A stretch of 64,000 nucleotides of DNA from Planctomycetota bacterium. GTDB taxonomy: Bacteria > Planctomycetota > Planctomycetia > Gemmatales > Gemmataceae. Below the pieces are notes generated by a model, which saw nothing but the letters and a program-made list of their open reading frames with translations, did no database searches and had not been told where the DNA came from. The DNA lies in contig VGYC01000009.1 of the NCBI GenBank assembly GCA_016873095.1, positions 1 through 64,000 of the forward strand. The letters are read 5' to 3'. The position numbers and the translations under genes were made by a program. Of this stretch, positions 1 to 64,000 are shown in pieces (the stretch's first letter is position 1; each line of letters opens with the position of its first letter).

Positions 1-217
1 GTCCCGATTTGGGCTTGGCTGCTGGCTTCTTGTAATGCGGATGCGTGGTCGATGGCGGCTTCGACGAGTTGCTGGGATTCTTGCCGAGCTTGGCTTCGAG
101 TTCCGCCACGCGCGCGGTCAGCACGCGAATCTGCTCCGCCTGCCACTTGATCAAAGCAAGGACTTCAGGCGGCAGCGATGCCAACACTTCTGCCGATACT
201 GTCGGTGGAGCATCCAT
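1..217 (-). CDS. IS66-family transposase, N-terminal part (runs off the window)
   Basis: Reading leftwards from ATG at 215-217 gives about 72 residues with no stop before the window edge. A predicted helical stretch with a heptad-like register (about residues 14-41) is followed by the hallmark GKNPSNSSKPPS at about residues 44-55. This leucine-zipper plus NSSKPPS arrangement is the N-terminus of IS66 TnpC transposases, which bind the terminal inverted repeats and catalyse DDE transposition; the catalytic domain would lie left of the window. An in-frame TAG sits a short way upstream of the start, so little extension is possible. No TnpA or TnpB gene is seen to the right, and I could not identify a terminal inverted repeat in 218-396. 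The family call rests only on the N-terminal motif, so a decayed copy cannot be excluded. Confidence 0.75.
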   Translation of the reverse strand, partial: MDAPPTVSAEVLASLPPEVLALIKWQAEQIRVLTARVAELEAKLGKNPSNSSKPPSTTHPHYKKPAAKPKSG

Positions 218-396
218 GCCAACCGCAACAGTACCCGAAACCACGATTCCGAGCTATATCGACCCGTGACCGGTTACCTTCGGTGGACTTTCAGCTCGTC
301 GGCGGCAACTGGAGAGATGCAGGCAAGAAGGACAAAAGCAACAAGGCCTCGCATGTGAGTCTCCATTGGTCGGAAGTCGTTTGATGAACGGGGACC

Positions 397-693
397 TCAA
401 GTGTGGCGGGACGTGGCAAGAGCATATGTCATGGCACCCACGATGCTCACGTGCGCTACAACAATTATCCAGAAGACGAGCCGAAACGCCAGCTTTTGAG
501 TCTTGTGATGAAATCGCTTCTGTCCCATCAGGGCACCAGGCCATCCACCAAGGAACGCCAGCACGTGCAAGGTGCGCTCGGGCACTCGACGACCTCCGTT
601 GGCCGCTCGTCGTTTGTCCAGGCCATATGCGATAAACGAGATGAGGCTCATCAGGACGACGATAATCAGGTAAACGGCGGCAGCTATCACCAT
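397..693 (-). CDS. DUF1294 family small membrane protein
   Basis: This is a 98-residue protein of the DUF1294 family. It has a hydrophobic N-terminal helix (about residues 2-20), a short basic cytoplasmic segment with YGLDKRRA, then the family signature around residues 38-60 (ERTLHVLAFLGGWPGA, GQKRFHHKT), and a second hydrophobic helix near the C-terminus. The signature with conserved Gly-Gly-Trp-Pro-Gly and a His/Lys-rich loop is the basis of the call. The frame stays open upstream to 918, but the ATG at 691-693 is chosen because the family begins just before the first helix and a purine-rich AGAAAGAG stretch precedes it. The function of DUF1294 is unknown; some relatives carry an N-terminal cold-shock domain that is absent here. 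Confidence 0.85.
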   Translation of the reverse strand: MVIAAAVYLIIVVLMSLISFIAYGLDKRRAANGGRRVPERTLHVLAFLGGWPGALMGQKRFHHKTQKLAFRLVFWIIVVAHVSIVGAMTYALATSRHT

Positions 694-918
694 GCTCTTT
701 CTACCGGTCGCGCCGATGGGTGGTGGAACGCATCCGTGGTTCAACCGCTTCCGGCGACTCCTGGTCCGCAGGGAGAAAAAAGTCTCAAACTTTAAAGCCT
801 TGCTCAATTCTCCTGCGCCTTGATCACCTATCGGGCGGCAGGGGTTTTGGGATAGGCTCTTGGCTGAACTGAGCTCGGGGAGCGACGCAAACGCGCAGAT
901 CAGGAGGCTCGAGTGCAA

Positions 919-1224
919 CTAGCTGAGCATCTCGAGTAGTTCCTTGAGTTTCTTGATGCCACCGGCCTGGACGGCGAGTTCGCGAACCTTCTTGACAAGC
1001 GTGATGGCGTCAACGGCGCCGTTGGGGTTGGTCTTGGTGATGGCCGCTGCGGCGAGGCGGCGCTTGCGCTTGCCCTTGATCGAACGCTTGGCCGCGTAGA
1101 CCAGGCCTTCGGTCACCTCGATACCCTCGTCCGCCAGCGCGGCGACAACCGTCTTGGCCTTGGCGCGACGATGGCCTTTCAGATACTCGCGGATGGCTGC
1201 TGACTTGGTCACTTCTTTTGCCAT
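919..1224 (-). CDS. Small basic conserved protein, possible winged-helix or nucleoid-associated
   Basis: A 101-residue basic protein. The start at 1222-1224 (MAKEVTKSAAIREYL) is chosen because a good Shine-Dalgarno (GGAGG) lies just upstream; the longer frame to 1305 has no comparable site. Residues 8-45 (SAAIREYL ... AKTVVAALADEGIEVTEGLVYAAK) look like a compact helix-turn-helix or winged-helix unit of the kind seen in many short planctomycete proteins. A Lys/Arg-rich linker (KGKRKRR) and a C-terminal leucine-rich helix (LKELLEML) follow. The composition suggests nucleic-acid binding. It lies 225 bp upstream of the DUF1294 gene on the same strand. The exact function is not known and the DNA-binding idea is inference. 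Confidence 0.75.
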   Translation of the reverse strand: MAKEVTKSAAIREYLKGHRRAKAKTVVAALADEGIEVTEGLVYAAKRSIKGKRKRRLAAAAITKTNPNGAVDAITLVKKVRELAVQAGGIKKLKELLEMLS

Positions 1225-1428
1225 AAAGCCTCCAGGTGGAATGTCATAGATGGGCCGAGACAGTGTATGATAATCCGACAAATCCACCAGTGCTGATTCT
1301 GACAAGCTCCATAAGCAATGTTCCGGGCGATGGGCATTCCAAGTTATGAACGAGTGGATTATAATTCACCCCAAGCGCGGCCGGCATGAGCGGTAATAGT
1401 CGCGCACATCGTCATATCCGGAATCTTC

Positions 1429-4400
1429 GTGAGAATTGAAGAGTTACAACAGGCGCTGGAGAACGTGGACCCGGCCATCTTGCTGGTGCCGCCCAGCGTG
1501 CTGGAATACCTCATCCAGAAAGTCGGCAAGCTGCCGCCCTGGAGCTGGGCCACGCCGCACCGGCAATGCTTCACTGTCGATCGGCAGATGCTGTTCCTGT
1601 ACTTCAACCAGGAGGAGCTGGCAGTCGAACCGGATCGATTGCTTCCGGCGACCCTGATCCTGGTGCCTCGGCCGGCGCCGGAGGCGCTCAAGAGCCGCGA
1701 CGCCGGCGACCTGCTCATGAAGTACTGGCGGCGTGTGTTTCACGCGCGCATTCACCTCGCCCTGAGCGCCGAGGGGAAGCTGACGCATGAGGTCGTGCAG
1801 CAGCGCATCGACCGCATCGGCGCCGCCGAGTTTGCCGAGATTCGCCAGGTACTGGACCAGGAGAAGTACTTGCTGCCGGGCGCGGACGACAAGGATCAGT
1901 ACATCGAGTTCGCGGCCGTCTACCTGGAGATGCGACAGTTCGCGCCGTCGCTGTTGCCGAGCTACTTCCCCGGCATAAGCGATCACGAAGGAATGGATCG
2001 GCTGCTGGGGGAAGATGTCAATGCCGGCGAACTCTTCGAGCAGACGCGGCCGGCCGGTGCCGCCATGCCCATGTCGCGGCCGGAGAGCCATTCTGACGAT
2101 ACGCACCAGTATTTCCGCAAGCTGATTGGCAAGGCGGAGCAGGCCATCGCCGCCGGCAACACGGTACGGGCTGCCATCCTGCAGCGACAGGCGGCGCGGG
2201 TCGCTCCCGATCCGGCCGCCACCGAGGCTGAATCCAAGCAGACGCTCGAGACGCTGATCACGCGCCTGCGCGCCGCTCTGCCGTTGACCGAGATGGAACT
2301 TGCCGACTGGCGTCAGAACCTGTCGATCCTGCTGGACAAGGCGGACCAGGGGGCCAGGCCGGTCGAGGCGGCCCTGCTCTTCGATCTGCAAAAGCTCTGC
2401 CTGGAGCACGAGCGCGACATCTTCGTGCTCGACCTGGTGAGCTGGTTCCTGGCGGTGGGCAAGCAGCCGATCAAGCGGTCGCTGCCCAGGCAGAAGCCGA
2501 TCCTGATCATCCGGCATCTGCGCAGCGCCATGGGCCGTCTGCCGCGGGCCCGACTTTCCGACGATGACCGCGCGCGCATCAAGCAGATGCTTCAAAAGTC
2601 GTTGACGCAGCGGGAGGACCGGCTGCGCCTGGAGTTTCGCGGCATTCTTGCCAGCGCGTTTCAGGACGCCGGCCTGCAGCCGAAGAACTTGCCGGAGCGG
2701 GCTGCCTATCACAAGCTGCTCGAGGAGTTGCTGGACCGGATCGCCGCCGAGGGCTTCCTGTCCTTCGCCGATTTGCGCGATGCCATTGCCCGCAACCAGC
2801 TCAAGCTGGCCGATCTGAACGACCCGCAGGCCTTCATTCGCGGCGACAACCTGCTCCGTCTGGATCGGCGGCTGGCAGCCTTGCTGGACGGCGTTTACCG
2901 GCCGAGCGAGATCTACGTCCGCTGGCTGGAACGGCTCTCGGCCCTGAGCTTTGGCACCGGTGCAGGCCGGTTCTTCACGTACTATGCCACGATTCCGCTG
3001 GGCGCCTCGTTCTTGTTGCTGGAAGGGATCAACGGTGTCGTCGGCCGGATGCCTTGGCTGATCTTCTTGCCGCTGTTCCTGCTGCTGAGCGGCTTCTTGC
3101 AGGCGCTGCTTCACCGCCGCCGCTTTCGCCAGGCATGCGTCGAGGCCGGGCGCTTGCTCTGGCGCGGCCTGCGCGCGGCGCTAATTGATTTTCCCGCCTG
3201 GCTCATCCAGGCATCGCCCCTGAGCGTCGCCATGCGCAGCTGGTCGTTTCAGCTCTTTTACTGGTACTTGCTGAAACCGCTCATCATCTCGGCCTTGATC
3301 TGGTACTTTCGCCCCGACACCATGGACTCCGTCTTCGGCATGGTGATCGTCTTCCTGGCGGCGAACTTCGTGCTCAACTCGCGGCCGGGCCAGGCGATGG
3401 CGGAAGTGCTCAAGCAGGCCGTCATCCAGTTCATTGAATTGCTGCGCGGCGGGTTGATTCCCGGGCTGGTAAGGCTCATCGTCAGTGTCTTCCGCGAGAT
3501 CATCCACCTGATGGAGTATCTGCTCGCCATCGTCGATGAATGGCTGCTGTTCCGCACGGGACAGGGTCGGGCCATGCTGGTGACCCGGACTGTCCTCGGC
3601 GCCCTGTGGTGGCCGGTGTCGTACGTCAGCCGCTTTTACATGGTCGTGCTCATCGAGCCCGGCATCAACCCGGTGAAGCTGCCGATTTCCAGCTTCGCGG
3701 CCAAGTTCATCTATCCGCTGTTCCTGGTGCAAGCCCAGGCGCTCGACCAGCTCAGTCCCGCCGTCAAGTGGGTGGTGGTGGCAACGGTCTGGCTGCTGCC
3801 GGATGCCGTGACGTTTCTGTTCTGGGAACTGAAGGAAAACTGGAGCCTGTTCGCCGCCAATCGCAGCCGCTTCTTGAAGCCGGCGATTGTCGGGGCGCAT
3901 GGCGAGACCGTGCCGCGGCTGCTGCGGCCCGCCTTCCACTCCGGCACCGTGCCCAAGCTGTTCGCCCGGCTGCGGCAGGCCGAACGGCAGGCGCAGGCGA
4001 CCGGCAACTGGAGCGACGTCCGCGAATGTCGCGAGCGCTTGAGCGAGGTTGCCGAGGCGCTGCAGCGCTTCGCCGACCGCGACCTGGTTTTCTTCCTCGA
4101 AAAGGTCAACGGCTGGGATGTACACACGCTCAGCGTCGCGCCGGCGACACTGGCCACCAATCAGATCGGCATCGAACTCTGCCACAAGGATTCGCCCCGG
4201 CCGCTGCGGCTGAACCTGGAAGAGCGCGGCGGCCAGTTGCTCGCGTACATTCGCGAGCCAGGCTGGGTCGCCGACCTCACCGAGCCGCAAGCCCGCACGT
4301 TCAATCGAGCCCTTGCAGGGTTCTACGAATTTGCCGGCGTCGATCTGGTGATGCAGGCGCTGCCGGCCGATGCCGTCCTGTCCCAGGCTGCCCTCAAACC

Positions 4401-4638
4401 ATCGTCGCCAGACGAGCGCATCATGTGGATGGATCACCACGCGGGTCAGCCGCTGCATTATCCGGCCTGGCAGGCAGCGGAACTGGCGGCACCGGCGGGC
4501 GAGGCCGGCGCCGGGCCCGGGCGCTTGTTGCTCGCCCAGGCCCCGCTCACCTGGGACGATTTCGTCAGCTCCTGGGAAGCCGCCGGCCGCGACGGCCTCA
4601 TGCGCGGACAGATCCCGGCGAGCAAGAACGGAGTCTGA
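1429..4638 (+). CDS. Large conserved membrane protein of unknown function (1069 aa)
   Basis: Long uninterrupted frame starting with GTG at 1429 (MRIEELQQAL). The N-terminal half (residues 1-510) is soluble and mostly helical, with many Arg/Glu/Leu-rich segments. Residues about 515-565 hold two closely spaced hydrophobic helices, and further membrane segments occur near 600-680 and 765-805. The C-terminal 240 residues are again soluble and helical (RLRQAERQAQATGNW onwards). No catalytic motif is recognisable. Codon use and the dense ORF with no frameshift support a real gene. It reads towards the convergent zinc-ribbon membrane gene, with 20 bp between the two stops. It is likely an envelope-associated protein with large cytoplasmic parts. 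I do not recognise the family. Confidence 0.8.
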   Translation: MRIEELQQALENVDPAILLVPPSVLEYLIQKVGKLPPWSWATPHRQCFTVDRQMLFLYFNQEELAVEPDRLLPATLILVPRPAPEALKSRDAGDLLMKYWRRVFHARIHLALSAEGKLTHEVVQQRIDRIGAAEFAEIRQVLDQEKYLLPGADDKDQYIEFAAVYLEMRQFAPSLLPSYFPGISDHEGMDRLLGEDVNAGELFEQTRPAGAAMPMSRPESHSDDTHQYFRKLIGKAEQAIAAGNTVRAAILQRQAARVAPDPAATEAESKQTLETLITRLRAALPLTEMELADWRQNLSILLDKADQGARPVEAALLFDLQKLCLEHERDIFVLDLVSWFLAVGKQPIKRSLPRQKPILIIRHLRSAMGRLPRARLSDDDRARIKQMLQKSLTQREDRLRLEFRGILASAFQDAGLQPKNLPERAAYHKLLEELLDRIAAEGFLSFADLRDAIARNQLKLADLNDPQAFIRGDNLLRLDRRLAALLDGVYRPSEIYVRWLERLSALSFGTGAGRFFTYYATIPLGASFLLLEGINGVVGRMPWLIFLPLFLLLSGFLQALLHRRRFRQACVEAGRLLWRGLRAALIDFPAWLIQASPLSVAMRSWSFQLFYWYLLKPLIISALIWYFRPDTMDSVFGMVIVFLAANFVLNSRPGQAMAEVLKQAVIQFIELLRGGLIPGLVRLIVSVFREIIHLMEYLLAIVDEWLLFRTGQGRAMLVTRTVLGALWWPVSYVSRFYMVVLIEPGINPVKLPISSFAAKFIYPLFLVQAQALDQLSPAVKWVVVATVWLLPDAVTFLFWELKENWSLFAANRSRFLKPAIVGAHGETVPRLLRPAFHSGTVPKLFARLRQAERQAQATGNWSDVRECRERLSEVAEALQRFADRDLVFFLEKVNGWDVHTLSVAPATLATNQIGIELCHKDSPRPLRLNLEERGGQLLAYIREPGWVADLTEPQARTFNRALAGFYEFAGVDLVMQALPADAVLSQAALKPSSPDERIMWMDHHAGQPLHYPAWQAAELAAPAGEAGAGPGRLLLAQAPLTWDDFVSSWEAAGRDGLMRGQIPASKNGV

Positions 4639-4658
4639 TCGGGCCGTGGCGCTTACCG

Positions 4659-5393
4659 TCAAGTCCGACGCAGGACCACAGCTCTGACGCTGCCGATCAG
4701 GTCAAGGTATTCGAATACAAACGGGATGCCGGTGGGATAGATGAGGACACCCCAGAAGGACCCCGCCAACAGGTTTGCGACGCTTCCAAGAAAGTAAAGA
4801 ATGCCGGCGACGGCGTCGACCAGTCCGGCGCCGGCCAGAAGCAGCATCATGCGATGTTGCAGTGTTTCCAGACCGAAAAACCATCTAAGAAACCCGGCCA
4901 CAACCAACGCCGTTACGAATACGAGGATTGCGGTTATTGCACCTTTTCCCAGGACGCGCAGGACATGGTCGGCCAGCTGCCGATCCTTGCGTCGTAACGC
5001 AATCTGGCGCAGAAAGAACATCCACAAGACCCAGGCGCTCAGCAGGCCCAGGAGGGAAACCGCCGTGGCCACCTGCGCCTGGCCGCCAATCAACAGCCCG
5101 ATCCCGCCGCCAACTGCCAGGAGGCGCACACCCAGAGCTCCCAGCAGAAGTCCGCGACCCAGGCTGTCAGGAATCCACAAACACATGACGGAACTGACGC
5201 ATTCCGTGACCCCAGCCAGCACAACCAGGATGACACAGGCCAACAGCAGGTACCGGATTAAATAGAACGGGATCAGTGGAATCAATCCAATCACGTCTGA
5301 CTCATCGAAGTCGCTGCGATGGAGAAAGCCGCTACTAACCAGCAGCAAAAGCGCGATCCAGCCAAGCACATAAGCCAGGAGCGCGATCGCCAT
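4659..5393 (-). CDS. Polytopic membrane protein (C-terminal part of a frameshifted zinc-ribbon membrane protein)
   Basis: The frame encodes about 244 residues with six to seven hydrophobic segments, beginning GMAIALLAYVLGWIALLLLV, plus Arg-rich cytoplasmic loops. The ATG at 5391-5393 lies in the middle of a natural-looking protein. The same frame continues upstream through an Arg/Glu-rich linker (RRRRQRVDADEAEAADER, then KRQRRQAFARTNQGLGIHFF) that has no start codon of its own. This linker joins a zinc ribbon read in the neighbouring frame (5500-5643) if a single C is removed from the CCC at about 5534-5536. The intact protein would be roughly 325 residues: zinc ribbon, charged linker, multi-pass membrane domain. 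No enzymatic motif is visible. Confidence 0.7.
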   Translation of the reverse strand: MAIALLAYVLGWIALLLLVSSGFLHRSDFDESDVIGLIPLIPFYLIRYLLLACVILVVLAGVTECVSSVMCLWIPDSLGRGLLLGALGVRLLAVGGGIGLLIGGQAQVATAVSLLGLLSAWVLWMFFLRQIALRRKDRQLADHVLRVLGKGAITAILVFVTALVVAGFLRWFFGLETLQHRMMLLLAGAGLVDAVAGILYFLGSVANLLAGSFWGVLIYPTGIPFVFEYLDLIGSVRAVVLRRT

Positions 5394-5499
5394 TCCAAAA
5401 AAATGAATTCCCAGGCCCTGATTGGTTCTTGCGAACGCTTGCCGCCGTTGTCGCTTTGCATCTCGGGCCGCCTCACGCTCGTCGGCAGCCTCGGCTTCA

Positions 5500-5643
5500 T
5501 CAGCATCGACACGCTGCCGCCGCCGTCTGGAGGCCGGGAACCTCGACGGCTGTCTTGCATCTGGGACAAATCACCTCTTTCCCGGCGTCTTCTTGACGCA
5601 CACGCAGCTTGTGCCCGTTCGGGCAAGTAACCTTAACGGACAT
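5500..5643 (-). pseudogene. Zinc-ribbon N-terminal fragment separated by a +1 frameshift from the membrane domain
   Basis: From ATG at 5641-5643 the frame reads MSVKVTCPNGHKLRVR, then EDAGKEVICPRCKTAVEVP, a Cys4-like zinc ribbon (CPxGH ... CPRC). It then runs into a stop at 5500-5502 after 47 codons. The neighbouring frame carries the natural continuation into the linker and membrane domain (4659-5519). The break falls at GTT CCC GGC; dropping one C restores a continuous protein. The same kind of zinc ribbon heads the Ser/Thr kinase at 52243. Whether this is a true mutation, a base-call error or +1 slippage on CCC-G cannot be told from the sequence alone. Confidence 0.65.
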
Positions 5644-5841
5644 GATTGCCCTCGCAGAGGAAATGCTGAAGACGGTGCATCAGCCATGGGTTGACGCAGC
5701 CTACGCCTGCCGCGCCAGCTCCGCTCTGTCCCGAGAACTGCTGGTCTATCAAGGCAATTGCGCTTGTGGTCCGTTCTGTCTTGTTCACGCCAGTATTCGG
5801 CATCCATAGGCCTCATTCTTTGCCATCGTGAACTCCGTTCT

Positions 5842-6381
5842 TCATTCCGATGCCGACATAGACTCAATGAGAAATTGCCCCAATTGCGTTGCGGTCATGT
5901 CTATCGGGATCCGCCGACAGTCCCCTTCGCCCGTGCAACCTCGGTATTGGGAAGATACTACGCGTACCATCTTTCGAAATTTCCACCCATCGCGCTCCAC
6001 GAGCTGGCAAACCGAGAATTGACGAAGGTATGTACCAGGCCCTTTCGCCAGTCCAGGATAGCTCGACAGCAACCGAGTCCAAGTGATCCCTTGCGGGACT
6101 TCCTTCAGTGGTGGCTCGCCGCGCCAAGAGCGCCGCAGCCGCTCAGTGTGCCGGGCCTTCATCTCGTCGAGGTCTGCCTTCCTGACAGCGCGTAGCAGCC
6201 GCAGCGTTTGTTTTCCAGCGGAAGCCGGTTCAACCGGCGCGACAAGTTCAACGGCATCGCCGTAAGCGGAACCCTGTCCCGCCATGAAGCAAACGTCCGG
6301 GAACAGCAGGACATTCTTCGTTGAACGATGCAGGTAGAGGACGACAAACCGGTCGCGCTTTTCCATGGTGATTACCGACAT
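5842..6381 (-). CDS. Hypothetical protein
   Basis: A 179-residue soluble protein with no signal peptide or membrane helix. The start at 6379-6381 (MSVITMEKRDRFVVLYLHR) has a modest AAGGG upstream; an internal ATG at 6366 is possible. An N-terminal beta-rich part (RFVVLYLHRSTKNVLLFPD) is followed by a basic middle section and a C-terminal part with three cysteines. I do not recognise a family. It lies downstream of the retropepsin-like gene on the same strand with a 101-bp gap and may be co-transcribed. About 200 bp separate it from the zinc-ribbon start further left, and I see no gene there. Confidence 0.55.
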   Translation of the reverse strand: MSVITMEKRDRFVVLYLHRSTKNVLLFPDVCFMAGQGSAYGDAVELVAPVEPASAGKQTLRLLRAVRKADLDEMKARHTERLRRSWRGEPPLKEVPQGITWTRLLSSYPGLAKGPGTYLRQFSVCQLVERDGWKFRKMVRVVSSQYRGCTGEGDCRRIPIDMTATQLGQFLIESMSASE

Positions 6382-6482
6382 GGTTGCCCTTATCTTCTGA
6401 CATCACGTCTGCGAATTGCAGCGCCAATCAGGTCGGTATCCCGCGCAGTCCGGCGCGATCTGAGTTGACCGCGAATATGCGG

Positions 6483-6893
6483 TTAAATTGCCTGTCGGCG
6501 AACTCGGCGAATGTCCATGTCGTGCCTCCGGTAACGAAAGGTCACTGCAAAGAATGCGAAAAAGCCTGTCTGACCAAGAATCGCTCGTCGATTCGACGCA
6601 GCGGAAATAGCCGTCGGAGCAGTCCACTTGTGCCTTCCAAGTTTGAATTGCACGGGGACGATTTGACCTGCTTCCTCATGCTCGCCGAAGCCAATGAGAG
6701 TTGTAGGCACGCTTTGCGCCAGGGAAATTCCCAGATGTTCAGCGATGTCCAGTCCGAGAACGTTGAATTGTGCCCCGGAATCCGCAAGAGCGAGCAAATC
6801 GACCGATGTGTCCGCCCCGAGAATTGTCACAGGGAGTAAGGGCAGCCAGTGTAATTCGCTGCCAATTTGAACTTCCCAGTACGGATAAACCAC
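6483..6893 (-). CDS. Retropepsin-like aspartic protease family protein
   Basis: A 136-residue protein with the single-domain retropepsin layout. The flap-side strand LLPVTILGADTSVDLLALADSGAQFN contains the catalytic-type triad as D-S-G (usually D-T-G) at about residues 38-40, followed by the hydrophobic helix motif VLGLDIAEHLGI. The second conserved element, ILGQTGFFAFFAVTF (about residues 105-119), matches the ILG-x-x-GF motif of clan AA peptidases. Such proteins act as homodimers, each monomer giving one Asp. There is no signal peptide, so it should be cytoplasmic. It starts 22 bp after the stop of the 71-residue protein at 6916-7131. A similar pair occurs at 13896-14629. Substrate unknown. 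Confidence 0.75.
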   Translation of the reverse strand: MVYPYWEVQIGSELHWLPLLPVTILGADTSVDLLALADSGAQFNVLGLDIAEHLGISLAQSVPTTLIGFGEHEEAGQIVPVQFKLGRHKWTAPTAISAASNRRAILGQTGFFAFFAVTFRYRRHDMDIRRVRRQAI

Positions 6894-6915
6894 GTCTATT
6901 CCCGTTTGAGTTGGG

Positions 6916-7131
6916 CTAGTGCTTCCCGACGAACAGAGCCGGAGATTTGGGCACCGGAAGCATCAGTGGCCGCGACACGCCGACGGATTTGGCCGCCTTC
7001 TCTGCCTGTTGACAAGACTTACCATGACTAACGATCGCCTTTGTCTGCGGATCAATCGCAATCCACTGACCTAGATAGGCGCTCAAGTCGAGCTTGGGCT
7101 TCTTGTCGTAGCGACTGCGGCTCTTTGCCAT
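6916..7131 (-). CDS. Small DUF5678-like protein paired with the retropepsin-like gene
   Basis: A 71-residue protein with a basic N-terminus (MAKSRSRYDKKPK) and a compact domain YLGQWIAIDPQTKAIVSHGK followed by QQAEKAAKSVGV and a Pro-rich tail. The pattern G-x-W-[IV]-A-[IL] ... IV-x-H-G ... AE-x-A resembles short DUF5678-type proteins, which are often found next to aspartic-protease genes. The protein at 14327-14629 has the same arrangement beside the other retropepsin gene. It could be a substrate, an inhibitor or a scaffold for the protease; this is inference. Start ATG at 7129-7131. Confidence 0.7.
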   Translation of the reverse strand: MAKSRSRYDKKPKLDLSAYLGQWIAIDPQTKAIVSHGKSCQQAEKAAKSVGVSRPLMLPVPKSPALFVGKH

Positions 7132-7155
7132 GGATGTCGTCTCCGCTCAGTGGAC

Positions 7156-8586
7156 TCACGCCAGAATCCCGCGCACCACGTTGCCGTGCACATCCGTCAG
7201 CCGGAAGTCGCGGCCGTGGAAGCGATGCGTGAGGCGGGTGTGATCAAGGCCGAGGAGGTGGAGGATGGTCGCTTGCAGGTCATGGACGTGGACCTGGTTC
7301 TCGACGACGTTGAAGCCGATCTCGTCGGTTTGCCCGTGGATGTGGCCACGCTTCACGCCGCCGCCGGCCAGCCACATGGTGTAGGCGTCGATGTGATGGT
7401 CGCGGCCGATGGACTCGCGCGGCTCGCCCATCGGCGTGCGCCCGAACTCGCCGCCCCAGATCACCAGCGTGTCGTCCAGCATGCCGCGTCTCTTGAGATC
7501 CTTGACGAGCGCAGCACACGGGCGATCAACCTCGCGGCAGATGCCGTCGATGGATGTGGCCAGATTCAACCGGCCGCCGTGGTGGTCCCAGTCGGTATGG
7601 ATGAGTTGCACATAACGGACGCCGCGCTCGACCAGCCGGCGAGCTAGAAGACAGTTGGAGGCAAACGACGGCTGCCCCGGCTCGGCGCCGTACAGCCGCA
7701 GCGTCTCCTGCGTCTCGCCGCGCATATCCATGACTTCCGGGGCGGCGGTCTGCATGCGGAAGGCGGTCTCGTAAGCGGCGATGCGCGTCTCGATCTCCGG
7801 ATCGCCGACGCTGCCCAGCCGCAGCCGGTTCATGTCGCGGACGACGTCGATGAACTCGCCCTGCTGGCGTGGCTGGATGCCGGCCGGCGTGGCCAGGTCG
7901 AGGATCGGCTGCGGGCCGCGCAGGAACGGCACGCCCTGATAGATGCTGGGCAGGAAGCCGCTGGACCAGATGGCCGCCCCGCCGCGCGGCCCGCGCGGGC
8001 CCGATTGCAGCACGACAAACGCCGGCAAGCTCGCCGACTCGCTGCCGATGCCGTACACGATCCACGAGCCCATGCTGGGCCGGCCGAACTGCGGCGAGCC
8101 CGTGTTCAGGAACACCTTCGCCGGCCCGTGGTTGAAGACGTCCGTCTTCATCCCCTTCAAGAGACAGATGTCGTCAACGATGTCGCGGTGATGCGGCAGT
8201 AATTCGCTGATGTCGGCGCCGACGCGGCCGGCCCGTGCGAACCGTCGCCGGCTACCCAGCAGCTTGGCGTCGGTGCGGATGAAGGCGAAGCGGCGGCCCT
8301 CCGTGAACGAGGGGGGCACCGTCTGGCCGTCGAGCCGTTTCAGCACCGGCTTGTTGTCAAAGAGCTCCAGATGGCTGGGGCCGCCGGCCATGAACAGGAA
8401 GATGACGGATTTCGCCTTCGCGGGGAAATGGCCGGCGCGCGGGCGGAAAGCGATGGCCGGGTTCGCCGTCGCCTCGCGCTCGAAGAGCGATGCCAGCGCC
8501 ATGCCGCCCACGCCGACCGTGCAGTCGCGGAGGAAGTAACGGCGCGAAAGTGCGGCGAGATTGGCGGCGGAAGGATCGTGATTCAT
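7156..8586 (-). CDS. DUF1501 family exported protein (sulfatase-fold)
   Basis: A 476-residue DUF1501 protein. The N-terminus SRRYFLRDCTVGVGGMALASL is a Tat-like signal (SRRxFL followed by a hydrophobic stretch), so it is probably exported folded. Family landmarks follow in order: KSVIFLFMAGGPSHLELFD (metal-site-like loop of the alkaline-phosphatase/sulfatase fold), then LLPHHRDIVDDICLLKGM, and later LVIWGGEFGRTP and GRDHHIDAYTMWLAGGGVK. It ends with the usual HATILHLLGLDHTRL-type segment. An SD-like GGAG precedes the ATG. DUF1501 genes usually follow a DUF1549/DUF1553 cytochrome gene; here no such partner is adjacent, so it is an orphan copy. Its role is unproven; members are abundant in planctomycetes and often placed near polymer-degrading enzymes. 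Confidence 0.9.
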   Translation of the reverse strand: MNHDPSAANLAALSRRYFLRDCTVGVGGMALASLFEREATANPAIAFRPRAGHFPAKAKSVIFLFMAGGPSHLELFDNKPVLKRLDGQTVPPSFTEGRRFAFIRTDAKLLGSRRRFARAGRVGADISELLPHHRDIVDDICLLKGMKTDVFNHGPAKVFLNTGSPQFGRPSMGSWIVYGIGSESASLPAFVVLQSGPRGPRGGAAIWSSGFLPSIYQGVPFLRGPQPILDLATPAGIQPRQQGEFIDVVRDMNRLRLGSVGDPEIETRIAAYETAFRMQTAAPEVMDMRGETQETLRLYGAEPGQPSFASNCLLARRLVERGVRYVQLIHTDWDHHGGRLNLATSIDGICREVDRPCAALVKDLKRRGMLDDTLVIWGGEFGRTPMGEPRESIGRDHHIDAYTMWLAGGGVKRGHIHGQTDEIGFNVVENQVHVHDLQATILHLLGLDHTRLTHRFHGRDFRLTDVHGNVVRGILA

Positions 8587-8685
8587 GATCGTCTCCGGGC
8601 AGGATCAACGTCGTGTATTGTAGCCGACGCGAGACAAGACGAGAAGGCTGTCCAGTCAATCGATATCGCCTGGATTCGCGGCGAT

Positions 8686-8694
8686 TGCTATACT
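8686..8694 (+). promoter_or_regulatory. Extended -10 promoter candidate for the lipoprotein cluster
   Basis: TGC-TATACT lies 33 bp before the ATG of the first lipoprotein gene: a 5/6 match to TATAAT with the TG extension. No good -35 is seen at 17 bp spacing, as is common for extended -10 sites. It sits in the divergent interval with the DUF1501 gene. Confidence 0.4.
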
Positions 8695-8727
8695 CAAATT
8701 GTGAGTCAACGATACAAGGAGACGAGC

Positions 8728-9210
8728 ATGGGCAGGACAATGTGGCTGGGATGCGCGGCAGGTATGTGCCTGGGGCTGATCGGCTGTAGCTCGGACACGC
8801 GTGAGACGCTCGTTTCCGTGGCGGTCAAGCAGATGAACGACGCTGCCAGCAACATGGCGAGCATCCGGCAATCAGTCGAGAAGTGGGAAAAGGAGCCCAA
8901 GGAGAAGGCCAAGTACTTGAAGCTTGCCGGTGACGCCGCCGAGCGGCTCAAGAAGAACGGCCAGGCCTTCCAGGAGATCAAGCAGCAGGCCGACAAGCTG
9001 GATGTACTCACGCAGCAGGAAAAGGAAGAACAGGCCAAGACCTTTGAGAAGAGTCTGCGCGGCGCCCTGACCACCGTCACCAAGGAAATGGCCGCCTTGA
9101 ACCAGACCATGGCCCGCGCCGAGAAAGTGGACAAGACCGGCATCAGCGATCTGCGGGAAAAGCTGCGCCAGGCTCAGAGCGAATTCGAGGTATTGAGCCG
9201 GCAGCGCTGA
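8728..9210 (+). CDS. Helical lipoprotein of unknown function
   Basis: A 160-residue protein starting at ATG 8728 behind AAGGAG. The N-terminus (MGRTMWLGCAAGMCLGLIGC) is a lipoprotein signal with lipobox L-I-G-C, so the mature form should be lipid-anchored. The rest is almost entirely charged helix (EKWEKEPKEKAKYLK, ERLKKNGQAFQEIKQQADKL, DLREKLRQAQSEFEVL), consistent with a coiled coil. It is the first of four similar secreted helical proteins transcribed rightwards. No enzymatic motif is present; a periplasmic structural or adaptor role is possible but unproven. Confidence 0.75.
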   Translation: MGRTMWLGCAAGMCLGLIGCSSDTRETLVSVAVKQMNDAASNMASIRQSVEKWEKEPKEKAKYLKLAGDAAERLKKNGQAFQEIKQQADKLDVLTQQEKEEQAKTFEKSLRGALTTVTKEMAALNQTMARAEKVDKTGISDLREKLRQAQSEFEVLSRQR

Positions 9211-9253
9211 GTTGCCGGACGCAAGGAGCAACTCCCAGGAAACGAGGCATCCA

Positions 9254-9667
9254 ATGCGCTGGAACCTGGCAGCCGGTTGTATCTTGCTGGGAGTTGTCGC
9301 GCTGGTCTGCGGCCAGGAGGCCGCCGAGATCAAGCCGAGCGACATCGTCAAGGAAACGCTGGAGATCATGGAGAAGATCTCCAAACAGCTGGCGGCCGTC
9401 AAGGACGAGGATTCGGCCAAGGCAGCCCGGAGCGAACTGAAGAGTTCGGTCACGCGCTGGCTGGAGATGCGCAAGCGCGCCGAGAAGCTCAAGCCGCCCG
9501 CGTCGAAGGCAGAACGGGACCGCCTCGACAAGGAGTTTCGCGGCAAGCTGGTCAACGCCAACAAGAAACTGCGTGCCGAGATCGCCCGGGTCGATCGCGT
9601 TCCGGGAGGCCGGGACGCACTGAAGGAGCTTGTCAACCTGATCCTGACGAAGAAGAAATCGAAGTGA
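9254..9667 (+). CDS. Secreted helical protein, tandem-family member
   Basis: A 137-residue protein from ATG 9254 with an N-terminal hydrophobic signal (MRWNLAAGCILLGVVALVCG) and a mature, highly charged helical chain. The element LAAVKDEDSAKAARSELK (about residues 52-69) and the downstream RAEKLKPP recur in related form in the next two genes (TVTDAATMKAVRPELKKR; KVQDEASAKFAV with RAEKYIK). A V-x-D-x-x-[ST]-x-K-like core therefore appears shared. The C-terminal part (DRVPGGRDALKEL) also matches the next gene (ELPGGKAFIDGL). The stop overlaps the proposed GTG start of the next gene, indicating translational coupling. Confidence 0.7.
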   Translation: MRWNLAAGCILLGVVALVCGQEAAEIKPSDIVKETLEIMEKISKQLAAVKDEDSAKAARSELKSSVTRWLEMRKRAEKLKPPASKAERDRLDKEFRGKLVNANKKLRAEIARVDRVPGGRDALKELVNLILTKKKSK

Positions 9668-10045
9668 GACGCACCTGGCTAGCCGTCGCCTGGTTTGCGA
9701 ATGATCGCGGGCTGTGAGCGAACCTCGACCGCGACGTATCTCGAGGCGTTGCAGGAACAGATCCAGGCCCAGCGCGAGCTCACGGAACTTCTGGCGACGG
9801 TGACGGATGCCGCGACGATGAAGGCCGTCCGGCCCGAATTGAAGAAGCGTCATGCTCACTTTCAGCAGCTGGTCGAGAAATTCAAGGCCTTGCCCACTCC
9901 GTCCCGGGAAATGAAAGCGAAACTCGAAGACGAACTGGGAGACGAGGCCAGGCGGACGATCGCCGAGATGATCCGAGAATCACAGCGCATCCGGGAACTG
10001 CCCGGAGGCAAGGCATTCATCGACGGACTGAAGCTGCAACGCTAG
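9664..10045 (+). pseudogene. Helical lipoprotein, tandem-family member, with an apparent single-base frameshift in its signal peptide
   Basis: The GTG at 9664 overlaps the preceding stop (GTGA) and reads VRRTWLAVAWF before running into a stop at about 9715-9717. The neighbouring frame, open from TTG 9695 or ATG 9701 to 10045, begins LRMIAGCERTSTATYLEAL. If one T of the TTT at 9694-9696 is removed, the two join to VRRTWLAVAWLRMIAGC, a proper lipoprotein signal with lipobox I-A-G-C. The body then has the family elements TVTDAATMKAVRPELKKR and ELPGGKAFIDG. As sequenced, only a version lacking a working signal would be made (from 9695 or 9701). The rest of the frame is intact, so a base-call error is quite possible. 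Confidence 0.65.
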
Positions 10046-10053
10046 GGAACCCC

Positions 10054-10650
10054 ATGACACGCATGACACGCAAGCACGTCACCATGGTCGTCGTTGTCAT
10101 CCTCGCAAGCGTTGCCGGCTGCGGCGATAGCTGGAATTCGCTGAACCAGATGGAAAAAAACGTTCGCAACGAAGTGGTGGACATCCTTTCGAAGGTGCAG
10201 GACGAGGCCAGCGCCAAGTTCGCCGTCACGGACGCGGCCGAGCGGGCTAAGGCAAAGTATGAGGCGGTCACCAAGCGCGCCGAGAAGTACATCAAGAGCC
10301 AGTTTCTCACTACGCTCAACGACCAGGTCGAAAAGCTGCAGCAGGCCAAGCCGGACATCACGATGGATGAGATCATCGCTGAGTTGAAATCGCGAAAGGA
10401 GCAGGCGATCAAGACGGAACAGATCAATGATCTGCGCACCAAGCTGTCGCTGGCCTCGTACCCCGATCATTACGCGGAGATGCGGGCGATTTCCGAACGG
10501 ATGGAGCGCGAGCTGGCACGAATCCGCCTCATTCCCGAAGAGCCGGCCAGCGGGACGTCGCCGATGCCGGTCGGCCCAAAGGGGGGCGGCGGCTCGTATC
10601 TCCGGCAAGCGCTGGACATCCCCAATTCGGTACTGGGCAAGAAACGATAG
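10054..10650 (+). CDS. Helical lipoprotein, tandem-family member (198 aa)
   Basis: Starts with ATG 10054, 8 bp after the previous stop. The N-terminus MTRKHVTMVVVVILASVAGC has a hydrophobic run and the lipobox V-A-G-C. The mature chain is long charged helix, with the family element KVQDEASAKFAV, then RAEKYIKSQFLTTLNDQVEKL and ERMERELARIRLIPEEP. The last 40 residues are Gly/Pro-rich and end in NSVLGKKR. It is the longest of the four similar proteins. An in-frame internal ATG at 10063 is an alternative start. Function unknown. Confidence 0.75.
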   Translation: MTRMTRKHVTMVVVVILASVAGCGDSWNSLNQMEKNVRNEVVDILSKVQDEASAKFAVTDAAERAKAKYEAVTKRAEKYIKSQFLTTLNDQVEKLQQAKPDITMDEIIAELKSRKEQAIKTEQINDLRTKLSLASYPDHYAEMRAISERMERELARIRLIPEEPASGTSPMPVGPKGGGGSYLRQALDIPNSVLGKKR

Positions 10651-10687
10651 CCATTTTCTGGAGTTCGTGGAGTTCCTGGAGACAGTC

Positions 10688-10888
10688 ATGAGCACCGATA
10701 GCGCCGACCGACAGCAGCAGCAGGTGCGCGAGTTCATGCAGCTGCTGCCCATGACCCTGGCTCTGGCCGGTCTGCCTGAAGCGGCCCCCGGACAGCATTT
10801 CAATGCAGGCCAGATGGAGGCCCGCGCCACCACCTTGCGCGCGGCCTACAAGATCGCACGCCAGGTGATCCTGGACGTGGTCAAGTAA
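10688..10888 (+). CDS. Small conserved protein (66 aa)
   Basis: From ATG 10688 the product is MSTDSADRQQQQVREFMQLL followed by PMTLALAGLPEAAPG, then QMEARATTLRAAYKIARQVI. It is a compact, soluble, probably all-helical protein. The longer frame open from 10427 is mostly a shadow of the lipoprotein gene, so the short start is preferred. It sits between the helical lipoproteins and the DUF58 gene on the same strand. I regard it as a conserved planctomycete small protein of unknown role. Confidence 0.65.
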   Translation: MSTDSADRQQQQVREFMQLLPMTLALAGLPEAAPGQHFNAGQMEARATTLRAAYKIARQVILDVVK

Positions 10889-11009
10889 CGCGGCTGCCGA
10901 ATTCGTGGGCCGAGATTGTGATGCCGTCAGCGCACGACCACTGGCCGGGACGCAGCCTGGCGCACCAAAGAAGTCCCAGCCGGGCGCCGACGACGGAAAG
11001 AATGAAGTC

Positions 11010-11906
11010 ATGACCGGCACCGAGAAGTACCTGCGTCCCGAGGTCATCCGCCAGGTGGCCCGGCTCGACCTGCGCGCCAAGTTCATTGTCGAGGGCTTTC
11101 TGGCCGGCTTGCATGCCAGCCCGTATCACGGCTTCTCCGTGGAGTTCAGCGAGCATCGCAAGTATGTTCCCGGCGACGACCTGAAGGACCTCGACTGGAA
11201 CATCTTTGCCAAGACGGACAAGTTCTACATCAAGAAGTTCGAGGCCGAGACCAACGTCACCGGCTATCTGGTCATGGACCTGTCCGCGTCCATGGCTTAC
11301 ACCTACCGGCAGGAGTTGACGAAGTTCGAGTACGCCATCTGCCTGGCAGCGGCACTGGGCTACCTGATGATTCACCAGCAGGACCCTGTCGGGCTGGTGA
11401 CATTCGACACCAGGATCCAGACTTGCCTGCCGCCGCGCAGCAAGCGCACGCAGCTCGGCACGATTCTCGCCGTGCTGGCCAACCTGAAGCCGGCCGGCAA
11501 CACCGATGTCGCCCATTGTCTGCACCAGCTGGCCGCCATGATCCGCTCCAAGAGCCTGGTCATGCTCTTCAGCGATCTGCTCACCGACCCCGGCCCGGTG
11601 CTGGAGAGCTTGCACCATCTGCGACATCGCGGCAACGATGTCATTCTCTTCCATGTCCTCGACGAGGCCGAGGTCCACTTCCCCTTCGACGGCATCATCG
11701 AGTTCGAGGACGTCGAGGAAGAGCGCCGGCTGACGCTCGACGCCCGCAACATGCGCGACGATTACCTTGGCTCGCTGCGCGATTTCCAGACCTTCTATCG
11801 CGAGGAATGCGCCAAGGCGAACATCGATTACGTCCCCGTGGACACCAGCGTGAATTTCGACAAGGCACTCATGGAGTATCTGTCGCAGCGCAAGAAACGA
11901 TTCTGA
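11010..11906 (+). CDS. DUF58 domain-containing protein (vWA-like)
   Basis: A 298-residue soluble protein starting at MTGTEKYLRPEVIRQVARLD. The DUF58 signature HRKYVPGDDLKDLDWNIFAK lies at about residues 50-69. It is followed by a von Willebrand A-like fold with a MIDAS-type D-x-S-x-S (LVMDLSASMAY, about residues 87-97), so it probably binds a divalent metal. DUF58 proteins usually work with a MoxR AAA+ ATPase as chaperone-like pairs for envelope or metalloprotein maturation. No MoxR gene is in this window, which is unusual but not rare. The frame is open upstream to 10905, but family length and the N-terminal consensus favour 11010. Confidence 0.9.
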   Translation: MTGTEKYLRPEVIRQVARLDLRAKFIVEGFLAGLHASPYHGFSVEFSEHRKYVPGDDLKDLDWNIFAKTDKFYIKKFEAETNVTGYLVMDLSASMAYTYRQELTKFEYAICLAAALGYLMIHQQDPVGLVTFDTRIQTCLPPRSKRTQLGTILAVLANLKPAGNTDVAHCLHQLAAMIRSKSLVMLFSDLLTDPGPVLESLHHLRHRGNDVILFHVLDEAEVHFPFDGIIEFEDVEEERRLTLDARNMRDDYLGSLRDFQTFYREECAKANIDYVPVDTSVNFDKALMEYLSQRKKRF

Positions 11907-11941
11907 GAGTCGGGCCGTGATGACACATTTCGATGGGGCAG

Positions 11942-11970
11942 TTGACCCGACAGCCAGGACGGGCGACAAT
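11942..11970 (+). promoter_or_regulatory. Sigma-70-type promoter candidate for the GlsB-like gene
   Basis: TTGACC at 11942-11947, a 17-bp spacer and GACAAT at 11965-11970 give a good match to the housekeeping consensus (5/6 and 4/6), 54 bp before the ATG at 12024. Confidence 0.4.
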
Positions 11971-12023
11971 CAGAGGACAATCAAAGACTGAGACGGCATG
12001 GTTTGTGGTGAAAGGTCGCTGTC

Positions 12024-12293
12024 ATGGGCATCGTCATCTGGATCGTCCTCGGGTTGATTGCTGGCCTGATCGCGCAATGGCTCATGCCGGGCAAGACGCC
12101 GGGCGGTGGAGGCCTCGTCGTCACTATCCTCCTTGGCATTGCCGGCGGACTGGTTGGCGGCTTCATCGGCACGCATGTACTCGAAGTCGGCACGGTCGAT
12201 GGATTCAACTTGCACAGTCTCGCGCTGGCCATCGGCGGGGCGGTGCTGCTGCTCTTCATCTACAATCTACTCAAGAGCAAGGGCAAAATCTGA
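12024..12293 (+). CDS. GlsB/YeaQ/YmgE family membrane protein
   Basis: An 89-residue protein with three hydrophobic helices and the family's Gly-rich pattern: IVLGLIAGLIAQWLMPGK, then GGGGLVVTILLGIAGGLVGG, then a third helix LALAIGGAVLLLFIYNLL and a basic tail. Length and motifs fit the transglycosylase-associated (GlsB) family, small inner-membrane proteins linked to general stress responses. An AAAGG site precedes the ATG. The molecular role is not established in this family. Confidence 0.92.
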   Translation: MGIVIWIVLGLIAGLIAQWLMPGKTPGGGGLVVTILLGIAGGLVGGFIGTHVLEVGTVDGFNLHSLALAIGGAVLLLFIYNLLKSKGKI

Positions 12294-12367
12294 GGCGCGG
12301 TCCGTCATCCGGAGTTGGTACTGCCGGCGTGTCGATTGTCGGCCACAGTTGAATTCAAGAGTTGCAC

Positions 12368-13759
<1,392 letters not shown>

Positions 13760-13895
13760 GAGTGTCCCTTCCGAACCTGATTTCGGTCCATTGTCCCTAT
13801 AAGTATGACCGCGGATAGCGATTGCGAGAGGGGGAGCCACCGGAGCCACCCGGCTGCTCGCCCGGGGCGGGGCCGGCGTGAATCGGCGAACGTGA

Positions 13896-14339
13896 TCAAA
13901 ACTCAAGCGCGAGTTGCCGTTGCGGTCCTTCAAGCACGAAGCGAGCGGTCAAGAGCACATCCATGCCGATGAGTACATCCAGGCCGGGCAGGACCGTCGG
14001 CAATTCCATGACAAGAAGATCCGCGAACACCAGCTTGGGGCCTTGCGGCTGATGGAAGTCCTGGATGCTGGCGCTTACTTTGTAGAGGTCGACGGTTGCT
14101 GAGCCGGTCGCTCCCTGAGTCGTTGCGGTTTTCTTTGGATGGCGAAGTCCAAGTTGACGCAAGACAACAGCGTTCACGCATGTCACGTCTGTGCCCGTGT
14201 CGATCAATCCGCGGCAGCGAATCGGCATGGGGATGGCTTGAGTGGACGCGACCAAGGCGGCGGTCGTGGCACCATCCAGGCCGATCAGCACGTCGCATTC
14301 CATTCCAATTGTTGAAATGGGAAATGTCAGCTTTGGCAT
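13896..14339 (-). CDS. Retropepsin-like aspartic protease family protein (second copy)
   Basis: A 147-residue protein from ATG 14337-14339. The catalytic element is [20 protein letters not shown] with a canonical D-T-G (about residues 48-50), followed by a second hydrophobic element [19 protein letters not shown] (about residues 119-137), the equivalent of the ILG-x-x-GF region of clan AA. It has no signal peptide. Its start overlaps the end of the upstream 100-residue gene by 13 bp, indicating translational coupling. It is clearly related in layout to the gene at 6483 but not a recent duplicate. The substrate is unknown; the neighbour is a natural candidate partner. Confidence 0.8.
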
Positions 14340-14629
14340 CGGCGGAAGAACCTCGGACCGCGCAGCACCGGCTCCCGCGACAATATCGGCCGGACCATGT
14401 GCGCTTGCAGCAGATATCGTTCCAGTCCGGCCTGTTCTGCCTCTTCCCAGGTGTCGAAGATGCCGACAATGTCGTCCCCATGAATGAGCGCGAACCGGCC
14501 CTCTTCCCCTTCGGCCAGCAGTCGGCCCACTTCGCGGCGATATGTCTCCCACTCGCGCGCCACAGGACTCTCGGGGCGCGAGGGGGGCAGTTCCGTCCAG
14601 GGAATCGTCTGTCCGGTCTCGGGAAGCAT
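14327..14629 (-). CDS. Small DUF5678-like partner of the retropepsin-like protease (second copy)
   Basis: A 100-residue protein; the ATG at 14627-14629 (MLPETGQTIPWTELPPSRPE) is preceded by a strong GGAGG at 7 bp, so the longer frame to 14722 is rejected. An N-terminal Pro-rich and helical part is followed by EEGRFALIHGDDIVGIFDTW and EEAEQAGLERYLLQ, then a basic tail. The pattern G-R-F-A-L-I ... IV-G ... EAE-x-A parallels the 71-residue protein at 6916, which also sits directly upstream of a retropepsin gene. Overlap with the protease gene suggests fixed co-expression. Confidence 0.7.
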   Translation of the reverse strand: MLPETGQTIPWTELPPSRPESPVAREWETYRREVGRLLAEGEEGRFALIHGDDIVGIFDTWEEAEQAGLERYLLQAHMVRPILSREPVLRGPRFFRRCQS

Positions 14630-14832
14630 GAGGCACCTCCTTGCAGGGTTCACGAGTTGGGCAGGCGTGAAGGATACCGAGAGATCATGGGCTCCTGCAA
14701 CTTCAATCGCCGACAGCGTCACTGGTCATCGACGCCCCCGTTTGCAGTTGCTAAGCATGAAGTTGCTGCTCGTCGCAGCCGAACAGCTGATCGCATCTGC
14801 TTCCCTCATGCCGTGCCGACGGAGTCCAGGCA

Positions 14833-17800
14833 ATGAACCTTCGACGAACCAGATTCCTGCTTCCCCTGGCGATGCTGCTGGCGAGCGTCACATCGGCTGC
14901 AGGGCAATCGTTCCGGGCCAGCTTTGACAAGGGCGTGAAAGCGGAGCACGCGGGCGGTCGGGCAGAGCCGTTTGTCAGCCGCGGCGTCGAGGTCGTGGAA
15001 GGCAAGTTCGGCAAGGCGGTGCAACTCGGCGCTGATGGGCACATCATCTACGCCGCCGAGCGCAACCTGTTCGCGCCGCGCGGGACGCTGGCTGTCTGGT
15101 GCCGGATACCCGCCCGCCCGGGGCCGCTCGACATCCAGCGCCTCGTCTTTGTCCAGTGCAAGGAGCGCGGCTACTGGAACTACCTGGCCACGCTGGAATG
15201 GCAGGAGTCCGCCTTCCGGGCCATGGTGTTTGACTATTATCACGGCCACGGCTGGCATGACCCGGACGCGCTGCCCGCTTTCACTGCCGGCGACTGGCAT
15301 CATGTCGCCCTCGTCTGGGACCAGGCTCACGGGGTGAAGTTCTACCTCGACGGCAAGCTGCGCGGCTCGACCTGGGGCAAGCAGGCCTGGTGGGACCGGC
15401 CCGGTCCACATGCCATCCATCTGAGCTATCCCGGCGCGTCCTACGACGAACTGTGCATCTACGACCACCCATTGAGCGATGGTGAAGTGGCCCGGCTGGC
15501 CAGGTCCAATGACTGGCAAGTCCCGGCCGGAGCGCGGCCTCTGGACGAAGTTGCGCGTCAGCGCTTGCTGGACAGCGTCGGACTCGCGGGTTTTGAACAT
15601 CTGCCGGTGATCACTGCGTCGTTGCCGGGAGCGCGGGAAGAGACCGTGATCCGCCAGGCCCGTGTCTCGCGCATCCTTGACGACAAGATTCCGGCGTGGA
15701 AAGTCATGGACGGGCGCATGGACCTTTTCTGGCCGGAGTGGCGGTCGCCGACGCTGGGGGACGTCGATTTCAGCGGCTCCGAAATCAGCGTCGCCTTTCA
15801 GCCGGGGCAGAAGCTGACACACATGGTCTTGCGCGGCATGGTGGGTGGTTGCCGGGTTTTGGGAGAGCGCGACGGCTATGTGAGCCGTGAGCCGATCGCG
15901 CAGGTTCCGGCCGGTCTGCACTTCGTCGCCGCCGAAAGATTGCCTGGCGGCTTGACAGGCTTGCGCATTCCGCGTCGCGACAAGATGAAGCTGCAGGAGA
16001 TCGGCGTCTACGGCGTTGAAACTCGCAAGGTAGACGAGGATGCAAAGTCGTTGACTACCTCACTAACGGGGCCGGTAGACGTGGATGCCCTCGGCAGCCT
16101 GACCGGACAGATTCGCACGCGCTGCTTGCCGCATGAGCGTGTCGTCCTCGGCAAAGCAGGTCGTATGCCCACGGCTGCCGTCGCGGCCCTCACGCGCGTA
16201 AACTTCGCCACCGACCCCGCAGCCGAGACGACGCCGCTTGACGCCCTCATGCTGACGCTGACGTTTGTCGCGTCATGGAAGGAAGATGTGTGGTGGCTGC
16301 GCGTCCAGGACCCGAGCAATCCGCGACGAGATCTCATCAACCTTCCGGTGCGCATCGTCAATCCGACGCCCGGCAAGGAGGCCGTTGTCAATGTCGCGCT
16401 GGATTTCTGGGACATCATGCTTGAGGCCGGCTCGCACCTGTGGCTCGAATTGCTGCCGACGCAAGGCGTCACGCTGGTTCCAGGCGGGCAGTCCCGGCTT
16501 GCGCTCCGGCCCGGTCCGCGTGCCAGGGTGCTGGCCGAGTTCGCCGACACGCAGAGCCGGCTCGCCTTCTCGTACTGGCAGCTCGGCTCGGAAGGGGACG
16601 GCACGCACGGTTCGGACCCGAAGTCGCCGAGCTTCACGCTGCTGGGCGGCATCACGCAGAACCTGGAAATGAAGATCACGCTGGAGTGGGTGCTGCGGCA
16701 CGCGCCGGAGCATCATCTCGCCAGGAACTTGTGGCGGATCACGCACGGCAAGCGTGGGAACGTGCCGGTGAAGCCGCGGCTTTACCCGGCAAACGCCCCG
16801 GAGTGGGCGGTCTGGGGACGCGAGTTGCTCGAGCGTTTCCGCACGATGTCGCACCACTGGGCCGACTGGCAAGGTCCCGACGGCCAGATCGGCGGTGGCT
16901 GGAACGACGACACCGATTTCCCGGGCGTCTTCATCTGCCTGCCGCTCCTGGGCGACACGCGCACGCAGTACATGTTCGAGCGCATCTACGACGGCGTGGA
17001 GAAAACCGGCTACCTGCGCAACGGCGTGGCCCGCTCGATTGCCGACACGCTGCACGCCGCCGATTTCCTGAGCTGGCGAGCTCACTTGATGTTATTCGAT
17101 TACGGCGAGCCGCGGCATGTCGAGCGCGCCTTGACGTTGACTCGCGAATTGCACCGCTGGACGAAGCTGGACGCTAAGGGCCATCGTCGAGCGCTGACCA
17201 ACCTTTTCAGCGAGGACGGCCCGACGCGGCGGCCGAAATCCATCGTGGATGACGGCGGGCTGGTCGGCCAGCTCGACGAGTCCCGCGACGAGAGCATCGC
17301 CCTGTTCCTGCGTGATCCGCTTTTCTGCGCCTGGTATGCTCGCAATCCGGCAGTGCTGAAGTTCCTGCGCGAGGTGGCGGAGGGGGACCACGCCCGCGCC
17401 GTCGCCGGCACGCGCCTCGGCCCCTACGGGGCGTATCCGTTCTACTCGTACTTCACGCTGTTCGGCGACCGCAAGTACATTGATGCGCCGGTGGATGCCG
17501 AGCTGCGCGACCGCTGGTCGCTGCCGATCTGGCGGCGGTTCGCCGAGCGTTTGCCCGATGGCAATCGCCACGACGCCGACATCATCCAGTCGGCGAAGCG
17601 ACCAGGCGCTTTGGACGAGACCTTGACGGCCGCCTACGTGGCCGCCCGCGACAGAAGCTACCTGGTGCGCGCCCTGCGCGACGCATGTGAGAATCTGGAG
17701 GGCGGCTGGCAATTCCGCGGCGGCGAGGCCCGCGGCGCCAACGACCATTTCTGGGTCCCCGGACAAGCCGCGCTCGCGCAGATGTACCTGGGCAGCGCCA

Positions 17801-18471
17801 TGACCTGGCTGCGGCCGGCCAGCATCATCCCGCCGCTGGCCGTGAGCTGGCGCGGGCTCGATGCCGGCGCCGCTGCCTTCGTCCTGGAGTCATCTGCAAA
17901 GAAACTCCGCGCCGCTGTCTATAACTTCGACGCCAAACCGCGCATATTGCACATGCGCACCTGGGAGCTGGAACCCGGCAAATACAAAATGCGGCAAGGT
18001 GTGGACGCGGACCAGAACGACCGGATCAACGGCGAGCCCGAAAGGCGCGAGGTTGTCCTGCGACGCGGCTCGTTCATCGAGCTGAATGCGCCGCCGGGGC
18101 AGGTGTTTCTGGTCGAGCTGGAGCAGACGCAAGCGCAACCACGTCCGGAACGGCTGCCGGACCTTGCGGTCGGGAAGGGCGACATGTTCTACGACAAGGC
18201 GACGGACCGGCTCAAGGTGGTCGTGCACAACATCGGCGCGGCAGCGGCCAAGGACATCGTCGTCCGCTTCGAGGATCCCGCCGGCAACCTTCTGTCCCGC
18301 CGTATCATCCCACACCTGGACGCGCCGCTCGACCTCGTGCCGAAGACCGCCGTCGTCTGGCTGCCGCAGCCGTTGCTGCACCGCGTTGACTACATCCAGG
18401 TCCGCGTCGATCCGGACGACCGCATCGCGGAGATCACGGAGGAGAACAACCGGATCGTGTGGAAACGATGA
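14833..18471 (+). CDS. Secreted LamG-like / helical-barrel / CARDB multidomain protein
   Basis: A 1212-residue secreted protein. Residues 1-25 are a clear signal peptide (RRTRFLLPLAMLLASVTSAA-GQ). Residues about 30-230 form a LamG/concanavalin-like domain (GDWHHVALVWDQAHGVKFYL, then YDELCIYDHPLSDGEV). The middle region, about 600-1010, is rich in Trp and Asp (WADWQGPDGQIGGGWNDDTD) and resembles the (alpha/alpha)6 barrel of polysaccharide-active enzymes, though no family could be fixed. The C-terminal 110 residues are a CARDB-like Ig domain (LPDLAVGKGDMFYD to ITEENNRIVW). It lies 112 bp upstream of the DUF1549/DUF1553-DUF1501 pair on the same strand. A role in binding or cleaving a polysaccharide outside the cytoplasm is likely, but the substrate is unknown. 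Confidence 0.8.
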   Translation: MNLRRTRFLLPLAMLLASVTSAAGQSFRASFDKGVKAEHAGGRAEPFVSRGVEVVEGKFGKAVQLGADGHIIYAAERNLFAPRGTLAVWCRIPARPGPLDIQRLVFVQCKERGYWNYLATLEWQESAFRAMVFDYYHGHGWHDPDALPAFTAGDWHHVALVWDQAHGVKFYLDGKLRGSTWGKQAWWDRPGPHAIHLSYPGASYDELCIYDHPLSDGEVARLARSNDWQVPAGARPLDEVARQRLLDSVGLAGFEHLPVITASLPGAREETVIRQARVSRILDDKIPAWKVMDGRMDLFWPEWRSPTLGDVDFSGSEISVAFQPGQKLTHMVLRGMVGGCRVLGERDGYVSREPIAQVPAGLHFVAAERLPGGLTGLRIPRRDKMKLQEIGVYGVETRKVDEDAKSLTTSLTGPVDVDALGSLTGQIRTRCLPHERVVLGKAGRMPTAAVAALTRVNFATDPAAETTPLDALMLTLTFVASWKEDVWWLRVQDPSNPRRDLINLPVRIVNPTPGKEAVVNVALDFWDIMLEAGSHLWLELLPTQGVTLVPGGQSRLALRPGPRARVLAEFADTQSRLAFSYWQLGSEGDGTHGSDPKSPSFTLLGGITQNLEMKITLEWVLRHAPEHHLARNLWRITHGKRGNVPVKPRLYPANAPEWAVWGRELLERFRTMSHHWADWQGPDGQIGGGWNDDTDFPGVFICLPLLGDTRTQYMFERIYDGVEKTGYLRNGVARSIADTLHAADFLSWRAHLMLFDYGEPRHVERALTLTRELHRWTKLDAKGHRRALTNLFSEDGPTRRPKSIVDDGGLVGQLDESRDESIALFLRDPLFCAWYARNPAVLKFLREVAEGDHARAVAGTRLGPYGAYPFYSYFTLFGDRKYIDAPVDAELRDRWSLPIWRRFAERLPDGNRHDADIIQSAKRPGALDETLTAAYVAARDRSYLVRALRDACENLEGGWQFRGGEARGANDHFWVPGQAALAQMYLGSAMTWLRPASIIPPLAVSWRGLDAGAAAFVLESSAKKLRAAVYNFDAKPRILHMRTWELEPGKYKMRQGVDADQNDRINGEPERREVVLRRGSFIELNAPPGQVFLVELEQTQAQPRPERLPDLAVGKGDMFYDKATDRLKVVVHNIGAAAAKDIVVRFEDPAGNLLSRRIIPHLDAPLDLVPKTAVVWLPQPLLHRVDYIQVRVDPDDRIAEITEENNRIVWKR

Positions 18472-18583
18472 GGTTTCAACCGTGCGCGACCTGGCGTTTT
18501 TGCCGAGTCGCCGGAGAATCTATTTCCATTCGCGAACTGGCGCGATTAGAATCAACCTGTTCCTCCCGCCGGGTTGATACTCC

Positions 18584-20695
18584 ATGATGGCTCGTTCGTT
18601 ATTCACGGCTGTCTGTTTGTCTTGGACGACGGCAAGAGTCTGCGGCGATGAGCCGATAGACTTCGGCCGGCACATTCAGCCGCTGCTGGCGAAAAACTGC
18701 ATCCGCTGCCACGGCCCCCGAAAGCAAGAGGGCGGCTTGCGGCTGGATGTGCGGCAGCGTGCCATGCGCGGCGGCGATTCGGGACCGGCAATCGTCAAGG
18801 GTAATGCAGGCGCCAGCCAGTTATTGCGCCGCATCGCTGCGGACGGTGACCAGCGCATGCCGCCTTCCGGACCGCCCCTCACCCAGGCGCAAAAGACACT
18901 GTTGCGACACTGGATCGAACAGCAGGCGCCCTGGCCCGATGAACTGGCTGGCAATGAAGAGCTGGACCGGCACTGGGCTTTTCGACCGGTGCGCGTGCCG
19001 CCGTTGCCACGATTTCCAGACCAATCCCGAGTCAGAAATGTCATTGACGTTTTCGTGCTTGCGCGGCTGCAGGCCAAAGGGCTGACATACTCCCCGGAGG
19101 CCGGCAGGACGACTCTGGTGCGGCGACTGCATCTCGACCTGATCGGCCTGTCGCCGGCGCCCGAGGAGGTCCAGGCATTTCTCGACGACCCTCGGCCGGA
19201 TGCCTACGAGCGTCAGGTCGAGCGACTGCTGGCCTCTCCCCACTTCGGTGAGCGCTGGGGACGCCACTGGCTCGACCTGGCTCGCTTCGCCGAGAGCGAC
19301 GGCTACGAGAACGACAATCTTCGTCCAGATGCCTGGCGCTTCCGTGACTGGGTCGTGCAGTCGATCAATCGCGATCAGCCCTTCGATCAGTTCACGGTCG
19401 AACAGCTTGCGGGCGATCTGTTGCCTGAGGCAACCGTGGACCAGAAGGTCGCGGCTGGCTTTCATCGGCACACCTTGTGGAACTCGGCCGCCTCGGCCGA
19501 CAAGGAAGAGTTTCGCACGCTGGCAATCAAGGATCGGGCCGACACGACGGCTGCCGCCTGGATGGGCCTCACGCTCGGCTGCGCCAAGTGCCATTCGCAC
19601 AAGTACGACCCGATCTCCCAGCGCGAGTATTACCAGCTCTATGCGTTCTTCAACAATACCGACAATCGCGATGTGGCCATTCCAGGCGGCCGGCTGATGA
19701 CATTGGCCGCTGTGCAACGAGCGACGCACGTGCACAAGCGTGGCAACTTTCTCAGCAAGGGTGACGAAGTCAAGCCGGGCGTGCCGGCGTTCCTGCCAGC
19801 ACTGCCGGCGCCGACAGGGCAGAAGAAATCTGCTGATCGTCTGGACCTGGCGCGATGGCTGACCGATCCTCGTCATCCGCTCACGGCACGTGTGGCCGTC
19901 AATCGATTCTGGCAGCATCTGTTCGGGCAAGGATTGGTGACGACGCCCGACAACTTCGGCGTGAACGGCCTTCCACCCAGCCATCCCGAATTGCTCGACT
20001 GGTTAGCTGCTGAGTTTGTGCGGCTGAACTGGAGTCGCAAGGCCTTGATCCGCACCATAGTCACTTCGTCCGCGTACCGGCAGTCGTCGGCGCTGCGCGA
20101 CGACCTGACCAAGGCCGATCCTGGCAACGCACTCTTGGGCCGGCAGAATCGCTTCCGGCTCGAGGCGGAGATCATTCGCGATCTGGCCCTGGCTGCCGGC
20201 GGCCTGCTCGACCGACGGCTCGGCGGTGTCTCGATCGTGCCTCCCTATCCCGAAGGTTTCCTGGCCCAGCGCTTCACGAACGAAGCTCTCAAGATGCCGA
20301 CCAGGCAGCACCATCGCCGCAGCATCTACATTCACGTGCAACGAACCCTGACACACCCGCTGCTTGCCGTCTTTGATGCCGCTGACGGCAACCAGCCCTG
20401 CCTGCGCCGCGACCGCAGTACCACGCCCATGCAGGCGCTGACGCTGCTCAACGATCCGGTGTTCGTGGAGTGCGCACAGGCTCTCGGCGGCAGGCTGCGT
20501 GTTGCGGCCGGGAATCGTGATAAACGACTGCGCTGGGCGTTTCAGCTGTGCACTGGACGGCCGGCCAATGATCGCGAAATGCTCATCTTGCGCGAGCTTG
20601 TAGACGTGCTGCGGGACAGTGGTGGCGAGGAGATGATCTGGTCAGGCGTTGCTCGCGTCCTGCTGAACCTGGAACACGGCATCATGCGCGAGTAG
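18584..20695 (+). CDS. PSCyt1/DUF1549/DUF1553 cytochrome-like protein
   Basis: A 703-residue protein with a signal-like N-terminus ending near ARVCG. A planctomycete cytochrome c-like domain (PSCyt1) follows, with heme motif C39-IR-C42-H43. DUF1549 covers about residues 145-350 (LDLIGLSPAPEEVQAFLDDP; FGERWGRHWLDLARFAESDG) and contains a second CxxCH (CAKCHSH, about residue 332). DUF1553 makes up the C-terminal third (LTARVAVNRFWQHLFGQGLV; HPELLDWLAAEFV). These exported proteins are almost always encoded next to a DUF1501 protein, as here, with 1 bp between stop and next start. The heme motif suggests electron transfer at the cell surface; the reaction is unknown. Confidence 0.93.
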   Translation: MMARSLFTAVCLSWTTARVCGDEPIDFGRHIQPLLAKNCIRCHGPRKQEGGLRLDVRQRAMRGGDSGPAIVKGNAGASQLLRRIAADGDQRMPPSGPPLTQAQKTLLRHWIEQQAPWPDELAGNEELDRHWAFRPVRVPPLPRFPDQSRVRNVIDVFVLARLQAKGLTYSPEAGRTTLVRRLHLDLIGLSPAPEEVQAFLDDPRPDAYERQVERLLASPHFGERWGRHWLDLARFAESDGYENDNLRPDAWRFRDWVVQSINRDQPFDQFTVEQLAGDLLPEATVDQKVAAGFHRHTLWNSAASADKEEFRTLAIKDRADTTAAAWMGLTLGCAKCHSHKYDPISQREYYQLYAFFNNTDNRDVAIPGGRLMTLAAVQRATHVHKRGNFLSKGDEVKPGVPAFLPALPAPTGQKKSADRLDLARWLTDPRHPLTARVAVNRFWQHLFGQGLVTTPDNFGVNGLPPSHPELLDWLAAEFVRLNWSRKALIRTIVTSSAYRQSSALRDDLTKADPGNALLGRQNRFRLEAEIIRDLALAAGGLLDRRLGGVSIVPPYPEGFLAQRFTNEALKMPTRQHHRRSIYIHVQRTLTHPLLAVFDAADGNQPCLRRDRSTTPMQALTLLNDPVFVECAQALGGRLRVAAGNRDKRLRWAFQLCTGRPANDREMLILRELVDVLRDSGGEEMIWSGVARVLLNLEHGIMRE

Positions 20696-20696
20696 G

Positions 20697-22118
20697 GTGA
20701 AGCTCATGAATTTCGATCCTCACTTTCTGAGCGCGCGCCGGCAGTTTCTGACGCATGCTTGCGGCGGTCTGGGTGTGGCTGCTCTGGCCTCGTTGTTGCT
20801 TGACGACGGCCTGCGCGCCGCTCCGGAAGACGGCGCGGAACCATTGCGGCCGCGAGCGCCGCACTTCGAGCCGAAGGCGCGCAGCTGCATCTTCATCTTC
20901 CTGATCGGCGGCGTCAGCCAGGTCGATCTGTTTGATCGCAAGCCCGTGTTGCAGCGGCTGCACGGGCAGCGGATTCCCGAGTCGTTCCGCCAGGGCATTC
21001 GCCTCGGTCAGACGAATTTTCAGGCCCCATTGATGGGATCGCGCTACGGTTTTCGCCGTTACGGTCGCTGCGGCATGGAGATGTCCGAGCTGTTGCCGCA
21101 TCTCGGCTCGTGCGCCGATGACATCACGCTCATTCGCTCGATGCATCATGAGGCCTTCGATCATGCCCCGGGCGAACTGGAACTGTGCACGGGCAAGGAC
21201 ATTCCCGGCCGGCCGACCATGGGTTCCTGGCTGATCTACGGGCTCGGCAGCGAATCCCGCAACCTGCCCGGCTACGTCGTGCTTCTGAACGGCCGTTCGC
21301 CCAAGGCCCGTAGCCTGGTCTGGGGCAACGGCTACTTGCCGGCGACCTACCAAGGCGTCTTGTTCCGCAACCAGGGCTCGCCGATCTTGAACTTGCAGAC
21401 ACCGCGGGGCACGACAGCGGCCATGCACCGCGCCCAGCTCGACGCGCTTCGCCGGCTCAATCAGCTGCATCAGCAGGAGACGCGTGATCCGCGTACTTCG
21501 GCCCAGATCGCCGCCTACGAGCTGGCCTTTCGCATGCAGTCGGCTGCCCCGGAGTTGATGGACCTGAACGGCGAGACGCGCGCGACGGTCGCATCGTACG
21601 GTGATGGCGACTTCGCCCGCAGCCTGTTGCTGGCGCGCCGGCTGGTGGAACGCGGCGTTCGCTTCGTCACCGTGACGCACCATGAGTGGGACCATCACGA
21701 CAGGATCGCCGCCGATTTGCCCAGGGCTTGCCGGGAGATCGATCAACCCATCGCCGCGCTGCTGCACGACCTGAAGCGGCGCGGCCTGCTGACATCGACG
21801 CTGGTGGCTTGCGGTACGGAATTCGGCCGCACTGCCATCACCCAGGGCAACAACCTGGACAGTGCCGGCCGCGACCATCATCCACATGCCTTCTCCGTCT
21901 GGCTTGCCGGCGCCGGTGTCAAGGCTGGACAGGTGATCGGCGCCACCGACGAACTCAGCTGGCGCGTCACCGAGGACCCGGTCCACACCCACGATTTCCA
22001 CGCCACTCTGCTGCACCTCTTCGGCCTGGACCACCGCCGCCTCACCTTTCGCCACCAAGGCCTCGACATGCGCCTCACCGATGTCGCCGGCCGCGTGGTG
22101 GACAAGGTCCTCGCGTGA
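20697..22118 (+). CDS. DUF1501 family exported protein
   Basis: A 473-residue DUF1501 protein directly after the DUF1549/DUF1553 gene. The start may be GTG 20697 or ATG 20706 (MNFDPHFLSARRQFLTHACG); the Tat-like SARRQFL plus hydrophobic run GGLGVAALASLLL lies just after. Landmarks: SCIFIFLIGGVSQVDLFD, HHEWDHHDR, LVACGTEFGRTA, GRDHHPHAFSVWLAGAG and FHATLLHLFGLDHRRL. It is intact. Together with the preceding gene it forms the standard planctomycete two-gene unit; the LamG protein upstream may belong to the same functional group. Confidence 0.93.
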   Translation: MKLMNFDPHFLSARRQFLTHACGGLGVAALASLLLDDGLRAAPEDGAEPLRPRAPHFEPKARSCIFIFLIGGVSQVDLFDRKPVLQRLHGQRIPESFRQGIRLGQTNFQAPLMGSRYGFRRYGRCGMEMSELLPHLGSCADDITLIRSMHHEAFDHAPGELELCTGKDIPGRPTMGSWLIYGLGSESRNLPGYVVLLNGRSPKARSLVWGNGYLPATYQGVLFRNQGSPILNLQTPRGTTAAMHRAQLDALRRLNQLHQQETRDPRTSAQIAAYELAFRMQSAAPELMDLNGETRATVASYGDGDFARSLLLARRLVERGVRFVTVTHHEWDHHDRIAADLPRACREIDQPIAALLHDLKRRGLLTSTLVACGTEFGRTAITQGNNLDSAGRDHHPHAFSVWLAGAGVKAGQVIGATDELSWRVTEDPVHTHDFHATLLHLFGLDHRRLTFRHQGLDMRLTDVAGRVVDKVLA

Positions 22119-22221
22119 TCGGCGGCCCACCATTGGAGCAAGTCGACTTTCCCCGTAAGATCACGAGCGGGACGGCAGCGTTCGGCCCCACCACAAGGAA
22201 TCTGTTTTCAGGACGAATCTC

Positions 22222-23841
22222 ATGCCGCGCGTCTTCATCAGCGACAAGCTCGAAGCAACCGGGCTCGAACTGCTCCAGCAATCCGGCTTCGAAATCGATA
22301 ACCGCCCGGGCCTGACCGGCTCGTCATTGCTGGAAGCGATGCGTGTCGCCGAGGGCATGGTGGTTCGCAGCGGCACGCAGGTTACTGCTGACTTGCTGCA
22401 AGATCCGGGCAAGCTGAAGGCCATCGTGCGCGCCGGCGTGGGGGTGGACAACATCGATGTTGCCGCCGCCACGCGCAAGGGCATCATCGTCATGAACACG
22501 CCGGGGGGCAACACCGTCAGCACGGCGGAGCACACCGTCACGCTGCTCATGTCGCTGGCGCGGCACATTCCGTTCGCCGATGCCAGCACCCGGCAAGGCA
22601 AGTGGGAACGCGGCAAGTTTGTGGGCACGCAGCTGGCGGGCAAGACGCTTGGCATCATCGGCCTTGGGCGCGTCGGCCGCGAGGTGGCTCGCCGGGCTTC
22701 GGGGCTCGACATGAAGGTCGTCGGCTTCGATCCGTTCCTGGCGCCGGAGCGGGCATCGCAACTCGGCATCGAGGCCATGGCGGACCTGGTTAGCTTGCTG
22801 CCGCGCTGCGATTTCCTCAGCGTGCACACACCGATGACCGCCGAGACGCGCGATCTGGTCAACGCACGCGAGCTGGCCATGATGCCGAAAGGGGCGCGGA
22901 TCATCAACTGCGCTCGCGGCGGCATCATCAACGAGATCGCGCTGGCCGATGCGTTGCGCTCGGGCCACATCGCCGGCGCCGCCGTGGATGTGTTCGTCGA
23001 GGAGCCGCCGGCCGCCGATCATCCGCTCCTGAAGGCGCCCAACGTCGTCGTCACGCCGCACCTGGGGGCATCCACCGTGGAGGCCCAGGAATCGGTGGCC
23101 CGCGAGGCCGCCCAGCTGCTGATCGATTTCCTCGGCAAGGGCATCATCCAGTTTGCCGTCAACATGGCCGCCGTCGATCGCACCGAACTCGAAGAGCTGC
23201 GGCTGTACGTGGACATGGCCCGCCGGCTGGGACTCTTGCACGCCCAGATGTCGCAAGGCGCGATCCAGAAGGCCGTCCTCGGATATCGCGGTGAAATTGC
23301 CCGCCGCAGCACCAAGCTGGTGACGGCTGCGTTCACCGCCGGGTTGCTGGAGTATCGGCTCGCCCAGCATGTCAACATTGTCAACGCCGAACTGCTGGCC
23401 CGCGAGCGCGGCATCGAAATCGTCGAGCAATCGAGCGGCAAGAAAGGCGACTTCGGCACGCTGCTTCGCGCCGAGGTCTTCACCGAGAAGAAGAGCTACG
23501 TCGCAGCCGGCACGCTCTTCGGCAACCAGTATCTCCGTCTCGTCCAGCTTGGGCCGTACCACCTCGACACGTTCATGGACGGCATCCTGCTGCTGTTCAC
23601 TCATCACGACGTGCCGGGGCTGATCGGCTTCATCGGCACCATTTTCGGCAAGCACCAGGTCAACATCGCCCAGATGACTGTCGGCCGGCAAGTGCCCGGC
23701 GGCGAAGCCATCGCCGTCTTGAACCTCGACAGCATGCCGCCCGAGGACGCCCTGCGCGAGGTGCGCGCGCATCCCAAGATCAGCAGCCTCAGCGTCGTGC
23801 AACTACCCAGGGCCGGGGAAATGCCGGCGTGGTTTGGATGA
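22222..23841 (+). CDS. serA: D-3-phosphoglycerate dehydrogenase (long form with ACT domain)
   Basis: A 539-residue enzyme for the first step of serine synthesis, oxidising 3-phosphoglycerate with NAD+. The nucleotide-binding loop is LGIIGLGRVGREVARRA (about residues 148-164). Catalytic residues lie in INCARGGIINE (Arg), DVFVEEPP (Glu) and VVTPHLGAST (His). An intervening domain (about 320-450) and a C-terminal ACT domain (HHDVPGLIGFIGTIFGKHQV) identify the long, serine-responsive type. It is cytoplasmic and full length. It stands alone, with no other serine genes in the window. Confidence 0.96.
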   Translation: MPRVFISDKLEATGLELLQQSGFEIDNRPGLTGSSLLEAMRVAEGMVVRSGTQVTADLLQDPGKLKAIVRAGVGVDNIDVAAATRKGIIVMNTPGGNTVSTAEHTVTLLMSLARHIPFADASTRQGKWERGKFVGTQLAGKTLGIIGLGRVGREVARRASGLDMKVVGFDPFLAPERASQLGIEAMADLVSLLPRCDFLSVHTPMTAETRDLVNARELAMMPKGARIINCARGGIINEIALADALRSGHIAGAAVDVFVEEPPAADHPLLKAPNVVVTPHLGASTVEAQESVAREAAQLLIDFLGKGIIQFAVNMAAVDRTELEELRLYVDMARRLGLLHAQMSQGAIQKAVLGYRGEIARRSTKLVTAAFTAGLLEYRLAQHVNIVNAELLARERGIEIVEQSSGKKGDFGTLLRAEVFTEKKSYVAAGTLFGNQYLRLVQLGPYHLDTFMDGILLLFTHHDVPGLIGFIGTIFGKHQVNIAQMTVGRQVPGGEAIAVLNLDSMPPEDALREVRAHPKISSLSVVQLPRAGEMPAWFG

Positions 23842-24250
23842 ACCGACAAGTCTCCAACAGTTCCGCCACGCCGACAGCCGCCGCCGTGGGTTCTCCATTT
23901 ACCTGGGTGCGGCATTTTGCGGTGCGCGTACACACCCACGCTCGTCCCTTGGCGGCTTCAACCCAGACCTACTGAGAGGCTGTCCGCCGCCGTTGTAACA
24001 CCAAACGGAGTGGTCCACTCGGAACGAGACCGCGTCCGTTTTCCGGACAGCCACTCGGTAGCTTCACGCGGCCTGCCAAAATGGCAGGCGGGCACCTCGG
24101 CATTTGTAAAGGGACAAACGTAAGTCCTACCTCAAATCCACGCAGCATTTGAGCACACTGGCGGTTCGTGACATACATTTGCATGGGCCATTGCGCGGCC
24201 CCACGACCAGGGACGACCAGGGACGACCAGGGACGACCAGGGTGGCAAGT
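23842..24250 (+). other. 409-bp intergenic region with nested inverted repeats, upstream of the Ser/Thr kinase
   Basis: No gene is supported here. It holds a nested stem-loop: outer arms GGCTGTCCG at 23978-23986 and CGGACAGCC at 24044-24052, and inner arms AAACGGAGTGGTC at 24003-24015 pairing with 24028-24041 (one bulged G) around a GAA-type loop. A second perfect hairpin, GCCTGCCA-AAA-TGGCAGGC, is at 24071-24089, without a T-run. The direct repeats at 24203-24242 follow. The layout suggests a structured leader or a small palindromic element, but no known riboswitch class is recognised. Confidence 0.5.
24203..24242 (+). repeat. Four perfect 10-bp direct repeats (ACGACCAGGG)
   Basis: Units at 24203-24212, 24213-24222, 24223-24232 and 24233-24242, ending 8 bp before the kinase start codon. 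Each unit supplies an AGGG, the last of which sits at Shine-Dalgarno distance. Copy-number change could alter expression. Confidence 0.9.
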
Positions 24251-25606
24251 ATGTTGGGGCGAATTTTTCTGGGGCGGTATGAAGCCGTGCGCCTGCTGGG
24301 CGAGGGGGGCATGGGGCGCGTCTATCTTGCCAAGCAGCTCGCCCTTGGCCGGCAGGTCGCCGTCAAGGTCATGCACGATCACATCGCGGCGGATCCAAAG
24401 TTTCGCGAACGCTTTCAACGCGAGACATTGCTGATGGCCCGGTTCCAGCATCCCTATGTGGTTGCGCTGTATGATGCGTCGGTCAACGACCCGCAGGGGC
24501 CGTGCATCGTGATGGAGTACATTCGCGGCATCACGCTGGACACCCTCTTGAAACGCAATGGGCGCCTCAGTCCCGCTCGCGCAGGCCGATTGCTCGGTCA
24601 ACTCTGCGAGGCGCTGCAAGCTGCTCATGGTCAGAACATCGTGCATCGCGACTTGAAGCCGGCCAATCTCATGGTCGTCGATGGCGACACGCCTTACGAG
24701 AAGCTGAAGGTGATGGATTTCGGCCTCGCCAAGCTGCTCGTACAGAACCCATTCAAGTTGAAGAAGGCCAGCGACACCGGGGCGGACTTCGCGGTCGGCA
24801 CGCCCGGCTACATCTCCCCCGAACAGGTACGCGGCGACGAGCAGGATCACCGCAGTGATCTCTACAGCGTCGGCGTCATTCTCTTTGAACTCCTGTGCGG
24901 CCGGCTGCCGTTCACCGGCGACCAGACGATGGACGTGATGCTGGCGCATGCGACCGAGTCGCCGCCGAGTTTCGAGTCCATCGGCGCTTCGGCGTGGGTG
25001 GCGCCGCCCATCGAACGCGTTGTGCAACGCTGTCTTGCCAAGAATCCGACCGAGCGACCGGCCAGCGCCCGCGACCTCGCCGAGCAATACAATGCTGCCC
25101 TGCTGATGGAACTGGAGCAAGCCGACGGTCAGCCGGCACACGTCGTCGTCAATGAACCGCCCGCGTCAGCGCCGTCAGCGCCGAAACCGGCCAGCGCCCC
25201 CGTCAGGCAAGTCGATCCATATGAAGTCGTGCACGAGATGGAGGCCTGGATGCCGGAGGCCATCGCATCATACAAGTTGCGCGGCTTCGTGCAAGATGTC
25301 GGTGGCGAGGTCGTGGAAAGCCTGCCGGGACTCATCCGTGTGCGCCTGGGCGGCAAGGGAAGTGTCTATCACCTGTCGCCCGGCCCGTTTTCCTGGCTGG
25401 GGCTGGGCAAGCAAGTCGGGCTTGTGAACATGGACCTGCACCTGGAGCGCAGCACCGCGCAATTGCAAAACCGCCTGCGCATCACCGTCAAGATGCGGCC
25501 GCCGGACAAGAGCCTGGCCACCAACCCCACCTGGCGGGCCCGCGCCAGCCGCATCTTCTGTGACCTCCGTGCCTATCTCGTCGGCGATTCGGTGGAATCG
25601 ACGTGA
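24251..25606 (+). CDS. Serine/threonine protein kinase (Hanks type)
   Basis: A 451-residue kinase. The frame is open upstream through the direct repeats, but ATG 24251 (MLGRIFLGRYEAVRLLGEGG) starts right at the kinase domain. Motifs: glycine loop LGEGGMGRVYLA (residues 15-26), invariant Lys in VAVKVM, HRDLKPANLM (about 131-140), DFG in KVMDFGLAK (about 155), and GTPGYISPEQVRGDEQDHRS. A Pro/Ala-rich linker (about 300-320) leads to a C-terminal domain of about 130 residues (YKLRGFVQDVGGEVVESLPG onwards) not seen in standard kinases. No membrane segment is present, so it should be cytoplasmic. The C-terminal domain may sense or bind a ligand; this is inference. Confidence 0.92.
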   Translation: MLGRIFLGRYEAVRLLGEGGMGRVYLAKQLALGRQVAVKVMHDHIAADPKFRERFQRETLLMARFQHPYVVALYDASVNDPQGPCIVMEYIRGITLDTLLKRNGRLSPARAGRLLGQLCEALQAAHGQNIVHRDLKPANLMVVDGDTPYEKLKVMDFGLAKLLVQNPFKLKKASDTGADFAVGTPGYISPEQVRGDEQDHRSDLYSVGVILFELLCGRLPFTGDQTMDVMLAHATESPPSFESIGASAWVAPPIERVVQRCLAKNPTERPASARDLAEQYNAALLMELEQADGQPAHVVVNEPPASAPSAPKPASAPVRQVDPYEVVHEMEAWMPEAIASYKLRGFVQDVGGEVVESLPGLIRVRLGGKGSVYHLSPGPFSWLGLGKQVGLVNMDLHLERSTAQLQNRLRITVKMRPPDKSLATNPTWRARASRIFCDLRAYLVGDSVEST

Positions 25607-25641
25607 CTTGTTGCGTTTCAGCGTCGGCACGGCGCCCGGCC

Positions 25642-26793
25642 TCAGAACAGATCTGCCGGATCGGCGGTTTGCACCTTGCGCATCGCCAGCAACCCGGACG
25701 CGACGCACATGCCGAGGGCCAGCAGGAACACGGCGAGCGCACGTCCGGCGGTCATCCAGATCGGCAAGCCGATGGACGTGGCCGCCAGACCGTAAAGCGT
25801 GTAGGCCAGCAGCAGTCCCGGCACGTAGCCGATGACGGCGTACAGCAACGCTTGCTGTACCACCAGCCAGGACAGGTAGGCAGGTGAGTAGCCCATGGCC
25901 TTGAGCGTCGCATACTCCGGATAGCGATTGGTGATGTCGCTCGACAGGACCTGGTAGACGAACACCATACCGACGACCAGAGCGACGACGACGCCGAAGG
26001 TGAAGATCTTGCCGACGGCGGTTTTTTCCACCCAGAAGCGCGTCTCCTTGTCGAGTAGCTGCCGGCGCGTGAGCACGCGAATCTCGTCATTGGGCATTTG
26101 CAAGCGCCCCAGCGCCGCCGCGACATCCTCCGCGCAGGCGCCGGGAGCGAACTTGATGAGCCCCACGCTGACGCGGTCGAGCGGGTAGCCGCCGAACACG
26201 TCCGAAAAGGTGCGGTCGCTCATGACCACGAGGCCATCGGCGCCGTAGCCCGTGCCGATGGTGAACTTGCCGGCGACGCGAATGCGGCCCGCGCCCAGGT
26301 CCGTCTCAACCTGGATGTCCCGTTCGCCGAAGTACTTTCGGGTCTGCGTGTCGATGAGCAGGCTGCCCTGCACTTTCAGGAGATCGAGTTGCCGATTGAT
26401 GGCGGGATCGCACAGCACATGGTTGTTGAGATCGAAGCCGACGACCATGATGCTGCGGCGCCGCCCGTGGCGCGTGGCGTCGTCATCGACGATTCGCCAC
26501 AGATTGCCGCTCACATAGACCGGCGCGACGCGCTCGACTCCTGGAACGGACAAAAACTGATCCAGCCTGGGCCGCGGAAAGCTCGAGGCGCGACTCACTT
26601 CCATGTAGTCGGCCGACACGATCGCCGCATCGAAATCAAACTTGTCGAGAAGGATGACGGCCGCCGTCTGTGCCGAGGCCAGGAAGCCGAGCTGCATGAA
26701 GACCAGCAGCACGGCAAAGGCCACTCCGGCCAGCGCCACCGCGGTCCGCAAGCGCTGGTGCAGGAGGTTCAGAACGGTCAGTGGGATATTCAT
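25642..26793 (-). CDS. DevC-like ABC transporter permease
   Basis: A 383-residue FtsX/MacB-type permease. An N-terminal helix (RTAVALAGVAFAVLLVFMQLGF) is followed by a large extracytoplasmic domain (about residues 45-260) and three C-terminal helices (TFGVVVALVVGMVFVYQVL; LLYAVIGYVPGLLLAYTL; ALAVFLLALGMCVASGLL). The order and the segment ITNRYPEYATLKAMGYSPAYL match DevC permeases that export with DevB through an outer-membrane channel. Its start is 9 bp after the DevB-like gene's stop. The ATPase DevA is not in the window, so it must be encoded elsewhere or be shared. Confidence 0.9.
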   Translation of the reverse strand: MNIPLTVLNLLHQRLRTAVALAGVAFAVLLVFMQLGFLASAQTAAVILLDKFDFDAAIVSADYMEVSRASSFPRPRLDQFLSVPGVERVAPVYVSGNLWRIVDDDATRHGRRRSIMVVGFDLNNHVLCDPAINRQLDLLKVQGSLLIDTQTRKYFGERDIQVETDLGAGRIRVAGKFTIGTGYGADGLVVMSDRTFSDVFGGYPLDRVSVGLIKFAPGACAEDVAAALGRLQMPNDEIRVLTRRQLLDKETRFWVEKTAVGKIFTFGVVVALVVGMVFVYQVLSSDITNRYPEYATLKAMGYSPAYLSWLVVQQALLYAVIGYVPGLLLAYTLYGLAATSIGLPIWMTAGRALAVFLLALGMCVASGLLAMRKVQTADPADLF

Positions 26794-26802
26794 GCTGTCT
26801 GG

Positions 26803-27942
26803 CTACTCAACGGCGATCTTGACCGTGACCTGGTGATGGATGAGCTTGGCCGCCGCGCCAGTGGACGACGGATCGAGCAAGATTCGGACCTCGACGATGC
26901 GTTGATGCACCTGGGCCATCGGATCGATGTCGCGCACCCGCCCCTGTCCCACCATGTTCGCCTTTTCATAGACCGACCCGCTCAGCTTGCCGGTCAGAGC
27001 GCGACTCTCGATGGTGGCGGCCTGGCCGGGTTTGACCAGCCCGGCGTCGGTCTCGTAGACCTCGGCAACGACGATCATCTTGCTGACGTCGGCCATCTGC
27101 ATGATCGGCTGCTGCCCGCCCACCAGTTCGCCGCGCCGCGCCAGGACCTTGAGGATGCGGCCGTCCGATGGCGCCACTAGCGTTGCTTCACGCACCTTGG
27201 CCTGTGCCAGCGTCACCTTGCTTTCGAGCAGCGGAATGGAGATATCGCGCAGCGAACTGTCTCGGTCTGTCTTGGTGGCGGCTTCCTGGGCCTGGGCGGT
27301 CTCGAGATTCAGTTTCTGCGTGGCCTTGATCTTTGCCAGCTTCTGCTGGGCGCTTGCCAGCTCGGTCTGCGCCGTCGCCACGCCAAGCCGCTGATGATCC
27401 AGCTCCTGCTGCGACACGCTGCTGTTCCTGAGTCGGGCCAGGTCCTCCTGGACAAACTCCAGCTTTTGCTTGAGATAGGCCACTTGCGTCGCCTGCAGCT
27501 GCTCATCGAACGACTCGCGTGCTTGCGCGATGCGTAGCTTGTCGAGCGCCAGCTGTGCGTCGGCTTTCTGATTGATCGAGGCACGCTTTTTCTGGGCATC
27601 GGCCAGCTGCTCCCGGGCCATCGACGATTCCAGCTTGCGGATGTCATGGCTCTCCAGCAGGGCTAGCTCGGCGTTCTTCTTCACGTCGGCGCCCTCCGCG
27701 ACCAGGATGGTCTTAACGACATCGGGAAAGGGCACGCCGAGGTTGAGCACGCCGCCCTTGGGCTCGATGCGGCCCAGCGCGCTGACCAGGGTGCGGTCCT
27801 TGGCGCTTTTTTCCGGGGCGCAGTCGTCGGCGGCACGTGGCAGGAACATGTACACCGCCAGCGCGCCCAGGATCGCGCCGCCGACAACCAGCGCCCCCGC
27901 ATAGGCAAGGCCACGAGGTGTGGACTTCTTGTTGGCTTCCAC
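26803..27942 (-). CDS. DevB/HlyD-like membrane fusion protein
   Basis: A 379-residue periplasmic adaptor. GTG start at 27940-27942 with GGAGGG just upstream. Residues 12-33 form a membrane anchor (LAYAGALVVGGAILGALAVY). Then come the lipoyl half-motif (ALGRIEPKGGVLNLGVPFPD), a long coiled coil (about residues 90-240, many Ala/Gln/Lys) and the second lipoyl half and beta-barrel (TLVAPSDGRILKVLARRGEL; MIVVAEVYETDAGLVKPGQA). This layout matches DevB adaptors of ABC exporters. It is the first gene of the pair with the permease. The exported substrate is unknown. Confidence 0.9.
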   Translation of the reverse strand: MEANKKSTPRGLAYAGALVVGGAILGALAVYMFLPRAADDCAPEKSAKDRTLVSALGRIEPKGGVLNLGVPFPDVVKTILVAEGADVKKNAELALLESHDIRKLESSMAREQLADAQKKRASINQKADAQLALDKLRIAQARESFDEQLQATQVAYLKQKLEFVQEDLARLRNSSVSQQELDHQRLGVATAQTELASAQQKLAKIKATQKLNLETAQAQEAATKTDRDSSLRDISIPLLESKVTLAQAKVREATLVAPSDGRILKVLARRGELVGGQQPIMQMADVSKMIVVAEVYETDAGLVKPGQAATIESRALTGKLSGSVYEKANMVGQGRVRDIDPMAQVHQRIVEVRILLDPSSTGAAAKLIHHQVTVKIAVE

Positions 27943-28166
27943 GATGTCCCTCCAGGCAAGGACTCCCCAGGCAAGGCAACGCCAGGCCGCGATAATTGCA
28001 ACACTTGATCTTACTTGGAAGAACCTGCCGTTCGCAAGCAGTCAACCATTGCGTTCTGGCAAAGGCATGCCGGAGTTGCCGCGGATGCCGGTTGCACCGG
28101 AGATGGCGTCATTTTTTTGATGAGCCCCTTGACGCGGTGGGGTACTTGTGCATATCATTAAGCTTG

Positions 28167-28187
28167 CCCGAGTATCTCGGGATTTTT
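28167..28187 (+). terminator. Terminator-like hairpin upstream of the rRNA promoter
   Basis: CCCGAG-TAT-CTCGGG (28167-28181) followed by ATTTTT. Six-bp perfect stem with a T-run on the plus strand. There is no plus-strand gene just upstream, so it may insulate the rRNA promoter from read-through. Confidence 0.45.
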
Positions 28188-28193
28188 GGATCT

Positions 28194-28221
28194 TTGACAA
28201 TTCGTATGCACCTTTTATAGC
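28194..28221 (+). promoter_or_regulatory. rRNA promoter candidate
   Basis: TTGACA (28194-28199, perfect -35), 16-bp spacer, TATAGC (28216-28221; 4/6). It lies about 280 bp before the mature 16S 5' end, a usual distance for an rRNA leader. Confidence 0.5.
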
Positions 28222-28503
28222 CAATGCGAGGTTGTGGACCCGCCTGTCAGGCGGCGACGCAATCTCGCGACAGCATTTCATGGGCAGCAATTCGGCGCAA
28301 GCTGGTTGCTGGTTTTGAGATAGCTGTCACGATTTTTTGAGTCGTTGCCTTTTCAGGCGATCACAAGCTTTTCAAGCGGTCAGTCGACGTTGACGAGCGT
28401 CGGTGCGCAAGCCCGGCGTGAGCTTTCGTGCTGGCCAAGATTGGTTTTTCAAGCGACAGCCGTCTGCGGCTGAATGCTGACAGCTGTCTGCTGAAAGCTA
28501 ATA

Positions 28504-30044
<1,541 letters not shown>

Positions 30045-30138
30045 AAGGAAGATCTTAGAAGTCCAAGACTTCACGGGTCTTGGATATTCATGTCCCACAC
30101 CACGCATCGGCTGGTGCACGCGAATTGGCTAGATAAAC

Positions 30139-30171
30139 CCCGCCGGGTCGAAAGATCCGGCGGGTTTTTTT
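30139..30171 (+). terminator. Rho-independent terminator after 16S rRNA
   Basis: An 11-bp GC-rich stem (30139-30149 with 30154-30164, one G-T pair) closed by a GAAA tetraloop and followed by seven T. Textbook intrinsic terminator that ends the lone 16S transcript. Confidence 0.92.
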
Positions 30172-30274
30172 GTTCTTGTTCCCCCTGACTTGCCGACATG
30201 GAAATCGGCCAGCGCCGCGCCGCCGGACTCGCCGGCTCGCCTGTTCACCTCGCTCGGTTTTTTCCAGGATTTTC

Positions 30275-30303
30275 TTGCTCTCCCCTTCCCGGCCGTTTAT
30301 AGT
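30275..30303 (+). promoter_or_regulatory. Promoter candidate for the giant repeat protein
   Basis: TATAGT at 30298-30303 (5/6) with a weak TTGCTC at 30275-30280 and 17-bp spacing, about 110 bp before the chosen start codon. Confidence 0.3.
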
Positions 30304-30414
30304 GATCTCTTCAACGGAAACGCAATCATTAGAAGAGATTAAGGCCGCCCCAGCGCCATGTGCCGGCTTCTCTCCTTGGAGTTTCATTCCAACACGCTAC
30401 ATGGGAGTCTTCCG

Positions 30415-40125
<9,711 letters not shown>

Positions 40126-40197
40126 GCTTCGTGGGACAACTGGCTCGCCCGTCCGCGCCAGGCATCGATGGCGCCAGTCACATTCGCGGCGGGCGAA

Positions 40198-41680
40198 TTA
40201 CGCCAGGAGCGCGCGCATGACCTGGCCGCGGTCCATGTCCAAACGTTGCTGGCCGGGCACTTCAAGTCGTGCGGGGTCCAGGCCCATCAGGTGCAGGATC
40301 GTCGCGTGCAGGTCGGTCACATAGTGCCGCTGCTCGACGGCGTGAAAGCCGAGTTCATCGGTAGTGCCGTGGACGATGCCCTTCTTGATGCCGGCGCCGG
40401 CCAGCCAGATCGAAAAGGCGTGGATGTGATGGTCGCGGCCGGTGCGAACCGTGTCGTCGGCCGGCCCACAGGGCGTGCGGATGTCGATGTTCGGCGTGCG
40501 CCCCAAACTCGGTGGCCCAGACGACCAGCGTCCGCTCGAGCATGCCGCGGCGCTTCAGGTCCCTGAGCAGGCCGGCGATGGGGCGGTCCACCTGGGCGCA
40601 CATGCGCGGATGCGTTTCGCGCAGGCTCTCGTGGGCGTCCCAGTCGCCGCTATCGTTCTCCGGATTGCCGCCATGGTAGAGTTGCACAAAGCGCACGCCG
40701 CGCTCGACCAGTCGTCGAGCGAGCAAGCATTGCCGGCCAAACGGGCGCGTGACGGGATCGTCGAGTCCATAGAGCGCATGGGTCCCGGCCGTCTCGCCTG
40801 CCAGATCGACCGCCTCCGGAAGAGCCGATTGCATGCCGAAGGCCGTCTCGTAAGAGCGGATGCGTGCGGCCAGTGCGGGATCATCCGGATACTCCACGGC
40901 CGACAAGCGATTCAATCTCTGAATGAGATCCAGTTCGCGTCGCTGAACCGTGCGCGAGGCGTGCACGCTGTCCGGAAGGTAGGCAAGCGCGCCGTCCGCA
41001 GCGTCTCCGAGCGCCACGCCGTCGTGCTCCGGTCCGAGATACTGCGCCTGATGGCTGCCCGGTCCACCCTGGTGCGACACCGGCGGCATGCCCAGGACGA
41101 CGAAACGCGGCAGATTCTGGTTGAGCGTGCCAAGGCCATAGCTGGCCCAGGAACCGAGGCTCGGCTGCGGCGTCTGCCGCAGCGACCGGCCGGTGTGGAA
41201 CTGGAAGACGGCGGAATGCTCGGCGTCGGTTGTGTACATCGACCGCACCACGGCCAGATCATCGACGCGGCCGCCCACGTGCTCCCACCAGTCACTTACC
41301 AAGACGCCGGCGCTACCGCGCTTGCGGAAGCCGGTCTGCAGCGGCAAGATCCTGGTCTGATAGTTTAGTTGCGGTCCAAAGTCTTGCTCGTGGAGACGAT
41401 CGCTCTCCAGAACGGAACGTGCTGCAATGTCGCCGATGCGCATGCCGCCGTAGCGATTGAGGGCCGGCTTGGGATCAAAGCCCTCGACGTGACTGACGCC
41501 GCCCATCATGAACAGCCAGATGACACTATCCACCCTGGGGACCTGCGTCCGCGGCGGCCGTGCTTCCGCATCGCGAACCTTTTCCTCGGCCAGCATCGTC
41601 CCCAGGACCAGCCCGGTGAAGCCCAGGCCGACATCGCCCAGAAATCGGCGTCGGGAGCCATGGTTGGCGACGGGCCTCAT
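40198..41680 (-). pseudogene. DUF1501 family protein with a single-base frameshift
   Basis: Start ATG 41678-41680 (MRPVANHGSRRRFLGDVGLG) has GAGGTG upstream and a Tat-like SRRRFL signal. The first frame runs through IWLFMMGGVSHVEGFDPKP, WWEHVGGRVDDLAVVRSMYT and LVVWATEFG, then turns into unrelated sequence. The proper continuation (GRTPNIDIRTPCGP, then TGRDHHIHAFSIWLAGAGIK, then LHATILHLMGLDPARL) is in the next frame, ending at 40198. The break is at the GGGG read from 40503-40506; removing one G restores E-F-G-R-T-P, the family consensus. It is otherwise full length (about 493 residues). It follows the DUF1549/DUF1553 gene on the same strand. A base-call error is plausible. Confidence 0.85.
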
Positions 41681-41705
41681 CGAACACCTCATCGTTGGTT
41701 GGACA

Positions 41706-43922
41706 CTACCGGACCGTGACGAAATCATTGTGATTCAGCAGAGCGTGTACCAGGTAGATGCGTGCGCGCCGCGCGGGGTCGCTGGCCCCGGCCGCGCACA
41801 GCAGCCGCGCTTGCTCGCGCAGGAACTCACCGCAGCTTTCCAGTTCGTCGTCCGTGCCCGCCCGTCCCAGGATGAGCAGGAATACGCCGTCAGGTTCTGC
41901 CCGGGAACGTACGACCCCCGAGGCTCTGCCTCGCGACGCTGCACGTTCGGCCGGCAAGGCCTTGGTAGCAATGCGTTCCCAGGCTGAGTCCGGCAACGAG
42001 AGCGCGATGCGTTCGGCATTGCGCCAGGCGAAGGTGCTGTTCATGAGCGCCAGCGCCTGCTGCGGGACGATGCTCTCGGTTCGCCGGTAACACTCATCCA
42101 CGCGCGGCGCGTCGAAGATGTCCAGGAACGCGACGCGATCCACACGCGAGGCCCGCAGGTACAGGCTGCGCCGCAACGAGGATTCGGCCAGCTCGGTCGT
42201 TTCGTCCGGTCCGCCAACGGCCGTGTCGAGCGCGCCGGCCAGGTGCAGGACGCCGTCGCGCACGGCTTCCGCCTCCATGCGCCGCGGAGTGTAACGCCAG
42301 TGCCAGCGATTGTCAGGATCGGCGCGTCGGGCATCGGCCATGTCCCTTGTCGAAGACGACATGCGATAGGTCGCCGAGGTCACGATCAGGCGATGCAGCC
42401 ATTTCAAGCTCCAGCCGCTGGCACGAAAATGGACCGCCAGCCAGTCGAGCAATTCCGGATGGCTCGGCGGCTTGCCGCGGACGCCAAACTCATCGGTAGT
42501 CTCGACCAGCCCGCGCCCGAAATGCCGCTGCCAGACGTGGTTGACAATGACCCGGGCAGTCAATGGATTGTCGTCCGCGACCAGCCAGCGCGCCAGCGCC
42601 AGGCGCCGTCCGCTGCTGGTGCGCTCGCCGTCCTCCGGCAGGTCGATGCGCTTGGGTGGCTCGATGACGCCGAGCGCCTTTGGTACTCCCGGTTCGATGG
42701 TCAGGTGCTTGTTCGGCAAGCGGGGATTGCCGCCCGAGAGGACATATGTCAACTGCGACTCGCCGTCGCGGGCGTGGGCGAGCCGGTGCGCGTCATCGGT
42801 GACGATCTCGTGCGGTTCAAAAAAGGCGCGGAATTGATAGTACTCCCTCTGCGAGATGGTATCGAACTTGTGATCGTGGCAGCGGGCACAGCCCAGTGAC
42901 AGACCAAGAAACGCCCGGCCGGCGTGATCGACAGTATTCGTCAACCAGAGATTGCGGTCCAGCAGGTTGAAGCTCCGGGCCAGGTAGCCGGTGGCGGCGA
43001 GCGCATGCACATCTCCCGGCGAGGCCTCATCGCCCGCCAGCATGTCGATGATGATGCGATCCAGGCCAGCATCGGCGAGGAGCGCGCGGATGAGGTAATC
43101 GCGCCAGCGCCAGATGTGCTCGCTGCCGTAGGTGATCTGTTTCGGTGCCTTGCGGCCATCATGGCTGGAATAGCGCCAGACATCCATACAGTGCCGAGCC
43201 CAGCGTTCCGCGTAGCGCGGGCTGGCGAGCAAACTTTCCACGGCCTTTTCGTAGGCATCCGCGGAACGATCCGCAAGGAAATGGCGATAGTCGTCTGCCG
43301 TGGGCGGCAGGCCGGTGAGGTCGATGGCGACACGGCGGAGAAGCAAGCTGCGCCCGGCTGGCGGATTGTGCCGGGTCAAGCCCGCCCTGGCGCGAGCCCG
43401 GGCAATGAACGCGTCGATCGGGTTGTACACCTCGTCATCGTGGATTGACGGAACCGTCAACGCTCGCGGCGGCTGAAAGGCCCAGTGCTCGGCGGCCGGC
43501 TTGATCTCCGGATCATTGCCGAGCGCACCGTTGTGGACCCACCTGGCAAGCAGGATGGTTTCCTGTCTGGTGAGGGGCGGCGCGCCGCGCGGCATGTCGT
43601 GCTCGGCAACGCGGGACAGAAGGGGACTCTGTTCGATGTTGCGCGGCACGATGGCCGGCCCGCTGTCGCCGCCTTCACGCATGGCAGCGATGCTGTCCAC
43701 CCGCAAGCCGCCGGCGCGCCGCTTAGAGCCGTGGCAGCGCACGCAGCGGCTGGCCAGCAATGGCCGGACTTCGCGGTCGTAGAGCGCGGCACATTGCTCG
43801 GCGGTGAGATTGCGGCCGCCGGGGCGACGCGCTCGCCCGCCGGCATGATACCCAAGCAATGCGATGCCAGCGATCGCCAGTGCGCCAGGCAGCCAGACGC
43901 GCCGGTGGCACAGAGATCTCAT
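41706..43922 (-). CDS. PSCyt1/DUF1549/DUF1553 cytochrome-like protein
   Basis: A 738-residue protein with an N-terminal membrane anchor or signal (VWLPGALAIAGIALLGYHAG). The heme motif C60-VR-C63-H64-G lies in the PSCyt1 domain, followed by MPRGAPPLTRQETILLARWV. DUF1549 (IDLTGLPPTADDYRHFLADR; ERWARHCMDVWRYSSHDG) and a second CxxCH (CARCHDHKFD) follow. DUF1553 is at the C-terminus (LTARVIVNHVWQRHFGRGL; HPELLDWLAVHFRASGW). It is intact and ends 25 bp before the DUF1501 start. It is a divergent paralogue of the 18584 gene; both units have the cytochrome gene first. Confidence 0.93.
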   Translation of the reverse strand: MRSLCHRRVWLPGALAIAGIALLGYHAGGRARRPGGRNLTAEQCAALYDREVRPLLASRCVRCHGSKRRAGGLRVDSIAAMREGGDSGPAIVPRNIEQSPLLSRVAEHDMPRGAPPLTRQETILLARWVHNGALGNDPEIKPAAEHWAFQPPRALTVPSIHDDEVYNPIDAFIARARARAGLTRHNPPAGRSLLLRRVAIDLTGLPPTADDYRHFLADRSADAYEKAVESLLASPRYAERWARHCMDVWRYSSHDGRKAPKQITYGSEHIWRWRDYLIRALLADAGLDRIIIDMLAGDEASPGDVHALAATGYLARSFNLLDRNLWLTNTVDHAGRAFLGLSLGCARCHDHKFDTISQREYYQFRAFFEPHEIVTDDAHRLAHARDGESQLTYVLSGGNPRLPNKHLTIEPGVPKALGVIEPPKRIDLPEDGERTSSGRRLALARWLVADDNPLTARVIVNHVWQRHFGRGLVETTDEFGVRGKPPSHPELLDWLAVHFRASGWSLKWLHRLIVTSATYRMSSSTRDMADARRADPDNRWHWRYTPRRMEAEAVRDGVLHLAGALDTAVGGPDETTELAESSLRRSLYLRASRVDRVAFLDIFDAPRVDECYRRTESIVPQQALALMNSTFAWRNAERIALSLPDSAWERIATKALPAERAASRGRASGVVRSRAEPDGVFLLILGRAGTDDELESCGEFLREQARLLCAAGASDPARRARIYLVHALLNHNDFVTVR

Positions 43923-44104
43923 GATACTTTCCCCATCGGAGAGATGCAGTTAAGCCCGAATGGGATGGACTGTCAACGCAGAGTGGACGAGGTGAGACGG
44001 CGGTGGCTTGACTATTCAGCGTGACCTCGCGCAGTTTCCGCAATTCGCCATACTGGGTAAGTGACGTGTCTTTGCATGCCTTGCGATTGTCTCATGGGTC
44101 GTCA

Positions 44105-45307
44105 TCAGATGACGCCGTTCTTCTTCAGTTCATCGATACGGGCTGCGGGCAAGTCCAGCAGGCGGCCAAGGATCTCGTCGGTGTGCTGGCCGAGGGTCGG
44201 CGGCGCGGCAGCGGGCGGCAGCGTCGTGCCCGAGATGTGGAAAGGTGAACCTGCAAGGTCGATTGCGTTGCCGGCCGGGTCGCGCACACTGATGCGCAGG
44301 CCTCGCGCCGCCGCCTGGGGATGCCCGAAGAGTTGCGCGTAATCCCACACCGGCGCCTGGGGGATCTCGGCTTGCTCCAGCAGTGCTAGCCATGCCGAGC
44401 TTGGTCTTGACCGAAACAACACCTCCAGCACCGGGATCAGGACGTCGCGATGCTGTACGCGCAGCGTGTTGCTGGCGAAGCGTGCATCGCCCGCAAGGTC
44501 GGGTCGCTCGGCCGCCTGGCAAAAGCGGTGCCATTGCCCATCGTTGCCGATGGCCAGGATGATCCAGTCGTCCGCCGTCGCGAATGACTGATACGGCACG
44601 ATTTGCAGGTGGGCGTTCCCCTGCCTGGGCGGGACCTGGCCGCTTGTCAGATAGGCCTGGACGAGGTTGACCTGGGCGGCAACGGCACAATCAAGCAACG
44701 CCAGGTCGATGTGGTAGCCGTGATCCGATTGCTTGCGGGCATGCAGACAGGCGAGGACGGCAATGGCGGCATTCAGGCCAGTCAAGACATCGGCGATGGC
44801 GACACCTACCTTGCAGGGTGGTCCTGCGACTGGCCCGGTGATGTTCATGAACCCGCTGAGTCCCTGGATGGCGAAATCGTAGCCGGGCAGGTCGCCAAGC
44901 GGCCCGGTGCGGCCGAAACCCGAGATCGAGCAGATGATGAGGCGTGGATTGACGCCGTGGAGCGCCTGGGGCGAAAGACCGAGCTTGCTGGCGCTGACAG
45001 CACGAAAATTCTCGAGCAGAATGTCACTTCGTTTCGCCAGGTCATAAAAGATCTCCAGGCCCTCGGCGCACGCGAGATCCAGCGTCATGCCCTTCTTGTT
45101 GCGATTGCAGGACAGGAAGTAGGCGCTCAGGGGGCCGGCGAAGGGCGGTCCCCAGGCACGTGTGTCGTCGCCGGCGCCGGGCCGCTCAACCTTGATGACC
45201 TCAGCCCCCAGGTCGCCGAGCACCTGGCCGCACAGCGGTCCAGCCAGTACGCGCGAAGCGTCCAATACGCGCACGCCGTCCAGCGGCGGATAGGCGTCGA
45301 TGTTCAT
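44105..45307 (-). CDS. CaiB/BaiF family (class III) CoA-transferase
   Basis: A 400-residue enzyme of the formyl-CoA/carnitine-CoA transferase family, which moves CoA between carboxylic acids through an aspartyl-CoA thioester. The N-terminus GVRVLDASRVLAGPLCGQVL and GDLGAEVIKVERPGAGD is the family hallmark; LPGYDFAIQGLSGFMNITGP and ADVLTGLNAAIAVLACLHAR follow. It is full length. The C-terminus has the usual small-domain motif LGQHTDEIL. It is flanked by unrelated genes, so the substrate cannot be inferred. The start ATG 45305-45307 overlaps no gene, since the next plus-strand gene begins at 45336. Confidence 0.93.
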   Translation of the reverse strand: MNIDAYPPLDGVRVLDASRVLAGPLCGQVLGDLGAEVIKVERPGAGDDTRAWGPPFAGPLSAYFLSCNRNKKGMTLDLACAEGLEIFYDLAKRSDILLENFRAVSASKLGLSPQALHGVNPRLIICSISGFGRTGPLGDLPGYDFAIQGLSGFMNITGPVAGPPCKVGVAIADVLTGLNAAIAVLACLHARKQSDHGYHIDLALLDCAVAAQVNLVQAYLTSGQVPPRQGNAHLQIVPYQSFATADDWIILAIGNDGQWHRFCQAAERPDLAGDARFASNTLRVQHRDVLIPVLEVLFRSRPSSAWLALLEQAEIPQAPVWDYAQLFGHPQAAARGLRISVRDPAGNAIDLAGSPFHISGTTLPPAAAPPTLGQHTDEILGRLLDLPAARIDELKKNGVI

Positions 45308-45335
45308 TCGTCATCCTCAGGGAGGCGGGTTGCTC

Positions 45336-45905
45336 ATGATGGATCGCGAGACCAGCCTGCGGCTTTATCAGGAGCTGGCCGACCGCTTCGATAAACTCCG
45401 GGACGCCGGCAAGCGCGACCTGTTTCTCGTGCTGGCGGCCGAGTCGGCGCTGTCGCTGGGCCTGGCCGAGATCGCCGAGCGCATGTTGCAAAAACTTCTG
45501 GCCGCCAGCCCGCACAGTCTCTTGAAGCCATATTCGTCGCTGTCGGAGGCAATGCGCTCGCCGGATGTTCAGTTTTATGTCGAGGATCTGAAAAGGCAAT
45601 TTCCGCCGGAAAAAGCCGAGCGGCTCCTGCAGGAACTGGAGGACAAGGAAGCTGCCGCCGCCGACGTGTACGCGATTCGCGATGACGCGCCCCGGCCAGT
45701 CAGTTCCAGGCCGGCTGTGGCGTTACCCAAGGTCGCGCCGGCCCGATCGCCGGTCTCTCCCTACAGCTATCCGAAGCTGCCCGAACCAGCGGCGACGGAG
45801 AACGAAGATAGCGCGGGCAGCTGGTTCGCGTGGTTGCTCTTCTTTGTGATGGTTGCCGCGGCCATCGCGCTGGCATGGTACGCGTTCGTGGGGCCCAACC
45901 TCTAG
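45336..45905 (+). CDS. C-terminally anchored conserved protein (189 aa)
   Basis: ATG 45336 (MMDRETSLRLYQELADRFDK) has GGAGG 10 bp upstream; the longer frame from 45300 is not needed. The N-terminal 115 residues form a helical domain (ETSLRLYQELADRF, GLAEIAERMLQKLLAASPH, EKAERLLQELEDKEAAAAD). A Pro-rich linker and one C-terminal membrane helix (FAWLLFFVMVAAAIALAWYA) follow, with only five residues after it. It is thus a tail-anchored protein with a cytoplasmic domain. It is divergent from the CoA-transferase gene. The function is not recognised. Confidence 0.75.
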   Translation: MMDRETSLRLYQELADRFDKLRDAGKRDLFLVLAAESALSLGLAEIAERMLQKLLAASPHSLLKPYSSLSEAMRSPDVQFYVEDLKRQFPPEKAERLLQELEDKEAAAADVYAIRDDAPRPVSSRPAVALPKVAPARSPVSPYSYPKLPEPAATENEDSAGSWFAWLLFFVMVAAAIALAWYAFVGPNL

Positions 45906-45931
45906 CCGCAGTCCCGGATTGCCGTTCAGCC

Positions 45932-47845
45932 TCACCGCGCCGGTAGTCCCCACAGGCGCACGGTTCGATCCAGCCCGCCAGAGACGGCGAAGCGACCGTT
46001 GCCGGAGATGGCGACGGAGTTGATCGCATCGGAGTGTCCCTTGAAGGCGTGCAATTGCTTGGCGGTGGCGGTGTCCCAGAGGCGGACGATCTTGTCGTCG
46101 CCGCCGGTGACCAGACGACGGCCGTCAGCGGAAAGGGCCAGCCCGAGCACCGGCCCGATATGCCCCTGGAAGCGGCGCGACTCCTTGCCGGTGGCGACGT
46201 CCCATTGATGGGCGTAACTGTCGCCACAGGAATACAGATGCCGGCTATCGGGAGAGAAAGCAAGCGCGTGCACGGCGTTGTTCTGGCCGTCGATGACGCG
46301 AACCTGACTGCCGTTGACCAGATCGTAGATGCGGATGGAATTGTCCTTGCTGCCGGCCGCGACATGCCTGCCGTCAGGGGCGAAGGCCACGGCGTACACA
46401 AAATCCGTGAAACCATTGAAGGCCTTGATTTCCCTGCCCGAGGTGATGTCCCAGAGATAGAAACGGCGATTGTCGCAGCCGACGAGCAGCTGATTGCCGT
46501 CGCGGGAAACGGCCACGCTGTTGACGTCCTTGGGATGCTTGTAACTTTTGATCTCGGTGCCGGACTTGATGTCCCACAGCCGTGCGACGCCATCCCAGCT
46601 CGCGGAGACGACCTGGCGATTGTTCGGAACGAACGCCACTCCCCAGACCTCGTTGGTGTGGCCTTTCAGGGTCGCCTCGATCTTACCGGTGCCGAGGTTC
46701 CAGACATAGACAGTCTGGTCCTTGCCGCCGGCGGCCACGTGCCTGCCGTCTGCTGACAGGGCCACGCTCTTGATCTCGCCGATTTGCCCTTCCAGCTTTT
46801 TGAGTTCACCGACAGGACCAATCGGTACCTCGGCGGGTGTGCCCTCGAGACGAGCACTGATGAGTTCGATGCGTCGGGCGGCCTTGGTACGGTTCAGTCC
46901 GGTGAGGCCGAGCAGCGATTTCTCGTACCAGAAGCGAGCCCGGACCTGCATGTTCATCTTGGCCGGGTCCTTCTCCTTGGCGGCAAGGTCCCACCAGGCG
47001 TCGGCAAGCGCCAGCTGGTCCTTGAATTCCTGGGGACGGGCCACGTCCTTGGCCGCCGCGGCCTTCAATCCCGCGTTGCTGCCAAGGGCAAGCAGCGGCA
47101 ACGCGCGATCCCATTTGCCCTTGAGCATGCCGAAGTAGCGGCCGAGTTCATAGTTTGCCTCGGCGTCCTTGGGGTCCGCCTTGAGGCGGTCGATGTATGG
47201 TTTCAGGACGGCAAACTTCTCTTGCACTGCTTTGATGTCGTCGTGGCGCTTCTTGATCGCCGACACCAGGGCCAGGCTCTTGGCCTTCTTGGCGGCGTCC
47301 TCGGCCACGTGGGCCAGCTTCAGGGCGATCTCATAATCGTCGGCATCCACGGCATCAGCGATCAGCGGCAGCACCATGTCCACGATCGCCTTGCCCGCTT
47401 CCTTGGATTGGGTGTTGGCAACCGTTTCCGCGAAAGTGACCGCCTTCATTTGCAGAGCATCGATGTCAAATGAGCGGGCCAGCTCTTCCACGGCCCTCAT
47501 GGCCAGTGATGCCTCGCCGGCGCGAGCCGCCAGTTCGCGGGCATACGTGTACAGCACGAAGCGATTGCCCGGTTCGTCCTTGCTATCCTTGCCTTGCTGG
47601 AGCAGGTATTCGGCAAGCTTGATCTGGGCTGCCGGCTCCGTGGCGCCTGCCAGGTCTGCCTTGAAGATCTCAAGAATCAAGGCACGCGCCCTGGCTTGCG
47701 ATTCCTTGGAAGGAACAGGCGGACGTGGCGGCGCGTCCTGGGCAACCGCCGCGGACAAGAACAAGCTGCCCGCGAGGCAGGCAATCGCAAGGAATGCAGT
47801 GACGAGGAATAAGACCGCGGCCATCTTGTATCGGGAGGGATGCAT
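45932..47845 (-). CDS. Secreted WD40 repeat protein
   Basis: A 637-residue exported protein: signal or anchor at residues 8-35 (MAAVLFLVTAFLAIACLAGS, then AVAQ), a helical region of about 300 residues (ALKLAHVAEDAAKKAKSL; ELGRYFGMLKGKWDRALPL) resembling TPR, then seven WD40 repeats (about 345-637), for example KSVALSADGRHVAAGGKDQT and NSVAISGNGRFAVSGGLDRT. Seven blades make one complete propeller, a protein-interaction platform. Likely periplasmic. The family is common in Gemmata-type planctomycetes; the partner is unknown. Confidence 0.9.
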   Translation of the reverse strand: MHPSRYKMAAVLFLVTAFLAIACLAGSLFLSAAVAQDAPPRPPVPSKESQARARALILEIFKADLAGATEPAAQIKLAEYLLQQGKDSKDEPGNRFVLYTYARELAARAGEASLAMRAVEELARSFDIDALQMKAVTFAETVANTQSKEAGKAIVDMVLPLIADAVDADDYEIALKLAHVAEDAAKKAKSLALVSAIKKRHDDIKAVQEKFAVLKPYIDRLKADPKDAEANYELGRYFGMLKGKWDRALPLLALGSNAGLKAAAAKDVARPQEFKDQLALADAWWDLAAKEKDPAKMNMQVRARFWYEKSLLGLTGLNRTKAARRIELISARLEGTPAEVPIGPVGELKKLEGQIGEIKSVALSADGRHVAAGGKDQTVYVWNLGTGKIEATLKGHTNEVWGVAFVPNNRQVVSASWDGVARLWDIKSGTEIKSYKHPKDVNSVAVSRDGNQLLVGCDNRRFYLWDITSGREIKAFNGFTDFVYAVAFAPDGRHVAAGSKDNSIRIYDLVNGSQVRVIDGQNNAVHALAFSPDSRHLYSCGDSYAHQWDVATGKESRRFQGHIGPVLGLALSADGRRLVTGGDDKIVRLWDTATAKQLHAFKGHSDAINSVAISGNGRFAVSGGLDRTVRLWGLPAR

Positions 47846-48172
47846 GGCAACCTCGAGTGGAGAATTCGGAACCGCAGAGCCCGGCCCACGCTATGGCGAG
47901 CGTCGAACCTTGCTCGTCTACCTTGCCGTGCGGTCTCTTGCTCCGGCATAGTTGATTCAATTTCTTTTACCGAGTAAGTCAAGCGGATTCGCCAAGTGGA
48001 GGCTGCCATCGCGACGAAAAACACTATGATGGCAACACCTTGATCCCGTCACGAGGCCGAGCACACACAGTCGAAGATTCGTGATGTCCCCAGCCGCACG
48101 TGGCCGAATCTGGCTGCGCCTGGTTCATCATTTCGATTCACGCATGTCCAGGGTGCACCGAGGAGCAAGACG
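47846..48172. other. 327-bp divergent intergenic region
   Basis: It separates the WD40 gene (left, minus) and the hybrid kinase (right, plus). I see no gene. TATGAT at 48025-48030 is a possible -10 for the kinase, but its -35 is poor. Confidence 0.6.
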
Positions 48173-50560
48173 ATGGACCTTCGCCCGGTGAAGGTGTTGT
48201 TGATCACTGAAGATGCGATCGTGGTGGAGAAGGTCCGCGCCCTGCTGGTCTGCGACAACTCTGCCCCATTTGCACTGACCTGCGCCGGCAACCTGCCAGA
48301 GGGCATGGCGCTAACAGGCGACGCGGAAATCGGCCTGGCGTGGCTCGACCCCAATCTTGCAGCAAGCGCCGACCTGGATGCTCTCGACACGGCAGCCAGG
48401 CACGCGCCCCACCTGCCGATGATTGCGCTCACCGCGGGTGAGGACAGTGAGATCAGCATCCGGGCGCTTCGGCACGGTGCGCAAGACTGTCTGGACCTGA
48501 ACCAGCTGAGCCGGCCTTCGCTGATCCGGTCCATGCGCCTGGCCATCGAACGCAAGCGGGTATCGCAATCGCTTCACGAAGCGGACAGCAAGTGGCGGCA
48601 AATTGTCGAGAGCGCTCCGGACATCATCGTTACCATGGACCGGGCGGGCACGATTCTGTTCATCAACCGCACCGTGCCCGGCCTGACGGTGGAAGGTGTC
48701 ACGGGAACGAGCGGCTTCGAATACTTGCCTCCGGAGCATCACCAGAGCTTGCGCGACGCGCTTGCGCAGGTTTTCGGCAGCGGGCAAGCGCTGCAATACG
48801 AGACGCGGGCGACCGGGCCGCACGGCTCGCTCGCCTGGTACTCGGTTCGCGTGGGCCCGATCAAGCGCGGTGACGAAGTCGTGGCCGTTACGCTGGTCGT
48901 CACGGACATCGGCCAGCGCAAGCAGGTCGAGGCGGAACTGCGTACTGCCAACGAGATGCTCGAGCATCGTGTCGCCGAGCGAACTCAAGAATTGACGGTC
49001 GCGACCCAGGCCATGGACGCGATTATCCAGGCCGCGCCACTGGCGATCTACACGCTGGATCCGGAAAGCAAGGTGCATTCGTGGAACCAAGCAGCCGAGA
49101 GCATCTTCGGCTGGGCGGCTGCCGAGGTCATTGGCCAGTACTTGCCCATGGTACAAGACCCCGAGCACCGGGCAGAAGCGATGCGTCTTCACGAGCGGCT
49201 TCGCGCCGGACAGACCGTCATCAACCATGAGACCAAGCGTGTTCGCAAGGACGGCAGGCTCATTGACGTCAGTCTGTCCGCGGCTCTCATCCGCGACGCC
49301 CATGGCAACGAAACGGGCATCATGGCACTGGCCGACGACATCACCACGCGCAAGCGGGCTGAAGCGGAGCGGCAGCGACTCATGGCCCAGGTGCAGCATG
49401 GCCAGAAGCTCGAAAGCCTCGGCGTCCTGACCGGCGGCATCGCCCATGACTTCAACAATCTGCTCACTGCCATCCTGGGCAACGCCGGCATTGCCCTCAT
49501 GCAACTATCTCGCGAGTCGCCGGCGCGGCCCACCATCCAGGAAATTGAAACGGCGTCCTTGCGCGCCGCCGAACTGGTGCGGCAGATGCTCGCTTATTCC
49601 GGCAAGGGGCAACTGATCGTGCAGCCGTTGTGCCTGTCGCGGATCGTGGAGGAGATGGCGCATCTGTTGCAAGCCGTCATCTCCAAGAAAGCGGTGCTCC
49701 GCTTTGACTTCGCGGCACACGTGCCGTCCATCACCGGCGACGCCACGCAGATTCGCCAGGTAGTCATGAATCTGATTACCAACGCCTCGGACGCGCTGGC
49801 AGAGTCCACGGGCGTCATCAAGCTGCGCACGGGGATCATGTTCGCCGACCGCGACTACCTCTCCACCACCTACTTGCCGCAAGATCTGGTCGAGAATTAC
49901 TACGCCTATCTGGAGGTCGCCGACACCGGTTGCGGCATGGACGCTGCTACCATGGAACGGATCTTCGATCCATTCTTCTCGACCAAGTTCACAGGCCGCG
50001 GCCTGGGTCTGGCTGCTGTCCTGGGAATCGTCCGCGGGCATCACGGCGCCATCAAGATCGACAGCCAGCCGGGCAAGGGAACCACTTTCAGGGTCCTGTT
50101 TCCGTGCACCGACCAGACCAGCGCCTCCTCGGAAACGGCAGCGCGCCCGTCCGAGCCCTGGCGCGGCAAGGGCACGATACTGGTCGTTGACGACGAAGAA
50201 GTCGTTCGGACCCTGGCGGCACGGGCGCTGCAAATGTCTGGCTTCGAGGTCATTCAGGCGGCGGACGGCAAGCAAGCCCTGCAGATCATCGCCGCCGACG
50301 TTCGCCTGGTCCTCGTCCTCCTCGATTTCAGCATGCCACACATGAACGGCGATGAGTCGCTGCGCGAGCTGCGCAAGCTGAAGCCAAACATGGCGATCGT
50401 GCTGATGAGTGGCCACCCCGAATCGGATCTTGCCGATCACTTCGCAGCCGGCGACCTGGCCGGATTCGTAGCCACGCCATTCCGGCCCATGGAAGTCATC
50501 GCCGCGGTTCGGCGGGCGCTGGAACCAGATCAGGCAGCCATCGGGACGTTAACGAGCTAG
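48173..50560 (+). CDS. Hybrid sensor histidine kinase with two PAS and two receiver-like domains
   Basis: A 795-residue cytoplasmic protein; ATG 48173 follows GAGGAG. Residues 1-125 are a receiver-like domain (VKVLLITEDAIVVEKVRALL; IGLAWLDPNLA). Two PAS domains follow (about 140-260, ESAPDIIVTMDRAGTILFIN; about 285-395, PLAIYTLDPESKVHSWNQAA). The HisKA box is GGIAHDFNNLLTAILGNA with His at about 425. The ATPase domain (about 520-650) has NLITNASDAL, DTGCGMD and GRGLGLAAVLGIV. The C-terminal receiver (about 670-790) has ILVVDDEE and LVLLDFSMPHMNG, but the conserved Lys of the K-P-F motif is Thr (FVATPFRP). No membrane segment. The output pathway is not visible. Confidence 0.93.
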   Translation: MDLRPVKVLLITEDAIVVEKVRALLVCDNSAPFALTCAGNLPEGMALTGDAEIGLAWLDPNLAASADLDALDTAARHAPHLPMIALTAGEDSEISIRALRHGAQDCLDLNQLSRPSLIRSMRLAIERKRVSQSLHEADSKWRQIVESAPDIIVTMDRAGTILFINRTVPGLTVEGVTGTSGFEYLPPEHHQSLRDALAQVFGSGQALQYETRATGPHGSLAWYSVRVGPIKRGDEVVAVTLVVTDIGQRKQVEAELRTANEMLEHRVAERTQELTVATQAMDAIIQAAPLAIYTLDPESKVHSWNQAAESIFGWAAAEVIGQYLPMVQDPEHRAEAMRLHERLRAGQTVINHETKRVRKDGRLIDVSLSAALIRDAHGNETGIMALADDITTRKRAEAERQRLMAQVQHGQKLESLGVLTGGIAHDFNNLLTAILGNAGIALMQLSRESPARPTIQEIETASLRAAELVRQMLAYSGKGQLIVQPLCLSRIVEEMAHLLQAVISKKAVLRFDFAAHVPSITGDATQIRQVVMNLITNASDALAESTGVIKLRTGIMFADRDYLSTTYLPQDLVENYYAYLEVADTGCGMDAATMERIFDPFFSTKFTGRGLGLAAVLGIVRGHHGAIKIDSQPGKGTTFRVLFPCTDQTSASSETAARPSEPWRGKGTILVVDDEEVVRTLAARALQMSGFEVIQAADGKQALQIIAADVRLVLVLLDFSMPHMNGDESLRELRKLKPNMAIVLMSGHPESDLADHFAAGDLAGFVATPFRPMEVIAAVRRALEPDQAAIGTLTS

Positions 50561-50576
50561 ACGCCGGTGACCTTGA

Positions 50577-51041
50577 TCAGCGCGAACCTGACTCCTTTTC
50601 CATGGCCTTGCCGTTGAACGACTTGACGTGCGCTCGATTGACGACAAGGATCATGTAAACGAAACCGGGGCCGCCGATCTCCGTTGCGACAAAGCCGCCA
50701 TTGAGGTCTCCCTTGTCGTCGAGGCTGAAATTTGCCTGGATCCTGTTGGCGGCACAGGCAGCCGTGCCGACCAGAACCAGTTGTTTTGTGAAGTCCACCT
50801 TCGGAAGCTTTTCCTTGCCACGCCAGGCTTTCCAGAGCTTGGCCCAGGCTTTTTCAGTAGCGATGTAGCCGCTCATGGGTGCTTCCTTCATCAGCGGCTC
50901 ATCTGCCTGGGCGGCAAACTTCCCCTTCCACTCTTTCACGGGCTTCACTGGTTTGCCTTCGGCGTGGACCACCGCGGAAGTCAGACAGAAGCAGATGAGG
51001 GCCACCACCAGGCCCTGCAAGCAGTTGGCCAGACGCATCAT
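50577..51041 (-). CDS. Small secreted protein, PrcB-C-like
   Basis: A 154-residue exported protein. Of the adjacent ATG codons at 51039-51041 and 51036-51038, either may start; GGAG lies 6 to 9 bp upstream. Signal peptide LQGLVVALICFCLTSAVVHA, then EGKPVKPVKEWKGKF. The mature part has AWAKLWKAWRGKEKLPKVDF and QLVLVGTAACAANRIQANFS, a pattern resembling the PrcB_C/protease-complex-like fold in which a W-x-x-L-W segment precedes a central beta-strand. It is convergent with the kinase gene. Function unknown; the similarity call is weak. Confidence 0.65.
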   Translation of the reverse strand: MMRLANCLQGLVVALICFCLTSAVVHAEGKPVKPVKEWKGKFAAQADEPLMKEAPMSGYIATEKAWAKLWKAWRGKEKLPKVDFTKQLVLVGTAACAANRIQANFSLDDKGDLNGGFVATEIGGPGFVYMILVVNRAHVKSFNGKAMEKESGSR

Positions 51042-51186
51042 GATTCGCTCCGATGTTGAATTGTCGCCGCCTGCTGCGAGGGACACTCATGCCGCCCGCC
51101 AGGCCGCTCAACATTAAAAGACGATTGAGAAGGGCTGCTGGTTGGCGAGGGACGGGCCGTGCCCGAGGTCACCTCACCCGACGTCA

Positions 51187-52029
51187 CTACATTTCGGCAG
51201 CACGCAATGATCTAACAAGCACGATCGGTCCTGGCGGCGGGATCAGGAACGACTCGCCTCCAATACCCGGAACATGAAGATCCCGAACGATCTCGCCGGT
51301 GATGACAACGGTCTTGTTGTCGAGTTGCTGCGCGGCTCGCTGGGTTTGTGGATTTGAGAGGAAGTCGAGCGGCCACGAGATCTCCCCGAGCCGAGCTGTT
51401 TTCACCTGGATCGTCCAGTGCTCCTTCCTGTCGATGATCTGTTTCGAGAGGGTTCCTTCCATTTCCACGCGAATGAAGCCGGTTTCCCATTCCTTCACGC
51501 CGATGATGCTGATCTTCGGCAGGAGTTCCAGGAGCTTGCCCGCGCCTGCCGCCGTCACCTTGGTATCCTTGACGATGAGCGTTTTCAGCATGCCGAGCGT
51601 TTTCAAGTGGCGCAGGCCCTCATCGCCGACCTTCGTGCCATGCAGGCTCAGGGAAGTCAGCTTCGTCATGCCCCGCAGATGCTGCAAACCGTTGTCCCCG
51701 ACCCTGGAAGATGTCAGATTGAGCGATCGGAGCTTGGTCAGGCCGCTGATCTGCGACAGGCTCTTGTCATTGACTTCCGTCCCGGCCAGTTCCAGTGACT
51801 CCAGACTGGACAGCATCTTGACATGGCTCAGAAGCCGATTGGCAGTCTTGATGCCGGACAGGCTTACATGAATTGCGCCCCCTTTGTCGAAAAGGACCAG
51901 CGCGCCGGCTCGATTCAGGGCGAGCACGGCTTCCACTTCGTCCTGGACTGCACCTGTTTGGGCGAAGCTGCCGTGCATGGAACAGAGCAGCAGGCATGTT
52001 GCCGTGCCGACCAGCGTAGTGATTCGCAT
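51187..52029 (-). CDS. Secreted leucine-rich repeat protein
   Basis: A 280-residue protein; ATG 52027-52029 (MRITTLVGTATCLLLCSMHG) has GGGAGAAG upstream, better than the 52092 start. After the signal peptide come five or so leucine-rich repeats: KMLSSLESLELAGTEVNDKS, GLTKLRSLNLTSSRVGDNG, GMTKLTSLSLHGTKVGDEG, TLGMLKTLIVKDTKVTAAG. The T-K-V-G-D-E-G-L pattern is the form common in planctomycetes. A C-terminal domain of about 110 residues (WETGFIRVEMEGTLSKQIID; TVVITGEIVRDL) is not recognised. It probably mediates protein binding outside the cytoplasm. Confidence 0.85.
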   Translation of the reverse strand: MRITTLVGTATCLLLCSMHGSFAQTGAVQDEVEAVLALNRAGALVLFDKGGAIHVSLSGIKTANRLLSHVKMLSSLESLELAGTEVNDKSLSQISGLTKLRSLNLTSSRVGDNGLQHLRGMTKLTSLSLHGTKVGDEGLRHLKTLGMLKTLIVKDTKVTAAGAGKLLELLPKISIIGVKEWETGFIRVEMEGTLSKQIIDRKEHWTIQVKTARLGEISWPLDFLSNPQTQRAAQQLDNKTVVITGEIVRDLHVPGIGGESFLIPPPGPIVLVRSLRAAEM

Positions 52030-52242
52030 GAGACTTCTCCCAGGTACGAAGTGAGGGCCCGCTTGCGTCGGCGCATGGAGGCGTGTCGGCACGCAACTCG
52101 GGAAGAACGCCGTTCACAAGAGAACTTGCGCCGGCGAGCGCCGGGTTCGCGCCGGTAAACCATTTCCGTGAGCCTTCGTAAAAGATAAGGTGTAAATGCC
52201 CGTCTTCTTCTATCTTTTCGTCCACGGTTTTCGAGGTGGCAC

Positions 52243-55038
52243 ATGCCCATGGAAGTACGCTGTCCGGGCTGCAGCCGCACCCTGCGAGTCCCGGACACGG
52301 CGCGGGGAAAGCGGATTCGCTGTCCCAGGTGCAACGAGATCCTTGCGGTGGACGAACCGGCAAGCACGGCGACCTTGCCGGCCAAGCCGCCGCCGTCCGA
52401 GCCTGCACCTCGGCCTGCACCGGAAACGGATCCGTTCGCCAGCAACGCCGCCGCTCCATTTGGCAAGACGCAGGCCGACGCGCCGGCGCACAAGGCCGCG
52501 CCGAATGAAGTGCCGCGGTCCAACCTGGACGTCACCGGTGAGTTCACGCCCGATCCGGAAGCTCCCGACCGTACTCAGGCCCTGGAGGACGGCTTCCAGA
52601 ACCGGGAAAAGAGTGACGCCACGTCGATGTTCGACGAGTCAAAAGATGTTGAGCCCGGGCGGCGCACGCGCGTCGATGATGGCGCTGATGCCGCGCTGCC
52701 CTACGACATGCCAAAGTCGCTGGGCGGCTATGATGTGCTCAAGCTGCTGGGCCGCGGCGGCATGGGGACTGTCTACCTCGGCCGGCAGAATTCGCTCGAC
52801 CGCCTGGTCGCGCTCAAGGTCATGAACCCGGACAAGGCAAGAAATGCCGGCTTCGTGGCCCGGTTCACGCGCGAGGCCTACGCCGCCGCCCAGCTTGTCC
52901 ATCACAACGTCGTGCAGATCTATGACATCGGCGAGGAGCGCGGCACCCACTTTTTCAGCATGGAGTTCGTCAAGGGTGAGGCCCTCATGGACCAGCTCCG
53001 CCGCGAGAAGAAGCTCGACGCCGAGGTTGCAGTCGGCTACGTTCTGCAAGCGGCCCGGGGGCTCAAGTTCGGCCACGACATGGGCATGGTTCATCGCGAC
53101 GTCAAGCCGGACAACCTGCTCATCAACGATCAGGGCATTGTCAAGGTCGCCGACCTTGGGCTGGTCAAGGTGCCGCTGACGCCCGGTTCGGAGGACCTGG
53201 CTGCTGAAGACGCCGGCGCGGACCCCGGCGAGACCGCGCCGTCGCATCATGCGACGCGCGTCGGTGTGGCCGTCGGCACGCCCACGTACATGTCGCCGGA
53301 GCAAGCCAAGAACGCCGCGGGTGTCGATTGCCGGGCCGACATCGACTCGCTCGGTTGCACGCTGTACATTCTGCTCACCGGCAAGCCGCCGTTCGAGGGC
53401 AAGACCGTCATCGAAGTCCTCACCAAGCATGCGTCGGCCCCGATCGTCCCGCCAGACGTGATCGTCAAGCGCGTGCCCAAAGCGTTGTCGGCCATCCTGG
53501 TCAAGATGATGGCCAAGCGGCCGGAGGACCGTTACGCCAACATGGGCGAGGTCATCGCCGCTCTGGAGAAGTATCTCGGCATCCTGCAGTCGGGCGCTTT
53601 CACTCCCAGGGAAGAGCACGCCATCGTCCTGGAGCAATGTGTCAAGCGCTTCAACGGCAGCCCGGGCGCCAGGCTGCGCGGCAAGATCATCAACGGCTTC
53701 CTGGGTGGGTGCCTGGCGGTCATGCTCTTCTTCGGACTGTTTGGCTGGTACCGGCTCGCCGGCGGCGTTCTCGGGCTGGCGGTGCTCACGCCGATCATCT
53801 ACTTGCTCATCCAGGGCGTGATGGAGAAGACGTACCTCTTCCTGAAAGTGCGTGAATGGCTGCTGGGCGGCGGCCGGAGCGACCTGATCTACGGCTTCAT
53901 CGGCGCATTACTACTCGTCGTGTTTCTTCACATGTTCGGGCTGCTGTGGCTGTGGGCAGGAATGGGCGTGATGGCGATCGCCTTTGCCGTAACCTTCGTC
54001 ATCATGGTGGACCGCCCGCTGGCTCGCGTCCGCAAGACGATTCTGGAGCAAGCCGAGAAACTGCTGCGTAGCCTGCGACTGCAGGGGCTCGAGGAAGGCG
54101 CCCTACGGCAGTTCATCTGCAAGTACAACGGCAAGGACGGGGAGGAGCTATACGAGGCGCTGTTCGGCTACGAGGCCAAGATGAAATCGCGCGAGTGGCT
54201 GCGCGGCGAGGCGGCCCAGCGCCGCCGCAAGTATGCCGCCTGGCGCGATCCCATCATCCAGTGGATCGACGCCAACCAGCAGGCCCGCAAGGAGGCCCGC
54301 GAGCGCCAGCACCTCCAGGCGGTGGAGGCGAAGGCACTCGAAGCGCAGGGCGTGGAAGCGGCCGAGGCCAAGCAGAAGGCCGCCCAGGTGGCCGACGTCA
54401 TGGTCCACCAGGCCGCCGAGATCAAGAAGGAAGCAGCCAGGGAACCGAGTCCGGCTCAGGAAAAAGCCGCCCCCGCACCGATGCGACAGCTTCTCGAAAC
54501 AGCGCAGCAGCCCCAAACCGTCTACAACGTCGAGATGCCGGGCCAGCCGTCAACCCTGACGCCGGCGGCGTTGCTGGGTAGCTTGCTCGGGCCCAAGGTG
54601 CGCTTCCTGGCCGGAGCCGTGCTCCTCGGCATCTTCGTCTTCTGGCTGTTTCAGAACAACGACGATGATCGCTTGCTGAACGAACTATCCGCGGCGCTGC
54701 AAGCGGGAGACTTTGCGAGAATCGACCGCCTCGGGCAAGCGTTTGACATGCTGCCGCCGTTCCTTGGCGACATCTTCCGCGGCCTGGGACCGGGGATTGC
54801 CGGGCTGATCCTCATCGTGTCGGTGTTTTTCGGCGGCTGGCGTGCGAGCCTGGTGGCCTTGCCGGCGGCGCTGATCGCCTTGCTCGGTCCAACGCTCGGC
54901 ATCCCGACCCTCGGACCGCTGCCGCCGGGACTGGCGAGCATCGGCATCGGCGTCGCGTTCGGGATCGTCGCCGTCTTGCTGCGCCTGGCGACGAAGAAGA
55001 AGCCGCAGCGGACTCCCATCTACACGGATGACGGCTGA
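52243..55038 (+). CDS. Zinc-ribbon serine/threonine protein kinase with membrane C-terminus (931 aa)
   Basis: ATG 52243 follows GAGGTGG. Residues 5-36 are a zinc ribbon (VRCPGCSRTLRV ... IRCPRCNEIL). A Pro/Ala linker leads to the kinase domain (about 160-430): LLGRGGMGTVYLGRQ, VALKVM, HRDVKPDNLL (about 283), VADLGLVKV with DLG instead of DFG (about 304), and PTYMSPEQAKN. Four or more membrane helices follow (INGFLGGCLAVMLFFGLFGW; AVLTPIIYLLIQGV; LLVVFLHMFGLLWLWAGMGV), then a charged coiled coil rich in Glu/Lys/Ala (about 690-740) and further C-terminal helices (ALIALLGPTLGIPTLGPL). It is thus a membrane-attached kinase. The output target is unknown. Confidence 0.93.
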   Translation: MPMEVRCPGCSRTLRVPDTARGKRIRCPRCNEILAVDEPASTATLPAKPPPSEPAPRPAPETDPFASNAAAPFGKTQADAPAHKAAPNEVPRSNLDVTGEFTPDPEAPDRTQALEDGFQNREKSDATSMFDESKDVEPGRRTRVDDGADAALPYDMPKSLGGYDVLKLLGRGGMGTVYLGRQNSLDRLVALKVMNPDKARNAGFVARFTREAYAAAQLVHHNVVQIYDIGEERGTHFFSMEFVKGEALMDQLRREKKLDAEVAVGYVLQAARGLKFGHDMGMVHRDVKPDNLLINDQGIVKVADLGLVKVPLTPGSEDLAAEDAGADPGETAPSHHATRVGVAVGTPTYMSPEQAKNAAGVDCRADIDSLGCTLYILLTGKPPFEGKTVIEVLTKHASAPIVPPDVIVKRVPKALSAILVKMMAKRPEDRYANMGEVIAALEKYLGILQSGAFTPREEHAIVLEQCVKRFNGSPGARLRGKIINGFLGGCLAVMLFFGLFGWYRLAGGVLGLAVLTPIIYLLIQGVMEKTYLFLKVREWLLGGGRSDLIYGFIGALLLVVFLHMFGLLWLWAGMGVMAIAFAVTFVIMVDRPLARVRKTILEQAEKLLRSLRLQGLEEGALRQFICKYNGKDGEELYEALFGYEAKMKSREWLRGEAAQRRRKYAAWRDPIIQWIDANQQARKEARERQHLQAVEAKALEAQGVEAAEAKQKAAQVADVMVHQAAEIKKEAAREPSPAQEKAAPAPMRQLLETAQQPQTVYNVEMPGQPSTLTPAALLGSLLGPKVRFLAGAVLLGIFVFWLFQNNDDDRLLNELSAALQAGDFARIDRLGQAFDMLPPFLGDIFRGLGPGIAGLILIVSVFFGGWRASLVALPAALIALLGPTLGIPTLGPLPPGLASIGIGVAFGIVAVLLRLATKKKPQRTPIYTDDG

Positions 55039-55188
55039 GACACGACGCATCGAAGAGGCACATCAAGCCGATGCCGATGAGGAGCGAGAGCTGTGCGCGT
55101 GTGCAAAACCCGCAGGCGCAATGTAATCCATCGCCACGTTTACCCAGGGTTATTGAGAAGTTACGGGAGCCGATGCTAAGTCCCATCG

Positions 55189-56178
55189 TCACGCGGATTT
55201 GCGGTCGCTGCGGCCACGCTGAATGTCGGGGCCGATGCGGCCGATGATGGCCGGCCGTTCGTCAACCTCGTGCGCCGCGGGGTGTGCCGTGCCGTTCTCA
55301 ATCGCGGCGAGACGATGCAGCAGGCCCTTGTTGTTGGCGATCTGGATGGCCAGGCCGGGGCGGGCGTTGGCTTCCAGCAGCATCGGCCCGTGATCGGCAT
55401 CGACGACGATGTCCACGCCGACGTAGCCCAGTCCCACGGCCCGCGACACCTTGCACGACATGTCGAGCACCTGCTCCCAGTAGGGAACCTGCATGCCGAC
55501 CACCGGCACGCCGGTGTCGGGATGTTCGCTGACGGAGCGATTGCGGAGCACGGCATGGTTGGTCATGCCGGTGTCGAGATCGACGCCGGTGCCGATGCCT
55601 CCCTGGTGGAGATTGGCCCGGCCATTGGATGCCTTGGTCGGCAGCCGCAGCATCGCCATCGCCGGCTCGTTGCGGTACAGCACCACGCGGATGTCGGGAA
55701 TGCCCTTGTAGCTGACCGGCTGGAAGGCAGGATGCATGCGGACGCGCTGCTGCAGGATGGCCTCGTCGGGTCGGCCGCCCAGCGAATACATACCGGAGAG
55801 AATGTCGGAAAGATGTTGCCGGAGCTGGTCGGCCGAGAGCCGTTCGCCGTTGTGGCGGATGAAGGCGTCGCCGTCGCGGCCGACGATGACGAGCACGCCG
55901 CGTCCCGCAGAGCCGCGATTCGGCTTGACGACGAAATCATCCACGCCGTCGAGCATCTCCGGCAGCTTCCGCAACATCCACGGATAGGCGATGACCCGAT
56001 ACACGTCCGGCGTCGGCACGCGCATCTTCAGGCACAGGTCGCGCATCTTCAGCTTGTCATCCACGACGGGAAACAGCGCCCGCGGATTGTGATCGAGAAT
56101 GAACGCCGCATTGCGAGCGTTCATCCCCAGGATGCCAAGCTCCTTCAGGCGGCGCGAGGCACGGAATAGCCAGAACAT
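55189..56178 (-). CDS. ATP-grasp alpha-L-glutamate ligase-like protein (RimK-related)
   Basis: A 329-residue soluble ATP-grasp enzyme. N-terminal FWLFRASRRLKELGILGMNA and HNPRALFPVVDDKLKMRDLC lead into the ATP-binding core (FVVKPNRGSAGRGVLVIVGR). Later come LQQRVRMHPAFQPVSYKGIP, IRVVLYRNEPAMAMLRLPTK and the metal-binding end MLLEANARPGLAIQIAN. These match the alpha-L-glutamate ligase homologues that occur with 7TM inactive transglutaminases. The reaction should be ATP-driven amide-bond formation between an amine and a carboxylate (often glutamate). It is the last gene of a three-gene unit with 57871-56276 and 59965-57926. The acceptor is unknown. Confidence 0.9.
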   Translation of the reverse strand: MFWLFRASRRLKELGILGMNARNAAFILDHNPRALFPVVDDKLKMRDLCLKMRVPTPDVYRVIAYPWMLRKLPEMLDGVDDFVVKPNRGSAGRGVLVIVGRDGDAFIRHNGERLSADQLRQHLSDILSGMYSLGGRPDEAILQQRVRMHPAFQPVSYKGIPDIRVVLYRNEPAMAMLRLPTKASNGRANLHQGGIGTGVDLDTGMTNHAVLRNRSVSEHPDTGVPVVGMQVPYWEQVLDMSCKVSRAVGLGYVGVDIVVDADHGPMLLEANARPGLAIQIANNKGLLHRLAAIENGTAHPAAHEVDERPAIIGRIGPDIQRGRSDRKSA

Positions 56179-56193
56179 GAGAACTCCAGTGGG

Positions 56194-56276
56194 CAGTTTT
56201 CAGTTTTCAGTTTTCAGTGCAGAATGTCTGTTTCTGAACACTGAACACTGAAAACTGAACACTGAAAACTGAACAC
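56194..56276. repeat. Heptanucleotide inverted-repeat element in the ligase operon
   Basis: Three CAGTTTT units plus CAG (56194-56217) face six CTGAACA/CTGAAAA units (56234-56275), so the two arms can pair. It begins right at the stop of the transglutaminase gene and ends 16 bp before the ligase start. It is AT-rich compared with the GC-rich surroundings. Confidence 0.85.
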
Positions 56277-57871
56277 TACGTGCGCACGAGATCGCGGAAA
56301 CGATACAGCTCCGACAAGCGGTATCCCGTGTAACGGCCGATGAGGAGCTGGCAGGCCATGATGATGCCGAGCGTCTCCGGGAAGTTGACCATGTGATTGA
56401 GAACAAACGGAGCGCTCGCTGTCAGGGCAATGGTGGCGGCGATGATCAGCGTGCCGAGCAGCGTCTTGAATGATCTGACCGTGCCGTCCTCGGCCTCCAG
56501 CGTCCAGAAGCGTTCGATCATGCCCGTCAGAATGATGATGGGGAATAGCGAGATGTAGCGCGTCACGGCCAGGTCCTGATAGTTGGCGGCCACGATCGAG
56601 CCGATCAATACCAGCACGACCAGGCTCAGCATGAACGCCGTCCGCGGCACCTGCAACAGGTGATAGCGATCCAGCACGCGACGCATGCCCCAGCCGATCA
56701 GCACGATCGATACGAAGACCAGGATGCCGGGCATGCTCTCCAGGTGGCGAAACGCCAGGCCGATCAAGGCCGGGGCGAAGGTGCCGAAGGAGTGCAGCCC
56801 GATCACATTGCGGTAGAAGCAGATGATGAGAGCGGCGATGGGTAGAAGCAAGAGAAACTCGACAAGCCGCCATTCCGCCGGCGGCAGCGAGTACAGCGAG
56901 ATCTTGCGGAAAAACTGCTCCCAGGTGGTGGCATCCTCGGTCTGCGCGGCCTGGGCCAGCGCGGAGGAATGCTCGACGAGAAAGGCGTAGTCAAGGTTGC
57001 GGACATTGTGGCCGCGAACCAGCGACATGTCACCGTAGCCGAACACCAGGTACGTGGCCGGCACCTTGAGAAAATAATGATAGTACGGGCACATCGACAT
57101 CCAGTAGTCGCCGACCCAGGCTTCCACCCAGACGTGGGCAGTCTGCTCGTTGCGATTGCCGAGAGCGACGCCGGTGACGAGCCGGGCCGGAATGCCGCGA
57201 TTGCGACACAGGGCGACCAGCAGGCGGCTCTTGGCGAGAGCGTCGCCGCGACCTGCCTCGAGGCACATGGCCGCCGTCCGGTTGGCCTGCCCAGCGCTTG
57301 GCTCCTTGTCGATCGCCTTGGCGACATGCTCGTAGAGTTTGCGGACCTGATCGAGCCGCGGCGACATGCCGGCCGTCATGTCGAGGGCCACGCGCGTGAC
57401 CTCCGGATGGCTCGGGTCGATGCCGGGTGTCTTGCTGAGATGCTCGCCGGGTCGCGGCGGTGCATACAGCGCCTTTTGCATCTGCGTCATCGAGGTGCTG
57501 GGCCGATGCACATGGACGTTGCAGAAGAACTGATAGCGTGCCTGAAAGGCGCCCTTGGGCGCCGCCACGCGCTGCGTCCAGTGCAGCGAACGGCGGCCTG
57601 GCTTCTGCCCCTCGACGATCCTGGCATACAGCTCGTCGCTGGAGTGGTCCTCGCCGAAGATGTGCTGGCGGCCCATGTCCAGCGGACAGGCAGTGATCAG
57701 GCGGGCGTCGCCGGTGCTCTTGCCGTGCGTAACCAGCGTGACCTTGAAGTGCCCCGAGCCGGCCGGCACGCGCGTCTCCTGGCCCATCACCTGTACACGC
57801 ACAACGGCGATGCTCGCCGATATTAGCATCAACGACAGGGCCGTGACCACGCAAAGAGTCGTCCGTGACAT
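56276..57871 (-). CDS. Inactive transglutaminase fused to seven transmembrane helices
   Basis: A 531-residue protein: N-terminal anchor (TLCVVTALSLMLISASIAVV), an exported domain (about 40-180), then a transglutaminase-like domain (about 180-290) with ALAKSRLLVALCRNRGIPAR and TAHVWVEAWVGDYWMSMCP. The position that normally holds the catalytic Cys before the helix is not Cys (GRGDALAKS), so it is probably inactive. The C-terminal half has seven hydrophobic helices (VEFLLLLPIAALIICFYRNV onwards). This matches the family that accompanies ATP-grasp glutamate ligases. It likely binds peptide or amide substrates at the membrane. 54 bp separate it from the upstream peptidase gene. Confidence 0.88.
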   Translation of the reverse strand: MSRTTLCVVTALSLMLISASIAVVRVQVMGQETRVPAGSGHFKVTLVTHGKSTGDARLITACPLDMGRQHIFGEDHSSDELYARIVEGQKPGRRSLHWTQRVAAPKGAFQARYQFFCNVHVHRPSTSMTQMQKALYAPPRPGEHLSKTPGIDPSHPEVTRVALDMTAGMSPRLDQVRKLYEHVAKAIDKEPSAGQANRTAAMCLEAGRGDALAKSRLLVALCRNRGIPARLVTGVALGNRNEQTAHVWVEAWVGDYWMSMCPYYHYFLKVPATYLVFGYGDMSLVRGHNVRNLDYAFLVEHSSALAQAAQTEDATTWEQFFRKISLYSLPPAEWRLVEFLLLLPIAALIICFYRNVIGLHSFGTFAPALIGLAFRHLESMPGILVFVSIVLIGWGMRRVLDRYHLLQVPRTAFMLSLVVLVLIGSIVAANYQDLAVTRYISLFPIIILTGMIERFWTLEAEDGTVRSFKTLLGTLIIAATIALTASAPFVLNHMVNFPETLGIIMACQLLIGRYTGYRLSELYRFRDLVRT

Positions 57872-57925
57872 GAGCTTCCATCCTCGATTTGGCAGGACGG
57901 CTTTCCTGAGCCGTCTTGCGTGTGT

Positions 57926-59965
57926 CTAGTTCCAGGAGACGTGAAAACGCAGCTCGTCGCGGTGATCGGCCCTGGGAGCCGCCAGAATGTAGACACAGGA
58001 GCGCCGTGCATCGTAGCAAGAAACCCAGCGCTTGCCGGCCAGCCGGCTGGTGAAGCGCGGCGTCCTGCCCGGCCGGGCCTTGAGCGGCACCTCGGCAAAC
58101 ACGAGCGGCACAAGACTGCGGCCGTCCTCGTCGCCCACGCGCAGCAGACCACCAAGCCTGGCGTTGGCCCACATCTGTGCCTCGTATCGGCCCGTCGTGG
58201 ACTTGGCGTGCCGGGCGGGCGGCAGGGCGATGCGGATGGCATTGCCGTGCACTTCGGCGTGGATGCGCGGCAGGCTCGCGCTCGGCGCCGCCGGGTGCGG
58301 CAGGCTTTGCGTTGGATCGCCCCAGAGCGTGAACGCCCAGGCGGAACGCGTGCTGGCGCCGCGCAGCTTGGACTTTTCCGCCAGCCGCTTGTCCTTGAGA
58401 CGCGAGAAGGCCATCATGAAATTCTTGGCCTGCCGCAGCGAACCGCCCAGCGATTGCCGATCGTAGAGCAGTGCGTCGAAGTACGCCAGCGCGAAGGCGC
58501 CCCCGGAGGCGGAGTACGTTCGCGTCGAGGAGCCGATCACGCCGATCGCTCCCTTGCGCAGGAACGGATGCGCCTTCTCCTCGGTCAGGGCCAGGCAGCT
58601 TTGCAGAAAGACGAGCGAGGGGCGCAGCGGCTCCGTCCACTGCGGGACTTCATACTCGCGGACCAGCGTGCTGTGATGCCCCTCCCAGAGGAAAATGGTC
58701 TGCTGCGACAGCAGCTTGCGCAGGCTGGCCTCGCTGGCCTTGGAGCCGAAAAGCGCCGTTGTCTGGTAGCCGGCGTTTTTCAGCTCCTGGGCGGTATTAC
58801 GCGAGAAGGTTTCGAGCAAGGGTAGGCCGCCGCCGGGATTGCTGACCAGGATGGCCTTGTTCGCCGACGCCGGATTGACATCCCACAGCCGGGGGCGAGC
58901 CAGCATCAGCGCCGTCACGTTTAGATCGTCGTGAAAGACCCGGCCGACCGAGAAGGAGAACGGCTCGTCGTTGGCCGGCGTCAATGGTTCCATCTCGATG
59001 AAAGCGTCCTTGCCGCCGGGCAATGGATTCGGCCGGCGCTGCATCGGAATTGCCCGCAGATCGGCGGCCAGGACCACGCTGTCCACCTGTTTCAATCCGG
59101 GCCGTTCGACGGCTTCCTCGACGACGGTCTCGACGTTGGACCCGTCCTCGCTGGTGCAGAGAAGCTGGGCCTGCCGCTGCCAGGCGATCCAGGGCGCCAG
59201 GACCGACATGCCGTGGCGCTGCCTGTCAGCGGGATTGGCCAGCACCAGGGTGCGCGCCGGCGTCTTGCGCGCCTTGAGACAAGCCGTCACAACGGAGGCC
59301 TCATCGGGCAGTCGACGCACGCGGAGATCGACCACGTGTCGGCAAGGCTCGGCGGCGTCGCCCACGGCCACGATCTCCTTGAGCGCCCATTGCTTGCGGC
59401 AGCGATCCAGCCTGTCGCGATCCTCGGCGCGATCGTGCACGACGAGCAGCGGAGCATGCAGCACGCCCGCAAGACAGGCCGACTGCAGGAGAAGGCTACG
59501 CGGCGTCGCCGGCGCGACGACCAGCCTGGTCGCGCGCGGAAAGAGGGACTTCCACAGCTCGTCGCCCGGCTGGCCGGTCCAGGGCTGCGCTGCAACCGCT
59601 TCGGCCTGGTAGCTCTTCTCGAGCGTGCTTTCCTTCTCGGTGAACGCACCGACCGGGACGATGCAGCGCGGTCCGAACTCGCGCAAGAACGCCTGTGTGT
59701 ATTGCCGCGAGCGCGGCGAGTCGAGCAGGAACACGCCCGGATGCCTGCTGCCGGCGAGCGCGGCGCCGAAGGAGATGATGCCCTCATCATCGAGGTTGCC
59801 ACCCAGGAATACGATGCGCTCGGGTCCGTCCCAAAGCCAGCCGGAGCGCGAGCCGTGTCCCTCAACGAGGGCCAGCCCAGGCGCCACAAGCGCGGCGATG
59901 CACGGGACCAGCAAGAATGGTCGGCGCGGACGATGAGCCACGATTTTGAACCTCTTCTCGAACAT
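57926..59965 (-). CDS. Gingipain-like (C25-type, clan CD) cysteine peptidase homologue
   Basis: ATG 59963-59965 (MFEKRFKIVAHRPRRPFLLV) starts at a signal peptide, ending near APGLALVEG; the open frame to 60169 lacks an SD-preceded start. The N-terminal 350 residues are alpha/beta (RIVFLGGNLDDEGIISFGAA; RTLVLANPADRQRHG). The peptidase-like domain (about 390-600) has FLWEGHHSTLV with the catalytic-type His (about 428), LVFLQSCLAL with Cys (about 456), and the C25-family GAIGVIGSSTRTYSASGGAF and AFTLWGDPTQSL. It is predicted to act outside the cytoplasm. It is the first gene of the unit with the 7TM transglutaminase and ATP-grasp ligase, where a retropepsin-type peptidase is the more familiar companion. 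Confidence 0.82.
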   Translation of the reverse strand: MFEKRFKIVAHRPRRPFLLVPCIAALVAPGLALVEGHGSRSGWLWDGPERIVFLGGNLDDEGIISFGAALAGSRHPGVFLLDSPRSRQYTQAFLREFGPRCIVPVGAFTEKESTLEKSYQAEAVAAQPWTGQPGDELWKSLFPRATRLVVAPATPRSLLLQSACLAGVLHAPLLVVHDRAEDRDRLDRCRKQWALKEIVAVGDAAEPCRHVVDLRVRRLPDEASVVTACLKARKTPARTLVLANPADRQRHGMSVLAPWIAWQRQAQLLCTSEDGSNVETVVEEAVERPGLKQVDSVVLAADLRAIPMQRRPNPLPGGKDAFIEMEPLTPANDEPFSFSVGRVFHDDLNVTALMLARPRLWDVNPASANKAILVSNPGGGLPLLETFSRNTAQELKNAGYQTTALFGSKASEASLRKLLSQQTIFLWEGHHSTLVREYEVPQWTEPLRPSLVFLQSCLALTEEKAHPFLRKGAIGVIGSSTRTYSASGGAFALAYFDALLYDRQSLGGSLRQAKNFMMAFSRLKDKRLAEKSKLRGASTRSAWAFTLWGDPTQSLPHPAAPSASLPRIHAEVHGNAIRIALPPARHAKSTTGRYEAQMWANARLGGLLRVGDEDGRSLVPLVFAEVPLKARPGRTPRFTSRLAGKRWVSCYDARRSCVYILAAPRADHRDELRFHVSWN

Positions 59966-60167
59966 GCGCCGCGGGGGTTCCGGTCCCCGCCGGCGATGCC
60001 AGCGGACATGGGAGGCCGATGCCTCATCAAGCGGGAGCATTATGGCGCGAACCAGAAAAAGATGCCAGAGGAAGTCCGGGCGGCTTGCAGCCCGCGCAGC
60101 AGCCTTTCCGGGCCAACTTCTATCCATCTTCTTGGCGGGAAGAACGTCTGCTTGATAATATAGGCGC

Positions 60168-61679
60168 ATGACTGCGCCGTCTGCCTACGAGGAGTTGCTG
60201 CGCCGCTGCCGCGAAGAATCGCTCCTGTCCTCGATTGCCGAGCTGCTGGAGTGGGACGAACTGACGCACATGCCGGAAGAGGGGGCGGAACATCGCGGTC
60301 GGCAGCAAGCGCTGCTGGCGGGCCTGCATCACCAGCGGGCCACCGATCCACGAGTGGGCGACCTGCTCGACGTGGTCGAAAGCTCGGAGTTGACGCGCGA
60401 CGCCGCTTCGCTTCCGGCGGCGAACATTCGCCTCATTCGCCGGGCGTACAGCCGTGCCCGCCGGCTGCCGCAAGCCCTGGTCGAGGAACAGGCCCGGGTC
60501 GTTTCGCTGGCGCAGCAGGAATGGGCCGTCGCCCGCGCCGCCGCTGACTTCCGCATCTTTCTGCCCTGGCTGGAAAAGGTCGTGCACCTCAAGCAGGCGG
60601 AGGCGCAGGCCCAGGGCTACGACTCCGAGCCGTACGATGCCTTGCTCGAGGATTACGAGCCGGGCGCTCGCGCGGCGCAGCTTGCCGGCATGTTCGCCAG
60701 CCTGCGCGACGAGCTGTTGCCGCTGATCGACACGATCGCCGGCGCGCGACGCTGGCCGCGAACGGACATCCTGAAGCGGAACTTTCCCATCGAGCAGCAA
60801 CGGTTGTTCGGCGAGGAGACGGCGGCGGCCCTGGGTTTCGATTTCAACGCCGGCCGGCTGGACACGACGGTGCATCCGTTTTTCAGCGCCGTCGGTCCCG
60901 GCGATTGCCGCATCGTGACGCGTTTCAGCGACAACGATTTTTGCGATGGTTTCTTCGGCATTCTGCACGAGCTGGGTCATGCCTTTTACGAGATCGGCCT
61001 GGACCCGGAACAGCACGGCACGCCCGCCGGCGAAGCCGCTGCGGTAGGCCTGCACGAGTCACAGGCCCGGCTGTGGGAGAACGCCGTCGGCCGCAGCCGC
61101 GCTTTCTGGCGACACTTCCTGCCGCGCGCCCAGCAGACCTTTCAGGCAAGCCTCGCGGATGTGTCTCTCGAAGATTTTCATTTCGCCATCAACGTGTGCG
61201 TGCCATCGCTGAACCGCGTGCGCGCCGACGAGGTAACGTACAATCTGCACATCCTTGTGCGGTTTGAACTGGAGCGGGCGCTCATGAGCGGCGATCTCAA
61301 GCCGGCCGACGTACCCGCCGCCTGGAACGAAGGCTATCGCCGTCATCTCGGCATCGTGCCCGCCGACGATGCCGAAGGCTGCTTGCAGGACGGCCACTGG
61401 GGGGCCGGCCTGATTGGCTACTTCCCCACCTACACGCTCGGCAACCTCATGGCCGCCCAGCTCTTTGCCCGCGCCGCCGGCGAACTCGGCGAACTCGAAG
61501 AAATGTTCGCACGCGGCGACTTCGCGCCGCTGCTCAGCTGGCTGCGCGAACGCATCCACCGTCATGGCCACGTGCAACCGGCCAATGACTTGCTCGAAGC
61601 TGCGACGGGGTCGCCGCTGGATCACGGGTTCCTGATGCGTTATCTGCGCGGCAAGTTCGGCGAACTTTACGACGTGTGA
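60168..61679 (+). CDS. M32 family metallocarboxypeptidase
   Basis: A 503-residue zinc carboxypeptidase of the Taq carboxypeptidase family, cleaving C-terminal residues with broad specificity. The zinc motif HELGHAFYEIGL is at about residues 267-278, followed by VGLHESQARLWENAVGRSRA, a family signature, and later NLMAAQLFARAAG. Length fits the family (about 500). It is cytoplasmic with no signal. It is divergent from the gingipain-like gene; the starts are about 200 bp apart. It could contribute to peptide turnover but may be unrelated to the neighbouring unit. Confidence 0.95.
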   Translation: MTAPSAYEELLRRCREESLLSSIAELLEWDELTHMPEEGAEHRGRQQALLAGLHHQRATDPRVGDLLDVVESSELTRDAASLPAANIRLIRRAYSRARRLPQALVEEQARVVSLAQQEWAVARAAADFRIFLPWLEKVVHLKQAEAQAQGYDSEPYDALLEDYEPGARAAQLAGMFASLRDELLPLIDTIAGARRWPRTDILKRNFPIEQQRLFGEETAAALGFDFNAGRLDTTVHPFFSAVGPGDCRIVTRFSDNDFCDGFFGILHELGHAFYEIGLDPEQHGTPAGEAAAVGLHESQARLWENAVGRSRAFWRHFLPRAQQTFQASLADVSLEDFHFAINVCVPSLNRVRADEVTYNLHILVRFELERALMSGDLKPADVPAAWNEGYRRHLGIVPADDAEGCLQDGHWGAGLIGYFPTYTLGNLMAAQLFARAAGELGELEEMFARGDFAPLLSWLRERIHRHGHVQPANDLLEAATGSPLDHGFLMRYLRGKFGELYDV

Positions 61680-61740
61680 AACCGGCGTTTCGAACCGAGC
61701 CCGCAGCGTCAGCGAGGGTGAACGAGTTCCCGCGCTGAAC

Positions 61741-62004
61741 CTACTCATCCACGACGTCCTCCAGCCGCGCAATGGCCGCGACTTCGGCGCGGGCGAGCAG
61801 CACGCGCTGGCGGTTGCGCTTGACGCCGGTATTGACGGAGGCGGCGACGTAGTTCTCGCGCGAGGTGGCCGTGTCGCGCAGGTCGTGCAGGTCGGCGTCG
61901 TGCAGTTCCAGATAGAGGTCGTCGAAGCGCGCCAGCATTCCCAGGCAGACAAACGGACTGCGCAGATCGACGACGACGCGCTGTCCCAGAAGTTCATCGA
62001 GCAT
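61741..62004 (-). CDS. Small LSm-like protein
   Basis: From ATG 62002-62004 (MLDELLGQRVVVDLRSPFVC) the product is 87 residues. The strand pattern GQRVVVDLRSPFVCLGMLARF, then DDLYLELHDADLHDLRDT and KRNRQRVLLARAEVAAIARL, resembles the five-stranded Sm/LSm barrel, in which G-x-L-x-x-[FWY]-D-x-Y-x-x-L is typical. An RNA-binding or scaffold role is possible. The frame stays open to 62073 but that would overlap the SIS gene start. Not related to Hfq by sequence that I can see. Confidence 0.6.
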   Translation of the reverse strand: MLDELLGQRVVVDLRSPFVCLGMLARFDDLYLELHDADLHDLRDTATSRENYVAASVNTGVKRNRQRVLLARAEVAAIARLEDVVDE

Positions 62005-62071
62005 GGCGGTGTTCCTGACGCGAAGCCGCGCGCGGCTTCCATAGGTTAAATCGTATAGGAGGATCGACGCC

Positions 62072-62864
62072 ATGCCGACAGCCCCGCTCGCGGCCGCCGA
62101 GCGATTTTACCGTGAAGCCATGACGCGCCTTGGGCCGCTTCTGGACAGTCAGCGCGACGCGCTCGACCGGGCAGCCGCGCTGTGCACCGACGCCATCGCT
62201 GCCGATGGACTGGTACACCTCTTCGGCTGCGGGCACAGCCGGATGATGTGCGAGGAGATGACGCCGCGCCAGGGCTGCTTCGTCGGCTGGCACACTATTG
62301 TCGCACTGGGCCTGACGTACCACAACCTCATCGTCGGTCCCAACGGCCTGCGACAAAGCCTGCACCTGGAGAAGACGCTTGGCTACGCCGAGCAGATCCT
62401 GCGCAACTTCGCATTCGGCGCGCGCGACGCGCTGATCGTGATCTCGACCAGCGGCATCCGCGAAGTGATCGTCGAAATGGCCGAATGCGCGCCGCCGCGG
62501 GCTGAAAGTCATCGCTCTCCTCAGGCGAGCGCATTGCGATCAGGCCAAACCGGCGCATCCCTCCGGCAGGAAACTCATCGAGCTTGCCGACGTGGTACTG
62601 GACAACGGTGCGCCCACTGGCGACACCATCCTGCCGTTGCAAGGATCGACGAGCAAGACCGGCCCGTTCAGCACGCTGGGCGGGGCCATGGTCATGAACA
62701 TGCTGCGTTGCGAGGTCGCCCAGCGCCTGGTCGATCGCGGCATCGAGCCGGTATTTCTCCCCAGCCACCAGTTCGTCGGCAGCCGCAGCGTCGAGGATCA
62801 ACTCGAGTACTTCTACGGCCAGTATGCCCGGCGCGTGGGGCCGCTGTATGCTCGTCAGGGGTGA
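62072..62864 (+). pseudogene. SIS-domain sugar-phosphate protein with an apparent single-base frameshift
   Basis: ATG 62072 follows AGGAGG. The frame reads ERFYREAMTRLGPLLDSQRD, VHLFGCGHSRMMCEEMTPRQ, GYAEQILRNFAFGARDALIV and ISTSGIREVIVEMAEC, a sugar isomerase (SIS) fold with an STSG phosphosugar loop. After MAEC it diverges; the natural continuation (RRGLKVIALLR, then SGRKLIELADVVLDNGAPTG, then GGAMVMNMLRCEVAQRLVD) is in the next frame up to 62864. Removing one base between about 62487 and 62503 restores it. The whole protein would be about 264 residues, fitting UPF0309-type sugar isomerases. As sequenced, the first frame runs on to 62950 with unrelated residues. Confidence 0.8.
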
Positions 62865-63391
62865 AGATCATTGAGACCTTCGGTCGCACCCAAGTGGCAT
62901 GGTCGGAAGATCATGCCACAACGCGAATCCTCTACCCTCAAGGTCGTTGACGTAAGCATTGAAGACCGTGATCCAGACGTAATCGTCGGGCAGCGGTCTT
63001 CTTCATCCAGAGTCTCCGCGATGCGCCGTTTGTCAGATGCACGTTGCCAGGCTGCGCCGAATGGTTCAGCGGGAATGGTACGCGTTGCCGTTCGCCTGTC
63101 CGACCTGTTCACGATATCGGGAGGTATTTCCAGAAGGAGCGAAGGAGCCGAACACGCTCACGCTTGAACGCCTACCAGCAGTAGACGCGAGCTCGCCGGT
63201 CCCCTTGCTGAAAAACGTGCGGTACTTTAAACTCATTCATACTTTTCGGGAAGTGGTGTTCGTTGATGAGTCTGAGGAAACTGTCCTTCGTCCTTCCATG
63301 CGAAGAGGCTGCGTCCTGGCGGTGGAGGTGGTTTGTAACCAAGCGGTTTACGATGGCCACGGGCGCCTCGTAAAGGGAAGGGTAGATAACC
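62865..63391. other. 527-bp region without a supported gene
   Basis: Several short overlapping ORFs occur on both strands, but none shows a domain, signal peptide or convincing ribosome site. The one from 63037 (with a CPTC pair) runs over the next gene's start and is not accepted. No tRNA or clear terminator is seen. Confidence 0.5.
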
Positions 63392-64000
63392 ATGGCTACT
63401 CCCGGCTGCACCATCTTTGTTGTGGACGACGATCCGTCGGTTAGCAAGCTTCTGACGCACCTGGTGACCCCCGCTGGCATGGAGGTGGTGGCGTTTTCTT
63501 CGGCGCAGGCCTTTCTGGATTACAAACCTCAGGACGGCCTGTCCTGCCTGGTTTTAGACGTGGAGATGCCGAAACTCAACGGGCTTGAACTCCAGGACGA
63601 GCTGCGTCGGGTTGGTCGCGACATTCCGATCATCTTCCTTACGGGTCGAGGCGACGTGCCGATGACCGCCCGTGCAATGAAGGCCGGGGCCGTGGATTTC
63701 CTGGAGAAGCCGTGCCAGCCGCAAAATCTCCTTGACGCCATCGACCGAGCTCTGGCGCTTGATCACCGGACGCGAGTAGATCGGGCTGAATGTGCAGCAA
63801 TCCAGCTTCGCGTGGAGACTCTCACTCCGCGGGAGCTGGAGGTCCTGAACTTAGTGGTTGCGGGTCTGTTGAACAAGCAGATTGCCACCCGCCTGGGCCT
63901 GACGGAAGGAACCGTCAAGGTTCACCGGGGGCGGGTAATGACCAAGATGCAGGCCGAGTCCGTAGCTGAATTGACCCTCTTGGCGGCGCGAATCGGCATC
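63392..64000 (+). CDS. FixJ-type response regulator (REC plus LuxR HTH), partial at right edge
   Basis: From ATG 63392, preceded by AAGGGAAGGG, 203 codons run to the window edge without a stop. Residues 1-120 are a receiver: TIFVVDDDPSVSKLLTHL (acid pocket), LVLDVEMPKLNGLELQDE with the phosphorylatable Asp, IPIIFLTGRGDVPMTARAMK, and the conserved Lys in DFLEKPCQP. Residues about 145-200 are a LuxR-type HTH (TPRELEVLNLVVAGLLNKQI, then LGLTEGTVKVHRGRVM). This is the FixJ/NarL-like layout; it should bind DNA when phosphorylated. The partner kinase is not in view; the gene may end shortly after the edge. Confidence 0.93.
   Translation, partial: MATPGCTIFVVDDDPSVSKLLTHLVTPAGMEVVAFSSAQAFLDYKPQDGLSCLVLDVEMPKLNGLELQDELRRVGRDIPIIFLTGRGDVPMTARAMKAGAVDFLEKPCQPQNLLDAIDRALALDHRTRVDRAECAAIQLRVETLTPRELEVLNLVVAGLLNKQIATRLGLTEGTVKVHRGRVMTKMQAESVAELTLLAARIGI

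Follow-up and report, generated by a model that had tools for sequence, protein, structure and literature searches.

The three consecutive genes on the minus strand between positions 55189 and 59965 of the 64,000-nucleotide stretch of planctomycete DNA analysed here (the window) probably represent a form of the rlo operon where the exported retropepsin RloA has given way to an unrelated, likewise exported cysteine peptidase from clan CD, that is, a non-orthologous replacement of the eraser. The parent system is already known, named and genetically studied, and what appears to be undescribed is the peptidase swap only. No description of a clan-CD peptidase with rloBC was found in the accessible literature, in line with a preliminary description of this DNA, made from the letters alone, which had called the pairing with a C25-like peptidase undescribed; subscription work, including the 2009 amidoligase survey, lies outside this scope, and a prior mention there is possible. 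The three genes named in that description were recovered as open reading frames, in the operon order peptidase, transglutaminase-7TM protein and ATP-grasp protein. The features of the locus are as follows.

57926..59965, minus strand: clan-CD (C25-like) cysteine peptidase of 679 aa in the rloA slot (PF01364, fold, invariant His/Cys)
59855..59923, minus strand: peptidase residues 15-37, counted from the start at 59965; hydrophobic export signal (hydropathy)
56276..57871, minus strand: RloB-like pseudo-transglutaminase/7TM protein of 531 aa (PF14402, PF01841, NF052267, AF2/Foldseek)
56190..56275, minus strand: heptad-repeat hairpin between rloB and rloC (MFE -48.3, z -7.0)
55189..56178, minus strand: RloC-like cytoplasmic ATP-grasp amide ligase of 329 aa (TIGR02291, PF14397, intact residues)

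The rloA gene of Pseudomonas aeruginosa shares an operon with rloB and rloC, and its product, a secreted aspartic peptidase of the retropepsin-like type, cleaves polyglutamate in vitro (PMC12239564). When the three RloA peptidases of this species were lost, the cells did not grow in hypoosmotic medium, and biofilm, antibiotic tolerance and shape were altered; the hypoosmotic defect was fully rescued by deletion of rloB or rloC (PMC12239564), which indicates that the peptidase counters the activity of RloB and RloC. In the window, homologues of rloB and rloC likewise share an operon with the gene for an exported peptidase, which comes first, whereas this peptidase is a cysteine enzyme of about 680 aa with CWB2-like modules and RloA is a small aspartic enzyme. 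The statement that the ligase and the 7TM protein usually go with a retropepsin-like peptidase thus finds its counterpart in rloABC of P. aeruginosa. Proteobacteria accounted for 96% of the RloB hits in that work (PMC12239564); the loci described below extend rlo beyond that phylum, to Planctomycetota and Lentisphaerae.

The peptidase in the rloA slot has a clan-CD fold

The peptidase scored 28.6 bits against the Pfam model PF01364 (Peptidase_C25), for which the curated cut-off is 23; the match spanned model positions 294-371 of 374 only, and the peptidase gene was the one match to this model in the whole genome of the window. All 24 members of the peptidase family matched PF01364 at E <= 0.1. 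No model for the peptidase was present in NCBIfam, and a phmmer search of the PDB with the single sequence returned only noise, so that a family profile was required. The His and Cys that had been noticed in the motifs EGHHS and LQSC correspond to His430 and Cys457 (numbered from the 59965 start), and both were invariant in 24/24 homologues with identities down to 20%. In the AlphaFold2 model (mean pLDDT 88, pTM 0.89), these residues were located at strand ends, and a Foldseek search of the PDB with the model gave separase (5.7e-07) and gingipain K (8.0e-07) as the best matches, followed by more separases and the anti-sigma factor DdvA.

As modelled, the peptidase is therefore a clan-CD fold with both catalytic residues, and gingipain is not clearly nearer to it than separase. 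It shares with C25 (gingipains) and C50 (separase) the catalytic fold and the His and Cys at adjacent strand ends, together with the GDP motif of the C25 model, and differs from C25 in that the Pfam match covers the last fifth of the model only and in its weak similarity to the canonical C25 proteins of the phylum. The designation 'C25-type' holds in so far as PF01364 was matched above its cut-off and gingipain K by fold; because separase is structurally as close, 'C25' is a loose label for what is a divergent clan-CD family.

An earlier in-frame ATG occurs at 60169, while the ATG at 59965 places a signal-peptide-like segment at the very N-terminus according to hydropathy. A similar N-terminal hydrophobic segment was found in 36 of 39 homologous peptidase entries (duplicates counted). 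The N-terminal region gave a profile match to the CWB2 domains of Cwp6 (1.8e-08) and, more weakly, a Foldseek match to the CWB2 fold of Cwp8 (3.6e-03). This resemblance to the CWB2 proteins of Clostridioides difficile occurs in a planctomycete context, and only one of the 24 peptidase members matched Pfam CWB2 directly. The modules may anchor the enzyme.

The P1 preference varies within clan CD, basic residues being preferred by gingipains and separase and Asp by caspases; hence, polyglutamate specificity cannot be assumed for this peptidase. An Arg after the post-Cys strand, considered as a caspase-like determinant of an acidic S1 pocket, was dropped since it was not conserved in all members, and a transfer of specificity from the canonical C25 proteins of the phylum was rejected since the alignments were too weak.

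RloB-like and RloC-like partners

The middle protein matched PF14402 (7TM_transglut, 9.4e-53) and PF01841 (Transglut_core, 1e-18), as well as the NCBIfam RloB model NF052267 at 5.1e-46 and 157 bits, a score far under the strict cut-off of 900. It consists of an N-terminal TM helix, an extracytoplasmic pseudo-transglutaminase domain and a 7TM C-terminus, and its AlphaFold2 model was matched by Foldseek to the transglutaminase-fold structure 3isr (8.9e-13) and also to TgpA. The position of the transglutaminase Cys is occupied by Ala211 in the window; the alignment column contained S/R/A/P/T/V, with Cys in 2 of 21 family members. As the preliminary description had recognised from the lack of this Cys, RloB is predicted not to qualify as an active transglutaminase, the catalytic Cys being unconserved.

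The third protein was identified as an alpha-L-glutamate-ligase-like ATP-grasp protein, as it had been read from its sequence, by TIGR02291 ('alpha-L-glutamate ligase-like', 351 bits with a cut-off of 314) and PF14397 (ATPgrasp_ST, 1e-81). The profile searches that had been proposed for the three genes thus gave a match to Peptidase_C25 over the cut-off for the peptidase, and matches to PF14402 and to PF14397/TIGR02291 for its partners. The ATP-grasp residues K85, D256, E269 and N271 were intact and were invariant in 17 homologues, so that RloC is probably an active ligase.

Linkage of the peptidase with rloBC

Of 59 family-level relatives, 11 encode a homologue of the peptidase and 19 a member of the RloB family. 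RloC-family proteins were found in 23 at E <= 0.001, with 16 scoring over the cut-off. The peptidase gene stood beside rloB in 11/11 of the relatives that encode it, with the qualification that the G303 contig stops behind rloB and that rloC of G309 is on another contig; the co-occurrence of peptidase and RloB had a hypergeometric p of 2.7e-7, which ignores phylogeny. In two genomes of the same family with a full-length RloB (G300 and G325), no peptidase was detected. In an even sample of the phylum (294 genomes), a near-full-length peptidase was found in three genomes, namely the window's own, G071 and G191, each time beside rloBC, and RloB in 14 genomes (hypergeometric p 8.7e-5 for the co-occurrence, ignoring phylogeny); two more genomes gave partial peptidase matches only.

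A breadth scan of one genome per species (~85,000 species) yielded 24 peptidase loci, from Gemmataceae, other Planctomycetota, Phycisphaerae, Sedimentisphaerales, one Lentisphaerae genome, SAR324 and unclassified bacteria. At 21 of these loci, rloB directly adjoined the peptidase gene or, in the order rloB-rloC-peptidase, rloC. Most loci had the order peptidase-rloB-rloC, and the other order was found in G324, G071 and G191. Since the same trio occurs in many genomes, chance is excluded, and since no other neighbour was conserved among 15 Gemmataceae-type loci, general synteny does not account for this linkage. The survey of co-occurrence that had been suggested therefore revealed a three-gene set conserved in relatives in two orders. 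Together with the C25 match and the fold match, this upholds the proposal of a variant ligase/7TM-transglutaminase/retropepsin system whose retropepsin is replaced by a clan-CD peptidase.

Three of the 24 loci lacked an adjacent rloB: a paralogue in the G071 isolate was located beside an M28 peptidase, and the genes of SAR324 and of an unclassified bacterium beside a sigma-54 activator. G071 and G191 also have peptidase paralogues without an adjacent rloB. These loci imply that the peptidase can serve elsewhere, and such homologues (at L078, L080, L081 and L029) are what could be cited for the idea that the peptidase is a functionally unrelated neighbour of rloBC, placed there by chance or by general Gemmataceae synteny. 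We consider this idea very improbable: the two gene orders and the unconserved flanks already refute it for the most part, and the occurrence in several classes and a second phylum and the 11/11 co-occurrence also argue against it. In L078 (5560-9325), the gene directly after the clan-CD paralogue encodes a PA-domain M28 peptidase, and rloBC are missing.

Exclusion of a secreted retropepsin

No PF05618 retropepsin was found anywhere in the genome of the window. Since the slot holds the clan-CD peptidase, the locus was filed as a variant and not as a strict rloABC member. In five rlo loci from other families of the phylum, a retropepsin with an N-terminal hydrophobic segment was encoded directly before rloB, and none of them had a clan-CD gene there. 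Over 22 full-length rloB loci, 13 carried the clan-CD gene, five the secreted retropepsin and none both (Fisher p 0.005, ignoring phylogeny). In a tree of RloC, built with no outgroup, the C25-type loci formed two groups and the retropepsin-type loci were placed next to one of them.

The retropepsins that do occur in genomes with the clan-CD operon start near the catalytic domain. Those with a clear start have no signal peptide, and those on contigs of sufficient length adjoin a RimK-type ATP-grasp gene. The missing signal and the RimK-type neighbour identify them as rimB; in G071, rimB and rimK form a pair oriented divergently to the rloB-rloC-peptidase operon. RimK and RimB are a cytoplasmic pair working on polyglutamate tails in the ribosomal RimABK system (PMC11957791). 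Their scheme resembles that of the window, an ATP-grasp ligase with a peptidase that removes what the ligase adds, and the window's RloC is a relative of RimK. The Rim pair differs in that it is cytoplasmic, lacks RloB, has a retropepsin-like peptidase and forms a separate locus in several of the C25-type genomes.

In relatives without the clan-CD gene, no other peptidase was seen beside rloBC among the neighbours examined, save for an AstE/AspA-type enzyme encoded two genes upstream in G065, which might represent a third class of peptidase in this position. At this locus (L018, 5555-11557), the AstE/AspA-type metallohydrolase gene and a gene for a PP2C-cNMP protein precede rloBC, a RimK gene with TrkA_C is convergent, and the genome has no RimB. 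At L028 (G169:C17, about 8408-8834), a retropepsin and the end of a 7TM domain share one short open frame, which represents a deletion fusion or an assembly fault.

Proposed working of the operon

The operon would work as described below. In the cytoplasm, RloC would ligate amino acids, probably glutamate as in RimK relatives, in an ATP-driven manner, either to an acceptor or so as to form a short acidic peptide. Through its 7TM part and extracytoplasmic pseudo-transglutaminase domain, RloB would pass or present the product of RloC, or its signal, at the cell envelope. The clan-CD peptidase would be retained there through its CWB2-like modules and would trim or remove this product outside, thereby preventing a harmful build-up of the RloB/RloC product. 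The glutamate-rich nature of the product is suggested by the kinship of RloC with RimK and by the activity of RloA, and the removal or trimming at the envelope by the genetics in Pseudomonas; RloA and the clan-CD peptidase would accordingly act on a common substrate class, polyglutamate, and the direction of flow from RloC through RloB to the peptidase is likewise presumed.

ATP-grasp ligase plus peptidase is also a common layout in modified-peptide pathways. The operon could thus be imagined to make and export an amide-linked peptide natural product, with the clan-CD enzyme as the peptidase that matures a leader or propeptide, and RloB did give a weak match to the NCBIfam lasso B2 transglutaminase-like model. 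This match was below the cut-off, RloC is of the RimK/TIGR02291 type, and no conserved small precursor ORF (>= 90 codons) or other biosynthetic gene was linked to the operon, so that we give such a pathway hardly any credence.

The distribution of the transglutaminase domain bears on the role of the peptidase. An adjacent exported peptidase of either class was found in 18 of 22 full-length RloB loci and in none of nine loci whose RloB is 7TM-only and lacks this domain (Fisher p 3.5e-5, ignoring phylogeny). This difference suggests joint action of the peptidase and the dead transglutaminase domain. The 7TM-only loci are L056, L058-L061 and L024-L027, and several of those in the window's family are still paired with rloC.

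By the same numbers, it is the transglutaminase domain rather than RloC to which the peptidase is tied, and separase and similar clan-CD members cleave specific proteins. Both points would suit a peptidase that acts on a protein as partner or regulator of RloB, for example by cutting the transglutaminase domain itself or a periplasmic protein to switch signalling, and that is not an eraser of the RloC product. We regard this role as unlikely, since the enzyme in the same slot of P. aeruginosa cleaves polyglutamate and its loss is suppressed by loss of rloC as well as of rloB (PMC12239564).

Under the preferred reading, replacement of the eraser, it is conceivable, though rather less likely than not, that a clan-CD peptidase with acidic (polyglutamate) specificity convergently took over the job of RloA. 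The slot would then be set by function and not by ancestry, and the pseudo-transglutaminase domain of RloB would be the common element that requires a peptidase. In Pseudomonas, rlo governs survival in hypoosmotic medium as well as biofilm formation and cell shape, and an unrelated catalytic class in the same slot offers a second handle on the system: the substrate class cut by both enzymes is probably the true one.

A hairpin between rloB and rloC

The long hairpin at 56190-56275 is built of inverted heptad repeats (CTGAAAA / TGTTCAG) and had no match in Rfam. It is not a defining part of the rlo operon. The 17-mer at its core was present in 33 copies across the genome and in none in the reversed control, indicating that the hairpin is a dispersed repeat element.
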